A stretch of 64,000 bases of DNA from Paracidobacterium acidisoli. GTDB lineage: Bacteria > Acidobacteriota > Terriglobia > Terriglobales > Acidobacteriaceae. Every line of letters starts with the position of its first letter. Position 1 is the stretch's first letter. Where the stretch lies: contig NZ_QVQT02000001.1 of the NCBI RefSeq assembly GCF_003428625.2, positions 1 through 64,000 of the forward strand. The letters run 5' to 3'. The notes beneath the pieces are model-generated. The model made no database searches. It saw nothing but the letters and a program-made list of their open reading frames with translations, and had not been told where the DNA came from. Positions 1 to 64,000 of this stretch are shown here, piece after piece. The position numbers and the translations under genes were made by a program.

Positions 1-47
1 CGGCGCGCCTTGCGACGTCAGCTGATCTGACGTCGCAAGGCGCGCCG
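1..47. repeat. Perfect 21-bp inverted repeat with 5-base loop
   Basis: Bases 1-21 and 27-47 are exact reverse complements, separated by CTGAT. Each arm contains GGCGCGCC and GACGTC. The repeat begins at the very first base, so it may extend further left. The methyltransferase reading frame passes through it without a stop. It could be a strong hairpin, the end of an inserted element, or an inverted-duplication artefact at a contig end. The sequence alone cannot decide between these. Confidence 0.9.
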
Positions 48-1032
48 TTAAAAATGATGAGGTCGCTAAGGCAGCGATTGTCCCTACAGGTCTATATTTA
101 GTGGCACCCTCTTCACCCGCCGATTTTTCAGAATACAAGTCTCGATATTTAATGCTCACCCGATTTTTGGCATACCACACCAGATGGTCGGTCACATTGG
201 ACAGAGTGGTGCCTGAAAAGCCCGTAGTTTTCGCATAAACGATTGTGCTAACAAAATTGCCGTCACCAAACACCTCGTCCATGACAGCACGAACCCTATG
301 CACATTCTCATCGCCAATCTGTACAAAGATCGAACCTGAGTCCGTCAACAAGTCACGGGCTACTGTGAGACGATCCCTCAGATATGTCAGGTACGAGTTA
401 ATCCCATCGCGCCACGTATCGCGGAATGCCTTTACCTGCTCCGGTTCGCGGGTGATGTGATCTTTACTCCCATCCTTAACATCGCGGCTTGTTGTAGACC
501 ACTGAAAGTTGGAATTGAACTTGATGCCATAGGGCGGGTCAAAGTAGATGCACTGCACCTTGCCGCGCAGGCTTTCCCGTTCCGCCAGCGAAGCCATCAC
601 TTGCAAACTGTCGCCGAGGATCATGCGGTTCGACCAGTGAGCATCGTGCTGATAGAACTCTGTGCGCGCCTCTTCGCTGGGCAGTCCGTTGAAATCCGCG
701 AAGAGATTGAACTGCGATTCGGTAGCAGTCTGCCCGGCCTTCGTCTGCCGCTCCAGGTCGTCGATCAACACCTTGGGGTGGACCTTCTCCTGAATGTAGA
801 GCGGCGGCGCGGGCACCACGAGATCAGACCAGTCCTGCTCGTCCTTGCCGCGCCAAACGAGTTGCGGGTCAAGGTCGCGGTTGCGGCGCTCGTAAGCAAC
901 GCGAATGGGCGAACGATCTTCGGCGCGCATCACCGACTGATATTCGGCGGTGGGGATGTTCCGGCGCGAGGCTTCCTCATGGACCAGCGTTTCGACACTC
1001 TTCTTCGGTTTCGGCTTTGCTGTCTTTGCCAT
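1..1032 (-). CDS. Site-specific DNA adenine methyltransferase, Mod-like (partial, C-terminus outside window)
   Basis: This is the modification subunit of a restriction-modification pair, transferring methyl from SAM to adenine N6. The ATG is at 1032, 9 bases after the stop of the restriction gene, so the two are co-transcribed. The first 344 codons are present. Motif IV, DPPYG, is near residue 165 in the context CIYFDPPYGIKFNSNFQ, as in type III/beta-class enzymes. A stretch LVWYAKN and then KYRDLY and GEEGATKYR follows, as usual for Mod proteins. After that point (plus positions below about 100) the translation no longer resembles Mod and runs into the inverted repeat. The 3' part may therefore be broken by an insertion. 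Family assignment is firm; intactness is not. Confidence 0.85.
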   Translation of the reverse strand, partial: MAKTAKPKPKKSVETLVHEEASRRNIPTAEYQSVMRAEDRSPIRVAYERRNRDLDPQLVWRGKDEQDWSDLVVPAPPLYIQEKVHPKVLIDDLERQTKAGQTATESQFNLFADFNGLPSEEARTEFYQHDAHWSNRMILGDSLQVMASLAERESLRGKVQCIYFDPPYGIKFNSNFQWSTTSRDVKDGSKDHITREPEQVKAFRDTWRDGINSYLTYLRDRLTVARDLLTDSGSIFVQIGDENVHRVRAVMDEVFGDGNFVSTIVYAKTTGFSGTTLSNVTDHLVWYAKNRVSIKYRDLYSEKSAGEEGATKYRPVGTIAALATSSFLTARLATSDQLTSQGAP

Positions 1033-1041
1033 CGTTTGTCT

Positions 1042-4000
1042 CTAGTTCTGTGCGGGCTGCGGTTGGGTAACGGAATCGACCATCTTCTGGAACTCGGTCT
1101 CGATGAGATTGGCGAAGTCCGCGTTCATAGCGAAGACTTCCGTAAACTCGACGAATGCCCACCGCCCAAACTTGCCCGTGTTGTTCACGCCTGGAATCCA
1201 GTAGGTATCCATTGTGATCTTCTTGTCCTTGGCGTCTTCGCGACGGTATCCCTTCACCTCGACAACCAGGTGAAGCAAATCCTCCTCGCCGTGGCCGTCT
1301 TCAATCAGCACGATGAAGTCGGGTCGATAGATACGGCTGTCGAAGCCGTGGCGATACGGAACGTCAAAACCAAGATTGTGATTCTTGACATAGGCACGGA
1401 CGCGCGGATGGTTTTCGGCCACGCGGCAGAACTCTGCCTCCCAATCGCTATCAAGAATGATCCAGTTGATGTGGCAACGGCGCGAGTCCGTCTGCCAGCG
1501 GCTGGTCTTCGATGTCGCAAAGTTGACGTGAGCGGTTGAGCCTTCGGGATTGAAGGGATCGAGCAGCGCCTTGATCGCGGCATGGTCCACCGATTCCGCG
1601 TTAATGGCTGCAGTAATCCGTTCGCAGGCCATGTCCGCCAAATGGCGATAAAGCACCTGAGCAGGATAGGTGTCCCCTCGGCAAATGAGGCAGGTGTCCA
1701 TCCATTCCTTCACAACGCGCTTGAGCTGGCCGAAGAGATGCAGCGGCGGTTCTTCGCCGGGATTGCGCCACTTGGTGTATAGCAGATGCGTGGTGAGCTT
1801 ATACAGGATGGTCGATGGGCGGGTGTCGCGAAGGTGCGAGACGGTGAGGTTGACGCTCTCGCCAACGATGCCCGCGTTCTGCGTCTGCGACGGGCCGGTC
1901 AGCTCAGGCGTAATGGGTAGTATGGAATCCTCGGTGAACTTCGCAGTGAGGCGTTCATTGGGCAACTCGGCACGATAGCCCATGACACGCGGGAAACGGA
2001 TCTCCAGTTTGTCGCGCTCTGGGCGCATGGCCTTCACCTGGATGGTCTGGCGAGGCGGGACAGCCACGACAACAACTGGCTTGGCGGCGAAGTCAAACGG
2101 GATGCCGAGCACGTCGGCATACTCCACGTTGAAGAGACCCTCTTCATTCAAGTCGTAAGACTGGCGGCGGAGAGCACGCCCAATGACCTGCTCACAGAGC
2201 AACTGCGTGCCGAAGGCTCGGACGCCGAGAACATGAGTAACTGTGTTGGCGTCCCAACCTTCCGTGAGCATGGAAACGGAGACGACACAGCGAATGTCGC
2301 TGCCGAGACGGCCTTCCTTGCCGACGGTGTTCATCACTTCGCGTAGGATCGAAACATCGTCGATGTCCTCCACGCTCTCCTGAAGACCGCTGCGTTCGAC
2401 ACGCTCGCGGCGGAACTGCTCGATCTCCGGCGCGGCGACCTTGCGGAATGTGTCATCCAGCGCTTCGCCTGACTCAAGCTGTTCGCTGTCAATCAGCAGC
2501 GTGCGCGGGCGGGCATAGGGAGTGTTGTGTTCGTCGAAGTTACGGAAGAGTTCGAGACGGCCATTCTCCAGTTCTTCAACTCCGTTCTCGTTGGTGCGGA
2601 AGAAGCCGGAGACGTAGTCGTAGACGAGCTTGGAGGTGGACGTGTTGTTGCAAACGATGATGAAGCACGGAGGCACCTTGATGCCCGCATCTTGCCATGT
2701 CTTGTATGTCTTCTCGTAATGCCCGTAAAGTGCGTCAAGCGCTGTGTAGAGTGGCGTCGGCAGGCTCAGGGGGTCGAGCCCCTCTGCCTTGCCACGACCC
2801 TTCTTCGGCATGAGCTTACGGATGTTCTCCCACAGGTTGCGGAAGACAGGAACCTCCGCACCGGGGATATTGTCGGCCACGGGTACGCGCGGCAGCTTGA
2901 CGATGCCGCACTCAATGGCATCCATCAGCGAGAAATCAGACATCACCCACGGGAAGAGCGTGCCTTCTGCATAGCCGGAGCCGCGCAGGAAGAACGGCGT
3001 GGCGGAGAGATCGACGATGCGATTAAGGCCGATTTTGCGTTTGACGGCTTCCAAGCCGTTGATCCAGAGGCGAGCGGCTTCCTTATTGCGCTCGGCCTCT
3101 TCCTTGTCCTCGCGCGAGATGTCTTCCTCGTCTGGCGAGCCGGGCTTCTCCTTATAACAGTGGTGCGCTTCGTCGTTGAGCACCATGATGTTCTTGAGAC
3201 CCATCAAGTCCGGCATGACGCGCTGGAGCATCTGCCCTTCGGTTTCGAGGGTGTTGATGGCATCGCCGTGGCGACCTTCCAGCAGCGCACGGTTTCCCTT
3301 GGAAAGCTCCATGCGCTCACGCAGCTTGAATGCGTGGTAGTTGGTAATGACGATCTTGGCTCGCTTCACATCGTCGAGCATGTCGGGGGGAACCAACTCG
3401 CGGTTGGCGTAATAACTGTCGAGGTCGCTGGGCTGAAGGACGCGCAAGCGGTCCTTGATGGTGAGTCCCGGTGTCACCACAAGAAAACCACGGGTGAAAT
3501 GAGTGCTGCCCGAACGGCGAACTGCGTTGACCGTCTGCCAGGCAATGAGCATCGCCATCACCGTCGTTTTGCCGGCTCCGGTTGCCAGCTTGAGCGCAAG
3601 GCGATTTAAGCCTGAATTCGCATTTGCGTTGGCCGCAGCCAGGTGCTCGACAAACTTCTTCCACGCTGGGCGCTTGGACGCAACTTCCGTGAGCCAGATG
3701 GCAGTTTCGACCGCCTCTACCTGACAAAAGAATGGGCGAATGCCCTCGAACGGATGATGCCTCCAGTGCTGGAGCAGCCGTGCCGTCTCCGGCGTGACCA
3801 GCCAGTCGTTTGGACTGGGAAGACGCCGCCACTCATCGACCTGCTGGCGCAGTTCATTGATGATGGGAATCGTTTCGTATCGCTGGCTGCGCGAGGAAAC
3901 ACCTGTCTCGTCATCGAACTCGATGTCTTCCTGTATAGGAGATTGCTTCTGCTTGCGGGGCTTAGGGATCGGCGTGACAAACTGCGCCGTCCGTCGGGAC

Positions 4001-4137
4001 TCTATAATGCGCTGCGTCGGCTGGCCGTGCTCATCCATCTCCCAATGGTGAGCGGGATAGTCATACGGCGAGTTGAGAATAGGATGCTCGAAGAACCCAT
4101 TTTCCATCGTCAGCGGCTTACCTTCATCGTGGGGCAT
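1042..4137 (-). CDS. Restriction endonuclease subunit, SF2 helicase plus PD-(D/E)XK (type III Res-like, BPTD_3080 family)
   Basis: ATP-dependent restriction subunit of 1031 residues. Walker A ATGAGKT lies at 185-191 and the DEAH box at 322-325 (LNDEAHHCY). The late helicase motif QVIGRALRRQ is present. A C-terminal nuclease site has RPDF near 938-941 and VEVKG near 959-963, fitting PD-(D/E)XK. The N-terminus (ENGFFEHPILNSPY) matches the start of this family; the ATG at 4107 is a reasonable alternative start. It lies upstream of the methyltransferase, the reverse of the usual mod-res order. No frameshift is visible, so this half of the system looks intact. Confidence 0.9.
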   Translation of the reverse strand: MPHDEGKPLTMENGFFEHPILNSPYDYPAHHWEMDEHGQPTQRIIESRRTAQFVTPIPKPRKQKQSPIQEDIEFDDETGVSSRSQRYETIPIINELRQQVDEWRRLPSPNDWLVTPETARLLQHWRHHPFEGIRPFFCQVEAVETAIWLTEVASKRPAWKKFVEHLAAANANANSGLNRLALKLATGAGKTTVMAMLIAWQTVNAVRRSGSTHFTRGFLVVTPGLTIKDRLRVLQPSDLDSYYANRELVPPDMLDDVKRAKIVITNYHAFKLRERMELSKGNRALLEGRHGDAINTLETEGQMLQRVMPDLMGLKNIMVLNDEAHHCYKEKPGSPDEEDISREDKEEAERNKEAARLWINGLEAVKRKIGLNRIVDLSATPFFLRGSGYAEGTLFPWVMSDFSLMDAIECGIVKLPRVPVADNIPGAEVPVFRNLWENIRKLMPKKGRGKAEGLDPLSLPTPLYTALDALYGHYEKTYKTWQDAGIKVPPCFIIVCNNTSTSKLVYDYVSGFFRTNENGVEELENGRLELFRNFDEHNTPYARPRTLLIDSEQLESGEALDDTFRKVAAPEIEQFRRERVERSGLQESVEDIDDVSILREVMNTVGKEGRLGSDIRCVVSVSMLTEGWDANTVTHVLGVRAFGTQLLCEQVIGRALRRQSYDLNEEGLFNVEYADVLGIPFDFAAKPVVVVAVPPRQTIQVKAMRPERDKLEIRFPRVMGYRAELPNERLTAKFTEDSILPITPELTGPSQTQNAGIVGESVNLTVSHLRDTRPSTILYKLTTHLLYTKWRNPGEEPPLHLFGQLKRVVKEWMDTCLICRGDTYPAQVLYRHLADMACERITAAINAESVDHAAIKALLDPFNPEGSTAHVNFATSKTSRWQTDSRRCHINWIILDSDWEAEFCRVAENHPRVRAYVKNHNLGFDVPYRHGFDSRIYRPDFIVLIEDGHGEEDLLHLVVEVKGYRREDAKDKKITMDTYWIPGVNNTGKFGRWAFVEFTEVFAMNADFANLIETEFQKMVDSVTQPQPAQN

Positions 4138-4551
4138 ACCTGGTCGTTATATGCAGGCTACGGCCTGCTCGCGAGGGCCAAATTTTGCACTTGTAAAGCA
4201 CGTACAAGTGTACTTTGTCACCCTCTGATTTCACATTTTCATCAGGAGTCAGAATGGCTGGCTGCGCCTCGGTGACCGACCGCGCCATTGAAATCGCGTC
4301 CCACGGATGCTTCGCAGAAGTTCGCCGCGAAGAAGAGTTTCCCCGCCTAATAGCGAGAATTCTCAAGTGGCGTAATCCCGATTCGCCGCATTACATAAAC
4401 CGCTCACTTTTACGCCAGAGGGGAAGAATCCAAGGAAGAGGAACTTGACTCCTTGGCGCGCAGCCGGCGAGCGGGGGCCGGAGCAGAGCGAATGAGGGTG
4501 CAGGGGGGAAAACAGCGTGTGTTCCCCCTGCCGATTTTCCGCGGACACGAA
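4138..4551. other. Intergenic region between restriction operon and parB remnant
   Basis: I see no convincing gene here. The short open frames on both strands lack family resemblance and ribosome sites. The region must hold the promoter of the restriction operon near its left edge. An imperfect hairpin at about 4501-4530 pairs CAGGGGGGAA with TTCCCCCTG around an 11-base loop. Confidence 0.5.
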
Positions 4552-4581
4552 AATAAGAGGCGGCCTGGGCCGCCTCTTATT
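4552..4581 (-). terminator. Rho-independent terminator after parB remnant
   Basis: A perfect 13-bp stem, AATAAGAGGCGGC pairing with its complement around a CTGG loop, lies 20 bases beyond the parB stop. On the minus strand it is followed by TTTTC. The AT-rich ends on both sides would let it act in either direction. Confidence 0.85.
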
Positions 4582-4600
4582 GGTTGATCGTGACCGTGGT

Positions 4601-5890
4601 CTATGCGGCCTTGGGGGTAGGTTTGGCTGTAGGCGGCGCTGCCTTCTTCGCCTTCTCCTTGGCGGCGAACTCCTGCCGCACTTTGCGACCGATGGCGTCT
4701 GTGTCCACCTTGTAAGCTGCCGCCGCGTCCTTCAGCACAGCGGCGGCGTTGCCGCGTGAGGCCGCAATCAGGACCGTGGACTCCACCAGCACACGGGAAA
4801 GCGTGCTTTCGTCGGCGCGACGAAGGATAGCGGTGAACGCATTCTTGATGCCTCCATCATCCCGTTTCTGCCGGATGCCGTGCTGCCGCGCCAGTGTCTC
4901 GACGTTCCGCTCGTCCATTGTGCTTACCAGCTTCTCGACAAGGAAAAGCAGGTCGCGCTTGAGGAGACGCACAGGCACAGCAGAACCGATGGCGGAGAGA
5001 ACGCGAAGGCCGGTGGTGCTGGCAACGGCTTCCTCGCGGCGGCGCTTGGCTTGCTCGGCCTTCCACGCCCCATCCTCGCGGCTGGTTTGCTGCTTCGGAT
5101 GATGCACCGGACATGCGAGGTTGGCGCACACCTTATGGATGGTGCCTACGTCGTTCCCCTCGGTGATGATGGCGTCCGCAGTGAACTTGCACACCTTGAA
5201 CTCCGGGCGCTTGGCATCGTCCTTGGTCTTCGGCTTCTCGTCCCGGATTGCGGTGTACTTGTTGCGTGGAAGTACCGGACTGCCTTCCTGATGTCCACCG
5301 TAAGACGTGCTGATCTGTACCAGTCCCGGTTGTGCGGCGACGGTGCTGGCGATGTGCGCCTGTACCTTGTTCGCGTAACAGGTTGGGTCCGTACAAGCGT
5401 CCTGCTTCCCGAAGTCGGTAAAGAGTAGCTTGTTGCCTCCGGTACGCTTCGGGCAATCAGCACAGCTTCCCGCTGATGGCACAAGCTGCGCATCGCGTTT
5501 GTTGAACGGCGCGTCCTTCAATACCAGCAGGATGTTGCTATCAATCCAGAACTGAAGGTTGCGGACGGGCAGCAGGACACGCGTGGGCTTCTCCCCGCCG
5601 TTGTAAATCTCCTTGAAGCAGGCTTTGAGCGCGATCTCCTGTTGGTCGACAGGAAGCCGAGCCAGCAACAAGGCATGACCCACGCCGATAGCGTCGGCAT
5701 AGAACGGTTCGACGGCTGTGGGAACAAGATCAATCAGCTTGAGGCGCTGCGCCACGAACGAGGGAGTTTTACCTACCTTCGCGGCGATCTGCTCAATGGT
5801 GTATTTAGGTTCCTCCAAGTCCAGCAGGGCGCGAAATCCCTGCGCCTCCTCCATCGGGTGAATCTCGGCGCGAATCAGGTCCGATCCAGC
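4601..5890 (-). pseudogene. ParB/RepB/Spo0J-family partition protein, N-terminus missing
   Basis: The retained part starts inside the ParB domain at DLIRAEIHPMEEAQGF and continues through the helix-turn-helix (YTIEQIAAKVGKTPSFVAQRLKL in pieces). It then has a cysteine-rich segment (SCADCPKR, DACTDPTCYANK) and a long Lys/Ala-rich C-terminus ending in an intact stop at 4601. The N-terminal ParB/CTPase region that should precede LIRAEIHP is absent. Instead the DNA upstream is the 3' part of a VirB2-type pilin gene in another frame. The frame stays open to an ATG at 5950, but that ATG lies inside the pilin coding sequence. Partition proteins of this type occur on plasmids and integrative conjugative elements. 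Confidence 0.85.
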
Positions 5891-6224
5891 CAACTCCCCA
5901 GCCGAGAACCCCAGCGCCGAAAAGCGCGCCGAAGAGTCCAGGAATTGCATCCTGAAAACGTCCGCTCATCATCCGAATACCGGCGAAGATCAGACCGCCA
6001 AGACAGATGACAGCCCCGGCGTACATGGCGAAAGTTTTGAAGGTTGACATCAGTGTTTGTGCGCCCGAGAAGTCCATCGTTCCCTGCGCGTGAGCTGCGG
6101 TAGCAAATGCCATCGCAAATAGGTAAGGCGCAAACAATCGTGCGAGTTGGTAGGGGTTGGGCTTAGAGACGAATCGTTCCCGTTTCTTTGCAAGCGGGAT
6201 AACGGAGTGGGATATTTGGGGCAT
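5805..6224 (-). pseudogene. VirB2/TrbC-type conjugative pilin fused out of frame to parB DNA
   Basis: The start ATG at 6224 has an excellent GGAGGAG ribosome site 5 bases away. Residues about 25-47 form a signal peptide ending AHAQ. Two hydrophobic segments follow (FAMYAGAVICLGGLIFAGI and the Gly-rich GLFGALFGAGVLGWGVGW), the layout of mature VirB2/TrbC pilins. Immediately after GWIG, near 5876-5890, the DNA becomes parB. The last 20 or so residues (PDSRRDSPDGGG and on) are parB read out of frame. Nearly all of the pilin is therefore present, but with a foreign tail. No other type IV secretion gene is in the window. Confidence 0.8.
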
Positions 6225-6312
6225 TGGCTCCTCCGAACGGCATTGTTTTTGGCCGTCATGTTTCGGAAGGTAATGCCGTCAGAATTTTTCGTCCAAGACT
6301 TCTTATCTATAG

Positions 6313-6335
6313 CGCTATTGCTTTGGTCAATAGCG
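6313..6335. promoter_or_regulatory. Inverted repeat upstream of pilin gene
   Basis: CGCTATTG and CAATAGCG are exact complements around a 7-base spacer, about 90 bases upstream of the pilin start. An operator or 5' leader hairpin is possible. The rest of 6225-6517 shows no gene. Confidence 0.4.
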
Positions 6336-6517
6336 GATTTGCTCGGAGGATTGCCCCCTCATAGGTCTCATCGATTCACACCAAAGCTGCGCCATTGACC
6401 TCCGCTCAATGAGCGACTCGGTGATTTGGCGTCAATCGAACGGAGTCACTCCCGAGAAACGTGTCTCTCGGTATCCACTTGAGTGATGCTGCCAGACGAT
6501 GCGGCAACTCGCTTGGC

Positions 6518-7397
6518 TTAACCCAGTTGGCTTCGGGATTCCCGCTTCGGCGGACGTCGGCCGTCCAAAACCACGTCATCAACGATCTGCGGTGAAATGA
6601 GGTATTGCGGAGCGATCTCTGCAACGATGTGTCGAAATTCGTTCAGGCCCTCCGGCGAGAAGCTCACCCGATCCAAATGGCTGCGTACGACCGACCAGAG
6701 CCGTTTGCCAGCAGAGGGGAAACCAGACTTCGCTACCAGCGTCGGTAAGGATCTCCATAGTCATTGCCTGCTGTGGGTTGGTCTTTATTCCCTTCACAAA
6801 GAGTGGAGCCTCCGATGTCGTCACCGGATCGTTTGGATCGAAGGTGGTTCTAATTTGCCAGTGGAACTCCGCCATCCAGGTGGCTCCCTTCTTGAATTCC
6901 TCTCGCATCTTGGCCAACGTGAAATCGTGGACTTCTGCCTCGCTCAGGCGCCGCACGTTGTCGTATGTGAGCTTGTTCTCCGTATGATCGACGCTCGTGA
7001 TAGTTGCCACCATTGCTTCCGCTAATTCTTGCCCCTGTTCGACGAAGAACTGCGGCGAGCGCACGCGAATCATCTGCATATACGTGAGAAGAAAATCGAG
7101 GTGCTCCTTCCACTCCGCAAAGTCCGTAGCCTTGATCGCCCCGAGAACCGACGGAAATTGGTCCTCCATCGTCTTGAAGGTAACATCCGCGTGCTCTGCT
7201 TCGATTGCATCGTTCGAGAAGTCGTACATACCGATGGCGTGGCAAATCTGCTTGGGTGCTTTTCGCTCCCATTGGTTCCGCCACTTATTCAGGCACCACA
7301 ATGGTCGATCATTCTTGGCGCGGGCCGGATCAATGAAGCCGCGAAGGTATCCTTGCGGAACGTAGTGGTCCTTGCGGCCACGAGGAGGATTGGGCAC
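6518..7397 (-). pseudogene. DUF4238-family protein, frameshifted near its C-terminus
   Basis: The N-terminus has the family signature HYVPQGYLRGF (residues about 11-21) followed by LWCLNKW, and the frame runs in good order to ALVGRTQPFG. In the read frame it continues as non-conserved sequence to a stop at 6579. Shifting by one base at the GGG run (plus 6667-6669) gives sensible sequence, FSPEGLNEFRHIVAEIAPQY and on, to a stop at 6518-6520. I infer a +1 frameshift or a sequencing error. The start is GTG at 7397. Function of the family is unknown. It is divergent from the FRG gene, with 76 bases between the two starts. Confidence 0.75.
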
Positions 7398-7473
7398 GAA
7401 AGAATTCTAAGTCAAAAAACTCCGAGATTGGCAGAGACATGTAGCATTGTCTTTGTCTTTCGGATGCTGGCTC

Positions 7474-8327
7474 ATGAATCAACTGACCGCTAACTCGCTG
7501 AGTACGTATCTGGCCGCAGTAGCCAAGATACGAAAACGCTGGAAGGTGCCCAGGCGAGACGAACTCTGGTTCAGAGCAGAGGACGCCGGACATCGCAAGA
7601 CCCGGCTCCAGCCTGGGCTCTATCGCCCCAGGGAAAGCGGACTCCGCAGATCGGTGAACACGCTACTTGAGGTGGAAAATATGAGGAGTTCCAGCGGTGC
7701 GCTTCTCAGCTTTCGGACGCAAGGCTCACGAGCACCGATTGGGAATGGGATTCCTACTTTTTGATGCAGCATCACGGGGCTCCCACACGCCTTCTGGACT
7801 GGACCGACAGCGCTCTCATCGCCCTTCACTTTGCCATTAGGGATAAGCAGGTCCCCCCTACGGGGGGTGCGATTATTTACGTGCTTGATCCATACTGGCT
7901 GCTCGATCAAATCAATGGCGATGACGAGCTGAAGCGCGCCAAGAAGAGGTGGGAGGAATACGCAGAAAAAGACAGTAGCGTTGAAGCGAGAGACTGGGAC
8001 CGGCTCTACCTCCCCGCCTATGACGAAGATTTCGAAGAAAAGCTGCTGGATACCCCGGCTATCCCAATCCTGTTCGACTCACCTCACGTGACCCGGCGAA
8101 TTGCCGCCCAGCGGAGCCGATTCATGATCTTCGGGACTGATCCACTATGGCTGAGCAGTCGCCTTGGTATGAAAGATTCCCATCTCGTTTCGATCAGTAT
8201 TCCTTCGACCTCGATAAGCCGAATCCGACAGCAGCTTCGTGATGCCGGCGTCACCGAATCCGTGGTTTTTCCTGACCTCGATGGTCTAGGACGGGAATTG
8301 AAACAGATTTGGCGAACTCGCCGGTGA
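7474..8327 (+). pseudogene. FRG-domain protein, single frameshift
   Basis: Two frames together make one FRG protein. The first, from ATG 7474, reads SLSTYLAAVAKI, LWFRAED, LQPGLYRP and LLEVEN. Near 7677-7681 it breaks. The next frame resumes at EEFQRCASQLSD and DWEWDSYFLM, then the hallmark MQHHGAPTRLLDWTDSALIALHF from about 7760. Adding one T after GAAAAT restores LEVENYEEFQ, which is the expected family sequence. The domain is named for Phe-Arg-Gly in its first motif; here it is FRA. FRG proteins are often found in mobile or defence-rich regions, with no established activity known to me. Confidence 0.8.
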
Positions 8328-8491
8328 TGCCAAGATTCTCATGCGATGGGATAGGTGCTCTGAAATCGGCTTGTCTTCGTTGGCTCACCTAGTGGGAGTT
8401 TTTCAACCGGCGATAACAGCCCAAATCACTTTTTGAGACGATCACTTCGCGTGTTCTGGATCGGCAGCCATCAAACCAGCCTGTCAGTTCG

Positions 8492-9237
8492 CTATACCAT
8501 CAGTTCCAGCTGAATAGGTTTCAATGGGCGCTGGTGCGTGGGCATCTTGCGCGCGGTCGTCCGCTTAGCTTTGGGAAGATGGCGAAGGAGAATGGAGAGC
8601 GCGATGTGATTTGCGCTCCTGTGATGTACGAATGCAGTGTCGGACGTCCACCGTGCTCCCGCAATTGGCCTGGATGTGAGGTCTGATGCGAGTGCGATTC
8701 TCTCATCGATGAGCGCAAGACCACACCTGCTTTGCACCATCATCTGAATGTCTGCCGGCGTCGCTGCCAGGCACGAAGCTTCTGGCCGAATCCCGATTTC
8801 CAATAACATTTCCATTAGGCGATGGTGTGCAGCAGGATGAGTCTCCGGGTCGCGAAACACTTTCAGCCGACCGGCCAGTTCCGATGGTTGCACCTCCCGG
8901 CTTGACGCCAAGGGATCGTCCGCCCTCATGCAGACTACGAGAGGATCGGATGCGACATGCGATACAACCCAATTCGCTCCGGACACGGGCAGTGGCAGGA
9001 TCGCCGCATCGAGGGACCTTTCTTCCATCCTGTCGAGCAGCTGCACTGGATGACCGCCTGTCATTTGAATCGGACTATCAGGGAAAAGACGGGTATACGC
9101 TTGGCGCAATGATTGCACGGAATCCGGGTTGATAAAGCTTGAAAGACCTACGCGCAGGACGGGTATTTCGCCTCGATCCATCGCGCGAGCTGCGCTTACA
9201 ACCTCATCTCGAAGTTCCAGCGCCTCCTGCGCATAAG
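8492..9237 (-). pseudogene. LysR-family regulator fragment lacking its DNA-binding domain
   Basis: The frame contains a LysR effector-binding domain: VLRVGLSSFINPDSV opens the first strand, and SLDAAILPLP, CGLALIDE and the tail are typical. Upstream of the internal ATG at 9181 the same frame still reads as the LysR linker (YAQEALELRDEVVSAARAM) up to about 9237. There it stops abruptly, with the roughly 60-residue helix-turn-helix missing. The DNA beyond is integrase coding sequence on the other strand. It cannot bind DNA as it stands. Confidence 0.8.
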
Positions 9238-10306
9238 GTGGTACGAGTTCATCTTCGCGGGCAGGCGGGTTCGAGAATCGAGCGAGAGCACTTCAAAGAC
9301 CGTAGCCAAGTCCGCTGAGCAGAAGCGCAAGCGCGAACTCGAAGAGGGATTCAATAACTTCGCGGACAATCGGCGCGAGCGGGTCAGAACCATCGAGGAC
9401 CTTGCGGACGAGTACCTGACTTCATACAAATTGCGAAATCCCCAATCGGCTGTCTTCGCTGAATATGCCATGAATCACGTGTGTTGGATCCTCGGTGGTC
9501 GCATGTTTGTCGATTGCAACGAAGCCGCGGTCACAACGTACCAGAATCATCGGCTCCAGGAAGGCGCGGCCCCGAAAAGCATCAATGAAGAGGTGGAATT
9601 CCTGCTCCGTCTGTTGGGAGACCCAAGCGACCTCCTGCGCGTGAGGCTCCGCAAACGTAAGATGCTCAAGCTCAAGGTAGGCCGCTCAATCGCCAAGGCG
9701 TATACAGCAGAAGAAAAGGAGCGGATGCTCGCCGAAGCGAAGAAGGCGCGCTCTCCTCACATCTTTCCAGCCATCATGCTTGCCCTGAACGCGGGCATGC
9801 GCGACGCCGAGATGAAGAACCTGACCTGGGCGCAGATGGATTTGGCCAAGGGATATCTGACGGTTGGCAAGAGCAAGACGGAAGCTGGCGAAGGTCGGAC
9901 CATCCCTCTGAACACTGCTCTCTCGGAATGCATGGGTGACTACGCCGAATGGTACCGACAAAAGTTCGGCAAGCCCCAACCCCAGTGGTACATCTTCCCC
10001 TTTGGCAAGCCCGTCCCAAGCGATCCGACTCGGCCTGTGACCACCTTGAAGACGCCCTGGAACAACGTCCGAAAAAATGCCAAGGTGGAAGGGCGGTGGC
10101 ACGACAACCGGCACACCCTCATCACGGACCTGGCCGAAAGCGGTGCCGGCGACCAGACCATCATGGACATCGCCGGTCATGTCTCAAAACAGATGCTGAA
10201 GCACTATAGTCACATTCGCATGCAGGCGAAGCGAAACGCTCTGGAAGCGATCGTCAAGAAGCAGGGCGGAGCCGGAACATCGAGAGAAAGAGAAGGAGCT
10301 GAGGGG

Positions 10307-10482
10307 GTCCCCACAAAATCCACCACAGTGGTTGTAGAGAAGCGAAAGGCGGCTCGCCGTAATCCCGTGACTGCATCGGTTCGAAGTTCGATCACTGCGT
10401 CGAATTCGAACGGTGATTACTCAGCAGTGTGCACGGATTCGCAGCGTTTTGAAGGGGTGTCCCCACAAAAGTCCCCACAATC
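10307..10482 (+). repeat. Three GTCCCCACAA direct repeats (putative integrase arm sites)
   Basis: GTCCCCACAAAA occurs at 10307-10318 and 10459-10470, followed at once by GTCCCCACAATC at 10471-10482. The last two are in tandem at 12-base spacing. They sit in the final part of the integrase gene, 58-230 bases from the tRNA end. That is where arm-type binding sites for a tyrosine integrase are expected. Confidence 0.55.
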
Positions 10483-10538
10483 GGTCGTTTCTGAGGTTCA
10501 TCGGGGAGTGAATAGGAGAGCTAAATCTAAGATTCTAA

Positions 10539-10615
<77 letters not shown>

Positions 10616-10761
10616 TGTATGGCGGGAGGGCAAATTGCCCTATCCGGTTATATCAAATGGAGGTTGCTGCGTCAAAGCTGCAGTGGGGCGCGAGTTGTGG
10701 ATGAAAGCTGAAAGAACTCGCTTCCCTGGCCGCTTCCCTGCTCCTGCAATCAACACTTCCT

Positions 10762-11535
10762 TTAGTAGAACAGCACGGCGACCCGGAACATGGTGAAGCT
10801 GCCGGGAACGCCGGAGGGCGCGCAGGCTCCGACGGCGGCCTTTGTGTACCTGCCGGAGGCCACCTGCTGCGCGACCTGGCCGGGAAGCTGGCTCAGATCC
10901 GAGGTCTGGAAGCGGACGACGAAGCGGGCTCCGGCGGGAATGCCCTGGTTTGCCGAACAGGCCTGTTCGGCCTGGCCGGTTGCCGGGTCGGCGTGATCGA
11001 CGACGGTGACGTTCTGCGCCTCGAGCAGCGCGCCGACCTTCTGCTCGACCTGGGCTTTATCCATCTGCTGCACGCCGCTGGAGAAGTCCTCGACGGCATA
11101 GAGGCCGCCGTGGAGAACGACGACCGCGACGCCGATCTGGTCCATCTTCGGGTCAAGGATATTGGTGCGGTGCGCAGTGGAGTTCATCCACTCATGCTCG
11201 ACGGCAGACGGGCCGGGGCCGGAGGCGACGTTTTCGGCGATGGCCTGAAAGTGGGCTCCGGCAGCAGCGGCGCGGGTCATGAGGTCGGGCTCGCCGGGAA
11301 ACTGATGCGAGAGCGCAGCCTTCTCAGCCATCTGCCGGCAGTGCGCGACGGCGGCTGAAGCGAGAGCGGCGTTCCACTGCAGAGGGGGCAGGCCGTGCTG
11401 CTGACGGTCCTGATTGGTGAGCTGAAAGATCTGCTGCGTGCGGGCGTCGTCGGGCTGATTGTCAGCCTGCGCCCAGAGCGGGGCGGCGAGCAGTGGAAGC
11501 AGAGCGGCAAGGGCCAGGCGCTGGAAGATGTTCAT
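10762..11535 (-). CDS. Secreted CAP/SCP-domain protein
   Basis: An N-terminal signal peptide (ALAALLPLLAAPLWAQ) is followed by a CAP domain. QIFQLTNQDRQQHGLPPLQW, HCRQMAEKAALSH, AENVASGPG and NSTAHRTNIL are the usual CAP motifs, with the two histidines and acidic residues of the cleft. About 85 residues after the domain have no motif I recognise. Bacterial CAP proteins are extracellular and mostly of unknown activity. The ATG at 11535 has AGGAG upstream and is preferred over the adjacent GTG. Confidence 0.85.
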   Translation of the reverse strand: MNIFQRLALAALLPLLAAPLWAQADNQPDDARTQQIFQLTNQDRQQHGLPPLQWNAALASAAVAHCRQMAEKAALSHQFPGEPDLMTRAAAAGAHFQAIAENVASGPGPSAVEHEWMNSTAHRTNILDPKMDQIGVAVVVLHGGLYAVEDFSSGVQQMDKAQVEQKVGALLEAQNVTVVDHADPATGQAEQACSANQGIPAGARFVVRFQTSDLSQLPGQVAQQVASGRYTKAAVGACAPSGVPGSFTMFRVAVLFY

Positions 11536-11644
11536 CACGGAATGGTTCTCCTGCGGTTACGAGTATTTCAGATGCAGGAGAGCGATGAAGGGGGTTGCCG
11601 GAGGCTGCTTCATCCGGAGGTGAAATAAGCAGCGGAAAGACAAA

Positions 11645-11666
11645 GGGCTGCCGGTGAAGGCAGCCC
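11645..11666 (-). terminator. Rho-independent terminator after bacilliredoxin
   Basis: GGGCTGCC and GGCAGCCC pair around GGTGAA. On the minus strand the stem is followed by TTTGTCTTT. It lies about 20 bases beyond the bacilliredoxin stop. Confidence 0.8.
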
Positions 11667-11687
11667 CGATGGATAGATCAGTCGCGA

Positions 11688-12119
11688 TTACTGCGCGGCG
11701 GAAGCAGGGACGCAGAGCTCGTTGAAGGCGCGGGCAAGCTCCTGCGCGATGGCCTGCGGCGGATTGTTCTCGATGATGAAGCGCTGCATGAGATACACCA
11801 GCTTGCCGTCGCGCAGAATGGCCACGGCGGGCGAAGTCGGCGGATTGCCGTCGAAGTAGGAGCGGGCGCGCTCGGTGGCTTCGCGGTCCTGCCCGGCAAA
11901 GACGGTGATGGACTGGTCAGGCGTGACGGGATTCTGCAGAGCAAGACGGACGCCGGGGCGCATTTTGCCGGCAGCACATCCGCAGATGGAGTTGACGACG
12001 AGCATCGTGGTGCCGGGCTTTGCCAGCGCCGCATCGACCTCTTCGGCGGTGCGCGTTTCGCTGATGCCTGCGCGAACCAGCTCCTCGCGCATGGGAATGA
12101 CCATAATCTCGGGATACAT
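11688..12119 (-). CDS. BrxA/BrxB (YphP/YqiW) family bacilliredoxin
   Basis: Small thiol protein of 143 residues that removes low-molecular-weight thiols from S-thiolated proteins in relatives. The family Cys-Gly-Cys site is in NSICGCAAGKMRPG near residue 55. The start MYPEIMVIPM is placed at 12119 because GAGGAG sits 9 bases upstream and this matches the normal family N-terminus. A longer upstream frame adds about 46 unrelated residues. Bacillithiol use by this organism is not shown by the window. Confidence 0.9.
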   Translation of the reverse strand: MYPEIMVIPMREELVRAGISETRTAEEVDAALAKPGTTMLVVNSICGCAAGKMRPGVRLALQNPVTPDQSITVFAGQDREATERARSYFDGNPPTSPAVAILRDGKLVYLMQRFIIENNPPQAIAQELARAFNELCVPASAAQ

Positions 12120-12319
12120 ACGTTTCCGCTCCTCGGGTAGAAACCTGACCTCTTCCATTGTACTGAAGAGGGACAGGCGAACCCAGAAAAATGGAAAACG
12201 GCAGCCTGCCGCGTACCCATGCCCGGAAGTCCGGACATGGGCACCCTGCTCCGACACCTTTATTCCAGCAACCTTTTCCCTGCTTATTCCGGCAATTTCT
12301 CCTGTACTCGGTTTCCAGG

Positions 12320-14821
12320 CTATGCGTCGGTAAAGGCAGCGGCGCGGGGCTGGCCCTTCGCCAGCTGAGGCGGCGCATCGGGCTGGATAAAGTCGGCGGT
12401 CCAGTGCCAGTTGCGTATTTCGGGCATGTCTTCAAAGTTCTGACGGATGTAGACGTAATGCTCGTGCAGCTTTGCCTGGAAGAAGTCGATGACATCCGAG
12501 ACCTGCGAGCGGAGCCGGGGCACGTACTTCAGCGCGTCGATGGCCAGATGGAATCTGCTCATCTTATTGAGCACCACCATGTCGAAGGGAGTGGTGGTGG
12601 TGCCGTAGTCCTGAAAACCGCGGACGTGGAAGCGGGCCTCACTGGAGCGGCCATGCACCATGCTGTGAATGATGTGCGGATAGCCGTGGAAGGCGAAGAT
12701 AACGGGGCGCTCGCGGGTGAAGAGCTGATTGAAGGTGATGTTGTCCATGCCGTGCGGATGGGCGTCGGGACTCATGAGGGCGTTGAGATCGACGATATTG
12801 ACGACGCGGAGTTTGATGCCGGGCACGTGCTTCTGCAACAGCCAGGAGGTGGCGCAGACCTCGAGCGTGGGCACGTCGCCGACGCAGGCAAGAACGACGT
12901 CCGGCTCGGTGCCGCCGTCGTTGGTGGCAAAGTCCCAGACGGACGCGCCCTGGGAGCAGTGCGCCAGGGCCTGCTCGAAGGTGAGCCACTCGAACTCGGG
13001 CTGCTTGCCGCAGGTGACCACATTAATGTAGTTGCGGCTGCGCAGGCAGTGGTCGAAGACGTTGAGCAGGCAGTTAGAGTCGGGCGGATAGTAAATGCGA
13101 ACAATCTCGCTGCGGCGCTGCAGCACATTGTCGACAAAGCCGGGCGCCTGATGGCTGAAGCCATTGTGATCGTTGCGCCATGCGTGGCTGCTGAGCAGCA
13201 CATTGAGTGAGGCGATGGGACGGCGCCAGGGAAACTCGCGGCACTGCTCAAGCCACTTGGCATGCTGCGTGATCATGGAGTCGACGACCTGCGCGAAGGC
13301 CTCATAGGAAGTCCACATGCCGTGCCGGCCGGTGAGGATATAGCCCTCGAGCCAGCCCTCACAGAGGTGCTCGCTGAGAACCTCCATAACGCGGCCATCG
13401 GGGCTGATGTGGTCGTCGATGGAGACGGTGGGGCGCATGCTGCAGCGGTCTGTGGCTTCGAAGACGGCATTGAGGCGGTTGGAATTCGTCTCATCGGGAC
13501 AGAAGACGCGAAAGTTCTGCGTATTTTGCCGGAGGACGTCGCGGAGATATTCGCCGAGCTTGCGCGGCGCTTCAGCAATGACCTCCCCGGGAGCGGGAAC
13601 GGCGAGGGCATAGTGCGCGAAGTCGGGCAGGTCGAGGGTTTTGAGCAGGCGGCCTCCGTTGACGTGGGGGCTGGCGCTCATGCGCAGATCGCCTTCGGGA
13701 ACGAGCGCGGTGATATCGGCAGCGGGATGGCCATCGCTGTCGAAGAGAGTCTCGGGATGATAGCTGTGCATCCACGCTTCGAGCATCTTCAGATGCTCGG
13801 GGTTTTCTCGGACGCCGGCGAGCGGAACCTGATGCGCGCGGAAGGTGCCTTCGACGGGAACGCCGTCGATCTCCTTCGGGCCGGACCATCCTTTGGGCGT
13901 GCGCAGAATGAGCATGGGCCACGGCTTCTGCTGCCCCGGATGACCGGAGCGGGCGGCCTGCTGGATGGCGCGGATACCGGCGCAGCAGTGGTTCAGCGCG
14001 TCGGCCATGCTTTGATGTACGAGCGCCGGATCGTCGCCTTCGACGAAGTATGGCTCGTAACCGCGGCCGGTAAAGAGAGCGCGCAGCTCTTCGTCGGGCG
14101 TGCGGGCGAGCACCGTGGGGCCGGAGATCTTGTATCCGTTGAGATGAAGGATGGGCAGCACGGCGCCATCGCGCACCGGGTTCAGAAACTCGATGCCCTT
14201 CCAGCTTCCCTCCAGCGGACAGGTCTCGGCTTCTCCGTCGCCGATGACGCAGGCCACGATGAGGCTGGGATTATCGAAGGCCGCGCCGAAGGCGTGAACG
14301 AGCGCATAGCCGAGCTCTCCGCCCTCGTGCATGGAGTTGGGCGTGTGCGGCCCGCAGTGGCTGGGAATGCCGCCGGGCGTGGAAAAGGAGCGGAAGAGCA
14401 GACGCATGCCTGCTTCGTCCTGCGTGATGTCAGGATGAACGTCGGTGTAGCAGCCCTCAAGGTAAGCGCAGGCGTTGAGCGTGGGGCCGCCGTGCCCGGG
14501 GCCGGAGATATAAATTATGCTGGCGCGGGTCTGCTGGATAAGACGGTTGAGATGGGCGTAAATGAAGTTCTGCCCGGCAGAGGTGCCCCAGTGGCCGAGC
14601 AGGCGCGGCTTGATCTGCTCGACGGTAAGCGGCTCGCGGAGCAGAGCGTTATCGCGCAGATAAATCTGGCCGACAGAGAGGTAGTTTGCCGCCTTCCAGA
14701 AGCGATCGACCTGCGAGAGCAGCTCCGGCGAAAGCGGGCCGGTGGCGTTTTGCGGAGGAGCCGGCTGCGGCTGGTCGTTCGCCTGAACAGCCGTGGAAAG
14801 GGCTGCGTCAAATGTGAACAT
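12320..14821 (-). CDS. xfp: Xylulose-5-phosphate/fructose-6-phosphate phosphoketolase
   Basis: Cytosolic thiamine-diphosphate enzyme that splits xylulose-5-P or fructose-6-P with phosphate into acetyl phosphate plus a shorter sugar phosphate. The 833-residue length is close to family size (about 800). YLSVGQIYL, GPGHGGP, the TPP-binding segment VIGDGEAETCPLEGSWK, HLNGYKISGPTV and the C-terminal SHAWRNDHNGFSHQ are diagnostic. AAGGAG stands before the ATG. ackA lies 87 bases upstream on the same strand, so the pair converts sugar phosphate to acetate with ATP formation. A 20-residue Pro/Gln-rich start precedes the conserved core. Confidence 0.96.
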   Translation of the reverse strand: MFTFDAALSTAVQANDQPQPAPPQNATGPLSPELLSQVDRFWKAANYLSVGQIYLRDNALLREPLTVEQIKPRLLGHWGTSAGQNFIYAHLNRLIQQTRASIIYISGPGHGGPTLNACAYLEGCYTDVHPDITQDEAGMRLLFRSFSTPGGIPSHCGPHTPNSMHEGGELGYALVHAFGAAFDNPSLIVACVIGDGEAETCPLEGSWKGIEFLNPVRDGAVLPILHLNGYKISGPTVLARTPDEELRALFTGRGYEPYFVEGDDPALVHQSMADALNHCCAGIRAIQQAARSGHPGQQKPWPMLILRTPKGWSGPKEIDGVPVEGTFRAHQVPLAGVRENPEHLKMLEAWMHSYHPETLFDSDGHPAADITALVPEGDLRMSASPHVNGGRLLKTLDLPDFAHYALAVPAPGEVIAEAPRKLGEYLRDVLRQNTQNFRVFCPDETNSNRLNAVFEATDRCSMRPTVSIDDHISPDGRVMEVLSEHLCEGWLEGYILTGRHGMWTSYEAFAQVVDSMITQHAKWLEQCREFPWRRPIASLNVLLSSHAWRNDHNGFSHQAPGFVDNVLQRRSEIVRIYYPPDSNCLLNVFDHCLRSRNYINVVTCGKQPEFEWLTFEQALAHCSQGASVWDFATNDGGTEPDVVLACVGDVPTLEVCATSWLLQKHVPGIKLRVVNIVDLNALMSPDAHPHGMDNITFNQLFTRERPVIFAFHGYPHIIHSMVHGRSSEARFHVRGFQDYGTTTTPFDMVVLNKMSRFHLAIDALKYVPRLRSQVSDVIDFFQAKLHEHYVYIRQNFEDMPEIRNWHWTADFIQPDAPPQLAKGQPRAAAFTDA

Positions 14822-14908
14822 GCATCTCTCCTTCTTCCCGATGGTTTCCGGTGAGCGCTTCTGTTTATCTATCTATCCGAAGCGATCCCCTCATCGCAGT
14901 GATGAGGA

Positions 14909-16072
14909 TCACGCGCGGGGCTGTGTTTGTTCCCGAAGCAGACGGCGGCAGTGGCGCGCGATCTGCACCTCTTCTTCGCTCGGCATGACTCTGATTTTGG
15001 TGTAGCTGTCTTCGCCGTCGCGTTCAATGCCCAGAAAAGCAAGGTTTTCGCAGATGAGATGACGGATGAACGGACTGTGCTCACCGATGCCGCCGGTAAA
15101 GATCAGCAGATCGAGACCGCCGAGCTCGGCCGCGTATGCGCCGATGGTTTTACGGACGCCGGCGACAAAGATCTGAATCGCGAGCGCGGCGCCGGCGTTG
15201 TTCTGCTGCATGGACTCCTGCAGTTTACGCATATCGGCCAGGCCGCCGGAGATGGCAGTGAGACCGGAGCGGCGGTTCAGCAGATCTTCGAGCGCGTCGG
15301 CATCGAGATGCTCGTTGCGCAGCAGAAACAGGAGCACGCCGGGATCGAGATCGCCGGTGCGCGTCGCCATGGGAATGCCTCCGGTGGGGGTGAGCCCCAT
15401 GGACGTATCGATGGAGTGTCCGTCGCGCAGCGCCACGAGGCTGGCTCCGCTGCCGAGATGAGCGCAGATGGCGCGCGCTGGAATGGCTCCGCCCAGCCGG
15501 TGCAGGACAGACTCATACGACAGGCCGTGAAAGCCATAGCGCAGCACGCCCTTTTCAAAGAGCTGCTTCGGCAGGGGAAAGCGCGAAGCGATCTCGGGAA
15601 GCGTGCGGTGAAATGCCGTGTCGAAACAGGCAAACTGCTGCGCCTGGGGGAACTGCGTCTGCGCATCGGCGATGAGATCGAGCGAGACGGGAATGTGCAG
15701 CGGGGCGAAATGGACCGATTCTCCGAGCGTTCGGATGACCTGATCGGTGATGCGCTGATGGGTGCGCAGATGCGGGCCGCCGTGCACGACGCGATGACCG
15801 ATGGAGTGCGGCGCTTCGCCGGTGAACTTCAGCAGCGCCTCAGCGGCTCGACTGAATGCGTGCTGCTGCGAAGAGAGCGTATAGCTCTCGCTGAGAAGCG
15901 TGCTGCCGGCAGCGTCAGAGATGTGGAGCGTGCCGCCTGACTGCCCAATGCCATCGGCTCCGCCGGTAAGGAGCGCAGTCTCTTCTCCGTCACGTTCGGC
16001 GAAGAGGCCGAACTTGAGCGAAGAGGAGCCGCTGTTGAGAACCAGCACCGGACTGGAGGCAAAGTCAGGCAT
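14909..16072 (-). CDS. ackA: Acetate kinase
   Basis: Converts acetyl phosphate and ADP to acetate and ATP. It opens with VLVLNSGSSSLKFGLF, the acetate kinase phosphate-1 motif. GHRVVHGG, FDTAFH, GFHGLSYE, CAHLGSGAS and FTGGIGEHSP are all present. At 387 residues it is slightly shorter than typical (about 400). It is the first gene of the ackA-xfp unit. No pta gene is nearby, in line with phosphoketolase supplying acetyl phosphate directly. Confidence 0.95.
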   Translation of the reverse strand: MPDFASSPVLVLNSGSSSLKFGLFAERDGEETALLTGGADGIGQSGGTLHISDAAGSTLLSESYTLSSQQHAFSRAAEALLKFTGEAPHSIGHRVVHGGPHLRTHQRITDQVIRTLGESVHFAPLHIPVSLDLIADAQTQFPQAQQFACFDTAFHRTLPEIASRFPLPKQLFEKGVLRYGFHGLSYESVLHRLGGAIPARAICAHLGSGASLVALRDGHSIDTSMGLTPTGGIPMATRTGDLDPGVLLFLLRNEHLDADALEDLLNRRSGLTAISGGLADMRKLQESMQQNNAGAALAIQIFVAGVRKTIGAYAAELGGLDLLIFTGGIGEHSPFIRHLICENLAFLGIERDGEDSYTKIRVMPSEEEVQIARHCRRLLREQTQPRA

Positions 16073-16372
16073 GGATGGCAGGCTGCGTCGTCTGTTCTGC
16101 CATTTTATGATGATGCGCTTTGGTGGAAGGGTTTCGCTCTCTTCGCTTTCACGGCAAATTCACGATGGCGGGCGGGGATATGGCTGCACTGCGGTGCGCC
16201 GGACTGCGGGCCGGAGGGTCCTGCAATGCGTTCGACGGCACAGGCGTGAGCGGTTATGATACGAAGAGAGACGGCTGACTGCCGGTTCTCTTTTCCCTTC
16301 TGCTATTTCCCAGACGACAACTTCAGTGATTTCTGTTTTCCCTTTCGTTCCGAGGAGCCGCTTCTGAGCCCC

Positions 16373-17596
16373 ATGACTTCGCACAAACATAACCATACCT
16401 GGATCATTCTGCTGCTCGGCTCGCTGTGCGTGGTGACGCCGTTCGCCATCGACATGTACCTGCCGGCCTTCGCCACCATTGCTGCGGAGTTCGGGACGAC
16501 GACCTCGGCGATTTCGATCTCGCTCTCGACGTATTTTGTCGGCTTCGCACTGGGACAGGTGATCTACGGGCCGCTGCTTGACCGCTTCGGACGCAAGCGG
16601 CCGCTGTATGTGGGACTGGTGATCTATATTCTCTGCTCGGCCGGCTGTGCGGTATCGCCGAGCCTGCAGACATTTACCGTGCTGCGCTTTCTGGAGGCGC
16701 TGGGTGGATGCGTGGCGCAGGTTGCGGCCATTGCCATGGTGCGCGATTTCTTTCCGGTGAAGGAGAGCGCAAAGATTTTCTCACTGCTGTTTCTGATGAT
16801 CGGGGTCTCTCCCCTGGCTGCGCCGACGGTGGGAAGCCTGATTATGGCGGGTCCGGGCTGGCGTTGGATCTTCGCCCTGCTGGCGGCAATTGCATTTGTC
16901 ATTCTGATGGTTACATTTTTCCTGCTGCCGGAGGGACACACGCCGGACCACTCGGTTTCGCTGCGTCCGGGACCGCTGCTGGCGGGCTTTCAGACGATCT
17001 TCCGCGACCGGCAGTTCCTGACGTATACGCTGGCGGGCGCATTTTCCTTCGCCGGACTGTTTGCTTATGTGGCCGGGTCGCCGGTGATCTTCATGGACGG
17101 CTTCCACATGGGCACCAAAGCCTTCGGCATCGTCTTCGCGGTGCTGGTGATGGGCTTCATCGGCGGCAACCAGGTGAATATCTTTTTGCTGCGCCGGTTT
17201 TCGAGCCGGCAGATCTTCTTTGCCGCTCTGGTGGTGCAGGTGGTGACGGGCCTGCTGTTCTACGCCGGGATGCGCGGCCACCTGATCGGTTTGAACGGAA
17301 CGCTGGTGCTGTTCTTTATCTTTCTCTCGTGCATCGGGCTGACGTACCCCAATGGCGCGGCACTGGGGCTGGCTCCATTCTCGCGGGATGCAGGGCGCGC
17401 TTCGGCGTTGCTCGGCTTTCTGCAGACGGGCACCGGCGCTGTGATCTCGCTGTGCATCGGGCTGATGGGCGCGCGTGCGATTGCCCTTCTGCTGGCGACT
17501 ACCGCGGTGGCCGGCCTGGCGATTCTGTTGGCGGGCAGAGCCGGGCTGCAGGAGATCGTCGGAAGCGAAGAGACCGAGACGGTGCTGATGCACTGA
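16373..17596 (+). CDS. Bcr/CflA-type multidrug MFS transporter
   Basis: Inner-membrane drug:proton antiporter of 407 residues with about 12 hydrophobic segments. LGSLCVVTPFAIDMYLPAF is the typical first helix of the Bcr/CflA group. GPLLDRFGRKRPLY is the MFS loop 2-3 motif and RFLEALGGC is the fourth-helix motif of the group. The start at 16373 is chosen because upstream sequence in frame (Phe-rich, from 16256) does not resemble the family. It is divergent from ackA and convergent with the SDR gene. Substrate unknown. Confidence 0.9.
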   Translation: MTSHKHNHTWIILLLGSLCVVTPFAIDMYLPAFATIAAEFGTTTSAISISLSTYFVGFALGQVIYGPLLDRFGRKRPLYVGLVIYILCSAGCAVSPSLQTFTVLRFLEALGGCVAQVAAIAMVRDFFPVKESAKIFSLLFLMIGVSPLAAPTVGSLIMAGPGWRWIFALLAAIAFVILMVTFFLLPEGHTPDHSVSLRPGPLLAGFQTIFRDRQFLTYTLAGAFSFAGLFAYVAGSPVIFMDGFHMGTKAFGIVFAVLVMGFIGGNQVNIFLLRRFSSRQIFFAALVVQVVTGLLFYAGMRGHLIGLNGTLVLFFIFLSCIGLTYPNGAALGLAPFSRDAGRASALLGFLQTGTGAVISLCIGLMGARAIALLLATTAVAGLAILLAGRAGLQEIVGSEETETVLMH

Positions 17597-17651
17597 GCCG
17601 CGGGCATTCCGGCAGCGGCGCAGAAGGCCGCCGTCCGGGCCTGCGCTGCTG

Positions 17652-18458
17652 TTACTGGTTGACGCCGCTGGCCATATAGCCGCCGTCGATGACGAGGATC
17701 TCTCCGGTCACGAAAGAGGCCGCGTCAGAGACGAGATAGATGGCGCCGCCTGCGATCTCGCTGAGGTCGCCGAAGCGGTTCATGGGCGTGCGCATTCTGA
17801 GCTCCCTGCCCCGGTCGGTGTTCAGCACGAGCTCGGCGTTGAGCGCGGTGGGGAAGATGCCGGGCGCAATGGCGTTGACACATATATTGTGAGGCGCAAG
17901 CTCGATGGCCAGGGATTTGGTCAAAGCTCCGACACCGGCCTTGCTGACTCCGTAGGCGGCGACATCACGGAAAGAGACGAAGGTGGAGAGCGAAGCGATG
18001 TTGAGAATCTTTCCGCGGCGCTGGCTCACCATCGTCCGGCCGAAGATCTGGCAGGCGCGCAGCGTGCCGTTGAGGTTGATGTCGAGAACACGCTGCCAGT
18101 CCTCTTCGGAGCAGTCGAGGGTGGGCACCTTCAGCGTGATGCCCGCGGCGTTCACCAGAATGTCGACCTTGCCGAAGCGGTCCAGCACCGCGGCATGAAG
18201 CGATTCGACTGAGGAGCGGTCGCGGACGTCGATGGTGCGACGCAGCGTCTGACGGCCCAGAGCCTCGATGGCGCAGGCGGTCTGACAGGTTTCCTCTTCG
18301 CGGCGTGAGGAGGCGACAACGTCGGCGCCGGCTTCGGCGAGGGCGAGTGTGATGGCATGGCCCAGTCCGGAGGTACCCCCGATCACGACGGCACACCTGC
18401 CGCTCAGGTTAAAGAGATCAGACCGGGGACTCGATTTGGCGTTCAATAAATATTCCAT
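17652..18458 (-). CDS. SDR-family sugar/sugar-acid dehydrogenase (IdnO/KduD-like)
   Basis: Classical short-chain dehydrogenase of 268 residues. GGTSGLGHA near residue 28 binds the nucleotide, NAAG follows, and Ser plus YGVSK form the catalytic site (NIASLSTF, then YGVSK). The opening DLFNLSGRCAVV resembles gluconate 5-dehydrogenase and 2-deoxygluconate dehydrogenase. It is divergent from the ROK regulator, with a long regulatory gap between them. A role in sugar-acid oxidation with the downstream locus is an inference; FabG-like activity is not excluded. Confidence 0.8.
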   Translation of the reverse strand: MEYLLNAKSSPRSDLFNLSGRCAVVIGGTSGLGHAITLALAEAGADVVASSRREEETCQTACAIEALGRQTLRRTIDVRDRSSVESLHAAVLDRFGKVDILVNAAGITLKVPTLDCSEEDWQRVLDINLNGTLRACQIFGRTMVSQRRGKILNIASLSTFVSFRDVAAYGVSKAGVGALTKSLAIELAPHNICVNAIAPGIFPTALNAELVLNTDRGRELRMRTPMNRFGDLSEIAGGAIYLVSDAASFVTGEILVIDGGYMASGVNQ

Positions 18459-19115
18459 GTCTCAAACGAACTCGCGTGAGCGACCAGACTACCATACGAA
18501 GTTCTCAGCCGCCGCGACAGATATGGCCTCGGCGGCCTTCTGTTTCGGGCTGCAGGATGAAACGGCGATTGTCCTCAATCCATTTACCAAAGGATGGTAC
18601 GGAAGCCTCGCTCGCCGTCAGCAATGCGGCGACAGAATGGTATCTCTGTGAATGCGCCACACTTCGACGGAAATCGCTGAATCCGCACCGGCTATCCGGC
18701 GATGCTGCGGCTGCATGAATTGGATGAAAGACACATGCGGGCAAAACGGCAATCAATCTTATTTTTAGATTTGAATAAAAACGTTTCCAGCGCTTCGATC
18801 CGGCGGTTTCCGGGCCACGGCGCCGCGGCCACTTGCCGGCTCGCCCATACCGTAAATGCTGTACGGAAGGCGGTTAGCTTTCAGAAGAGAGGACGGCGCC
18901 GCCGAAACAGGTCAAATTTTGGATTTTCTTCTGGAGCAAATCGTAATAGACTGGGTCGTCTTCAGCGATGGCGGGCAGAGAGAATGTTTTGCAGCTTTTA
19001 ACCGAATGGGAGAGAAAGCGAAGAAACATTTCAAATCTGCCTGTGAACGCGATTACAGATGCAACCCGCACCCCCGGCGGGCCCAATTCAACTCCGCGGA
19101 GCACATGAAAACCGC
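18459..19115. other. Long intergenic region between SDR and ROK genes
   Basis: About 660 bases without a credible gene. Short open frames on both strands lack family resemblance. The middle (about 18750-18790) is AT-rich and could hold divergent promoters. I could not identify a specific operator. Confidence 0.5.
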
Positions 19116-20375
19116 ATGAAATCTGTTTCCCACCCACGCCCTGCCGCTCATGGTTTTAAACGCATCGACCTCGCTTATGTCGAACTGGCCTCGAGCGAGA
19201 ACGCACGCGACATTAACCGCGACATCGTTCTTGAGATTATTCGCTCACGGCAGCCGGTGGCGCGGGCCGATCTGGCGCGGGCTTCCGGGCTGCAGCCGAG
19301 CACGATCTCGGCGATTGTGGAGCAGCTGCTCGATGAAAAGTGGGTGAAAGAGGGCGCGATTGCGCGCCGTCCACGGGGAAGACGGCCGACGCTGCTCTCG
19401 CTCAACGACGAGCTGGTGATTCTGGCGGCGGACGTGCGGCCGCATCAGGCGATTGTGGCGCTGGTGGATCTGAATGGAAGGTTTTTGACACGCGAGGTGG
19501 TTCCTCTGGTCTCGGAGCCGGAGCGCGCGATGCAGAAGATCATGGAGTCGATGGAGACGATGCGGGCGCAGCACGGCGACCGGTCGTTCGAGGGTGTCGG
19601 CATCAGCATGCCGGGGCGCGTCGATCCGGAGACGCAGCGCCTGATTATGGCTCCCAACCTGAAGTGGGGCGACTTTGACGTAAAGGGCGCGGTCGAGAAG
19701 CGGATGGACCTGCAGGTAGAGCTGGCCAACGCGGCGAATGCTTCCCTGCTCTCGGAACTGTGGTCGGGCAGGCTGGACGGGGTTCGCGACGCGGTGCTGG
19801 TCACTGTTTCAGAGGGGATTGGCGCAGCGATCCTGGCCAACGGTCAGATCATCACCAGCAGGAGCGGACTGGCGGGCGAGTTTGGGCACAGCCCCATCGA
19901 TCCAACCGGGCCGCGGTGCGGCTGCGGCCAGCACGGCTGCTGGGAGGTCTTTGCCTCGTCGAATGCCGCGCTGCGCTATTACGCAGAGCTGGCGCCCAAA
20001 GGACGGGCTTTGAATATCCACGACCTGCTGCGGATGGCCGAAGAGGGCGATGAGATGGCCGTGGCCGCGGTGTCGCGCCAGGCGACGGCGCTGGGGCGAG
20101 GACTGCGGCTGATCACAGCGTCCCTGGCTCCGGAGGTCATTTTGATTACAGGCGATCTCACCACCTCGTGGGTTCGCTTTGGCCCTGTCGTGCAGGCGGA
20201 GCTGGAGAAGAACATGCTCGCGGGTCGCGCGCCCCGGCTGGCGATTACAAGCGACGGCGAGCTTTCGCGCCTGCGGGGCGCGGCAGCCGTGGTGCTGCAG
20301 CGCCACTCGGGCTATCACCGCTCGGCTGCTTCGAGCGCGCGCCGGTCGCGGCGTGTGGTGAACGCGACGAAATAG
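19116..20375 (+). CDS. ROK-family transcriptional regulator
   Basis: The N-terminal winged helix-turn-helix (VARADLARASGLQPSTISAI) precedes a ROK sugar-kinase-like domain. The ROK zinc motif is present as CGCGQHGCWE near residue 267. EGVGISMPG and GEFGHSP are further ROK signatures. The layout matches NagC/Mlc/XylR-type repressors, which release DNA on binding a sugar or sugar phosphate. The ATG at 19116 starts the conserved protein, and a 4-codon frame (19105) overlaps it. It probably controls the sugar-acid locus on either side; its effector is unknown. Confidence 0.9.
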   Translation: MKSVSHPRPAAHGFKRIDLAYVELASSENARDINRDIVLEIIRSRQPVARADLARASGLQPSTISAIVEQLLDEKWVKEGAIARRPRGRRPTLLSLNDELVILAADVRPHQAIVALVDLNGRFLTREVVPLVSEPERAMQKIMESMETMRAQHGDRSFEGVGISMPGRVDPETQRLIMAPNLKWGDFDVKGAVEKRMDLQVELANAANASLLSELWSGRLDGVRDAVLVTVSEGIGAAILANGQIITSRSGLAGEFGHSPIDPTGPRCGCGQHGCWEVFASSNAALRYYAELAPKGRALNIHDLLRMAEEGDEMAVAAVSRQATALGRGLRLITASLAPEVILITGDLTTSWVRFGPVVQAELEKNMLAGRAPRLAITSDGELSRLRGAAAVVLQRHSGYHRSAASSARRSRRVVNATK

Positions 20376-20448
20376 GTTTGCTGAATAAAGATGGCCGGTG
20401 CGGAGTGCTCCGGCTGAACGGTTGACAGTGGCTGCGGTCAAAAATATA

Positions 20449-20466
20449 TTTGTGCAGCCGCACAAA
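20449..20466. promoter_or_regulatory. Palindrome upstream of TolB-propeller gene
   Basis: TTTGTGC and GCACAAA flank AGCC, about 60 bases before the start at 20528. It follows the AT-rich stretch AAAAATATATT. It is a candidate operator for the ROK protein or another regulator of the locus. Confidence 0.45.
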
Positions 20467-20527
20467 ATCACATTTCCCCGCTTCAGGGGCAATTCAGGCG
20501 ACGCCGCAGATGAGTGAAGGCCGTTTC

Positions 20528-22087
20528 ATGGATGTCCGGAGAGCCCGGTTGTCGGCAATGCTCTGCTGCACGCTGCTGCTGTGTGCACCGGCACTGCTCT
20601 TTGCTTCGCAGAACAGCGGATCGGGCCCGGCAGGCATTTTTGAGGGGCAGAACGATCTGGGAAGCGTGACGCCTCCGGGTACGACGGCGTTTGACCCCGC
20701 GCAGCAGACATACACCGTAACCGCTGCAGGCGACGATATCTGGTCGTCGGTCGACGACTTCCACTTTGTGTGGAAGAAGGTCTCGGGCGACGTATCGCTG
20801 ACGGCGGATATGGAGTTCCCCGACAGCACCGGCAGCCCCAATCCACACCGCAAGGCCGTGCTGATGTTCCGGCAGACGCTGGATGCGGGCGGCATTTACG
20901 TCGATGCGGCACAGCATGGATCGGGCATGACGGCGCTGCAGTACCGCCGCGCCGAGGGTGCCGATACGCAGGATATCGAGCTGGATATTGCGTCGCCGAA
21001 GCGGGTGCGCATTGAAAAGCGCGGCGACACCTTCACGATGTTTCTGAGCCTGCACGGCGAGCCGCTGCATCAGGTGGGCACGTCGATCCAGCTGCACCTC
21101 GACGGAACGTTTTACGCCGGCATCGGCGTGTGCTCGCATAATACGAAGGCTTCGGACAGGGTCATCTTTTCGCATGTGGAGCTGACGCCGCTGACATCGC
21201 CGGCGGCTCCGGCAAAGATGGCGCTGTACAGCACGCTGCAGACGATCCGGGTAGCGGAGAGATTCCGCAGCGCATCGGTGGTTTACACGACGCGCGGGCG
21301 CATTGAAGCTCCGAACTGGTCGCGCGACGGCAGCTATCTGGTCTTCGACGAAGACGGACATCTGATGCGGATCGACGCAAAGGGTGGAGCGCCAACGCAG
21401 ATCGACACAGGAGCGGCGACGCGGTGCAACGGCAGCCACGGTTTTTCGCCGGATGGCAAATGGCTGGCGATCAGCTGCAGCATGCCGGATCAGCCGAAGT
21501 CGCGTGTGTACGTGATTCCCGCAGCGGGAGGCACGCCACGCGTGGTCACGGAGAATCCGAACTCGTATTTTCACAGCTGGTCGCCGGACGGCAAAACCAT
21601 TCTGTTTACGAGACCGGCTCCGGGCGGCGGCGGAAACATCTATGCGATTCCCGCGGAGGGCGGCGAGGAGCACGCGCTGACCTCGGGCTCAGGGATAAGC
21701 GACGATCCGGACTTTTCTCCCGACGGGAAGTACATCTATTTCAATTCAGACCGCAGCGGCGGCATGCAGATATGGCGCATGCGCGCCGATGGCAGCCATC
21801 CGGAGCAGATGGTCTTCAACGACCTGCCGAACTGGACGGCGCATCCTTCACCGGATGGGAAGTCGGTGATCTTCTTCAGCTATGAGAAGGGCGTGGCGGG
21901 GCATCCGGTGAATAAAAATATCGCGCTGCGCATTCTTTCGCCGGAGAGCAAAGCGGTGCGGCTGCTGGTGAATCTGATCGGCGGCTCGGGCACAATGAAC
22001 GTGCCGTCATGGTCCCCGGACAGCAGCCGGATGGCCTTCGTCAGCTATCAGATGCTGCCGGAGGACGATCGGGGATCGTCGGAGTAA
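20528..22087 (+). CDS. Exported protein with DUF1349-like domain and TolB-type beta-propeller
   Basis: A signal peptide (LCCTLLLCAPALLFA) is followed at about residues 40-220 by a DUF1349/LamG-like beta-sandwich (DDFHFVWKKVSGD, HRKAVLMFRQ, DAAQHGSG). From about residue 260, PD40/WD40-like repeats appear (SRDGSYLVFDEDG, SPDGKWLAIS, SPDGKTILFT, SPDGKYIYFNSD). TolB-like propellers in the periplasm bind proteins or glycans. GAAGG precedes the ATG at 20528. It is the first of four same-strand genes ending with the transporter, which suggests a role in substrate capture. No catalytic motif was recognised. Confidence 0.8.
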   Translation: MDVRRARLSAMLCCTLLLCAPALLFASQNSGSGPAGIFEGQNDLGSVTPPGTTAFDPAQQTYTVTAAGDDIWSSVDDFHFVWKKVSGDVSLTADMEFPDSTGSPNPHRKAVLMFRQTLDAGGIYVDAAQHGSGMTALQYRRAEGADTQDIELDIASPKRVRIEKRGDTFTMFLSLHGEPLHQVGTSIQLHLDGTFYAGIGVCSHNTKASDRVIFSHVELTPLTSPAAPAKMALYSTLQTIRVAERFRSASVVYTTRGRIEAPNWSRDGSYLVFDEDGHLMRIDAKGGAPTQIDTGAATRCNGSHGFSPDGKWLAISCSMPDQPKSRVYVIPAAGGTPRVVTENPNSYFHSWSPDGKTILFTRPAPGGGGNIYAIPAEGGEEHALTSGSGISDDPDFSPDGKYIYFNSDRSGGMQIWRMRADGSHPEQMVFNDLPNWTAHPSPDGKSVIFFSYEKGVAGHPVNKNIALRILSPESKAVRLLVNLIGGSGTMNVPSWSPDSSRMAFVSYQMLPEDDRGSSE

Positions 22088-22164
22088 CAACGGGCCACGG
22101 AATAAGGAACGGCACGCCGGGCCGGAAACAGATTCGGAACCGGCGGCAAAGGAGAAATGACTGC

Positions 22165-23100
22165 ATGAAAGTATCGCTGATGGCTGCTCTCACCCTTTTC
22201 GCACTGGCTCCTGCGGCATACAGTCACGCGCAGGCGGCAACGCCGCGCCCGCTGATTACGGGCATCTCGCACCTGAGCGTATACACCGCCGATGCGGCGA
22301 AGAGTGAGGACTTTTACGTCCATATTCTCGGCGCGGTGAAGCGGAGCGATCCGGAGAATTCGGCCGGAAGCCGGTATTACTTCAGCCCGGTGCAGTTTGT
22401 GGAGGTGCTGCCGCTGCCGGAGGGATGGACCTCCGTCAGCCGTCTGGATCATGTGGCCTTTCGCACGAAGAGTGCCGAACAGCTCAGGAAGTATCTGGGC
22501 GCGCACGACGTTGCCGTGCCGGAGAAAGTGGAGAGCGGCAGCGACGGCAGCCGCTGGTTCAGCGTGAAGGACCCGGAGGGCAACAAGGTTGAGTTTGTGC
22601 AGCCGCCGGCGAAGCCCGAGGCGGTTCCGGTGAATCCGCTGAGCACGCACATCATTCACGTGGGATACATGGTGCACAATCCGGCGAAGGAAGATGCGTT
22701 CTTCCGCACACTGCTGGGCTTTCGTCCCTACTGGCACGGCGGCATGAACGACACTGTCACGCAATGGATCTCGCAGCAGGTGCCGGATGGTCCGGACTGG
22801 CTGGAGTACATGGTGGTGGGACCGCCGGACAGCACCGGCATACCGGCGGACATGACGCAGAACCGCCTCGGCGTGATGGATCACTTTTCGCTCGGAGTCT
22901 TCAATATGGAAAAGACGGTCAATCTGCTGTATGCGGGCGACCGCCTGACGCCGCGGCACAGCCCGCCGCAGATAGGTCGCGACGGGAAGTGGCAGCTCAA
23001 TATGTATGATCCCGACGGCACGCGCGCGGAGATCATGGAGTTTCAACCGTCGGTCAAGCCCTGCTGCTCGGAGTTTACGGCGGCGAGTCCAACGAAGTGA
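22165..23100 (+). CDS. Exported VOC (glyoxalase/bleomycin-resistance) superfamily protein
   Basis: A signal peptide (MKVSLMAALTLFALAPAAYS) is followed by two VOC modules. The first has GISHLSVYTADAAKSEDFY and DHVAFRTKS, with DPEGNKVEFVQPP closing the module. The second has IIHVGYMVHNPAKEDAFF and ends NMYDPDGTRAEIMEF. His and Glu residues at the usual metal positions are retained. AGGAG lies upstream of the ATG at 22165. A secreted VOC protein is uncommon; the neighbours suggest a sugar-related lyase or dioxygenase role, unproven. Confidence 0.8.
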   Translation: MKVSLMAALTLFALAPAAYSHAQAATPRPLITGISHLSVYTADAAKSEDFYVHILGAVKRSDPENSAGSRYYFSPVQFVEVLPLPEGWTSVSRLDHVAFRTKSAEQLRKYLGAHDVAVPEKVESGSDGSRWFSVKDPEGNKVEFVQPPAKPEAVPVNPLSTHIIHVGYMVHNPAKEDAFFRTLLGFRPYWHGGMNDTVTQWISQQVPDGPDWLEYMVVGPPDSTGIPADMTQNRLGVMDHFSLGVFNMEKTVNLLYAGDRLTPRHSPPQIGRDGKWQLNMYDPDGTRAEIMEFQPSVKPCCSEFTAASPTK

Positions 23101-23126
23101 ACGACCACCTTACTGGCTGGAATCGA

Positions 23127-24119
23127 ATGATGAAAAAATCTGTCTTTACCGTTCTGTGCAGCGTAATGCTGCTGGCGATCACTTTTCCGGCCTTTGCGGC
23201 CGGCGCGAAGAAACCGATCCGCGTGATGCTGCTCGATGGAGAGAGCGCGGGGGCCTATCACAACTGGAAGCTCACGACTCCGGTACTGAAGAAGGAGCTG
23301 GAAGAAACGGGGCTGTTCGAGGTGACCGTGGTGACGGCGCCGCTTACGACGAGCAGCGACTTCGCCAGCTTCAATCCTGACTTCAGCCAGTATCAGGTGG
23401 TGGTATCGAATTACGATGCGCCGGACTGGCCGGCTCCGCTGCGCGAGAAGTTCGAGACGTATATGCGCAACGGCGGAGGTCTGGTGACAGTGCATGCGGC
23501 CGACAACGCCTTCCCGAACTGGCCGGCGTACAACGAGATGATCGGCATGGGCGGATGGCGGCATCGCAACGAAGCGGCCGGGCCGATGTGGTACTACAAA
23601 GACGGCAAGCTGGTCTCAGACGACACGCCGGGAGCGGCTGGCGAGCATGGCGACCGGCTTCCCTTTCAGGTGGTGACGCGTGATGCGGAGCATCCGATCA
23701 TGAAGGGGCTTCCCCAGGCGTGGATGCACAACAGCGACGAGCTGTATTCGAAGCTGCGCGGACCGGGAAAAAATATGACGGTGCTGGCAACGGCTTACTC
23801 CGACCCGAAGAACTACGGTACCGGGCACGACGAGCCAATGCTGATGGTTCTGCGATTCGGAAAGGGCCGCATCTTTCACACCGCGATGGGACACAACGCG
23901 GCAGCGCTGAGCTGTGTGGGCTTCATGACGACCTTTCAGCGCGGCACGGAGTGGGCAGCGACCGGCAAGGTAACGCAGAAGGTGCCGTCGACCTTCCCCA
24001 CCGCCAACACGATCAGCTACCGTTCCGACCTTGCGGCGATGGATCCGGCTTACTACATCGGTCCAATGGCGGCCGTGCTGCGTGCTCATCATCCGCCGGC
24101 CGCGGCACATCAGAACTGA
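23127..24119 (+). CDS. Exported ThuA-domain protein
   Basis: A signal peptide (SVFTVLCSVMLLAITFPAFAA) precedes a ThuA (trehalose-utilisation, glutamine-amidotransferase-like) domain. RVMLLDGESAGAYHNW, NYDAPDWP, GGGLVTVHAADNAFPNW and FGKGRIFHTAMGHN are typical. The family is common in acidobacterial, planctomycete and Bacteroidota sugar loci; its reaction is unknown. It starts 26 bases after the VOC gene. An in-frame GTG at 23097 would overlap the VOC stop but is less likely than ATG 23127. Confidence 0.85.
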   Translation: MMKKSVFTVLCSVMLLAITFPAFAAGAKKPIRVMLLDGESAGAYHNWKLTTPVLKKELEETGLFEVTVVTAPLTTSSDFASFNPDFSQYQVVVSNYDAPDWPAPLREKFETYMRNGGGLVTVHAADNAFPNWPAYNEMIGMGGWRHRNEAAGPMWYYKDGKLVSDDTPGAAGEHGDRLPFQVVTRDAEHPIMKGLPQAWMHNSDELYSKLRGPGKNMTVLATAYSDPKNYGTGHDEPMLMVLRFGKGRIFHTAMGHNAAALSCVGFMTTFQRGTEWAATGKVTQKVPSTFPTANTISYRSDLAAMDPAYYIGPMAAVLRAHHPPAAAHQN

Positions 24120-24144
24120 GATCACTGTGCCGGATGGGGAGAGC

Positions 24145-25482
24145 GTGAACGGGCAGAGGGCAGCCGCATCCGTGTCCGGCGCAAACAACGCATCGGGCCG
24201 CAGCGGCCGGTCGAATCTGCGATGGGTGGTGTGCGGGCTGCTGTTTCTGGCCACCACCATCAACTACATGGACCGCTCGGCTCTCGGCCTGGTCGAGCCG
24301 ATTCTGCGGCATGTGCTGGGCGGCGATCTCCACCCGGACCTTTACAACCGCCAGTACAGCGATATTGTCATCTGCTTTATCGCGGCCTATGGTATCGGGC
24401 TGCTGATCACGGGCCGCATTATCGATCGCGTGGGCGCGAAGGTCGGTTATGCGCTCTCGATTACCCTGTGGGGGCTGGCGTCGATCAGCCACATCTTTGC
24501 GCGGTCGGTCGTCGCCTTTGGCGCAGCGCGTTTCGCGCTGGGACTGGGCGAGGCAGGCAACTTTCCCGCGGCGCTGAAGGCAACGGCCGACTGGTTTCCT
24601 GCCGAAGAGCGCGCGCTGGCGACGGGCCTCTTCAACTCGGGGACAAGCGCTGCATCACTGGTCGCTCCACTGCTGATTCCGTGGATGGCGGTGCATTACG
24701 GCTGGCAGTCCGCTTTTCTTACGACGGGCAGCCTGAGCATGATCTGGCTGGCGGGCTGGCTGATCTTTCCCTATAACCGGCTGCGCAAAAAGTACGGCGT
24801 TGCCGCCGTTGAGTCGCAGAAGAAAGAGAAGCCGCCGGAGAGCGCTCCACGGCTGTCGATGAAGTTTCTGCTGAAGAAGCGCGGCACCTGGAACTTCGCG
24901 TTTTCGAAGTTCATGACCGATCCGGTGTGGTGGCTATATCTGTTCTGGCTGCCGAAGTTTTTCAACGAGCGCTTTCACGTAAACATGCTGGGGATGGGAC
25001 TGCCGCTGATCGTTGTCTATATCGGATCGACGGTCGGCAGCATCGTGGGCGGATGGCTGGCGGGCTTCCTGATGAAGCGCGGCTATTCCCTGCAGACGAG
25101 CCGCAGGCTGGCGATGATGATCTGCGCTTTCTGCGCCACGCCTGTGGTGCTTATCCCGGTGGTGCATTCGCTGTGGCATGCGATCGGGCTGCTGTGCCTG
25201 GCGACGGCCGCGCATCAGGGCTTCTCGTCGAACCTGCTTTCGACGCCGTCCGATCTGTTTCCGACGAGCGCCGTGGGCACGGTGGTGGGCATTGGCGGTG
25301 CGGTGGGAGCGGTGGGCAGCACGCTCTTCACCACGCTGGTGGGCATTGTATGGAGGAAGTATTCGCTGCTGGTCTTTGTGGCCGGCGGCTTTGCCTATCT
25401 GATCACTCTGATGGCCTTCCAGTGGCGGCCGCCGGTGCCGATGACCGATGAAGAGGCGCGGGCAGCAGCAGTGAGCGCCTGA
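24145..25482 (+). CDS. MFS transporter, anion:cation symporter (ExuT/GudP-like)
   Basis: Inner-membrane carrier with about 12 helices. LATTINYMDRSALGLVEP, the loop motif GRIIDRVGAKVGYA, and LGLGEAGNFPAALKATADWFPAEERA are hallmarks of the hexuronate/glucarate/phthalate ACS family. The start is GTG, at 24145 (GGGGAG nearby) or 24127. It follows the ThuA gene closely and ends the four-gene run. Uptake of a hexuronate or aldonate fits the mannonate dehydratase next door. Confidence 0.85.
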   Translation: MNGQRAAASVSGANNASGRSGRSNLRWVVCGLLFLATTINYMDRSALGLVEPILRHVLGGDLHPDLYNRQYSDIVICFIAAYGIGLLITGRIIDRVGAKVGYALSITLWGLASISHIFARSVVAFGAARFALGLGEAGNFPAALKATADWFPAEERALATGLFNSGTSAASLVAPLLIPWMAVHYGWQSAFLTTGSLSMIWLAGWLIFPYNRLRKKYGVAAVESQKKEKPPESAPRLSMKFLLKKRGTWNFAFSKFMTDPVWWLYLFWLPKFFNERFHVNMLGMGLPLIVVYIGSTVGSIVGGWLAGFLMKRGYSLQTSRRLAMMICAFCATPVVLIPVVHSLWHAIGLLCLATAAHQGFSSNLLSTPSDLFPTSAVGTVVGIGGAVGAVGSTLFTTLVGIVWRKYSLLVFVAGGFAYLITLMAFQWRPPVPMTDEEARAAAVSA

Positions 25483-25552
25483 ACAGCCCGCGCATTCTCT
25501 ATCAGTTCCCTTCTCTGCCAGCTCCTTCTCTATCAGTTCACGGATCGTCCGC

Positions 25553-26728
25553 TCAGGCCGGGATGGTGACTTCTGCACCGCCGCGCTCGGCGGAGAGATA
25601 GCCGGTGTAGAGCGTGGCGATGGTATCGCGAGCCAGCTCAATTCCGGCGAGCGGCTCGCGGTCGTAAAAGATGCTCTCCATGAAGTCCTGAAACTCCTGC
25701 GGGTATCCGTGCTGCCACGCCTCGTCGGGAGCGGGATTGCTCCAGCCCTGCTTCGTGCTGAGCTTCTCGATGAGGTAAACGTCGCGCAGGATATCTTCGC
25801 GCGGGTTGAAGGTCTCGAGAGCATTGACCGGATTCATATTGCAGCGGGTGCGGTGGTTGTTGCAGATGAGCTCGAGCCAGTTGTTCACGCCGCCCATCAC
25901 GATCTCCGAGGAAAAGATATCGGCGACAGTGCCGTCGGAGAAGGTGATGTGAATTTGCGCATAGTCCTCGATGTCTTCATAGGAGGTGCGCAGGAAGCCT
26001 TCGTCGCGATAGGCGGGCAGACGGGTGATCTCGTGGGTGCGGGCGCTGACGGTGGCGGGACGAATGGCCGTGCCGGTGCGCGCTTCTCCTTCAACACGCT
26101 TGAGGTAGAGCGCGGTGCTGACCGGATGGCAGCCTTTGCCGATGAGCGAGCCGCCGCCGGAGAACTTCCAGGAGCCGTAGTAGGGAGAATGCGAGCCGCT
26201 GTGCGACTGCTCGCCGAGCATCCACAGAATCTGTCCGCCGCTCTTTACGAGAATCTCGCGCTCTTTCTGGATCGTCGGCGCGTAGACCCAGTTCTCGGCA
26301 TAGCAGACCTTTTTCCCGCTATTTTTTGCGGCGGCAACGATGTGCTCGCAGCTGGCGACGGCCTCGCGCAGCATCTGCTCTTTGGGGAAGGTATCGCCGC
26401 GAAAGGAGTCCTCTCCGTCGCCATAGTAGCCGGTGAGCGGCTTCTCGATGATGACGTGCCTTCCAAGCTGCAGCGCTTTGACGGCGAGATTTTCGTGCGA
26501 ATACGGGGGCGTGCAGAGATCGACGACATCGACGGCGGCGCAGAGATCCTCAAAACTCTCGAAGGCGCGAATTCCCTTCTGCTGCGCGAAGGAATTGCGC
26601 GCGTCGGCGGTCTTCGATACAACGCCGACGATCTCGACGGGCACTCCGAAGACGCGGCGGAGGCCCTCCCAGTGAAAACTGGCTGCAAAGCGGGCTCCCA
26701 CAAGCCCTACACGAACCGGCTGCGTCAT
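25553..26728 (-). CDS. Gfo/Idh/MocA-family NAD(P)-dependent oxidoreductase
   Basis: The N-terminal Rossmann domain starts VRVGLVGARFAASFHWEGLRR in pieces, with a GxxxxA-type loop. LCTPPYSHENLAVKAL and HVIIEKPLTG carry the conserved EKP lysine. The C-terminal domain has the GKGCHPVSTALYL histidine region. The family oxidises or reduces sugars and inositols. The ATG at 26728 has GGAG 6 bases upstream; 26740 is an alternative. It is divergent from the manD gene and may share its operator. Confidence 0.85.
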   Translation of the reverse strand: MTQPVRVGLVGARFAASFHWEGLRRVFGVPVEIVGVVSKTADARNSFAQQKGIRAFESFEDLCAAVDVVDLCTPPYSHENLAVKALQLGRHVIIEKPLTGYYGDGEDSFRGDTFPKEQMLREAVASCEHIVAAAKNSGKKVCYAENWVYAPTIQKEREILVKSGGQILWMLGEQSHSGSHSPYYGSWKFSGGGSLIGKGCHPVSTALYLKRVEGEARTGTAIRPATVSARTHEITRLPAYRDEGFLRTSYEDIEDYAQIHITFSDGTVADIFSSEIVMGGVNNWLELICNNHRTRCNMNPVNALETFNPREDILRDVYLIEKLSTKQGWSNPAPDEAWQHGYPQEFQDFMESIFYDREPLAGIELARDTIATLYTGYLSAERGGAEVTIPA

Positions 26729-26919
26729 CTGTCGCTCCATTTCTGATTTTTTCTGCGCTGCTCACCGGCGCCGGGTGGGCGCGGGCGTCGATCTTCATTG
26801 TATGCGGGCGATGTGTTGTTTCGCCGTCCGGGAAAATCCTGACATTTTATTTCCGATACAAATTAAATCCGGTTTTCACGGTAGGATGGGTTTGCAGGTC
26901 GAAGATGAGAGAGCCGGAT

Positions 26920-26935
26920 CGCAAAATATTTTGCG
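26920..26935. promoter_or_regulatory. Perfect 16-bp palindrome between Gfo/Idh and manD genes
   Basis: CGCAAAATATTTTGCG is a perfect palindrome 46 bases before the manD start and about 190 bases from the divergent Gfo/Idh start. Its size and symmetry suit a dimeric regulator. Which regulator binds is not shown. Confidence 0.55.
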
Positions 26936-26981
26936 CACCCGCTGCGATCATCGACAAAACAAGTGGCCTGTCTGAAGATGG

Positions 26982-28196
26982 ATGCCGATGAAGATTACCG
27001 ACGCCCGCCTGATTATCTGCTCGCCCGACCGCAATTTCGTCACGCTTCGCATCGACACCGATGAGGGCATTTACGGTCTGGGAGACGCCACGCTGAACGG
27101 CCGCGAACTGGCCGTCGCCAGCTACCTCTCCGATCATCTGCTGCCCTGCCTGATCGGGCGCGATCCGTTTCAGACCGAGGACATCTGGCAATATCTGTAC
27201 CGTGGAGCCTACTGGCGGCGCGGACCGGTGACCATGGCCGCGATCGGCGCTGTGGACGTGGCGCTGTGGGACATCAAGGGCAAGGCGCTGAACACGCCGG
27301 TCTACAACCTGCTGGGCGGACAAAGCCGCCAGGGCGTGATGGTCTACTCGCACGCCAACGGGCGCGATCTCTCCGAGACCGTGGAGTCGGTGCAGAAGAG
27401 CATCGAAGAGGGATATTTTGCGATACGCGCGCAGAGCGGGGTTCCGGGGATGAGCGGAACCTACGGCGTGCCCAAAGGCGGCAAGGCATACGAGCCGGCG
27501 GAGCGCGGGCTTCCTGCGGAGAGCCTGTGGTCGACGGAGAAGTACCTGCGTTTTGCGCCGAACCTGTTCGAGAAGCTGCGTGTGGAGATCGGTCCGGAGA
27601 TTCACCTGCTGCACGATGTGCATCACCGGCTGACGCCGATTGAGGCGGCGCGTCTGGGCAAGGCGCTGGAGCCGTATCACCTCTTCTGGATGGAAGACCC
27701 GGTTCCGGCGGAGCTGCAGGAAGGCTTCGAGCTGATCCGCAAGCACACGACGACGCCGATCGCCGTGGGCGAGGTCTTCAACTCGGTGTGGGACGCGCAC
27801 GATCTGATCCGGCATCAGCTCATCGACTATCTGCGGATGACGATTGTGCATGGCGGCGGCATCACCGCGATGAAGAAGGCGGCGGACTTTGCCGCGATGT
27901 ATCACGTGCGGACCGGCTGCCACGGCGCGACCGACCTGTCACCGGTGACGCTGGCGGCGGCGCTGCACTTCGGGCTGGCGATTCACAACTTCGGCGTTCA
28001 GGAGCACATGCGCCACACCGCGCTGACGGACGAGGTCTTTCCGCATCAGTACACCTTCGATGCGGGCTATATGCATCCGGGCACGGCACCGGGGCTGGGT
28101 GTGGAGATCGACGAGACGCTGGCGGCGCGGTATCCCTATCAGCGGGCGTATCTGCCGGTGGCGCGCAGGCTGGATGGGTCGATCACAGACTGGTAG
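26982..28196 (+). CDS. manD: D-mannonate dehydratase ManD-type (enolase superfamily)
   Basis: Dehydrates D-mannonate (or D-gluconate in some members) to 2-keto-3-deoxygluconate. The 404-residue length equals that of characterised ManD proteins. [39 protein letters not shown] and [10 protein letters not shown] are family segments. Metal ligands sit in HDVHHRL, MEDPVP and [16 protein letters not shown] and [10 protein letters not shown] follow. ManD members vary widely in catalytic efficiency, so the substrate is uncertain. It lies beside an ACS transporter and under a palindrome. Confidence 0.88.
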
Positions 28197-28221
28197 GCAG
28201 CTCTGCATCAACAGCAGAAAA

Positions 28222-28263
28222 CGGCCGGGACTCTGTCGCAATGACTGCGATGTGTCCCGGCCG
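28222..28263. terminator. Bidirectional terminator between manD and the Asd-like gene
   Basis: CGGCCGGGAC (28222-28231) pairs with GTCCCGGCCG (28254-28263), with an inner TCGCA/TGCGA stem. AACAGC and GCTGTT extend the base. It lies between two convergent genes and is followed by GTTGTTT on the plus side. Confidence 0.75.
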
Positions 28264-28272
28264 CGCTGTTGT

Positions 28273-29319
28273 TTACTGTACTTTGCCCTGGGGGCGCAGC
28301 TTGCGCAGCTCGAGCGCGCAGGCCAGCGCATTGAGCGCAGTGAGCTTGAGATTGTCGGCGGCGGCCCAGATCCAGAAGCTGTCGCTTTCGGTCTCGGCTC
28401 CGTCCTGGGTACGGATGCGGACGAGAATATCGGGCTGCCCTGCGGTGCTGAGATTTGTGGGCGGATCGCTGTCGCCGGGAAGCACATCGACATGCTCGCC
28501 CCCGAGCGCGGCCTCCACATGCTCCGGAATGACCGGCTGGTCGAGCCTGACGGCGAGAGAGATGCCGTAGCCGTGAAAGACAGGAGCCTGAATGAGCTGC
28601 ACGGCGACCTCCGGCAACTGGCCTGAGGAGAGCAGCTCATAGTGGCGGCGAATGCGTGCTTCGCTGCCTGCCAGGCTGATCTTTGCGGCTTCTCCAAAGA
28701 CAGGCAGCAGATTGAAGGCGACCTGCGCATCGTAGACGGCCTTCGGCAGACTCTGAAAGTTGAGCAGGCTTATGGTCTGCTGGTGCAGCTCGTCCATCGC
28801 GGCGCGGCCATACTGCGAGGCCGGCTCAAGAATGGTGGCGGAGGCGGCGCGAATTTTTCCCAGCTCCTGCATGCGCAGCAGCAGCAGCGCCAGAATCACG
28901 GACGCCGGATGCGCGGAGACGACGGCGGGGGTTTCGAGACCAGGCAGAGCCTGGCCCGGAGCTGAATCCATCTCAGTCTGCACCCAGGGGCCGCAGACCA
29001 GAACGCCGGGCTCGCCTTCGAGCGACGAAGTGAGATCGATGATGCTGGCGCCGGCGCGCTGCGCGTTCTTCCAGTGGCGGCGCGTGATCTCTTCGCTGCC
29101 GGCGAAGAAGACGAAATCAACACCCTGAAAGGAGCCGGGCTCGATTGTCTGGATGAAGGCGACCTCATCGCCGACGCTTTCCAGCTGACCGAGCTGTTCT
29201 TCATCGTCCATGAGTAAGAAGTCGGCACCGGAAAACGGAGATTCGGCGAGAGCTTCGTTCAGTTCCTTGCCGCGCAGAGAGGCCGCGCCGACGATTGCGA
29301 TTTTGTATTGTTCTGGCAT
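28273..29319 (-). CDS. Aspartate-semialdehyde dehydrogenase-like protein lacking the catalytic cysteine (USG-1-like)
   Basis: The Rossmann start YKIAIVGAASLRGKEL and the C-terminal dimerisation domain (VAFNLLPVFGE, then VFHGYGISLAV) match the Asd family. At 348 residues it has family length. The active-site segment that reads PNCS or GNCT in true Asd is SAHPAS here, so the nucleophilic cysteine is absent. The final segment DSFWIWAAADNLK resembles the Asd C-terminal motif. Its ATG shares one base with the pssA stop (TGATG), so translation is coupled. A non-catalytic or altered role is inferred. Confidence 0.8.
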   Translation of the reverse strand: MPEQYKIAIVGAASLRGKELNEALAESPFSGADFLLMDDEEQLGQLESVGDEVAFIQTIEPGSFQGVDFVFFAGSEEITRRHWKNAQRAGASIIDLTSSLEGEPGVLVCGPWVQTEMDSAPGQALPGLETPAVVSAHPASVILALLLLRMQELGKIRAASATILEPASQYGRAAMDELHQQTISLLNFQSLPKAVYDAQVAFNLLPVFGEAAKISLAGSEARIRRHYELLSSGQLPEVAVQLIQAPVFHGYGISLAVRLDQPVIPEHVEAALGGEHVDVLPGDSDPPTNLSTAGQPDILVRIRTQDGAETESDSFWIWAAADNLKLTALNALACALELRKLRPQGKVQ

Positions 29320-30179
29320 CAGTTTGAAGTACCGGAGGAAGTCGTAAGGGGCTGAGTATGAGCGGAGCGGCGATGACGCTGCCAGGAATAAGCCAGACGG
29401 GCGATAATTCCGGAAAACATGTAGGCCAGCGCCATGAGCAGCAGCAGCTCGCGCGAGAAGAAGACGAGTGCGTAGATGAGCAGGCCGAGCAGGATGATCC
29501 ATCGAAAGGGCTGCCGCGCGGAGAGGTTGATCTCCTTGCCGCTCCAGAAGCGCCAGGTGCTGATCATCAGAAAACCGATGAGGCCGACGAGAATGATCCA
29601 GGTGACGGCGAGCCACCAGTTGAAGACAGGAATGCCTCCGAAGCCGTGAATGATGGCGGCCACCACGCCCGCCGCTGCGGGAATGGGCATGCCGACAAAG
29701 TATTTTCTGCCTGGTCGGCCGGGATTCTTCGGCACCGGATCGTGGCTGATATTGAAGCGCGCCAGGCGGCTGGCCCCGCAGAGCAGAAAGAGGAAGCAGA
29801 CGAAGGCGCCGAACTGAACGAGCTTTTCGCGCAGCGTCGGGTCCATACCCGCGGGCAGCATGCGAAAGCCCCAGGTAAAGGCGAGAATGCTGGGCGCGAC
29901 GCCGAAGGTGATGACGTCGGCGAGCGAATCCAGCTCTCTGCCGAATTCGCTGGTGGTGTTGGTCATGCGGGCGATGCGGCCGTCGAGCGCGTCAAAGGGG
30001 ATGGCAAATCCGATGGCCAGAGCGGCGTAGTCGAAGTGATGCGGCTCCAGCGCCGAGCCCTGCAGGCTCTGCGTAATGGCATAGTACCCCGCAGCGATGT
30101 TTGCCGCAGTAAACATGGAGGGCAGAATGTACATTCCGCGCCTGCTCCTGCGATCCCGCTGCTGACCGTTATCTCTCAA
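29319..30179 (-). CDS. pssA: CDP-diacylglycerol-serine O-phosphatidyltransferase
   Basis: Membrane enzyme that makes phosphatidylserine from CDP-diacylglycerol and serine. The CDP-alcohol phosphatidyltransferase motif (DALDGRIARMT, then GRELDSLADVITFGVAP) is complete. About seven hydrophobic segments are present. The conventional start RRGMYILPSMFTAANI is reached from TTG 30179, or from ATG 30134 with AGGAG upstream. psd is 23 bases upstream on the same strand, so the two steps of phosphatidylethanolamine synthesis are adjacent. Confidence 0.92.
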   Translation of the reverse strand: MRDNGQQRDRRSRRGMYILPSMFTAANIAAGYYAITQSLQGSALEPHHFDYAALAIGFAIPFDALDGRIARMTNTTSEFGRELDSLADVITFGVAPSILAFTWGFRMLPAGMDPTLREKLVQFGAFVCFLFLLCGASRLARFNISHDPVPKNPGRPGRKYFVGMPIPAAAGVVAAIIHGFGGIPVFNWWLAVTWIILVGLIGFLMISTWRFWSGKEINLSARQPFRWIILLGLLIYALVFFSRELLLLMALAYMFSGIIARLAYSWQRHRRSAHTQPLTTSSGTSN

Positions 30180-30202
30180 TCTGCATCCTCACTGCGAACC
30201 TT

Positions 30203-30871
30203 TCAGACAAGAATTCCGGCATCGGCCTCGTCGGTTACGGTGGGCAACTCGGCCGCGGGGATGCGCGCCAGGAGATCCGATCCCCCTTTGACGTGATGGC
30301 CGACCTGCACCAGCACCTCCGCAAAGCCGGGCAGAACCACGTCGGTTCTGGAACCGAACTTCATCATACCGAGGCGCTCTCCGCGCTCCAGACGCTCGCC
30401 CACCCGCTTACTGAACACGATACGCCGCGCCAGTAATCCCGCAATCTGCTTCAGCGATATCTCGTAGCCCTCGTCGGAGGCGATCACGGCAAGATTCTGC
30501 TCGTTCTCGATGGCCGAGGCCGGGTTCATGGCATTCAGGAACTTCCCCTTCGAGTAGCGCACCTCGCGGATGGCTCCGGCTACCGGAGCACGGTTGACGT
30601 GGACGTTAAACACATTGAGAAAGATGCTGATGCGAATCTTTTCGCCGTCCGGCGTGCGGATGCGGGCCACCTCCGTTACTTTGCCGTCGGCGGGTGAGAC
30701 GACCAGACCCTCCCCCTCGGGGATGGCACGCTGCGGATCGCGGAAGAACCACAGAAAGAAGGCCGCAAAGAGCAGCGGCAGAGCCGTCCATACCCATCCA
30801 CCCGTCAGGATGTGGATGAGAACGGCGACTGCGAGAAGAGCGAGCGCATAGAAATATCCGTCTCTAACCAT
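30203..30871 (-). CDS. psd: Phosphatidylserine decarboxylase (small, PSD-A type)
   Basis: Pyruvoyl enzyme that decarboxylates phosphatidylserine. Two hydrophobic N-terminal segments anchor it. [18 protein letters not shown] and [11 protein letters not shown] are family motifs. The self-cleavage site lies in [10 protein letters not shown], where the Ser becomes the pyruvoyl group. At 222 residues it belongs to the shorter class. The start [10 protein letters not shown] at 30871 is chosen because upstream in-frame sequence is unlike the family. Confidence 0.92.
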
Positions 30872-31113
30872 AGCCAGGAAACTGAATCTATTATAGTTCT
30901 CCTCGACGCAGCGGCATTTTCCGAAGGTACTGTGACGTGCGTACCATCGAAGCGGAACAAGCGTCCCCGGTGACACTTCTGTGCTGCTGTTCCGGAATCA
31001 GAAGAGGCGCCGGGGCGGAGCGGAACAATGCCGCTCCACCCGTGAGCGCGGGCTGACGGGACAGTTCTTTCTCTTTCGTGACGTGAGCGTTCGATTGGAG
31101 TGGACAGTGGGCG

Positions 31114-31329
31114 TCAGGCTAAGTGATATGCCCCGTGGCTTCGTCGCACTGCCAGCTGATCTTTGGCGTGGAGTTTGAGTTTTTTCAGGCGGACTTCTTC
31201 AAGCTGTTCTTCTGCCGACAGCCAGGGCTTCTGAAGCAGGTTTTCGAGCTGATCCGAATAGTGCCGATGCTCTGCTTCCAGGCGTCGAATTTCTTCACTA
31301 TCCGGCTGTCCGTTTGCTTCTATATCCAT
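31114..31329 (-). CDS. YdcH-family (DUF465) small helical protein
   Basis: A 71-residue acidic helical protein with the DUF465 pattern: IRRLEAEHRHYSDQLENLL and LKKLKLHAKDQL. Strong coiled-coil character. GGAGGTG lies 7 bases before the ATG at 31329, which decides the start. It is downstream of rimI on the same strand. Function unknown in this family. Confidence 0.8.
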   Translation of the reverse strand: MDIEANGQPDSEEIRRLEAEHRHYSDQLENLLQKPWLSAEEQLEEVRLKKLKLHAKDQLAVRRSHGAYHLA

Positions 31330-31369
31330 AGAAGACACCTCCAGGCTTCTTTCTATGAGACGTACAAAC

Positions 31370-31939
31370 CTAGCACCGGGGAGGCTTCTCCTTCAACCCG
31401 ATTTTCGGCGATTTTTCCACCGCTCCCGGCAATGGCCGGATCTCTCTTCCCATCAGCAGCGCATCCTCTTCGGGAGCAGCATAATAGCGCGGGCGCACTC
31501 CTTCGCGAAGCAGACCGGCATGCTCATAAAAGGCGATGGCGGTGGTGTTGCCGGCGCGGACTTCAAGCTGCAGGCGACGGCCTCCCAGGGCCTGTGCCCG
31601 CTCCGTCACGGCCTGCAGGAGGCTGCTGCCGGCGCCGGTGCGGCGGGCCGATGCCAGCACGGCGATCGACTCCAGCTCGCAGATATTCTGTTCGCCGTCG
31701 AGCAGCAACCGGGCTGCGGCGAAACCGATGAGCTGTCCACCGGCCTCCGCGGCGAAAGTGATGTAGCACAGAGGCGCAGCGTCCGCAGGCTGGAGCAGCG
31801 CCTCGTAATCGGCGGTCTTCCAGTGCGGCGCTTCCGGTATCTGACGCTCGATGGCGATCACCGCATCGAGATCGGCAGCGATCAGGGTGCGGATACGAAC
31901 GGGGCTCTGTGAAGACTCACCGGCCGGCATGGCAGTCAT
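31370..31939 (-). CDS. rimI: GNAT acetyltransferase, RimI-like
   Basis: N-acetyltransferase of 189 residues, probably acting on the N-terminus of ribosomal protein S18. The acetyl-CoA loop is ARRTGAGSSLL, preceded by CELESIAVLA and followed by LQLEVRAGNTTAIAFYEHAG in pieces, a RimI-type signature. It lies 8 bases after tsaB, the common tsaB-rimI pairing. The C-terminus has a basic extension of about 20 residues. Confidence 0.85.
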   Translation of the reverse strand: MTAMPAGESSQSPVRIRTLIAADLDAVIAIERQIPEAPHWKTADYEALLQPADAAPLCYITFAAEAGGQLIGFAAARLLLDGEQNICELESIAVLASARRTGAGSSLLQAVTERAQALGGRRLQLEVRAGNTTAIAFYEHAGLLREGVRPRYYAAPEEDALLMGREIRPLPGAVEKSPKIGLKEKPPRC

Positions 31940-31947
31940 ACGAACGC

Positions 31948-32592
31948 TCAGCCTGCCTGCGGTGTTTTTAAGAACAACTCGGCATCGGAGCGGCGCAGAT
32001 AGTTGGCGTCGAGCATATCCGCGTCGTCATAATTCACGGCGAGAATGCGAGGCAGCGCGAAGTGGAGCGCGTCGGCGGCGGCGGGAGACGAAACCATTAC
32101 GGCACGCGGAAAAGCCGCATAGACAGAGGGCTCGCAAACAGCGGGCGGATCTCCATACATTGCTGCCCGCTCGACGGCCTGCTCCGCTGTCAGCAGCATC
32201 TCACTGGCGGTTCCGTCACTGTATTCTCCGCGATAGAATTCACCACGGCCGGCATCGAGGACGGCGGAGCGGGTGCCGGCCTTCGCAGCCAGAACCGCAA
32301 GCCGGGAGACGGCGACGATCGGTTTATCGAGAGCCGCCGCGAGGCCCTTCGCCGTGCTGATGCCGATGCGGCCCCCCGTAAAGCTGCCTGGGCCCGAGAC
32401 AACGACAATGGCGGTGACTTCCGCGAGGCTTGCGCCGCCGGCGGCAAGCATGTGGCGAAGCTGCGGGATAAGCTCGGAGGAATTCTGCTTCGCGGGCAGC
32501 TCGGCGCTGCCGAGGATCTTCAAATCGGTCTCTGCAAGCCGTCCGAGAGCCAGCGTTCCTGTGGTTCCGCATGTGTCGATAGCCAGCAGCAT
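31948..32592 (-). CDS. tsaB: tRNA N6-threonylcarbamoyladenosine synthesis protein TsaB
   Basis: Partner of TsaD in making t6A37 in tRNAs reading ANN codons. The ASKHA start LAIDTCGTTGTLALG and VVSGPGSFTGGRIGISTAKGL in pieces are diagnostic. Length 214 residues is normal. Its ATG follows the stop of the MeaB-epimerase gene with no gap (TAGATG), and rimI comes next. Confidence 0.93.
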   Translation of the reverse strand: MLLAIDTCGTTGTLALGRLAETDLKILGSAELPAKQNSSELIPQLRHMLAAGGASLAEVTAIVVVSGPGSFTGGRIGISTAKGLAAALDKPIVAVSRLAVLAAKAGTRSAVLDAGRGEFYRGEYSDGTASEMLLTAEQAVERAAMYGDPPAVCEPSVYAAFPRAVMVSSPAAADALHFALPRILAVNYDDADMLDANYLRRSDAELFLKTPQAG

Positions 32593-34026
32593 CTACTTCT
32601 TCCCCTGATCCTGACAGATTTCAAGCAGCACGCCACCGGCGCTGGATGGATGCACAAAGAAATAAAGATGGCCGCCGGCGCCGGTCTGCACCTCTTCCGA
32701 GATGAGACGCACGCCGCGGGCCTTGAGCGCAGACAGCGCGGCGGCGATGTCATGCACCTGCAGCGCGATGTGATGCAGGCCCGGGCCACGGTGCGCGAGA
32801 AATCTTCCAACCGGCGACTCGGGCACGAGCGGCTCCAGCAGCTCCAGGCGGCTGCCGCCGGCGGAGATCATAGCTACGCGCACCTGCTCGTGCTCGATGA
32901 TTTCTTCGTGCGCAACGGTGAGGCCAAGCGCTTCGTAAAGCTCTCTCGCCGCGGCGATGCTGGTAACGGCAATGCCGAGGTGATCGAGAGATGTGACAGG
33001 AGCGGAGGAGGATGCGAAGGTCTGCTCCACGAGTTGAGGCACAAACTGATACGGATTCTTCTCGCCGCTGGCGGCGCGCTCCGCGGCCGCATCGAGCGAT
33101 TCTGCATGTAACCCGTGGCGACGCACCTCGCGCAGCAGCGCACGCTGCAGCATAGCGGTGATGTGCTCGCGCCAGAAGGCCTGACGCCGCGTGAAGAGGC
33201 GATTCCCTTTTGGCGATTCGTGCGACTCACTGGTCAGGCCATCGGTTTCCTGAAGCCATGCGCTGCGCTGCGCAATAGCGGCATCGAGCGCTTCAAGGCC
33301 TTCACCGGTGGTGGCGACGGTATGGAGGATGGGCGGAATCCAGTCTCCGTGCGCACCGGCCAGTGACTGCAGCGCGCGAAGCTCACGCTCGACGCGGTCG
33401 GCTCCCTCGCGGTCGGACTTGTTGATGACGAAGAGGTCTGCAATCTCGAGGATGCCGGCCTTGAGGCTCTGCACGTCGTCGCCCATGCCGGGCACGAGGA
33501 CGACAACCGTGATGTCTGCGAGACGCACGATGTCGATTTCATCCTGACCGACGCCGACGGTTTCGATCAGGACGATATCTTTGCCGCTGGCCTCGATGAC
33601 CTGCACCACATCTGCGGTGGTGGAGGCAAGACCGCCGAGCGCGCCGCGTGTCGCCATGCTGCGGATATAGAGGCCGGGGTCCGCTGTTTTGATCTCTGCC
33701 GCGTGCTGCAGGCGGATGCGGTCCCCGAGAATAGCTCCGCCGGTAAAGGGACTGGAGGGATCGACGGCGACGACGCCGACGGTGCGTCCGGCCTCGCGAA
33801 AGCGCTGTACGAGACGATCGACCAGCGTGCTTTTGCCGGCTCCGGGAGCGCCGGTGATGCCGATGCGCAGAGCGCGGCCCGCGTGCGGAAAGCATGCGGA
33901 CAGGATGGCCGCGGCTTCCGGTGCGGCATTCTCAACCAGGGAGACGGCGCGGGCGAGAGCGCGGGTGTCGCCGGAGACAAGACGGCTGGTCAGTTCGCGC
34001 ACGGCAGTGTGGTTAGCCTCGGCCAT
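32593..34026 (-). CDS. MeaB GTPase fused to methylmalonyl-CoA epimerase
   Basis: Residues about 1-330 are MeaB, the G-protein chaperone that loads and protects B12 in methylmalonyl-CoA mutase. They include the P-loop GAPGAGKST, VVAVDPSSPFTGGAILGDR in pieces, ETVGVGQDE and the NKSD base-specificity motif. From about residue 345 a VOC domain begins, LDHLGIAVTSIAAARELYEALG in pieces. It has GPGLHHIALQV and ends FFVHPSSAGGVLLEI, matching methylmalonyl-CoA epimerase with its metal His/Glu. Both parts look complete. The start at 34026 gives the usual MeaB N-terminus. tsaB follows directly. Confidence 0.92.
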   Translation of the reverse strand: MAEANHTAVRELTSRLVSGDTRALARAVSLVENAAPEAAAILSACFPHAGRALRIGITGAPGAGKSTLVDRLVQRFREAGRTVGVVAVDPSSPFTGGAILGDRIRLQHAAEIKTADPGLYIRSMATRGALGGLASTTADVVQVIEASGKDIVLIETVGVGQDEIDIVRLADITVVVLVPGMGDDVQSLKAGILEIADLFVINKSDREGADRVERELRALQSLAGAHGDWIPPILHTVATTGEGLEALDAAIAQRSAWLQETDGLTSESHESPKGNRLFTRRQAFWREHITAMLQRALLREVRRHGLHAESLDAAAERAASGEKNPYQFVPQLVEQTFASSSAPVTSLDHLGIAVTSIAAARELYEALGLTVAHEEIIEHEQVRVAMISAGGSRLELLEPLVPESPVGRFLAHRGPGLHHIALQVHDIAAALSALKARGVRLISEEVQTGAGGHLYFFVHPSSAGGVLLEICQDQGKK

Positions 34027-34194
34027 CCCGTTTCTCATTTCTGATGATAAATAACGAGGCGGCCACGAGTGCTCTCTTCCGGCCATCCCCGGAACCTGCT
34101 GCCGCAGACTTTGCTGCGGGACTGCTTCTTTCCTTTGCGCCCTCTGCAGAAAACTTCTGGTGGTTCGGAGCGTCGAGGATTTATCGTCAGCGGT

Positions 34195-34452
34195 ATGGGC
34201 CGCTCCGTCATCACATGCGCATGGGTTGTCACATGGCTTCTATGTGCGGTGATGGTCTGCCTCGCGGTTCATTCGCCCCATTGCGACTTTTGCGACGGGC
34301 CATACTCTCTCCTGTTTTCCCGGCAGTCCCTTGCGAGCCATCCACAGCCCGCCGCGCCGGACGCCTGCAACGGAATCTGCTGGTGCTGCGGATTTCATGG
34401 GCTGCCGCGTCCGTCCCTTTTCCGTCCGCCTCGCGCAGCTCTCTCTGTTTAA
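34195..34452 (+). CDS. Small cysteine-rich membrane or secreted protein
   Basis: An 85-residue frame with an N-terminal hydrophobic segment (VITCAWVVTWLLCAVMVCLA). Cysteine clusters follow in HCDFCDGP and CNGICWCCGFH. The cysteine spacing suggests a redox or metal site in an exported domain. I do not recognise a family with a known role, and the ribosome site is poor. It precedes an exported beta-rich protein on the same strand. Confidence 0.5.
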   Translation: MGRSVITCAWVVTWLLCAVMVCLAVHSPHCDFCDGPYSLLFSRQSLASHPQPAAPDACNGICWCCGFHGLPRPSLFRPPRAALSV

Positions 34453-34515
34453 CGTGTCCGCTCCGTGCTCCGGCACGGGCAAAAGCCACACGATCATTTC
34501 CTTTCGGAGATTTCT

Positions 34516-35070
34516 ATGCGTGCATTTGTATTCGCGCTCACAGGAGCGTGCCTGTCTCTGTTTTTGTATCAGCCTGCCCAGGGCCAGGTCTCCTCGGGCA
34601 TGCAGCCGGACCCCATTCGAAAAATCAGTGAAGACAAAGAGCCGATCGCCATTCTTGAGCTGGGCGCATCGACGAGCTGGAATTTCCGCGGAGGCGCCGC
34701 AACGTTCGCGCCGAACCTCGCAGCCGAGGTTACTCCGGTCGAGAACTGGCTGGAGCTTGAGGCGGGCGTAGCCCCCTATTGCACGCGGAATTCCACGGAA
34801 TGGGATACCGACCTGCTCTTCAAAAAGCCGTGGACGCTGTCACCCAAAACGGAGTTCATGGCGGGCATGGGTCCGGAGTGGGTTCACCTTCGGCAGAATG
34901 GAAGAGTAACGAATTCCATTGCCGGAGAGCTGGCTGCGGATTTCATGTTCTGGCCTGCGAGGAAACACCACTTCGGATGGTTCCTCGAACCGGCGTATGA
35001 CTACAGCTTTGCGGGTGGGCACGAGCAATCCATCGGCATGAGCGGCGGTTTGCTCATCAGTATTCGGTGA
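34516..35070 (+). CDS. Exported beta-rich protein, possible outer-membrane barrel
   Basis: A signal peptide (FALTGACLSLFLYQPAQGQ) is followed by about 165 residues of alternating hydrophobic and polar strands. IAILELGASTSWNF, WLELEAGVAPY and FMAGMGPEWVHL are examples. The chain ends with GMSGGLLISIR, like a terminal barrel strand. No catalytic motif is seen. It lies 63 bases after the small cysteine-rich frame; both may be co-transcribed. Function unknown. Confidence 0.65.
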   Translation: MRAFVFALTGACLSLFLYQPAQGQVSSGMQPDPIRKISEDKEPIAILELGASTSWNFRGGAATFAPNLAAEVTPVENWLELEAGVAPYCTRNSTEWDTDLLFKKPWTLSPKTEFMAGMGPEWVHLRQNGRVTNSIAGELAADFMFWPARKHHFGWFLEPAYDYSFAGGHEQSIGMSGGLLISIR

Positions 35071-35096
35071 GGGGGCGGAGAACAGGACCGCGGCAA

Positions 35097-35126
35097 CCCT
35101 TCGCCATTCTGAAAATGGCGAAAGGG
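35097..35126. terminator. Hairpin between convergent genes
   Basis: CCCTTCGCCATT pairs with AATGGCGAAAGGG with one bulged base around a CTGAA loop. It lies between the exported protein and the convergent acyl-CoA dehydrogenase. Confidence 0.55.
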
Positions 35127-35182
35127 TAACGGCACACGCACCGGCGACTGGCGCGAGGCGGTTGCCTTTGACGGCCGGCCGC

Positions 35183-36388
35183 TCACCCGCGCGAGGGATG
35201 CACCTTGAGAATCTCGCGGCCGATGACCATGCGCTGAATCTCGCTGGTGCCTTCGCCGATGGTGCAGAGCTTGACGTCGCGGTAGAATTTCTCCGCCGGA
35301 TAGTCCTTGATGAAGCCGTAGCCGCCGTGAAGCTGCACGGCCTCGTCGCAGATGCGCACGGCGACTTCGCTGGCGTAGAGCTTGGCCATCGAGGATTCGC
35401 GGGTGACACGCTGGCCCGCATCCTTGAGCACGGCGGCGCGCTGGGTGAGCAGGCGCGCGGCATCGAGCTCGGTGGCCATGTCGGCGAGCTTCCACTGGAT
35501 GCCCTGGAATTCGGCGATGGCTTTGCCGAACTGGCGGCGCTCCTTGACGTACTTCACCGAGCAGTCGAGCGCGCCGCGGCCGATGCCGAGCGAGAGAGCG
35601 GCGATGGAGATGCGGCCTCCGTCGAGGATGCGCATGGAGTCGACGAAGCCCTCGCCCAGGTTGCCGAGAAGGTTTTCGGCGGGGATCTCGCAGTCCTCGA
35701 AGATCAGCTCCGAGGTATCGCTGGCGCGGAGGCCGAGCTTGTTTTCTTTTTTGCCGGGACGGAAGCCCGGCGTACCCTTTTCGACGACGAAGGCCGAGAG
35801 TCCGTGCGTGCCCTGGCTGCGATCGGTCACGGCGATGACTACGGCCACATCCGCATAGTGGCCATTGGTGATGAAGGTCTTGTTGCCATTGAGCAGCCAG
35901 CCGTTGTCCGTGCGCACAGCCGTGGTGCGCGCCGCCGAGGCATCGGAGCCGGAGCCGGGCTCGGTAAGCCCCCATGCGCCGAGCCATTCGCCGCCGGCCA
36001 GCTTTGGAATGTAGCGGCGGCGCTGGTCCTCATTGCCGGCGAGAAAGATGTGATTCGAGCACAGCGAGTTGTGCGCGGCCACGATGATGCCGATCGATCC
36101 GTCAACAGCTGAGAGCTCTTCGATGGCGAGCACATAATCGACATAACCGAGACCGGCGCCACCGTATTCGACTGGAAAGATGATGCCGAGCAGGCCCATC
36201 CGGCCGAGCTGCTTTACGACATCCGCGGGGAACTCGCTGGCTTCGTCCCAGCGCGAGACGTTGGGCGCGATCTCGCGGGCGGCAAAGTCACGAATCTCTT
36301 TGCGGAGCTGCTCCTGCTCGTCGGTGAGGGTAAAGGGATATGTGCTGGGCGTGGCCTGAGTGCTCTGCCCGGTCGATGGGGTGCTCAT
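35183..36388 (-). CDS. Acyl-CoA dehydrogenase
   Basis: FAD enzyme introducing the alpha-beta double bond in acyl-Co[16 protein letters not shown] is signature 1, and the C-terminal [19 protein letters not shown] in pieces is signature 2. The catalytic Glu is present in the segment [22 protein letters not shown] (in pieces). The start MSTPSTG at 36388 has GGGAGA upstream. At 401 residues it is of standard size and most like short-chain/butyryl enzymes. No electron-transfer flavoprotein genes are adjacent. Confidence 0.93.
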
Positions 36389-36606
36389 GAGTTCTCCCGA
36401 TAAGGAAGATGCGAAAACCCGTGATCGTAGCAGGAAGGAGGGGTGATTGGCGAGAGGCAGAGATTCAAAGAGGCGGGTCCGTTTTGCATCTTCTGAAATA
36501 AACCGCCTTTCACAGCCCACGAAGACGCGATCTGGAGGACCTTTCGCGGCCGGGCCGCTAACTCAGGCATCGCGCGATGACTCCTGCCCTGTTCCAGAGC
36601 GCCGGT

Positions 36607-37230
36607 TCAGCACTTCTCGTACTTCCAGTTGCGCGATTTGCCTTCGGCGATCCATTCGATGGCGGTGTCGAGGCGCTTCTGGCGAGTGGTCTCAGTTTTG
36701 GCCTCGGTGAGCCACTCGATGTACTCGCGGCGCCTGCCGGGAGGAAAGCCTTCAAAGGCGGCAGAGGCTTTTTGGTTCTTCTTCAGAGCCGCAGCCAGGT
36801 AGCCGGGAACGGGCAGCGCTTTTTTCGGCGCACGCGGTTTGGGCGTGGACGGAGACGTTTCATTTTCTTCTTTGAGCTTTACAGCCTTCTTCACGTAGCC
36901 GAGCAGCACACGGCGCGGCGGCAGATCTTCGAGAGAAGTCAGACGGCCGATGTGGCCCATGCCGTCTTTCTGCCGCTCTGCCTCAGAGCTTTGCATGGCC
37001 TCGCCGAGTACGGCGCGGCCCTTCCAGAAGCCGAAGGCGCAATGCTCCTTAAAGGCCGCCATGTAACACAGAATGCCTTTACAGGTGAAGAACGGCATGC
37101 TCCACTTGATGGTCTCCTCGACCTCGGGACAGCCCTGGTGGACGATGTCGCGCAGCTCATTGAGGACAGGCTGGGCGAAGGCTGCGGATGCGGCGATGTA
37201 GGCGTCAACGCGTGCGTCTTTGTTTCCCAT
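36607..37230 (-). CDS. YdeI/DUF1801-type protein
   Basis: Residues about 15-110 match DUF1801 (PEVEETIKWSMPFFTCKGILCYMAAFKEHCAFGF in pieces). The C-terminal part has the YdeI/OmpD-associated signature FEGFPPGRRREYIEWLTEAK in pieces. A Lys/Pro-rich linker separates them. The start at 37230 has GGAAGGAAG upstream. Family members bind small anionic or hydrophobic ligands; no clear function. Confidence 0.85.
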   Translation of the reverse strand: MGNKDARVDAYIAASAAFAQPVLNELRDIVHQGCPEVEETIKWSMPFFTCKGILCYMAAFKEHCAFGFWKGRAVLGEAMQSSEAERQKDGMGHIGRLTSLEDLPPRRVLLGYVKKAVKLKEENETSPSTPKPRAPKKALPVPGYLAAALKKNQKASAAFEGFPPGRRREYIEWLTEAKTETTRQKRLDTAIEWIAEGKSRNWKYEKC

Positions 37231-37419
37231 AACGACTTCCTTCCGGCGTGTGCGGCCATTGTGGCGGGCAGAGGCGGGTATCTGCAAGCGGAATCGGACG
37301 ATGACGCGGCTTCTGCGTGCCGCAGCGAGGCCTGTGACGCGGGCTGCCGGGGTGTGCATTCTGAACGGTAAGGCCGGCGGCCGCCACACGGAGATGGATC
37401 ACGCATATACTCCAGAACA

Positions 37420-38031
37420 ATGCGCGTGTATCCAACCTTTCTTCTTTCGGCCACCGCGGCCACGCACTTTCCTCCGCCTTCGGTGCCGGAGATCGCCTTT
37501 CTGGGGCGGTCGAATGTGGGCAAATCCAGCCTTCTGAATGCGCTTCTCGGCTCGAAGCAGGCACACGTCTCCTCCACGCCGGGGCGGACGAGGGCGATCA
37601 ACTTCTTCTCCATTACCGATTCGCCGGTACGGCAGCAGCCGCAGATGTACTTCACCGATCTGCCGGGCTATGGCTATGCGAAGATCTCGAAGTCCGTCTC
37701 GGCGGAGTGGCCGAAGTTTATCGAGCCGTATCTCGAGAAGCGGAAGACGCTGGCGCTGTGCCTGTGCCTGGTGGACAGCAACATTCCTCCCCAGGGCAGC
37801 GACCTGCAGCTGATCAACTTTCTGAAGAGCGTGGACAGACCGTTTCTGGTGGTGGGAACCAAAGCCGATCGGCTGTCCAGCAACGGGCGGGCGAAGTCGC
37901 TGATCGCGCTTCGGCGCGGGCTGGAGACCGAAGATCTGCTGTTCTGCTCGGCGAAGACCGGAGCGGGCCTGAAGGAGCTGTGGCAGGCCATTTTTCAGCG
38001 TGCGGGCGAGGCGGAAGCCAGCGCGGGATAA
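37420..38031 (+). CDS. engB: Ribosome-biogenesis GTP-binding protein EngB/YsxC
   Basis: Essential GTPase for large-subunit assembly. G1 GRSNVGKSS (near residue 29), switch STPGRTRAIN, G3 DLPGYGYA and G4 TKAD are in order and spacing. The G5 region is FCSAKTGAG. At 203 residues it has normal length. Confidence 0.95.
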   Translation: MRVYPTFLLSATAATHFPPPSVPEIAFLGRSNVGKSSLLNALLGSKQAHVSSTPGRTRAINFFSITDSPVRQQPQMYFTDLPGYGYAKISKSVSAEWPKFIEPYLEKRKTLALCLCLVDSNIPPQGSDLQLINFLKSVDRPFLVVGTKADRLSSNGRAKSLIALRRGLETEDLLFCSAKTGAGLKELWQAIFQRAGEAEASAG

Positions 38032-38057
38032 CTTTCGCGCGATGGAACAGGGCGCGT

Positions 38058-38501
38058 TTACCAGCCCGAGTAGGGCTGGCCGTCGGAGCCGGTCTGCTCC
38101 GAGCCGCTGTGCACGTCATTGACGCCGGGCTCGCTCTGGTCCACGCTTTCGAGGCTGTCGTCGGTCGCGGTGACCCACGTATCGCTCGAGTGCGTCATCG
38201 GATCGACGGGGATGGACTTGAGATAGCCGGCCTGCACCAGGTCGTCAAGCGACTGCGGAGCCTTGCCTTTGTCCATGGTGTAAGAGTCGATGGCGTTGCG
38301 CATCACGTGCAGATCCTCTTTGAGGACCGCCTCACGGGCGCTGCGGATGGAGGCGATATAGCTGGGAATGGCGATGGCCGCGAGCACGCCGATGATGAGC
38401 ATGACGATCATCAGCTCGACCAGCGTGAAGCCGGCCTGCGCTGCGGAGGTGCTTCGCCGGCGCAGCGTGTGTTTTCGAATTAGGTTAAGAAGCGTCACCA
38501 T
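38058..38501 (-). CDS. Type II secretion-like major pseudopilin (GspG-like)
   Basis: The prepilin cleavage site is AQAGFTLVELMIVMLIIGVL, with the required Glu at position 5 of the mature chain. HVMRNAIDSYTMDKGKAPQSL and IPVDPMT follow the GspG layout. The C-terminus is acidic. Its ATG shares a base with the stop of the upstream pseudopilin gene (TAATG). The pair and the secretin form one transcription unit. Confidence 0.9.
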   Translation of the reverse strand: MVTLLNLIRKHTLRRRSTSAAQAGFTLVELMIVMLIIGVLAAIAIPSYIASIRSAREAVLKEDLHVMRNAIDSYTMDKGKAPQSLDDLVQAGYLKSIPVDPMTHSSDTWVTATDDSLESVDQSEPGVNDVHSGSEQTGSDGQPYSGW

Positions 38502-39007
38502 TACCAGTCCGAATATTTTGTGCCGTCGAGCGCCGTTCCGTCGGATTTGGAATAGACGTCGAAGACGTTTTGTCCGCCCCAGGAGTCGGCGGTCGGATCA
38601 TCCTGCATGGAGTGCATGCCCCATTCGTTTTTACCGGTCATCGGATCGACCGGAATTCTTCGCAGGAAGCGCACCTTCTTGCCCTGCACGTCGACTCCGT
38701 CCACCAGCGTCTGCAGATCGGGCGGGTAGTTGTAGCTGTCCACCTTGGTCTGAAAGGCGCCGCGGTCGGCGGCATCCTTGTAATTGTCGATGGCCTTGCG
38801 CATCTGCCACAGGTCATCGCGAAGCTCGCGCTCCTTCACGCGCTTGACCTGAAAGCGGGCGACGGGCACGGCCGCCGAGGCCAGCACGGCCAGAATCGCC
38901 ACGGTCACGATGAGCTCGACCAGAGTAAGCCCGGCCTCGCGGCTGAGGTTCCCGCCGGCCGCTGGTGCGGCAGGGGTCGTGCGCCGCCGATACTGCCTTA
39001 ACCGCAT
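38501..39007 (-). CDS. Second type II secretion-like pseudopilin
   Basis: Prepilin site REAGLTLVELIVTVAILAVL with Glu at mature position 5, a hydrophobic helix, then DDLWQMRKAIDNYKDAADRG and RIPVDPMTGKNEW. It is a paralogue of the following pseudopilin. The ATG at 39007 has GGACAGGA upstream and begins 20 bases after the secretin stop. Confidence 0.88.
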   Translation of the reverse strand: MRLRQYRRRTTPAAPAAGGNLSREAGLTLVELIVTVAILAVLASAAVPVARFQVKRVKERELRDDLWQMRKAIDNYKDAADRGAFQTKVDSYNYPPDLQTLVDGVDVQGKKVRFLRRIPVDPMTGKNEWGMHSMQDDPTADSWGGQNVFDVYSKSDGTALDGTKYSDW

Positions 39008-39027
39008 GATCCTGTCCACTCACCGGG

Positions 39028-41355
39028 TCACTGGATATGAACGACAGCCTGCGATCCCATGGCCGGAACGGGCTGCTGCTGACTGTTACGCACCACCGGG
39101 CGCGTGATCGCAACCGAAGCATCTCCGGATGCCTTCGCCTGGAAGGTGAGGATGCAGAGCTGTCCCGACCCGGAGACGCCCTTCGCTCCCGGAGGACGGG
39201 CCTCGGTGATGGTGATCAGACCGTTGCCCTCGTCGTGATGGACAAGCGAGACGGGCTGGCCGTCCTTGCCCAGGAAGTTGATGCTTCTGGCCGGAGCGTC
39301 GCCCAGATCGATATTCGTCAGGCTGAGCTTCGAGGTGTCGTACTGCAGCTGCATGGGCACCGAGTAGACGTCTGTTCCGCCGGCAAGATTGACGGCAAGC
39401 TGGAAGGTGCTGCCCACCTTCTGCACCGAGCGGATGGGGTTGACCTGCAGCAGCACCGAGCTTGCGGCGCTCAGCCCCTGCTGACGCATATCGGCGGCGG
39501 CGGTTACCGCAGCGGCAGAGGCACTGCCGGAAGCCTGCGAAACAGCAGGAACCGCCTGGCCGGTTGCCGGAAGCGCGGCAGGAGCGGCCGCCTCCCACGG
39601 AGCCGACGGATTGACGCGGCGCAGCTCGATGGAGTTCCCCGATCCGGTATCGATTTCGCGCAGATTCTCAGGCGAGAGCGAGCGGCCGCGCACGAGATGC
39701 GGAATGAGCACGAAGACGATCTCGTCGTCGGTGACCTCATGGCTCTGCGTACTGAAGAGATACTTCAGGATCGGCAGCTCGCCGAGGCCGGGCCATCCGC
39801 TGACGGTGTTGGTGATCTGGTGCTGGAAGATGCCGCCGAGAATGCTGGCCTCGCCTTCCTTCAGCCGGACGGTCTGATCGACGGTGCGCTGGGTGATGAC
39901 CGGCTCTTCGACGCCGCCCAGGTTGTTGTTGCCGTTCTGCGACGAGAGCTCGACTTTCACCTTCAGGGTCACGTCGCCGTCATAGTGGACGGTCGGCTTC
40001 ATGGTGACGTTCACGCCGATATCCAGATACTGGAACTGCGTGTTGACCAGAGAGCTGACGATCGCGGTCGCTGCGCCGGTCTGATACGAGCCGGTGGCCA
40101 CCGGCAGCTTTTCGCCGATCTTGAGCGTCGATTCCTGGCCGTCGGAGGCGCGGACCTGCGGGTCCTGCAGAATCTTCGTGTTCGTGTCGGACATCAGCGC
40201 TTCCACCTGCGCCTGGCCGATGGTTACCGCGAAGTCGTTGGAGTTGGCATGCGCCAGGTTGTTGAGCGTCAGGCCGCTGGTGGTGGTGGGCGTGGTGCCG
40301 CTGGAATTGTTGGCAGCGGATGAGGTCGACGTCGACGCCTGGAAGTTGATGGTCGCCGTCTGCGGCCACTGGATGCCGATGGCGCGCGTCTTATCCTTAC
40401 TGACTTCGAGCACGGCGACATCGACGACGACCTCCGGCTTGGGCCGGTCGAGATCGTCGATCAGCTTCTGCGCCAGGATCAGCTCGTCGGGCGTGCCGCG
40501 CATCACGATGGCGTTCTGGCTGGCCACGCCGTAGAGCTTCGCCGTCTGAAAGACGTTGCGGAGCGCCGTCTGAACATCGGTGAAGTCATTCTGCTGGGCG
40601 ACGTTCTTCAGGTAGAAGGTCTGCACCGCCTCCTGATCCAGCTCGGTGCGCTTGGCGCGGGAGTTCTGCGCGACAAAGACGGTGTTGGAGGTAATGGGCT
40701 TCCAGAAGGTGTTGGAGACGGTCGCGATGATGCGCAGCGCGTCGTAGAGCGTAACGTTCGCGAGATCGACCTGGATGCGCCGCGAGGTGTAGTCGGGATC
40801 GAAGAGCACGTTGATGCCGGCAGCCTTGCCGACGGTCTGGTAGATGACCTTGCTGTCCTCGACCATGTGCAGGGTCAGCGGCTCGTTCGAGATAGGACGA
40901 AGCGTGATGGGGCCGGCAAGATTGGCAAAGATGTCGTCGGTGCTGCGCGGGTGCTCCGCATCCCGGCTCGTCTCCTCCTGATTCATCTGCCGGCGGACTT
41001 CCTCGATGCTCTGGGTGGCGCGCTCATTAGAGGGGTCGATTTCAAGGGCGCGAAGGAATTCGGTCAGCGCCTGGGTGGTCTGCCCCTGGTTGCGCAGCTT
41101 CACGCCGTTGGTAACGTGTGCCGCAGCGGCGAGATCGCGGGTCCGCTCCATCGCCACCCGGTAACTCTCGTTTTTGGGGTTCTTCTGATAGGCCGCATTG
41201 TAGTCTTCCCAGGCGCCCTCGATGTCATTCTTCGCTTCGGCGGACTGTCCGCTCTTGTACCAGTGACCGGCGGACTGCGCGTGCGCCTGAGGAGAAATGA
41301 CGGCCAGCGCAATCAGCATTGCCGCAAGAGGGACCCAGGTTACAAAACGCTTCAT
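39028..41355 (-). CDS. Secretin with TPR region and C-terminal cohesin-like domain (GspD/PilQ-like)
   Basis: Outer-membrane secretin of 775 residues. A signal peptide is followed by TPR-like helices (about 28-115) and the N-domains with a secretin/TonB short N-terminal part (about 155-330). The secretin core is at about 370-560 (EGEASILGGIFQHQ, then VSGWPGLGELPILKYLF and EIVFVLIPHLV). From about 640 a cohesin-type beta domain follows: FQLAVNLAGGTDVYSVPMQL in part and GNGLITITEAR. GGAG precedes the ATG at 41355. It is first in an operon with two pseudopilins, but no ATPase or platform gene is here. Confidence 0.9.
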   Translation of the reverse strand: MKRFVTWVPLAAMLIALAVISPQAHAQSAGHWYKSGQSAEAKNDIEGAWEDYNAAYQKNPKNESYRVAMERTRDLAAAAHVTNGVKLRNQGQTTQALTEFLRALEIDPSNERATQSIEEVRRQMNQEETSRDAEHPRSTDDIFANLAGPITLRPISNEPLTLHMVEDSKVIYQTVGKAAGINVLFDPDYTSRRIQVDLANVTLYDALRIIATVSNTFWKPITSNTVFVAQNSRAKRTELDQEAVQTFYLKNVAQQNDFTDVQTALRNVFQTAKLYGVASQNAIVMRGTPDELILAQKLIDDLDRPKPEVVVDVAVLEVSKDKTRAIGIQWPQTATINFQASTSTSSAANNSSGTTPTTTSGLTLNNLAHANSNDFAVTIGQAQVEALMSDTNTKILQDPQVRASDGQESTLKIGEKLPVATGSYQTGAATAIVSSLVNTQFQYLDIGVNVTMKPTVHYDGDVTLKVKVELSSQNGNNNLGGVEEPVITQRTVDQTVRLKEGEASILGGIFQHQITNTVSGWPGLGELPILKYLFSTQSHEVTDDEIVFVLIPHLVRGRSLSPENLREIDTGSGNSIELRRVNPSAPWEAAAPAALPATGQAVPAVSQASGSASAAAVTAAADMRQQGLSAASSVLLQVNPIRSVQKVGSTFQLAVNLAGGTDVYSVPMQLQYDTSKLSLTNIDLGDAPARSINFLGKDGQPVSLVHHDEGNGLITITEARPPGAKGVSGSGQLCILTFQAKASGDASVAITRPVVRNSQQQPVPAMGSQAVVHIQ

Positions 41356-41643
41356 GAAACTCCGCAGGGATTTCCGGGGAATCGGCGTCGCACAGATGCG
41401 GAAACAGATCTGCCGCAGGAACTCCTGTAAAACCGGCGCAGCCGTGGAAGGACTGCACCGTAACAAGTTATTGATTCCGACCCGTTTGGCGCCGAGGTTA
41501 TTATCGCATCCGGGCACGGCTGCATGACCGCGCAACCACGGATTTTCAATGAGACTGTGCCATTTCAGGAACGACGGAATGCGGGCGTTCCGCTCTGTCT
41601 GCCATGGCGAAATGCTATAGGATGAAGGTTCGAACGCCGTCTT

Positions 41644-42171
41644 ATGCCTCGCCAGACCACTTATTCTCTCGAACAGGCTCCGAAGAAGAGCAAACCGCGC
41701 GATCCCGTTGCCGGCGGGGAGCGCGATGCCGCGGTGAATCGTTCGGCCGGGCATAATTACTTCCTCCTCGAAAAATATGAAGCGGGCATCGCACTGCGGG
41801 GCACTGAGGTGAAATCGATTCGCGAGGGCAAAGCCAACCTCAAGGACTCCTACGGTTTAATCAAAGACGGGGAGGCGTTCCTGCTTAATGCCCATATCGG
41901 GCCCTATTCCCACGGCAATACTCTGAATCACGAGTCTTTGCGAACCAGGAAGCTGCTTTTGCACGAGGAAGAAATTCGCAAGCTCTGGGGAAAGACGCAG
42001 CAGAAGGGCCTGACGCTCATCCCGACGCGAATTTATTTCCGCAACGGCCGGGTGAAGTGCGAGCTGGCGGTAGCTAAAGGCAAGCAGGACTGGGACAAGC
42101 GCGAGACCGAGCGCCGCCGCGAGGCCGACCGCGAGGCGCGCGCCGCCATCGCCCGAAGCCGGAAGGCCTGA
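41644..42171 (+). CDS. smpB: SsrA-binding protein SmpB
   Basis: tmRNA partner in rescue of stalled ribosomes. NRSAGHNYFLLEKYEAGIAL in part, GTEVKSIREGKANLKD and the C-terminal WDKRETERRREADRE tail are diagnostic. At 175 residues it is slightly longer than usual because of a 30-residue N-terminal extension. No ssrA gene was found in the window. Confidence 0.95.
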   Translation: MPRQTTYSLEQAPKKSKPRDPVAGGERDAAVNRSAGHNYFLLEKYEAGIALRGTEVKSIREGKANLKDSYGLIKDGEAFLLNAHIGPYSHGNTLNHESLRTRKLLLHEEEIRKLWGKTQQKGLTLIPTRIYFRNGRVKCELAVAKGKQDWDKRETERRREADREARAAIARSRKA

Positions 42172-42196
42172 TCTCGATCTGCATTTCCCAGAAAAC

Positions 42197-42213
42197 GTAC
42201 AACTTTGTTGTAC
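42197..42213. promoter_or_regulatory. Palindromic operator before Phd/PIN pair
   Basis: GTACAAC and GTTGTAC flank TTT, ending 9 bases before the antitoxin ATG. Position and symmetry suit autorepression by the antitoxin or toxin-antitoxin complex, as is usual in Phd/YefM systems. Confidence 0.65.
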
Positions 42214-42222
42214 ACTTTTTGC

Positions 42223-42480
42223 ATGCCGGACAAAGTTACCGTCACAGCCGCCTGGGCAAAAGCTCATCTTCCGGAGCTTCTGAACGAAGTCGAGAAGGGG
42301 GAAACCATCGTGATCTCGCGCTATAAAAAGCCGGTCGCGGTGATCTCACCGGTGGAAGAGCCAAAGAAGCCGCGGCCAAAGTTCGGCACCGGAAAGGGCA
42401 AGGTGAAGCTCATCGACCCTCATGCCTTTGATCCCATGACGGATGAGGAAGTGGACGCCCTGCTCGAAGGCCGTTATTGA
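42223..42480 (+). CDS. Phd/YefM-family antitoxin
   Basis: The N-terminal Phd fold reads TVTAAWAKAHLPELLNEVEKGE in pieces with ISRYKKPVAVI, the standard antitoxin signature. The tail (DPMTDEEVDALLEG) is the toxin-neutralising segment. The 85-residue size is normal. It overlaps the toxin gene by one base (TGATG). Confidence 0.9.
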   Translation: MPDKVTVTAAWAKAHLPELLNEVEKGETIVISRYKKPVAVISPVEEPKKPRPKFGTGKGKVKLIDPHAFDPMTDEEVDALLEGRY

Positions 42481-42866
42481 TGCAGCGCGTGCTGCTGGAT
42501 ACGCAGGTTCTGTTTCTGACTTACATGGGCAGGATCGATGCCATTCCAGGAAAAACGCTCAGAATACTCGAAGACCCGGATACGATCCGGCTCATCAGCT
42601 CGGTTTCAGTGATGGAGATCGCAGTGAAGCATGCGACCGGCAAGGTCGATATGAATGAGGATCGAGTACAGGAAGCGATCCGCGACCTGCGATTGCGTGC
42701 CCTGCCCTTTGATCTTCGCCATGCCATCAGATTTTTTTCTCTTCCGCTGCATCACCGCGACCCCTTTGACCGGGCAATTCTGGCGACGGCGCTGGCCGAG
42801 GACCTGCCGGTCATCAGCGGAGACCGGATATTTCGCCAGTATGAAAGCGTGCGTGTGATCTGGTAG
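42480..42866 (+). CDS. PIN-domain (VapC-like) toxin
   Basis: Putative metal-dependent RNase of 128 residues. PIN acidic residues are retained: Asp7 in LLDTQV, Glu46 in VMEIAV, Asp97 in HHRDPFDRAI, and Asp115 in VISGDRIF. The start ATG shares a base with the antitoxin stop. It belongs to the PIN group partnered with Phd-type antitoxins. All active-site residues appear intact, so it is likely functional. Confidence 0.9.
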   Translation: MQRVLLDTQVLFLTYMGRIDAIPGKTLRILEDPDTIRLISSVSVMEIAVKHATGKVDMNEDRVQEAIRDLRLRALPFDLRHAIRFFSLPLHHRDPFDRAILATALAEDLPVISGDRIFRQYESVRVIW

Positions 42867-42908
42867 ATGGCATGTTTCATCCAAAGCAGACGTTGTAAGC
42901 TGACAGGG

Positions 42909-44420
42909 ATGAATACCGAACTCCTTTTTACCTCCTCTTCCTCCGTGGAAACCGAGCTGCTGGCGGTCTTCGCGGCCGACACCGCGTCCGGCAAAGACGC
43001 GAAGCCGGAGATTCGGCTGCTGACCGGCGATGTTGCCATCTCCGCCGCGGCGCAGAGCGTTCTGGCCGGCGGTGAGTTCCGGGCCGAGGCGAATGAGACG
43101 CTGCTGCTGCATGCTCCCGCGGGGCTGAAGGCGAAGCGGCTGCTGCTGGTGGGGCTGGGAAAGGTAGCGAAACTGAGCCCGCAGGAGGCGCGTAAAGGCG
43201 CCGGAACGGCGGTGCGCTTCGTAAAGCCGCGCGGTATTCGTGAGCTGGCCATCGCTGCGCCGGAGTCGGATAAGCTGCCGTCGCAGTGGACGCTGCGCGC
43301 GCTGACGGAAGGCATCACGCTGGCCGACGTGGACACGGATACTTACCGCTCCGATCGCAAAGACCGCGGCGTGCAGACGGTGAAAGTGATTGCGCCGGAG
43401 GGCTTTGACCGTGCGGCTTCCGAATCCGGCTTCAGCGAAGGGCTGATTCTCGGCGGGGCGCAGAACTTTACGCGTTCGCTGGTGAACGAGCCCGGCAACC
43501 GCCTGACGCCGACGATTCTGGGCCGGCGCGCCGCCGCGATGTGCGGCGAGCAGGGGCTGAAGTGCGAGGTCTACAGCACGGAAAAGCTGATCGAGCTGAA
43601 GATGGGAGCTTTCCAGGCAGTAGCTCAGGGCTCGGATGAGCCGCCGGCGCTGATCGTGATGACCTGGGAGCCGGCGGGTGGTGCGGCGAAGGATGGTCCG
43701 GTACTGGGACTGGTGGGCAAAGGCATTACCTTCGATACCGGCGGCATCTCCATCAAGCCGGCCGACAGCATGGAGAAGATGAAGTACGACATGGCCGGCG
43801 CGGCGGCGATGATCGGCGCCATGCAGGCGATTGCGCAGCTCAGACCGGCAGTGAAGGTGATCGGCGTGGTCTGCTCGGCGGAGAATATGCCGTCAGGCAA
43901 GGCATACAAGCCGGGCGATGTGGAGATCGCCATGTCGGGCAAGTCGATCGAGGTGATCAACACCGATGCCGAAGGGCGGATGGTACTGGCCGATGGCCTG
44001 GCCTATGCAAAGCAGCTGGGCGCGACGCATCTGATTGACGCAGCGACGCTGACCGGCGCCTGCGTGGTGGCGCTGGGGATGATCAATGCGGGCGTCTTTT
44101 CGAACGACGACGCGACCTACGAAAAATTTGCCGAGGGGCTGAAGGTCTCCGGCGAGCGGTTCTGGCGGCTTCCGGTAGAGGACGAGTATCGCGAGCTGAT
44201 CCGGTCGCAGATTGCCGATATCAAAAACACCGGCGGACGCTGGGGCGGCGCGATCACGGCAGCGATGTTTCTGAAGGAGTTTGCCGAAGATACGCCCTGG
44301 ATACATCTGGATATTGCCGGAGTGGCCTGGCAGGATGAGGCAAAGCCCTGGCTGGCGTCTGGACCGACCGGCATTGCCGTGCGCAGCATTGTGGAGTGGG
44401 TGCGGCAGTACAGCCATTAG
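42909..44420 (+). CDS. pepA: Leucyl aminopeptidase (M17)
   Basis: Cytosolic two-metal aminopeptidase of 503 residues. Metal and catalytic motifs are GKGITFDTGGISIKPAD, YDMAGAAAM and NTDAEGRMVLADGLAYA. The N-terminal macro-like domain precedes them. The start at 42909 (MNTELLF) follows GACAGGG; an upstream in-frame ATG at 42867 is less family-like. Confidence 0.95.
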   Translation: MNTELLFTSSSSVETELLAVFAADTASGKDAKPEIRLLTGDVAISAAAQSVLAGGEFRAEANETLLLHAPAGLKAKRLLLVGLGKVAKLSPQEARKGAGTAVRFVKPRGIRELAIAAPESDKLPSQWTLRALTEGITLADVDTDTYRSDRKDRGVQTVKVIAPEGFDRAASESGFSEGLILGGAQNFTRSLVNEPGNRLTPTILGRRAAAMCGEQGLKCEVYSTEKLIELKMGAFQAVAQGSDEPPALIVMTWEPAGGAAKDGPVLGLVGKGITFDTGGISIKPADSMEKMKYDMAGAAAMIGAMQAIAQLRPAVKVIGVVCSAENMPSGKAYKPGDVEIAMSGKSIEVINTDAEGRMVLADGLAYAKQLGATHLIDAATLTGACVVALGMINAGVFSNDDATYEKFAEGLKVSGERFWRLPVEDEYRELIRSQIADIKNTGGRWGGAITAAMFLKEFAEDTPWIHLDIAGVAWQDEAKPWLASGPTGIAVRSIVEWVRQYSH

Positions 44421-44483
44421 CCGTTCCCGGCCAGTGATGAGACGAGGGGCGAGAGCAACGGCCTCTGCGGCAGTCTGCTCCGA

Positions 44484-44528
44484 AAAAGCGGAAAGGCGCG
44501 TCCCGCCGGGGAAGCGCCTTTTGCTTTT
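44484..44528 (+). terminator. Rho-independent terminator after pepA
   Basis: AAAGGCGC pairs with GCGCCTTT, and AAAAGC with GCTTTT at the base, separated by a small internal loop. The plus strand ends in TTTTGCTTTT. It lies about 65 bases after the pepA stop. Confidence 0.8.
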
Positions 44529-44593
44529 GGCATCAGCAAACAAGCCGCTGATGCGGAACATTGAAAACAGACACGGGTTGAGGGGGAAAGTTG

Positions 44594-45157
44594 CTACGAG
44601 GCCTCGCGAAGCTGGCCCGGAGGACTGAGGAACTCGATCATGGCGCCGCAGAAAGCAGGAATGTCATCCGGCTTGCGGCTGGTGATGAACTGGCCGTCGA
44701 CCGCTACTGCTTTGTCGACCCAGTGGGCTCCTGCATTTTTCAGATCGGTCTGGACAGAGGGCCATGAGGTCATCGTTTTGCCGCGCACGACGCCCGCCTC
44801 GATGAGCGTCCATGGACCGTGACAGATGGCGGCCACCGGTTTGCCGGACTGTGCGAAGCGCTTCACGAAGTCGACGGCTTTTCGGTCCATGCGAAGGTGG
44901 TCCGGATTCATGACGCCGCCGGGCAGAACGAGCATGTCGTAATCTTCCGCGCCGGCCTGATCGAGTGTTTTGTCCACTTTGACGGTGTCGCCCCAGTCGG
45001 TGGACTTCCAGCCTTTGATCTTCCCTTCTTTGGGAGAGATGACGTGAGTCGTGGTTCCTGCGTGTTCGAGCGCTTTCTTTGGCTCGGTGAGCTCTACCTG
45101 TTCAAATCCATCGGTTGCAAGAATGGCGATCTTTTTTCCTTTGAGATTTTCCTTCAT
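44594..45157 (-). CDS. DJ-1/PfpI-family protein (type 1 glutamine-amidotransferase-like)
   Basis: A 187-residue protein with the nucleophile elbow in VAAICHGPW (Cys-His) and upstream IAILATDGFEQVEL with the conserved Glu. MLVLPGGVMNPD matches the PfpI/YhbO group. Members act as deglycases, proteases or stress chaperones; which applies is not clear. AAGGAG precedes the ATG at 45157. Confidence 0.9.
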   Translation of the reverse strand: MKENLKGKKIAILATDGFEQVELTEPKKALEHAGTTTHVISPKEGKIKGWKSTDWGDTVKVDKTLDQAGAEDYDMLVLPGGVMNPDHLRMDRKAVDFVKRFAQSGKPVAAICHGPWTLIEAGVVRGKTMTSWPSVQTDLKNAGAHWVDKAVAVDGQFITSRKPDDIPAFCGAMIEFLSPPGQLREAS

Positions 45158-45351
45158 GCAGGCTCCTTGTTTACTGCTCAACTCGGATACGTCGAGCCTG
45201 TTTAGTAAGAAGAGCCGAATGCGAATGGCGTTGCCAGCGAGGTTTTTTTGAGCGGAGGTGCCGCTTCCGAACGGATGTCCGGCACCGTCGTACACTGAAG
45301 CAAAGGATTTGCCGCGCACAGAGATAAGCGGCGGCACCTGAGGAGAACGAA

Positions 45352-46116
45352 GTGGCACAACTGATGAGAACGTCGAACCCGGCGCTGAACGAGAAGGTGT
45401 TTCGCGGGTTGCCTGGCTCCACATACGGCTCGATGGGCGAGACGATGACGCTGCAGGGCACGGTGAACAAGACGGGCATTCTGCTGCTGTGCGCCATGGC
45501 CACGGCGGCGTGGACGTGGCACCTGTTCATGCAGTCGCATTCGGCTGCCGTTGTGGTGCCGATGCTGTGGATCGGCACGATCGGCGGTCTGGTCTTCGCG
45601 CTGGTGACGACGTTCAAAAAAGAGTGGTCGCCGGTTACGGCTCCGATTTATGCGCTGCTGGAAGGACTGGCGCTGGGCGGCATCTCAGCGGTCTTCGAGG
45701 TGCGCTTTCCAGGGATCGCGATTGAGGCGGTGAGCCTGACCTTCGGCACGATGCTGGTGCTGCTGATGGCGTACAAGTCGGGCATGATCCGCGTGACGCA
45801 GAAGTTTCGCCTCGGCGTGATCGCGGCCACGGGCGCCATTATGCTGTTCTACGTTCTGGAAATGGTGCTGAGCTTCTTCCACATCCAGTTCGCCACGATC
45901 AACGGCTCGGGGCCGATCGGAATCGGCATCAGCCTGGTGATCGTCGGCATCGCCGCGCTGAACCTGGTGCTGGACTTCGACTTTATCGAGACGGGCGCGC
46001 GCATGGGCGCTCCGAAGTACATGGAGTGGTACGGCGCCTTCGGCCTGATGGTCACGCTGGTGTGGCTGTATCTCGAGCTGCTGCGCCTGCTGTCGAAGTT
46101 CAAAAGCAGAGACTAG
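45352..46116 (+). CDS. Bax1-inhibitor-like integral membrane protein (YccA/YbhL type)
   Basis: Seven hydrophobic segments from about residue 40 onward. MTLQGTVNKTGILLLCAMAT in part and LALGGISAVFE are typical of the BI-1/TMBIM group. The C-terminus has FDFIETGARMGAPKYMEWYGAFGLMVTLVWLYLELLRLL in pieces, the family signature. The start is GTG at 45352 with AGGAG 6 bases upstream. Inner-membrane protein; possible channel or protease modulator. Confidence 0.9.
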   Translation: MAQLMRTSNPALNEKVFRGLPGSTYGSMGETMTLQGTVNKTGILLLCAMATAAWTWHLFMQSHSAAVVVPMLWIGTIGGLVFALVTTFKKEWSPVTAPIYALLEGLALGGISAVFEVRFPGIAIEAVSLTFGTMLVLLMAYKSGMIRVTQKFRLGVIAATGAIMLFYVLEMVLSFFHIQFATINGSGPIGIGISLVIVGIAALNLVLDFDFIETGARMGAPKYMEWYGAFGLMVTLVWLYLELLRLLSKFKSRD

Positions 46117-46172
46117 GCGTGCTGGCCGCACGGGCGGACGCGGCTTCGCCGCAAAAGCACTTATAACGATGA

Positions 46173-46199
46173 AAGGGTCCACACCGCTTGTGGGCCCTT
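46173..46199. terminator. Terminator between convergent BI-1 and argS genes
   Basis: AAGGGTCCACA pairs with TGTGGGCCCTT around CCGCT (one U-G wobble), followed by CCCCTTTT on the plus strand. Confidence 0.75.
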
Positions 46200-46220
46200 C
46201 CCCTTTTGTCTGCGGTTTTT

Positions 46221-48257
46221 TTACATCGCTTCCGGAGCGTCGATGCCGAGCCAGGAGAGCGAGCGGATCAGCTCGCGCTGGGTGACGGCGGCAGTGGCCA
46301 ACAGCAGCTTCTTCCGCGCCGGGTCTTCCTCGGTAAGGATATGGTGGCGGCGGTAGAAGTTGCTGAAGTCCTGCGCAAGCTGGAAGGCGTGTTTCGCCAG
46401 ATACGCGGGCTCGGCGGTCTGGATGCACTGGTCGAGCAGCAGCGTGGTCTTCGCGGCGCGCAGCCAGACTTCCCAGATGCCTTCGCTTCCCTCCCCTGAG
46501 AGATACGGCGCGGCATCGATGGAGGCGGCATCGGCCAGAGCCTCATCGGGCGTGATGCCGGCCTTGCGGAAGATGCTGCGGGTGCGGACGACCGCGTACT
46601 GGAGGTAGGGTCCGGTCTCGCCCTCGAAGCTGAGCGCGTCTTTGAAGTCGAAGGCGATCACTGTGTTGCGCGTGTACCTGAGCATGAAGTAGCGCAGAGC
46701 TCCCACGGCGATGGCTTTGGCGATGGCTTCGCGCTCCGCTGTGGCCAGCTCGGGATGGCGGCTGTCGACTTCGGACCGGGTGGCGGCGATGAGCTTGTCG
46801 ATGAGATCGTCGGCCTTGACGCCGAAGCCTTTGCGGCCGGAGACCTCGATATACGGGCGGGCGCGGTCTTCTTCAGAGACTTCGTAGCCGAGTTCGAGGG
46901 CGCAGCGCGGGGTGAGCGCGACCATCTCGTAGGAGAAGTGCGTATAGTGCGCGGCCTGATCGGTATAGCCGAGTCCGCGAAGGGCTTCGATGACGTTGGC
47001 CTGCGGATCGGACTGGCGTGAGTCGATGACGTTGTAGATGGCCTGAGCGCCGCCGAAGTGGGGATGGCCGGGCTCGCCGGTTGCAGCGGAGATCCAGCAG
47101 GTGTGGTTCGGATAATCGAAGAAGCGGCGGTAGGCGAAGTCGCGGCCGAGGAGGCCAAACTTCCAGAGATGGTAGGCGATGTCTTTGCCGACGTAGGTGA
47201 CGGTGCCGTTGGAGCGGACGATGACCTTCGCGTCTTCGTCGGGGCCGTCTGACGCGTCGCTGCTCTCGGCATTTTCCTCGCGGAGCGGTTCGCCCGTACG
47301 GTCAGTACCGCTGTTGCGGACAGCGCCGGGGCGCGTCATGACCCAGCAGCCCTTGTTTTTGCCTTCGGTCTCGAAGTAGAGGACGCCCTTGTCTTTCAGC
47401 TGCTCGAAGGCCATGTCCCAAAAGTGCAGATGAAGAATCTCGCTCTCGCGTGGCAGCAGATCGTACTCGATGCCGAGCCGCAACATGGTTTCAACATGGC
47501 GGCGCAGCACCGCTGTCGAGATGATCTCGGCTATCTCTGCTGTTTCGTTGCCGCCATGCTCGATGGCGTGCAGCGTGTCGAGGCGGAGTTTGCGGCGCGC
47601 CTCTTTCTGCGCGGGATCGGCTTCGTACCACTGCGAGGTCTTCGCGTAGAGGTCCCAGCAGTAGTAGTCGATGCGCCGGCCTTCGGCAGCGAGGCGCTGC
47701 ATCAGGGCTTCGATGCTGCTGAGGGTGAGGCCTTCGAGATGCATGAGACCGACGACGACATCGGCAACCTGAACGCCGGTGTTGTCGATGTAGTTCTGCA
47801 CGTCGACCTTCTGCCCGGCGGCGCGCAGCAGGCGGACGAAGGTGTCTCCCAGGATGGCGTTGCGTAGATGGCCGACGTGCGCAGCTTTGTTGGGGTTGAT
47901 GCTGGTGTGCTCGACGAGCGAGTGGATGGGCTGCTCAGGCGCGGGGACTTCGCCTCCGGCAGCGACGGTGTGCGCGGCCAGCCCACGGTCGAGGCGGGCA
48001 TTGATATAGCCGGCGCCGGCGACCTCGAAGGCGATAAACCCCTCGACGGAACCGAGCGCGGCGACGATCTCTTCGGCAATTTTGCGCGGAGCTTTGCGCA
48101 GTTTGCGGGCCAGCTCGAAGGCCAGAGGCAACGCATACTCGCCGAAGGCAACCTCGGGCGGCTGCTCGATCACAATCTTTTCAGGTTCGATCTGATACTG
48201 GCTGCGCAGCACGGCGCGCAGACGCTCTTCGAGCTTTTTCTGTAGTTCTGAATACAC
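46221..48257 (-). CDS. argS: Arginyl-tRNA synthetase
   Basis: Class I synthetase of 678 residues. The HIGH-type motif is in NKAAHVGHLRNA near residue 125. The N-terminal Add-1 domain reads VAFGEYALPLAFELAR. NYIDNTGVQ, KDIAYHLWKF and the C-terminal DALRM-type helical domain with AHQLA-like FQLAQDFSNFYRRHHI are present. Compared with the E. coli enzyme it carries an acidic insertion (ENAESSDASDGPDED) near residue 330. The start is GTG at 48257. Confidence 0.95.
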   Translation of the reverse strand: MYSELQKKLEERLRAVLRSQYQIEPEKIVIEQPPEVAFGEYALPLAFELARKLRKAPRKIAEEIVAALGSVEGFIAFEVAGAGYINARLDRGLAAHTVAAGGEVPAPEQPIHSLVEHTSINPNKAAHVGHLRNAILGDTFVRLLRAAGQKVDVQNYIDNTGVQVADVVVGLMHLEGLTLSSIEALMQRLAAEGRRIDYYCWDLYAKTSQWYEADPAQKEARRKLRLDTLHAIEHGGNETAEIAEIISTAVLRRHVETMLRLGIEYDLLPRESEILHLHFWDMAFEQLKDKGVLYFETEGKNKGCWVMTRPGAVRNSGTDRTGEPLREENAESSDASDGPDEDAKVIVRSNGTVTYVGKDIAYHLWKFGLLGRDFAYRRFFDYPNHTCWISAATGEPGHPHFGGAQAIYNVIDSRQSDPQANVIEALRGLGYTDQAAHYTHFSYEMVALTPRCALELGYEVSEEDRARPYIEVSGRKGFGVKADDLIDKLIAATRSEVDSRHPELATAEREAIAKAIAVGALRYFMLRYTRNTVIAFDFKDALSFEGETGPYLQYAVVRTRSIFRKAGITPDEALADAASIDAAPYLSGEGSEGIWEVWLRAAKTTLLLDQCIQTAEPAYLAKHAFQLAQDFSNFYRRHHILTEEDPARKKLLLATAAVTQRELIRSLSWLGIDAPEAM

Positions 48258-48376
48258 GCGGGAATCACCGTAAAATATATGGAAAAGCTGATTTTAGCAG
48301 GCGCGCATGGCGCAGGTTTCTGTTGTGGCCGCCTGGCTGGTGCGGCTATCATCAATCATCCGGAAGGGGCGAGCCG

Positions 48377-48892
48377 ATGGGCACCACTCTGATTTCTCTC
48401 GACTACTATCTCCACGAAACCTGGAGCCCGGATCGCGAGTTTGTGGATGGCGAGGTAGTGGAATGGAGCTGGGCTGAGAGGAATTATGTCACATGGCAGG
48501 TTGCTTTCATGGTCTGGCTCAGCAAGTGGCGGCAGAGCGCAAATATCCGCGTTTTTCCCGCGCTGCGGATGCGGACCCGATCGGCCCGCTTCCGCATTCC
48601 TGACGTGATGGCCACTGACCGTGATGCCCCGGAGGAACAGATCATCACGCATGCGCCGCTGCTGTGCGTGGAGATTCTTTCTCCCGAAGACAGGATCGGC
48701 AGGATGGAAGACAAGATCGAGGAGTACTTCCAGATGGGCGTGCGCGCGGTGTGGGTGATCGATCCGCGGACGCAGACCGGCTATCAGTGTGAAGGGCCAC
48801 ATTTTCAGGAGTGGAAGGCCGCCGCAATTCTGACCATTCCCGGCACGCCGGTGCAGATCGAGATGAGCGCGCTGATCGCAGACCTCGACTGA
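48377..48892 (+). CDS. Uma2-family (DUF820) putative restriction-like nuclease
   Basis: A 171-residue protein with the DUF820 layout: FVDGEVVEW, RIPDVMA, CVEILSPEDRIGRMEDKIEEYF in part, and GVRAVWVIDP. These give the PD-(D/E)XK-like Asp and Glu-Ile-Leu-Ser site. The family is abundant in cyanobacteria and acidobacteria, with no established target. The start at 48377 follows GGGGCGAGCCG. It stands alone between argS and metG. Confidence 0.85.
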   Translation: MGTTLISLDYYLHETWSPDREFVDGEVVEWSWAERNYVTWQVAFMVWLSKWRQSANIRVFPALRMRTRSARFRIPDVMATDRDAPEEQIITHAPLLCVEILSPEDRIGRMEDKIEEYFQMGVRAVWVIDPRTQTGYQCEGPHFQEWKAAAILTIPGTPVQIEMSALIADLD

Positions 48893-48921
48893 AGTAATTG
48901 ATACATCCCGTAAAAAGGCCC

Positions 48922-48989
48922 GGGGCTGAAGTCCCCCTTCACCTTCCGATTCATACTCCCTCATGCTGAAGGCCGGGGCTTCTGCCCGC
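48922..48989. repeat. REP-like GC-rich palindromes
   Basis: GGGGCTGAAGTCCCC at 48922-48936 and a related CCGGGGCTTCTGCCCGC at 48973-48989 resemble interspersed extragenic repeats. Related forms recur at 51.4 kb. They occupy the gap before metG. Confidence 0.55.
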
Positions 48990-49060
48990 AAACCAGGTTT
49001 CTTCCGCCTGTTAAAATCGAAAACAGAAACTGAGCGGATTCAACGCGTTCCTTCCATCTC

Positions 49061-51265
49061 ATGTCTGACAAGTTTTATCTCACCACGCCGATTTATTACG
49101 TCAATGCGCGTCCGCATATCGGGACCACGTACACCACGATCGTGGCCGACGCCATTGCGCGGCGCAAACGCTCGATGGGCGTGGACACATATTTTCTGAC
49201 CGGCACGGACGAGCATGGACAGAAGATCGAGCGCTCGGCGCAGAAGGCCGGATGCTCGCCGCAGGAGTTCACCGATCAGGTCGCGGCGCAGTTCCGGGCA
49301 CTGTGGGACCGGATGGGGCTGACCTATGACGACTTCATCCGCACGACGGAGCCTCGTCACACGCGTGCCGTGCAGAAGTTCTTCACGCTGCTGAAAGAGC
49401 GCGGCTTCATCTACAGGGACACCTATACCGGCCAGTACTGCGTCTCGGACGAGGCATTTGTGGATGTGCCACCGGGCGCGCCGTGTCCGGAGTGCGGGCG
49501 CATCACCGAGACGGTGAGCGAGGAGAATTATTTCTTCAAGCTGTCGGCCTTCGAGCGCACTCTGCTCTCGTTCTATGAGGAGCATCCGGAGTTCATTCAG
49601 CCGGAGCGGCGGCGCAACGAAGTCATCTCCTTCGTGAAGAGCGGACTGAAGGATCTGTCGATCAGCCGGTCGAGCTTTAAGTGGGGCATCCCCGTTCCGG
49701 GCGATGAAAAGCACGTGATCTACGTGTGGATGGATGCGCTGGTGAATTACATCTCGGCGCTCGGCTGGGGCAGCGACGACGATACGAAGTTTCAGAAGTT
49801 CTGGCCGGCCGATCTGCACATTGTGGGCAAGGAGATCACGCGCTTCCACTGTGTCTACTGGCCTGCATTTCTGATGGCGGCCGGACTGGCGCTGCCGAAG
49901 ACCATCGTCGGGCATGGATGGCTGCTCTTTGAAGAGGGCAAGATGTCGAAGTCGCGCGGCAATATTGTGCGCGCGGAGACGATTCTCGATGTGCTCGGAG
50001 CCGACGCGCTGCGCTATTTTCTGCTGCGCGAGATCGTCTTCGGGCAGGACGGCAACTTCTCCTTCGATGCGCTGGTAAAGCGGTACAACGCCGATCTGGC
50101 CAACGGCTACGGCAACCTGGTGAGCCGCACGCTGGCGATGATTCAGCGCTACTTCGACGGAGTGGTGCCGGAGGCGATCACCGGGCAGGCCGATTCGATT
50201 GCGACGGAGGCGCCGCAGGCGATCGCGGCCTTCGCGAAGCACTTCGAAGCGCTGGACTTTGCGCGGGCGCTTGAAACCGCCTGGGCGCTGGTTGGGGCTG
50301 TCGATGGATATCTGACGGCGAGCGCGCCGTGGAAGCAGCCCGAAGGCATCTCAGAAGAGGAACAAAAGGCCTTTCGTGGAACGGTACTTTACACGGCGGC
50401 GGAGGCCATCCGTGTGATTACGGCACTGGTCTATCCGGTGATTCCCGACGCGGCGGCGAAAGTGTGGGCGCAGCTTGGTCTGGGCGATGTTCGCACGGCG
50501 GATTTGAAAAACATTCAGTGGGGCGGTCTGCAGCCGGGAACGAAACTCGGTGAGCTGGGACCGGTCTTTCCCCGCGCAGAAAAGGATGCGGTGGCACGTA
50601 TGCAGGAGATGGAACAGAAGAACAACGTACCGGCAGAAGTGAAGCCGGCAGAAGAAGAGACACAGCCCGTGGCCGGAGCTCCGGCCGTGCCTTCCGCTCC
50701 GGTGACGGGCAAAGTGGTCAATCCCACGCAGGAGCATATCTCGCGGCTGCATTCGATGATCGACGGGCTTGCCGTAGCGATGGCCGAATCGACCAGCGAA
50801 GGCGCAGCGGTGGCGGCGCTCGAAAATGCGATTCGGGATACGTTCGGAGGTGCGCCAAAGAGAGCTCCCTTGACTGCGCCGGCGACGCCCGCGCCTGCCG
50901 GAGCTGTACCCCCCGTAGCGTCGGTCCCTGCTGCGGAGGGCAGGATCACCATCGACGACTTCGCAAAGGTCGAGCTGCGTGTGGCGCAGGTGAAGGTGGC
51001 CGAGCGCGTGCCGAAGGCGGATAAGCTGCTGCGCCTCGAAGTGGATCTGGGCTATGAGCAGCGCCAGATTCTGGCCGGGATTGCAGAGGCGTACACGCCG
51101 GAGTCGCTGATCGGACGCAAGGTGGTGATCGTCGCCAACCTCGCCCCGCGAAAGCTGCGCGGGTACGAGTCGAACGGCATGGTGGTCGCCGCCTCGGTCG
51201 AAGGTGGCAAGGCTGTGCTGGCCGGGTTCCTCGAAGATATCGAGATCGGGGCAAGACTGAAGTAG
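49061..51265 (+). CDS. metG: Methionyl-tRNA synthetase with C-terminal tRNA-binding domain
   Basis: Class I synthetase of 734 residues. YYVNARPHIGTTYTTI holds the HIGH-type motif and EGKMSKSRGN the KMSKS loop. One zinc-knuckle cysteine group is in PCPECG. From about residue 620 an EMAP/OB-fold domain (TIDDFAKVELRVAQV and NLAPRKLRGYESNGM) adds a dimerising tRNA-binding module. A Pro/Ala-rich linker of about 60 residues precedes it. Confidence 0.95.
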   Translation: MSDKFYLTTPIYYVNARPHIGTTYTTIVADAIARRKRSMGVDTYFLTGTDEHGQKIERSAQKAGCSPQEFTDQVAAQFRALWDRMGLTYDDFIRTTEPRHTRAVQKFFTLLKERGFIYRDTYTGQYCVSDEAFVDVPPGAPCPECGRITETVSEENYFFKLSAFERTLLSFYEEHPEFIQPERRRNEVISFVKSGLKDLSISRSSFKWGIPVPGDEKHVIYVWMDALVNYISALGWGSDDDTKFQKFWPADLHIVGKEITRFHCVYWPAFLMAAGLALPKTIVGHGWLLFEEGKMSKSRGNIVRAETILDVLGADALRYFLLREIVFGQDGNFSFDALVKRYNADLANGYGNLVSRTLAMIQRYFDGVVPEAITGQADSIATEAPQAIAAFAKHFEALDFARALETAWALVGAVDGYLTASAPWKQPEGISEEEQKAFRGTVLYTAAEAIRVITALVYPVIPDAAAKVWAQLGLGDVRTADLKNIQWGGLQPGTKLGELGPVFPRAEKDAVARMQEMEQKNNVPAEVKPAEEETQPVAGAPAVPSAPVTGKVVNPTQEHISRLHSMIDGLAVAMAESTSEGAAVAALENAIRDTFGGAPKRAPLTAPATPAPAGAVPPVASVPAAEGRITIDDFAKVELRVAQVKVAERVPKADKLLRLEVDLGYEQRQILAGIAEAYTPESLIGRKVVIVANLAPRKLRGYESNGMVVAASVEGGKAVLAGFLEDIEIGARLK

Positions 51266-51383
51266 GAAGTAGGACTGGCCGTCCGGGCAAGGTCTTCGCG
51301 TGATCACTCCCGCTGGTCGTGGAACCAGGATTCTCTCGCTGCGCGAGGACAGAAGATGGCGGCTCCAACCCTCGCATAGTCAG

Positions 51384-51436
51384 GGGCTAAAGCCCGGACG
51401 AACGTTCAGCACTCGCGGCACGACTGAAGTCGTGCC
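51384..51436. repeat. REP-like palindromes in metG-tatD gap
   Basis: GGGCTAAAGCCC at 51384-51395 and GGCACGACTGAAGTCGTGCC at 51417-51436, the latter a perfect 9-bp stem. The motif CTGAAG/CTAAAG in the centre matches the copies near 48.9 kb. The remainder of 51266-51482 shows no gene. Confidence 0.6.
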
Positions 51437-51482
51437 CTGATACAAAGCGGTCTTTGCGGCAGACTGGATTTTCTTTCCTCCG

Positions 51483-52301
51483 ATGATCGATTCGCATGCA
51501 CATCTCGACAGCGACCGCTACAACGAGGATCGCGATGCCCTGCTTGCCCGCGCGTATGAGGCCGGTGTGCAGGCGGTGCTGTCGATCGGCATCGGCGAAG
51601 GGCCGGAGACGATGCACCTGGCTCTCGATCTGGCGCGGCAATACGCCGGCAGGCCCGGGATGCCCTGCCTGTATGCGAGCGCCGGCATTCATCCCAATGA
51701 GGCGCATCGCGCCGACGAGACGGCATACGCCAGGCTGGATGAGCTGCTGGCCGCGCCAGAGGTGATCGCCTGCGGGGAGATCGGCATCGATTATTACTAC
51801 GCAGAGCCTGCGCCGGAAACGCAGAAGACAGTGTTTTCGCAGCAGATGGAGATTGCCGCGGCGCACAAAAAGCCGATCGTCATTCACTGCCGGCAAAAGG
51901 AAGGCAACATGCAGGCCTGGGACGATACTTTGCTGATGCTCGAAGGCGAATGGCGCAGAACCGGCCTCGGCGGCATTCTGCACTGCTTCAGCGGCTCGGT
52001 GGAGCATGCGCGGCAGGCGATGGAGATGGACTTTCTGATCTCATTTGCCGGGAATATCACCTTTCCGAAGGCGCAGCCGCTGCGCGATGTGGCTGCGGTG
52101 CTGCCGCTGGAGCGGATGCTGATCGAGACCGATGCGCCGTTTCTGGCTCCGGTGCCCAACCGCGGCAAAAGGAATGAGCCGGCCTGGGTAAAAGAGGTTG
52201 CGGTGAAGGTGGGCGAGGTAAAGGGCGTTGCTCCGGAAGAGGTGGATTTGCGCACCACGGAAAATTTTTATTCCCTTTTCGGCATCCCGAAAGGCTCCTG
52301 A
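51483..52301 (+). CDS. TatD-family metal-dependent hydrolase
   Basis: A 272-residue TIM-barrel nuclease of the TatD group. IDSHAHLDSDRYNEDRDAL carries the metal HxH. GEIGIDYYY, VIHCRQKEG, GILHCFSGS and the terminal IETDAPFLAPVPNRGKRNEP are family signatures. Acts in DNA or RNA 3'-5' degradation or repair in relatives. Confidence 0.93.
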   Translation: MIDSHAHLDSDRYNEDRDALLARAYEAGVQAVLSIGIGEGPETMHLALDLARQYAGRPGMPCLYASAGIHPNEAHRADETAYARLDELLAAPEVIACGEIGIDYYYAEPAPETQKTVFSQQMEIAAAHKKPIVIHCRQKEGNMQAWDDTLLMLEGEWRRTGLGGILHCFSGSVEHARQAMEMDFLISFAGNITFPKAQPLRDVAAVLPLERMLIETDAPFLAPVPNRGKRNEPAWVKEVAVKVGEVKGVAPEEVDLRTTENFYSLFGIPKGS

Positions 52302-52361
52302 AAGTTCACAGAAGCGCGATGCGGGCGGCGGAAGCGGATAATCTAGAGAGAGGGCGTTCTT

Positions 52362-52862
52362 ATGGCAGGCGACAGTTCCTTTGATATTGTCAGCAAAGTG
52401 GATGTGCAGGAGGCGCGGAACGCGATCGATCAGGCGCTGAAGGAGGTTCATGCGCGCTTCGACCTCAAGGATTCGAAGTCGGAGATCAAGCTCGAAGGCG
52501 ACAAGGAGATCCAGCTCGCGTCGGCCGATGAGTACAAGCTGAAGGCGGTGACTGAAATCCTGCAGCAGAAGCTGGTGAAGCGGGGCATCTCACTCAAAGC
52601 GCTGACCTACGGGAAGATCGAGCCGGCATCGGGATCAAGCGTGCGGCAGAAGATCGAGCTGCAGCAGGGTATCCCGAGCGAGAAGGCGAAGGAGATTGTC
52701 CGCCTCATCAAGGACTCGAAGAAGAAGGCGCAGGGATCGATCCAGGGGGATACGGTTCGTGTTTCGAGCAAGGATCGCGATACTCTACAGGAGATCATCG
52801 CGCTGCTGAAGAAGCAGGAGCTCGGGATCGACATGCAGTTCACGAATTACCGGTCGAATTGA
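52362..52862 (+). CDS. YajQ-family nucleotide-binding protein
   Basis: A 166-residue protein with SSFDIVSKVDVQEARNAIDQ in part, RFDLKDSK, and IVRLIKDSKKKAQGSIQGD in part. These match YajQ throughout. Some members bind cyclic di-GMP and regulate transcription with a LysR-type partner. It lies just downstream of tatD and upstream of the prenyl synthase. Confidence 0.93.
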   Translation: MAGDSSFDIVSKVDVQEARNAIDQALKEVHARFDLKDSKSEIKLEGDKEIQLASADEYKLKAVTEILQQKLVKRGISLKALTYGKIEPASGSSVRQKIELQQGIPSEKAKEIVRLIKDSKKKAQGSIQGDTVRVSSKDRDTLQEIIALLKKQELGIDMQFTNYRSN

Positions 52863-52890
52863 ACGAAGAGGCGGGGGCAGTCGGACGAGA

Positions 52891-53883
52891 GTGAGCACAC
52901 TGGCAATAGCATCGGCGAAGGAAGTCTTCGATCTGCTGCACGACGACCTTGAGGCCATCGAGCGGGAGTTCGGGGCCGACGCCGTCTCTTCTGTCGAGGC
53001 CATCACAGAGATCTCCTGCTATCTGCGCCAGGGCGGCGGCAAACGCATTCGCCCGCTGCTGCTGCTGCTTTCGGCGCGCAGTCTGGGATTCAGCGGACAC
53101 GACATGGTCCGGCTGGGCGCGGTGGTCGAGATGGTGCACACGGCCACGCTGGTGCACGACGATATTATCGACGCGGCGGACACGCGGCGCGGACGGCCCT
53201 CGGCCAATACCACCTGGGGCAACAGCAAATGCGTGCTGGCCGGCGACTGGCTTTATATGCAGGCCTTTCGCGTGGCGCTGGAGGCGCGCAACTTCCGCAT
53301 TCTCGATCTGCTGATCGGCCTGACCCAGCAGATGGTCGAGGGCGAGCTGCTGCAGATGGAGCGGCTGGGACGGGCCATCTCGGCCGACGAGTACAACGAT
53401 CTGATCTATCGCAAGACGGCATGCCTGTTTGAGGTCTCGATGCGCATCGGCGCGGTGCTGGCGGGCGCGAGCGAGGACCGCGAGCAGGCGATGGGTGAGT
53501 ATGGCCGCAACCTCGGGATGGCGTTCCAGATTGTCGATGACGTGCTCGACCTCACGGCTTCAGAGGAAGTACTGGGCAAGCCGGTGGCCAGCGATCTGCG
53601 CGAAGGCAAAGCCACGCTGGCGGTGATTCACGCGCTCGAAAACGGCAGCACCGCAGCGGAGCGCGCCGCCATCCACACTGTCCTCACCGATCAGGACTTC
53701 AGCCGCGTGACCCATGACGAAATTCTGGCGATTCTGCGGCGCAACCACTCCGTCGAGTTTGCAATGAACGAGGCCTTTGCCTGTGCCGATGCGGCGCGGT
53801 CGGCCATCGCCGACCTGCCTGACTCCGATTACAAGCGGGCGTTGCTGTGGGTGCCCGATTTTGTGGTGGCACGCGAGAAGTAA
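52891..53883 (+). CDS. Polyprenyl diphosphate synthase (IspB-like, long chain)
   Basis: Trans-prenyltransferase of 330 residues for the quinone side chain. The first Asp-rich motif is LVHDDIIDAADTRRG and the second FQIVDDVLDL. GGGKRIRPLL and NTTWGNSKCVLAGDWLY in part are standard. The GTG start at 52891 has GACGAGA nearby. Chain length cannot be read from sequence alone. Confidence 0.92.
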   Translation: MSTLAIASAKEVFDLLHDDLEAIEREFGADAVSSVEAITEISCYLRQGGGKRIRPLLLLLSARSLGFSGHDMVRLGAVVEMVHTATLVHDDIIDAADTRRGRPSANTTWGNSKCVLAGDWLYMQAFRVALEARNFRILDLLIGLTQQMVEGELLQMERLGRAISADEYNDLIYRKTACLFEVSMRIGAVLAGASEDREQAMGEYGRNLGMAFQIVDDVLDLTASEEVLGKPVASDLREGKATLAVIHALENGSTAAERAAIHTVLTDQDFSRVTHDEILAILRRNHSVEFAMNEAFACADAARSAIADLPDSDYKRALLWVPDFVVAREK

Positions 53884-54033
53884 GCGGACCCCGTCCGAAA
53901 ACATCATCGAGATCGCCACAGACGTGAAGCTCTGCGATGTATACCGGCTCCCGGATGGACAGGGTTGTAGTGCATATCCCGGAGTACTCCTGATGCTGCG
54001 GGTGCTGTGCTATTCTCATCCGTCCGGAAGCGC

Positions 54034-54465
54034 ATGACCGCTCAGAATCCACTTCGAAATGCTCCCATCCGCGTACTGGTCGCCAAGCCAGGTCTCGATG
54101 GCCATGACCGCGGCGCAAAGGTGATCGCCCGCGCGCTGCGCGATGCCGGCATGGAAGTGATCTATACGGGGCTGCGGCAGACGCCGGAGAGGATTGTAAG
54201 CGCGGCGATTCAGGAAGATGTGGACTGCGTGGGGCTGAGCATCCTGTCGGGCGCGCACAACACCATCGTTCCGCGCATTACGGCCATGCTGAAGGAACAG
54301 GGCGCCGAAGATATCCTGGTGGTGCTGGGAGGAACGATTCCGGTACAGGACGCGGAGTTTCTGCGCTCACACGGCGTGGCGGCGATCTTTGGGCCGGGCA
54401 CACCGCTCGAAACAACGATCCGGTTCATCCGCGAGCATGTAAGGCCGCGCGGAGTGAGACTGTGA
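54034..54465 (+). CDS. Methylmalonyl-CoA mutase B12-binding subunit
   Basis: A 143-residue stand-alone cobalamin-binding domain. [18 protein letters not shown] contains the DxHxxG cobalt-ligand motif. GLSILSGAH and VVLGGTIP complete the B12 fold. It must pair with a large catalytic subunit, which is not in the window. The MeaB-epimerase fusion at 32.6-34.0 kb serves the same pathway. Confidence 0.92.
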
Positions 54466-54473
54466 GTGACACA

Positions 54474-54494
54474 GCCATTAGCCATTAGCCATTA
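54474..54494 (+). repeat. Three tandem GCCATTA heptamers
   Basis: Three exact copies of GCCATTA follow the B12 gene stop, then a partial GCC. A simple repeat with room to vary in copy number. Confidence 0.85.
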
Positions 54495-54520
54495 GCCGCA
54501 GACGGCATGGCTTCCGGGAA

Positions 54521-54548
54521 GATGCAGAGCCTTTCCAGGCTCTGCATC
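54521..54548. terminator. Hairpin between convergent mutase-subunit and lipoprotein genes
   Basis: GATGCAGAGCCT and AGGCTCTGCATC form a perfect 12-bp stem around TTCC, 6 bases past the lipoprotein stop. There is no U-tract of note, so the efficiency is uncertain. Confidence 0.7.
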
Positions 54549-54553
54549 CCGTC

Positions 54554-54874
54554 TTACTGGCGGATAAAGCCGTTGGACCAGTTGGTGTGAGGCACTGCTG
54601 ATTTCCCGCCCTCGGTGCCGAGGCTGTGGCGGGCATTCCTGTCCTGAATCGGCTGAATACCGCTTTCGAGAGACGCGGTCGGCGATCCGGGAACCAGAGG
54701 AATACGAACGGAGTCCTGCGCATTGGGCTGGCGCGGCGCCGGAACGGTGGTGACGTCGGAGATAAGCAGGTGCGGCGAATGCAGCTTGATGGTCCGGCCA
54801 GTCTCGCATCCAGTCATCACCAAAACAGCCAGCGCCAGCAACGAACCCGACAGAACGACCGAACGACCTTTCAT
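54554..54874 (-). CDS. Small lipoprotein of unknown function
   Basis: A 106-residue protein with a type II signal peptide and lipobox LVMTGC (Cys at residue 23). The mature part is polar and Pro/Ser-rich with no known domain. GGAGGAG precedes the ATG closely, which supports expression. Its anchor residue after Cys is Glu, which does not indicate inner-membrane retention. Confidence 0.75.
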   Translation of the reverse strand: MKGRSVVLSGSLLALAVLVMTGCETGRTIKLHSPHLLISDVTTVPAPRQPNAQDSVRIPLVPGSPTASLESGIQPIQDRNARHSLGTEGGKSAVPHTNWSNGFIRQ

Positions 54875-54999
54875 CTCTCCTCCGAAGACCTATCCAATGC
54901 TGCCCACCACTATACGTTCGTAAACGCGAATTAGGGAATAGCCGGCCAGGAAACAGGGGTGGCAGAGTGGTAACCGAAGCGCGGCGCTGTTGCCTGTGG

Positions 55000-55488
55000 T
55001 CAGGGGCGTTCGCTCGCAGAAGAGCAGATTTCCCGCGCCTCCGCGGGCTTTTCTCCATTGGCGATTCCCTGCTCCATCGCCGCACGCAGCGCGGCGAGAT
55101 ATTTTTCCGGCAGCGGGCGCTTCCTCATCTCCCGGTCGACGACGACGTGAACGGTTTCCGCTTCGGCCAGCAGACGCGGCTCTCCGCCACCGGCGGCGCA
55201 GAACAGGCGATAACCGAATTTGACGACCGAGCCGCGCAGGCCGGAGATGCGAGTCTCAATCACGATCTGATCGTCATACCGTGCCGGAGACTTATAGCGG
55301 CAGGTCGCTTCGGCAACGGGCAGATGGCAGTCATCGTCGATCTCCATCTGTTTGTAGTCGAAGCCGAGGCTGCGGAGGAGCTCGACACGCCCGATCTCGC
55401 ACCAGACGAAATAGTTGGCGTGATAGACGACGCCCATCTGATCGGTTTCGGCATAGCGGACGCGGAGCGTGACGGTGGAAACAGACAT
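55000..55488 (-). CDS. Acyl-CoA thioesterase, YbgC/FadM-like (4HBT)
   Basis: A 162-residue hotdog-fold thioesterase. RVRYAETDQMGVVYHANYFVWCE in pieces contains the catalytic Asp motif. RVELLRSLGFDY and a terminal KRPLPEKY fit the family. Divergent from the P-loop kinase gene with about 50 bases between starts. Confidence 0.92.
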   Translation of the reverse strand: MSVSTVTLRVRYAETDQMGVVYHANYFVWCEIGRVELLRSLGFDYKQMEIDDDCHLPVAEATCRYKSPARYDDQIVIETRISGLRGSVVKFGYRLFCAAGGGEPRLLAEAETVHVVVDREMRKRPLPEKYLAALRAAMEQGIANGEKPAEAREICSSASERP

Positions 55489-55537
55489 GGCTTCGAGTCT
55501 AAATCGGAGTATGAATTTCAGAGAGAATGGATGGGAG

Positions 55538-56104
55538 ATGGCAAACGCACTCCGTCAGCATCGCATCGTGATCGTCTCCGGGCCGCCGGGAGCGGGCAAG
55601 ACCACGGTGGGGCGGCCGCTGGCCGAGGCGCTGGGCTTTGCGCTGCTGAGCAAAGACGACATCAAGGAAGCGCTGTTTGCGGCGATGCACGATCCGGCAC
55701 GCGAGGCGGCGGACGATCTCGATTTCTCGCGGCGATTGAGCGTGGCAGCGATGGAGACGCTGCTGGCGCTGGCTCCCCACTGCCCCGATGTGGTGCTCGA
55801 AGCGAATTTCCGCCCGCGCAGCGAGCAGGAGCGCGGCAGGCTGGCGGCGCTGCCGGGCCGAATCGTCGAGGTGTATTGCCGGCTGCCGCTCGAAGAAGCG
55901 GTCAGGCGCTTTGCGGAACGCGCCGAGCGGGAGAGGCATCATCCCGCGCATGCGCTGAAGACGATGCCTCTGGAACGCATGGCCGAGTACGACGCACCGG
56001 TCGGGCTGGGAAAGGTGATCGAAGTGGATACGAGCCGGGCGCTGGATGTGGAGGCTCTTGTGGAGCGGGTGCGGGAGGCTCTGAAAGAGCAGACAGCACT
56101 TTAA
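55538..56104 (+). CDS. P-loop kinase, gluconokinase/zeta-toxin-like AAA family
   Basis: A 188-residue protein with Walker A GPPGAGKTT near residue 15, followed by LLSKDDIKEALF, then DVVLEANFRPR and VEVYCRLPLEEAVRRF. Such proteins phosphorylate small molecules. The start at 55538 puts the P-loop at the normal position; ATG 55511 in the same frame is possible. Substrate unknown. Confidence 0.8.
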   Translation: MANALRQHRIVIVSGPPGAGKTTVGRPLAEALGFALLSKDDIKEALFAAMHDPAREAADDLDFSRRLSVAAMETLLALAPHCPDVVLEANFRPRSEQERGRLAALPGRIVEVYCRLPLEEAVRRFAERAERERHHPAHALKTMPLERMAEYDAPVGLGKVIEVDTSRALDVEALVERVREALKEQTAL

Positions 56105-56109
56105 AGCCA

Positions 56110-56760
56110 TCAGCCGCCGGAGCGTTTATCTCTGAGGCGCGCAGCAACTGTAATGAGATCGTTGAAGACTCCGGCTTCAAAGAGAGTCTCTGCTCCGGTC
56201 TGTCTGCGCAAACCCGGAAGCAGCTTTCGGAGCGCCTCATAATTCTCCATCATTTGCGGCACATCCGGCTGGTTCCTTCTGCGCACAAACGCGTTTCGCA
56301 ATTCGCGCATAACCCCCTGCACCTGGCCGTCATGAATATTGCAATCCGTTCCGTTGAGATCACTGATGGACTTCTGTGCGCGGCGATTTGCTGTCTCAAA
56401 AACGAACCATGTGTGCTGCCCGGGATTGAGCTTTGCCCATCCCAGGGCCAGGCCGAGCTCGAATGGCATGTTAAAGCGAGGCGTCGGTGGAGGGACCCTG
56501 TCCAGCTGCACACGTGAAAGATCGTGGATGGAGTAACGACAGGTCTGAATTAACTCGAAGATCCTGTCCAGCCTCGCCGTGCCGCCGGGAATGGCGAGCG
56601 TAGCCTTTGGAGTGAGGCTAAGCTCGGTTAAACCCACGATATAGGCGAGATAAAGACGCTCAAATCGTCTGTCGTAAGGGATATTCAGGAAAACCGAGTC
56701 GGGTTCAACGCGCGGCTTTGGCACCTTTTGGCGTCTTGCTCTCTGAAGAGGTCTTTCCAT
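56110..56760 (-). CDS. TIR/nucleoside-deoxyribosyltransferase-like predicted nucleotide-binding protein
   Basis: The N-terminal region VFLNIPYDRRFERLYLAYIVG in pieces forms a first strand and helix with conserved Asn. SIHDLSRVQ and PRFNMPFELGLALGW follow; the latter holds a Glu placed like the catalytic Glu of TIR and deoxyribosyltransferase folds. FVFE and QKSISDLNGTDCNIHDG then give a second conserved block. I recall similar proteins of unknown role in many genomes but no characterised one. The start at 56760 overlaps the upstream HTH gene by 56 bases. The fold assignment is an inference. Confidence 0.6.
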   Translation of the reverse strand: MERPLQRARRQKVPKPRVEPDSVFLNIPYDRRFERLYLAYIVGLTELSLTPKATLAIPGGTARLDRIFELIQTCRYSIHDLSRVQLDRVPPPTPRFNMPFELGLALGWAKLNPGQHTWFVFETANRRAQKSISDLNGTDCNIHDGQVQGVMRELRNAFVRRRNQPDVPQMMENYEALRKLLPGLRRQTGAETLFEAGVFNDLITVAARLRDKRSGG

Positions 56761-56953
56761 GCACCAGCCCTGGCGTTGCGGGATGAGCGGCCGACATACG
56801 CTTCTTTCCAGTTCGGCTCTGCAAACGGCCACTGGTCAACGATTCGTCCACAAGGCGGAAGAGTGCCTTCTGACGCTTTCTGCTGACACCAAGCCGTTTC
56901 GCCACCTGCTCGGCGGAGAGAATCGGAGTCGTGATTTCAACCGACTGGCTCAT
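56705..56953 (-). CDS. Small helix-turn-helix-type protein upstream of TIR-like gene
   Basis: An 82-residue protein. Residues about 12-35 (LSAEQVAKRLGVSRKRQKAL) resemble a DNA-binding helix-turn-helix. The C-terminal half is basic and low in complexity. It overlaps the TIR-like gene by 56 bases, so the two are translationally linked. It may be the antitoxin or regulator of its partner. Confidence 0.65.
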   Translation of the reverse strand: MSQSVEITTPILSAEQVAKRLGVSRKRQKALFRLVDESLTSGRLQSRTGKKRMSAAHPATPGLVHGKTSSESKTPKGAKAAR

Positions 56954-56960
56954 ACCTGAA

Positions 56961-56966
56961 ATTATA
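56961..56966 (-). promoter_or_regulatory. Consensus -10 element just before HTH gene start
   Basis: TATAAT reads on the minus strand 7 bases before the ATG at 56953. Transcription from it would begin at or near the start codon, giving a leaderless mRNA. No good -35 box was seen. Confidence 0.45.
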
Positions 56967-57120
56967 GATGCGCGGCGGCTCTTTCCCGTGATTCCGTTTT
57001 GAACGGGATGGGGGGCCTGTCCTTATGCTGTCATCCCTCTCATGCATTTAAAATAAGAATCTCATCTGAATTCCATTTCGCCTGCCGGTTTGCGGGCGGG
57101 CAAAGGCGTGTTCCAACAGA

Positions 57121-58884
57121 ATGCAACGCTGGTCGAAGCTCTTCATTCCCACTCTGCGCGAGGCCCCGGCGGATGCCGAAGTGGCCAGTCATAAATTTCT
57201 CGTCCGCTCCGGCTATATCCGCCAGCTGGGCGCAGGCATTTACTCGTATCTGTTTCTCGGAAACCGCTCGATTCAGAAGATTACCGGCATCGTGCGCGAG
57301 GAGATGGATACCATCGGGCAGGAGTTTCTGCTGCCGACGATCCATCCCGCCGATATCTGGCAGGAAAGCGGCCGCTGGACGACGATGGGACAGAACATGT
57401 TCCGGCTGAAGGACCGCAAGGGCGCGGACCTGTGTCTGGGCATGACGCATGAAGAGGTGATGACCGATCTGGCGCGGCATGAGCTGCGCAGCTACCGGCA
57501 GCTGCCGCAGATCTGGTATCAGATTCAGACGAAGTTCCGCGATGAGCCGCGCCCCAAAGGCGGTCTGCTGCGGGTGCGGCAGTTCATCATGAAGGACAGC
57601 TACAGCTTCGACATCGACGCCGCAGGACTGGATAAGAGCTTCGATCTGCACGATGCCGTTTACCGGAAGATCTTCACGCGCTGCGGTCTGCAGTTTGTCT
57701 CTGTCGAAGCCGACTCCGGCGCTATGGGCGGCACGCAGTCGCAGGAGTTCATGGTCTACACCGATGCCGGTGAGGATCTGATCGCAAGCTGTGCGAAGTG
57801 CGGCTATGCGGCGAACCTCGAAAAGGCGGTTTCGCAACTTGCTCCGGTCACGGAGATGGAGCCGACAGGCGACGGCACGCCGGAGCTGGTACACACGCCG
57901 GGCATGGCGGCGATTGTGGACGTGACGAAGTTCTTCGGGATCGAAGCCAGCTCGGACATCAAGTGCGTGGCTTATATGGCTGAGGTGCGCACCCTTGAGG
58001 GGAAGAAATCCAAATCCACCTGGGAGCCGGTTGCCGTATTTCTGCGCGGCGACCACTTCGTGAACGAGACCAAACTGCTCGGGCTGCTGGGAGCGGCCGA
58101 GCTGCGCACGATGAACGGCGACGAGCTGGAGGCATGGTTCCACGGACCGGCGGGTTATCTGGGACCGGTGGGACTCGACCCGGCAAAGGCCCTGCACGAT
58201 GGAAAACTCAATGTCGTTCTGGACCGGGGTCTTGAAAATCGGAAAAATCTGGTCGGCGGAGCGAACAAACTCGACTATCACTTCCGTAATGTCACACCAG
58301 GAAGGGATTTCACCTGGACGGTGGCTGCCGATGTTCGCAATGTCGTCGAGGGCGAAGGCTGCCCGCAGTGCGATGAGCCGTTGAAGGTGGCCAAAGCGGT
58401 CGAAGTCGGACACATCTTCAAGCTCGGGTACCGCTATACGGAGAAGATGGGCGCGAAGGTGCTGGACCCGAACGGCAAGGAAGTGATGCCGATCATGGGC
58501 AGCTACGGCATCGGCATCGAGCGCATTCTGACGGCGGCGATCGAGCAGAACAATGACGCGAACGGCTTCTGGCTGCCGCGCTCGATTGCGCCGTTCGATG
58601 TGGTGGTGACGGTGACCAACATGGCCGACAGCTCGCTGCGGGAGACAGGAGAACGCATCGCCGCCGATCTGGAAGCGGCAGGGCTCGATGTGCTGCTCGA
58701 CGACCGCGAGGAGCGCGCCGGGGTCAAGTTCAAGGATGCCGATCTGATCGGTGTTCCCTTCCGCGTCAACGTCGGCAAAAAAGCCGCCGAAGGCAAGGTG
58801 GAAGTCGTGACGCGCGCAACGGCATCGAGCATCGACACGCCGATCTCCGAGGTGGCGGCGCTGCTGAAACAGGTTCCCCGGTAA
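57121..58884 (+). CDS. proS: Prolyl-tRNA synthetase (bacterial type with editing insertion)
   Basis: Class II synthetase of 587 residues. Motif 1 is near [16 protein letters not shown], motif 2 in [19 protein letters not shown] (in part), and motif 3 in [11 protein letters not shown]. The INS editing domain occupies about 225-390. The C-terminal anticodon domain ends the chain. The start [17 protein letters not shown] is typical. Confidence 0.96.
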
Positions 58885-59019
58885 AGCACGGGAAAATGCT
58901 GGCAAAAAAGAGGTTCCGACGCGAGGAGCGGATTCTGCATCCGATCGTCTGACGGACAGGATTCGCTCCCGCACCCGTTCCTCTCCCCTGGCGAGTAGCA
59001 TGGAAGGTGGAAGTTCAGC

Positions 59020-61641
59020 TTGGCAGTAAAGATTAAAGTAGCCCGGCCGGCAACGGTCACAAATAAAAAGCTCCTGCTGGGAGCGGGGATCGTTCTCGCA
59101 GCAGGGTTTGCGATCTGCCTCGTCATCTTCGGCTTCTACTGGTTCAAATACAAATCCATCGTCGATGCGCGTCTGCAGCATCCGCTGTTCGAGGATACGG
59201 CGAAGATCTACGCCGCGCCGCGCGAGGTGCGCCCCGGTCAGAAGCTGACGTCGCCGGAAGTCGCCGCGGAGCTGCGCGATGCGGGCTATTCGGTAGACGG
59301 CGAAGGCAAAGCCTCGGCGATGGGGACCTACTCGGACGGCCCCGATGCGGTGGTGATTCACCCCGGCCCGCAGTCGTATCACTCCCAGGACGGCGCGACC
59401 ATCACGTTTTCTTCCGGCGTGGTCAGCCAGATCAAGGGCGACAACGGGCAGCAGCTTGCCGCCTATGAGCTGGAGCCGCTGCTGGTCACCGGCCTCTCCG
59501 GCGAAAACCGCAGCAAGCGCCGTCTGGTGACCTACGACGAGCTGCCGAAGTATCTGGTGCCCGCGGTGACCTCGATCGAGGACCGGCGCTATTTTGATCA
59601 CGGCGGCGTGGATTATGTGCGCCTGATGGGCGCCTTCTTCAACGATCTGCGGCGGCACCGGTACAGCCAGGGCGGATCGACCCTGACCATGCAGCTGGCC
59701 AAGGACTTCTTCCTGTCTCCGGAGAAGAAGTTCAAGCGCAAGCTGATCCAGATTGTCATCGCCTTCCAGCTTGAGCACCGCTTTAACAAAAAGCAAATCT
59801 TTCAGATGTATGCCAACGAGATCAATCTCGGGCAGCGGGGCAGTTTTTCAATCGACGGATTCGGCGAGGCGTCCCAGGCATATTTCGGCAAGGATGTGCG
59901 CCAGCTCGATCTGCCGGAGTGCGCGTTGCTGGCGGGAATGATTCAAAGCCCGAACCGGCTCAATCCCTACCGGCATCCGCAGCGCGCGCTGGAGCGCCGC
60001 AACCTGGTGCTCGATTCGATGGTCGAAACCGGCGCGATCACCAAAGAACAGGGGGAGGCGGCCAAGGCCAGCCCGCTGCATGTGGTTCCCGGCGCTGTGG
60101 ACGCGGGCGAAGCGCCCTACTTTGTCGATCTGGTGCGGGAGCAGCTTGCGCAGAAGCTGGGCGATGCGGACTACAACCGCGAGGGCCTGCGCATTTATAC
60201 CTCTCTTGACCCGCAGCTCGAGGAAGCTGCGACCGAGGCCATTACCGCGGGCATGAAGGGCGTGGACGAGCTGGTGATTGCCCGCCATGAACGGCTGGCG
60301 CGGGCCGCCGCCAAACGCGGAGAGACCATCCCTCCCGTCACGTATCCTCAGGTGGCGCTGGTGGCGCTCAATCCGCATACCGGACAGGTGCTGGCGCTGG
60401 TGGGCGGACGCAATTACGGCAACAGCCAGTTCAACCATGCGGTATCGCATCGTCCGACCGGATCGATCTTCAAGCCCTTCGTTTATGCCGCGGCCTTCAA
60501 CACGGCTCTGGCGGGAACTCCGCTGACCAACTCCGACGGCGCCAGCGCGATCTTTACTCCGGTCACGCTGCTGAACGACGAGCAGACGACCTTCACCTTC
60601 AATAACCAAGAGTACACGCCGCGCGACTTCGACAACAAGTACTATGGCGAGATCACGGCCCGCGAGGCGCTGATGCGCTCGCTGAACAATGCGACCATCT
60701 CGCTCGCGCAGATGGTCGGGTTCAACAACGTCGCTGCCCTGGCGCGTGACGCCGGCATCGTCTCCGCCCGCGGCACACCGGCCATGGCAATCGGCGCATA
60801 CGACGCCACGCCGCTCGAGATGGCTGGCGCGTATACGGTCTTCGCGAATGAAGGCGTGAAGATCGAACCCTGGATGCTGGCCTCGGTGCGCAGCCCGAAC
60901 GGCGATGTGGTCGCCGACTATTCCGCCACCGGCAAGCCGGTGCTGGACCCCCGCGCCTCCTACCTGACGCTGAGCCTGATGGAGAGCGTGATCAATCACG
61001 GCACCGGCTTTACGGTGCGCGCGATGGGCTTTACGGCTCCGGCAGCGGGCAAGACCGGGACCTCGCACGATGCATGGTTTGCGGGCTTTACCAGCAACCT
61101 GATCTGCGTGGTCTGGGTGGGCAACGACGACTATACGGACATCAAGATCGAGGGATCGAAGGCGGCGGCGCCGATCTGGGCCGAGTTCATGAAGCGTGCG
61201 GTTGCCCTGCCGCAGTACTCCGATACGAAGGATTTCATTCCTCCGCCGGGCGTAATCGAGGTGAACCTCGACAAGCAGACCAATCTGCTGGCCGACGGCG
61301 CATGCCCGCAGGACTATGAGGCGGCGTTTCTGGACGGCACGCAGCCGACGGACACCTGCGACCACTCAACCGGCGATCAGCGCAACCTCTTCCAGAAGAT
61401 CTTCGGGATCGGACAGAAGCCGGTGGGCCCGGCTCCGGTGCAGCAACAGGCAGGACAGCCTCAGCCTGCCGTGCCGGCTGCACCGGTTACGAACAATCCC
61501 ACCCAGGCGCAGAACAATGGCCTGCAGCAGCCTCAGCCGCCCGCGAAGAAGAAGCGCGGCTTCTGGTCCAAACTGTTCGGCAAACACGACAACGGCGACA
61601 ATAACGACAATCAGCAGCAGCAACAGCCGCCGCAGAACTAA
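59020..61641 (+). CDS. Bifunctional penicillin-binding protein (PBP1-type glycosyltransferase/transpeptidase)
   Basis: Class A PBP of 873 residues. A short cytoplasmic N-terminus and one transmembrane helix (about 20-45) precede a UB2H-like domain, then the GT51 domain with SIEDRRYFDHGGV and GGSTLTMQLAKD. The transpeptidase has TGSIFKP (SxxK), a SLNNA-type SxN and GKTGTS (KTG). The TTG start at 59020 has GGAAG upstream; the nearby ATG at 59000 is out of frame and soon stops. The C-terminus has a Gln/Pro-rich tail with KKKRGFWSKLFGK and a final NNDNQQQQQPP run. Confidence 0.92.
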   Translation: MAVKIKVARPATVTNKKLLLGAGIVLAAGFAICLVIFGFYWFKYKSIVDARLQHPLFEDTAKIYAAPREVRPGQKLTSPEVAAELRDAGYSVDGEGKASAMGTYSDGPDAVVIHPGPQSYHSQDGATITFSSGVVSQIKGDNGQQLAAYELEPLLVTGLSGENRSKRRLVTYDELPKYLVPAVTSIEDRRYFDHGGVDYVRLMGAFFNDLRRHRYSQGGSTLTMQLAKDFFLSPEKKFKRKLIQIVIAFQLEHRFNKKQIFQMYANEINLGQRGSFSIDGFGEASQAYFGKDVRQLDLPECALLAGMIQSPNRLNPYRHPQRALERRNLVLDSMVETGAITKEQGEAAKASPLHVVPGAVDAGEAPYFVDLVREQLAQKLGDADYNREGLRIYTSLDPQLEEAATEAITAGMKGVDELVIARHERLARAAAKRGETIPPVTYPQVALVALNPHTGQVLALVGGRNYGNSQFNHAVSHRPTGSIFKPFVYAAAFNTALAGTPLTNSDGASAIFTPVTLLNDEQTTFTFNNQEYTPRDFDNKYYGEITAREALMRSLNNATISLAQMVGFNNVAALARDAGIVSARGTPAMAIGAYDATPLEMAGAYTVFANEGVKIEPWMLASVRSPNGDVVADYSATGKPVLDPRASYLTLSLMESVINHGTGFTVRAMGFTAPAAGKTGTSHDAWFAGFTSNLICVVWVGNDDYTDIKIEGSKAAAPIWAEFMKRAVALPQYSDTKDFIPPPGVIEVNLDKQTNLLADGACPQDYEAAFLDGTQPTDTCDHSTGDQRNLFQKIFGIGQKPVGPAPVQQQAGQPQPAVPAAPVTNNPTQAQNNGLQQPQPPAKKKRGFWSKLFGKHDNGDNNDNQQQQQPPQN

Positions 61642-61761
61642 ACTCCGGAGCTGAGATCCGGATAAGGCTGACGAAGGCGCGGGCTTATCTGCGGGCGCCC
61701 GCAGCGGCTCGTCCGATCAGGCCGAGATGGGATATCCGTCTCAGGCCGGGAGGCAGAAGCT

Positions 61762-62883
61762 CTATGCCAGCGCCAGGGCGCGAATCTCTTCGCGGCGGAC
61801 GGTCAGCCGATCGACGAGGTCGGCGCGAACCTCGAAGCCGCGGCCGGGTGAATCCGGCACCTGAATCTGTCCCGCAGGAGAAACCTCGACCTCGGGCTCG
61901 ATGATGTCCTCAGACCAGTAGCGCTTCGAAGCGGAGACATCGCCGGGCAGGGTGAAGTTTTCAAGCGACGAGAGCGCAATGTTGTGGGCGCGCCCGATTC
62001 CGGTCTCAAGCATGCCGCCGCACCAGACGGGAATGCCCCGCTCCTGCGCGGCATTGTGCACGGCGATCGCTTCGCTGAAGCCGCCGACGCGGCCGCACTT
62101 GATATTGATGATCCGGCAGGATTCCATCTCGATGGCGGCAAGGGCGTCACGGCGGTTGCGGATCGACTCATCGAGGCAGATGGCGGTGGCAATCTGCTTC
62201 TGCAGCATGGAGTGGAAGTAGAAATCGTCGGCCCAGAGCGGTTGCTCGATCATCAGCAGGTCGAAGTTATCGAAGGATGCGATGTGATCGACGTCTTTCA
62301 GACGGTAGGAAGAATTGGCGTCGCAGCTCAGACGGATATCCGGCCAGCGGGTGCGGACGGCCTCGAAGACCTGCACATCCCAGCCGGGTTTGCACTTCAG
62401 CTTGATGCGCTGGTATCCGGCGGCGATCTCCCGCTCCACCTGGGCGAGCTGCTTTTCAAGAGAGGGCTGAATGCCGATGGAGACGCCGCAGTCGATGACT
62501 TCGCGCGTGCCGCCAAGCAGCTCAGCCAGCGAGACACCCTTCATCTGCGCCTCGAGGTCCCACACCGCGTTTTCAAGGGCCGCTTTGGCCATGCGATGGC
62601 CGCGCACCGGACGGAAGATCTCAGGACATTTGCCGCCGTGCTCCGGGTCGGCGGCGGCCAGGGCCGGAGCCAGCTCCTGCTGCGCCATCAGCCAGGCCGT
62701 ATCCACCGTCTCTTCGGAGAAATACGGATGCTCGCCGGCAACGCATTCGCCCCAGCCGCTGAGGCCTTCGGCGCGGATCTCGACGAGAAGGATGCGGCGC
62801 TCGGTGGTACGTCCAAAACTGGTTTCAAAAGGCTGAACGAGGGGGAGACGGATCTCGCGGAGAAAAATCGAATCAATTCTCAT
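61762..62883 (-). CDS. o-Succinylbenzoate synthase / N-succinylamino-acid racemase family (MenC-like)
   Basis: Enolase-superfamily enzyme of 373 residues. The KxK motif is in QRIKLKCKPG; metal ligands are in SCDANSS, MIEQPL and CLDES; the second catalytic Lys is in INIKCGRVGG. The N-terminus LPLVQPFETSFGRTTERR in part fits the NSAR/OSBS subgroup. Its neighbour is a COG3375-type GNAT rather than menaquinone genes. I therefore favour N-succinylamino-acid racemase, but OSBS activity cannot be ruled out. Confidence 0.85.
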   Translation of the reverse strand: MRIDSIFLREIRLPLVQPFETSFGRTTERRILLVEIRAEGLSGWGECVAGEHPYFSEETVDTAWLMAQQELAPALAAADPEHGGKCPEIFRPVRGHRMAKAALENAVWDLEAQMKGVSLAELLGGTREVIDCGVSIGIQPSLEKQLAQVEREIAAGYQRIKLKCKPGWDVQVFEAVRTRWPDIRLSCDANSSYRLKDVDHIASFDNFDLLMIEQPLWADDFYFHSMLQKQIATAICLDESIRNRRDALAAIEMESCRIINIKCGRVGGFSEAIAVHNAAQERGIPVWCGGMLETGIGRAHNIALSSLENFTLPGDVSASKRYWSEDIIEPEVEVSPAGQIQVPDSPGRGFEVRADLVDRLTVRREEIRALALA

Positions 62884-62896
62884 AAATAATCAGTGC

Positions 62897-63733
62897 TCAG
62901 TTGCCTGTAGTCGGTGGAGGATACGGAGCCAGCTCAAAGAAACCGTTTCCGTTCTGGTCGGTACGGAAGCCAACGACAGAGAGTCCACGTGCGAAAGCAT
63001 GCAAAAAGCGCTCACGGTTTTCCGTCTGCACGGCAAGCGCGCGGGGCAGGCCGGTCTCCGATGTTTTCCACTCGCTCACTTCTTTCGGGACCACGATTGT
63101 CTCCTGAACTGGCGGCGGCGTGTATGGGATTCCGTGGAGGACAGCATTGACCCGGTCCGAATTCATCCACCATTCGGCGTGAAGGCGGTCGGTCGGTAAT
63201 CCTCCCTGCAGACGTGATGAGGATACACCATAAAAATTCGATGTATAAGAACGAACAACGACTCCGAGCCTGTGGATATTGAGGAAGGAATTTTTGATCT
63301 CGAGCGGATCGAAGGTCCATTCCATCAGGGAAATTCCCCTCCCAAGCGCCTCATCTCGCTGAGCCAGCTTCAGTTTACGGCCAATCCCGCCGTTCCGATA
63401 CTCCGGAGTGACGGCCAGCATGTGGGAATGGAGATACGGCAGCGTTTTTCCGCCCGGGACCGATTTTATTCCCGGCAGGGACATGGCAAAGCCGATCAGA
63501 TTGGCGGCTCGAACGCTTTCCACCACAGCCGGGCGTCCGGCAGCGAAGGCGCCAATCACCTGTCCGCCAATATGCTGCGCGACGATGAAGGCGCGGCGCG
63601 GAATGACATCGCCATCGGAATAACCCCAGGTCTCCATCTGCAGGCGGACGCAGCCTTCCAGCTCGTCAAAGCCCCGGCAGCTTCGGATCTCGATGCGCCC
63701 GTCCGTATCCGGCAGAGCTGTCTGCGTGCTCAT
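62897..63733 (-). CDS. GNAT-family acetyl/succinyltransferase (COG3375-like)
   Basis: A 278-residue protein with GNAT features in the first half: FIVAQHIGGQVIGAF, MLAVTPEYRNGGIGRKLK with the acyl-CoA loop, and MEWTFDPLEIKNSFLNIHRLG in pieces. In Geobacillus kaustophilus a similar GNAT succinylates D-amino acids beside NSAR. Here it overlaps mazG by 4 bases (ATGA) and is followed 13 bases later by the menC-like gene. The start at 63733 gives MSTQTALP. Confidence 0.85.
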   Translation of the reverse strand: MSTQTALPDTDGRIEIRSCRGFDELEGCVRLQMETWGYSDGDVIPRRAFIVAQHIGGQVIGAFAAGRPAVVESVRAANLIGFAMSLPGIKSVPGGKTLPYLHSHMLAVTPEYRNGGIGRKLKLAQRDEALGRGISLMEWTFDPLEIKNSFLNIHRLGVVVRSYTSNFYGVSSSRLQGGLPTDRLHAEWWMNSDRVNAVLHGIPYTPPPVQETIVVPKEVSEWKTSETGLPRALAVQTENRERFLHAFARGLSVVGFRTDQNGNGFFELAPYPPPTTGN

Positions 63734-64000
63734 CGAGTGGCTTCCTTCCCGGCCAGCTTCGCAGCACTCCACAGCTCTTCAAGCTCCTGCGGCGAAAGAT
63801 CCTCGAGCGGACGCGGAGACGACGCTTCCATGGCAGCGAAGCGGCGGCGGAATTTGGCATTGGTGTCGCGGAGCACCATCTCCGGATCAATCTTCATGTG
63901 ACGGGCGAGGTTCACCGCGGTAAACAGCAGATCTCCCAGCTCTTCCGAGATCGCTTCTGTGCGACCGTGCGGCAGCTCCTGTTCGAGCTCTGCCGTCTCT
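63730..64000 (-). CDS. mazG: Nucleoside triphosphate pyrophosphohydrolase MazG, C-terminal part
   Basis: The C-terminal 89 codons are present; the 5' part lies beyond the window. ETAELEQEL, ISEELGDLLFTAVNLARHM and NAKFRRRFAAME are characteristic of MazG; the EELGD acidic residues bind metal. It is the first gene seen of the mazG-GNAT-menC operon, with an ATGA overlap into the GNAT gene. Confidence 0.9.
   Translation of the reverse strand, partial: ETAELEQELPHGRTEAISEELGDLLFTAVNLARHMKIDPEMVLRDTNAKFRRRFAAMEASSPRPLEDLSPQELEELWSAAKLAGKEATR

Follow-up and report, generated by a model that had tools for sequence, protein, structure and literature searches.

The window analysed here is a stretch of 64,000 nucleotides from Paracidobacterium acidisoli. 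The region between the start of the contig and a tRNA-Asn gene contains a truncated pilin gene joined to a truncated parB gene, an integrase gene, and several cargo genes. The features of this region are as follows:

1–1032, minus strand: cargo, a type III DNA methyltransferase gene that runs off the contig start (PADLOC MTase_III, E 8e-151; Pfam N6_N4_Mtase).
1042–4137, minus strand: cargo, a restriction endonuclease gene of the BPTD_3080 family (type III-like; NCBIfam NF046055, 1339 bits).
4601–5880, minus strand: the 3' part of parB, encoding HTH_ParB and the C-terminus without ParB_N, and open to the normal stop.
5805–5880, minus strand: the 24-amino acid out-of-frame tail of the pilin reading frame, read from parB DNA; the length of this tail varies in relatives.
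5880/5881: the joint, which in the minus-strand reading is pilin TGGATCGG followed by ACCTGATTCG parB.
5881–6224, minus strand: pilin gene (VirB2/TrbC) up to the WIG codons, with the few last native codons and the stop lost.
6225–6360, minus strand: conserved leader of the pilin gene, containing an inverted repeat close to the ribosome site (by eye).
6579–7397, minus strand: cargo, a DUF4238 gene (Pfam).
7447–8327, plus strand: cargo, an FRG-domain/PDC-S15-like gene, broken into two frames.
8492–9235, minus strand: LysR-type regulator gene lacking ~70 N-terminal residues (the HTH); Pfam finds LysR_substrate only.
9431–10603, plus strand: tyrosine integrase gene (Pfam Phage_integrase), which ends inside the tRNA gene.
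10540–10614, minus strand: tRNA-Asn(GTT), the integration site.

The pilin reading frame (5805–6224, minus strand) encodes 139 amino acids and has a GGAGGAG ribosome site ahead of its start (CGTTCGGAGGAGCCAATG). The match of this frame to Pfam TrbC/VirB2 is weak (E 8.5e-5, under the gathering score), while the window pilin shares 88% protein identity over 115 amino acids with the VirB2 of genome G019, whose gene heads an intact VirB operon. Its identity as a pilin rests more firmly on this match than on Pfam. Residues 1–115 correspond to pilin and the final 24 amino acids are parB read out of frame. The parB reading frame (4601–5950, minus strand) likewise begins with ~23 amino acids of pilin DNA read out of frame, and Pfam gives HTH_ParB only, whereas the intact homologue has both ParB_N and HTH_ParB. 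The DNA match to intact pilins ends at 5881 and the match to intact parB genes ends at 5880, placing the joint at 5880/5881. The Pfam domains, the G019 pilin, and the intact ParB thus confirm the proposal of the initial annotation that a VirB2 gene is fused out of frame to a parB lacking its N-terminus, and the joint defined by the ends of DNA homology falls inside the interval of about 5876–5890 suggested there. A leader like that at 6225–6360 is also found upstream of a different pilin-like gene family in other acidobacteria (L253–L257), and no Rfam family was matched by the window leader.

The traits of an ICE remnant include the integrase beside the tRNA gene and an intact counterpart, inserted at the same site, that has a relaxase and a T4SS. 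In this counterpart, from G019, a 54-bp stretch of the tRNA end stands as a direct repeat on either side of the element (C7:701731 and 752830), and the same 54 bp are present at the window tRNA-Asn (10538–10591). A second copy of this att sequence was not found in the genome of the window, where the contig ends at window position 1. The G019 element also has the adjacent LysR gene in common with the window (92% protein identity). The G019 LysR is full length, as is that of a relative in G192 that is 94% identical in DNA and lies near a tRNA-Asp. The full-length gene in the G192 relative points to a second rearrangement at window 9181–9431, where the HTH end of LysR is missing and the integrase begins. 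Between the contig start and the tRNA, the window contains no relaxase, coupling protein, oriT, or T4SS genes. Since transfer genes are absent from the available sequence and the regulator has no DNA-binding domain, the element is probably an immobile cargo island carrying restriction-modification genes, the contig-start side of which lies outside the sequence available.

The segment missing between pilin and parB can be reconstructed from intact relatives, which the initial annotation had proposed to seek in related genomes and which were found both elsewhere in the genome of the window and, in G019, at the same tRNA-Asn. The contig of the window itself carries an intact element at 136–164 kb, in which pilin (136265–136479) and parB (163848–164123) have the same order and orientation, are 27.4 kb apart, and lie in an element sharing 74–83% DNA identity with the window in the common parts. 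The corresponding distance in G019, the second intact relative, is 27.8 kb. The missing segment is therefore ~27 kb here, and it measures 27–46 kb in relatives. It codes for VirB3, VirB4, VirB9, VirB10, VirB6, VirB8, VirB11, an SSB, a RepB-type primase, TrwB, a TrwC (MOB_F) relaxase, ArdC, DUF6908, and the ParB N-terminus. A conserved non-coding block upstream of a trwA-like gene in this segment forms a CGGTGC-TGC-GCACCG hairpin (C1 149441–149640 in the genome of the window, L019), with equivalents present in G019, G366, and G233; judging from its place and shape, this block is likely to be the oriT of the ICE family. The collinear copies agree with the single deletion initially proposed, and one deletion of ~27 kb in an ancestral element is well supported by these comparisons. 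This deletion stripped the conjugation machinery from an integrated mobile element.

The joint is not confined to the window. A family-wide search returned contiguous matches spanning the joint in other genera, and pattern scans combined with inspection identified 15 loci in 11 genomes of four genera of soil Acidobacteria with a base-identical joint, in which pilin TGG-ATH-GG/ is followed by parB GAR-A/AY (the slash marking the breakpoint). Three of these loci are in G153 (dw_441), two each are in G191 (Granulicella S190) and G244 (Edaphobacter lichenicola M8UP22), and one each is in G280 (M8UP30), G217, G351 (RYN_15), G410 (Granulicella L60), G412 (NGEE_A_bin35), G366, G095, and the window. 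The same junction occurs in 14 further loci, including one in a single-contig genome, and so cannot be put down to a single assembly error. The joint is found with two ParB families, which are 38% identical, and at several tRNA sites, and some genomes have both joined and intact copies. It is present in 8 of 49 genomes of the genus coded g35 compared with 3 of 349 others, an enrichment that hints at a host factor. A pattern allowing ~15 bp of slack either way recovered, among true joints, only the exact spacing, with no near misses. No reciprocal joint was found in 398 genomes, no joint was found in viral contigs, and the distal att of the small joined derivatives was not found. A 48-bp parB relic in G021 that seemingly has the same start base looks like a degenerate fragment rather than a joint and was set aside. 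In L070 (Granulicella L60), a further deletion has fused LysR to the last ~25 bp of pilin while the pilin-parB joint is kept, and G192 has a relative that is cut at another place, adjoining an IS66-like fragment.

These results modify the initial reading of the joint as the mark of a lost conjugative element. The deletion itself stands, but it is not private to one genome, and the short repeats that it had been proposed to look for at the joint are absent, with 0 shared bases in closely related intact and joined pairs. Conservation of the pilin-parB arrangement in homologues had been named as grounds for rejecting a deletion, and the arrangement does literally recur; the deletion reading nonetheless holds, since joined copies sit within groups of intact ones and apparently have many origins.

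No repeat is shared by the two breakpoints, the longest direct word within 100 bp being 8 bp and out of register, and the parB point resembles the pilin site no more closely than do hundreds of other positions in the element. A deletion driven by homology is consequently disfavoured. No conserved DNA recognition site was detected at either breakpoint, as the codons vary normally with no conservation beyond that of coding sequence; hairpins there are nothing unusual (z −0.5 to −0.8), and Rfam searches gave nothing convincing. Pilins whose alignments end 2–3 bp short were found to be sequence variants and not insertions. The pilin WIG point is also joined, at the same base, to other partners: in two genomes to trwC at FDHGYAVTSH (G153:C4:4297, L244; G267:C1:360433, L246), with an identical trwC base in both, in G171 to a parB position further on, and in G164 to unrelated DNA. 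Having several partners, the pilin point is a preferred breakpoint in its own right. A second recurrent pilin truncation lies ~153 bp upstream, after the TFK codons (TTYAARAC), in about six loci (L012, L015, L067, L247, L248, and L250, in G031, G192, G217, and G294). At this point the pilin is joined to different DNA in each locus, including a parB C-terminus, an IS66-like fragment, and others, and both halves of the split are present in G031.

Phylogenetic comparisons bear on whether the joint arose once or many times. In a tree of 40 parB sequences, the joined state needs 10 changes, of which 8 are forced by well-supported branches, and a single clade of joined parB genes is rejected (AU p 4e-116). 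A joined clade is likewise rejected on the pilin tree (p 5.5e-5), where the signal is weaker. The second ParB family (~38% identical) contains two joined loci for which one clade is again rejected (p 4e-5), L106 grouping with the intact L144 (G366) and L118 with the intact L159 (G282). Some joined loci can be matched to intact genes on either side of the joint. For example, the joined parB of G244 matches the intact parB of G366 at 60 of 60 bases from the joint and at 95% over 1589 bp, while its upstream side is 88% identical over 1762 bp to the intact G237, a match that ends exactly at the joint. One of the G191 loci (G191a) instead shows an even 84% identity to a single intact ICE of G217, both before and after the joint. 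If one joint had spread, joined loci should be most alike near it. No shared haplotype was found there, and near the joint the joined loci match intact genes as well as they match each other, which favours repeated formation. From these sequence comparisons we infer that the same joint formed independently many times, and repeated, independent site-specific deletion is the best-fitting explanation, one that is probable although far from secure.

The main rival to repeated formation is boundary-limited homologous recombination of a single deletion. According to this explanation, a T4SS-less allele that arose once, long ago, was carried by small mobile derivatives and spread by homologous recombination, while intact-ICE sequence overwrote its flanks time after time, as far as the heterology boundary that the joint forms. 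No new enzyme is required, homologous exchange would stop naturally where homology ends, which is at the joint, and joined and intact copies do occur together within genomes. However, in almost all lineages the replacement would have had to reach to within ~3 bp of the joint on both sides, and the residual haplotype expected among joined loci was not found. The presence of the joint in two ParB families only 38% alike, with the ParB2 pair not forming one clade, and the other partners of the pilin point also count against a single event, which is judged to be unlikely while deserving serious consideration.

Somewhat less likely again are sequence-specific breaks in pilin and in parB or trwC, made by a host defence or homing-type nuclease and followed by end joining. 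The zero homology at the joint fits this possibility, as do the fixed pilin point with its several partners and the second (TFK) pilin point, joined to unrelated DNA in about six loci with both halves retained in G031. No recognition sequence common to the cut points was seen, however, and the target codons vary; furthermore, end joining usually trims ends, yet 15 of 15 joints are exact. It is improbable that the pilin-parB arrangement is a functional, selected fusion, such as a dominant-negative pilin or a truncated ParB repressor. The pilin and parB frames are open in most joined loci with dN/dS of 0.02–0.18, but recent descent from intact genes predicts low dN/dS equally. Pilin and parB are read in different phases, the length of the pilin tail ranges from 20 to 114 amino acids across loci, no start codon is conserved for the truncated ParB, and a stop interrupts the parB frame at the joint wherever the locus has ATA. 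A private deletion by illegitimate recombination, with the other identical joints reflecting coincidence or assembly noise, can be dismissed in the face of 15 base-identical joints and no near misses, even though decaying ICEs commonly suffer deletions and the G192 relative is cut elsewhere, next to an IS66-like fragment.

Anything beyond a recurrent exact deletion is a matter of interpretation. Within the favoured explanation of repeated site-specific deletion, the base-exact joint points to an enzyme acting at defined pilin and parB positions, where DNA would be cut or exchanged, either by site-specific recombination or by cleavage and joining. The leading but unproven candidates for this enzyme are Tn554-like tyrosine recombinases. 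The Tn554-like transposon comprises two tyrosine recombinases and a small DUF6262 protein, and insertions lie within one base of the parB breakpoint in three genomes, at the VE/N codons of parB2 in G206 (L181) and G259 (L197) and with one end seen in G062 (L152). Copies of a 6-bp core, GTNGAA, flank the insertion, as is usual for elements of this kind, and the core stops one base short of the joint. In G259 the transposon also holds a gene for a thioredoxin-like protein as cargo. Relatives of these elements copy a 6-bp footprint from the left of the donor site to the right of the new site (PMC10214605). A Tn554-like element might first move from the pilin site to the parB site, after which two transposon copies would recombine, and excision of the transposon would then leave pilin-GGATHGG-parB. 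Among the pilins examined, none has a transposon at the breakpoint, and no locus was seen in which a transposon separates pilin from parB. The core (GTNGAA) has 6 bp against the 7 that the joint would require. IS110/bridge-RNA systems and serine recombinases were set aside as probably unsuitable, since the two sites lack a common core dinucleotide.

Comparison with known systems places the window element close to, but distinct from, several of them. It resembles decayed ICEs and CIMEs in having a tRNA-linked integrase and an att in common with an intact relative, and in having kept cargo without a relaxase or T4SS; it differs in that the loss has a base-exact boundary common to many lineages. 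The cyanobacterial nifD element undergoes programmed excision from a coding gene at matching direct repeats, restoring the reading frame. A large segment is similarly lost base-exactly from within a gene here, although the frame is broken and there are no repeats. The Tn554, SE, and GInt transposons are comparable in the site-specific insertion of such an element at the parB point, and the constant short piece of pilin would be explained if the core had been copied from the donor's left flank. In contrast to these transposons, the pilin-parB joints hold no transposon and the core would be 6 and not 7 bp; deletion of a 27–46 kb module as a product of such elements was not described in the literature found. 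TrwC has been reported to catalyse site-specific integration (PMC3264647), and the intact element does code for a TrwC (MOB_F) relaxase. Neither breakpoint, however, resembles the likely oriT (by eye), and the deletion removes oriT itself, so a relaxase-termination model was also set aside.

Searches of the literature on acidobacterial ICEs or recurrent ICE deletions found nothing relevant. It is possible, with the balance tilting slightly against it, that an ICE family of Acidobacteria undergoes repeated, base-exact, enzyme-directed loss of its conjugation module, from pilin to parB or occasionally trwC, by a previously undescribed mechanism. ICE decay is usually pictured as random, whereas here one exact, homology-free deletion recurs across genera and ParB families. 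Conjugation modules would then be edited, at conserved positions in their genes, by an uncharacterised recombinase or nuclease; otherwise, a deletion allele must spread unusually cleanly. Both readings bear on how ICEs turn into immobile cargo islands.
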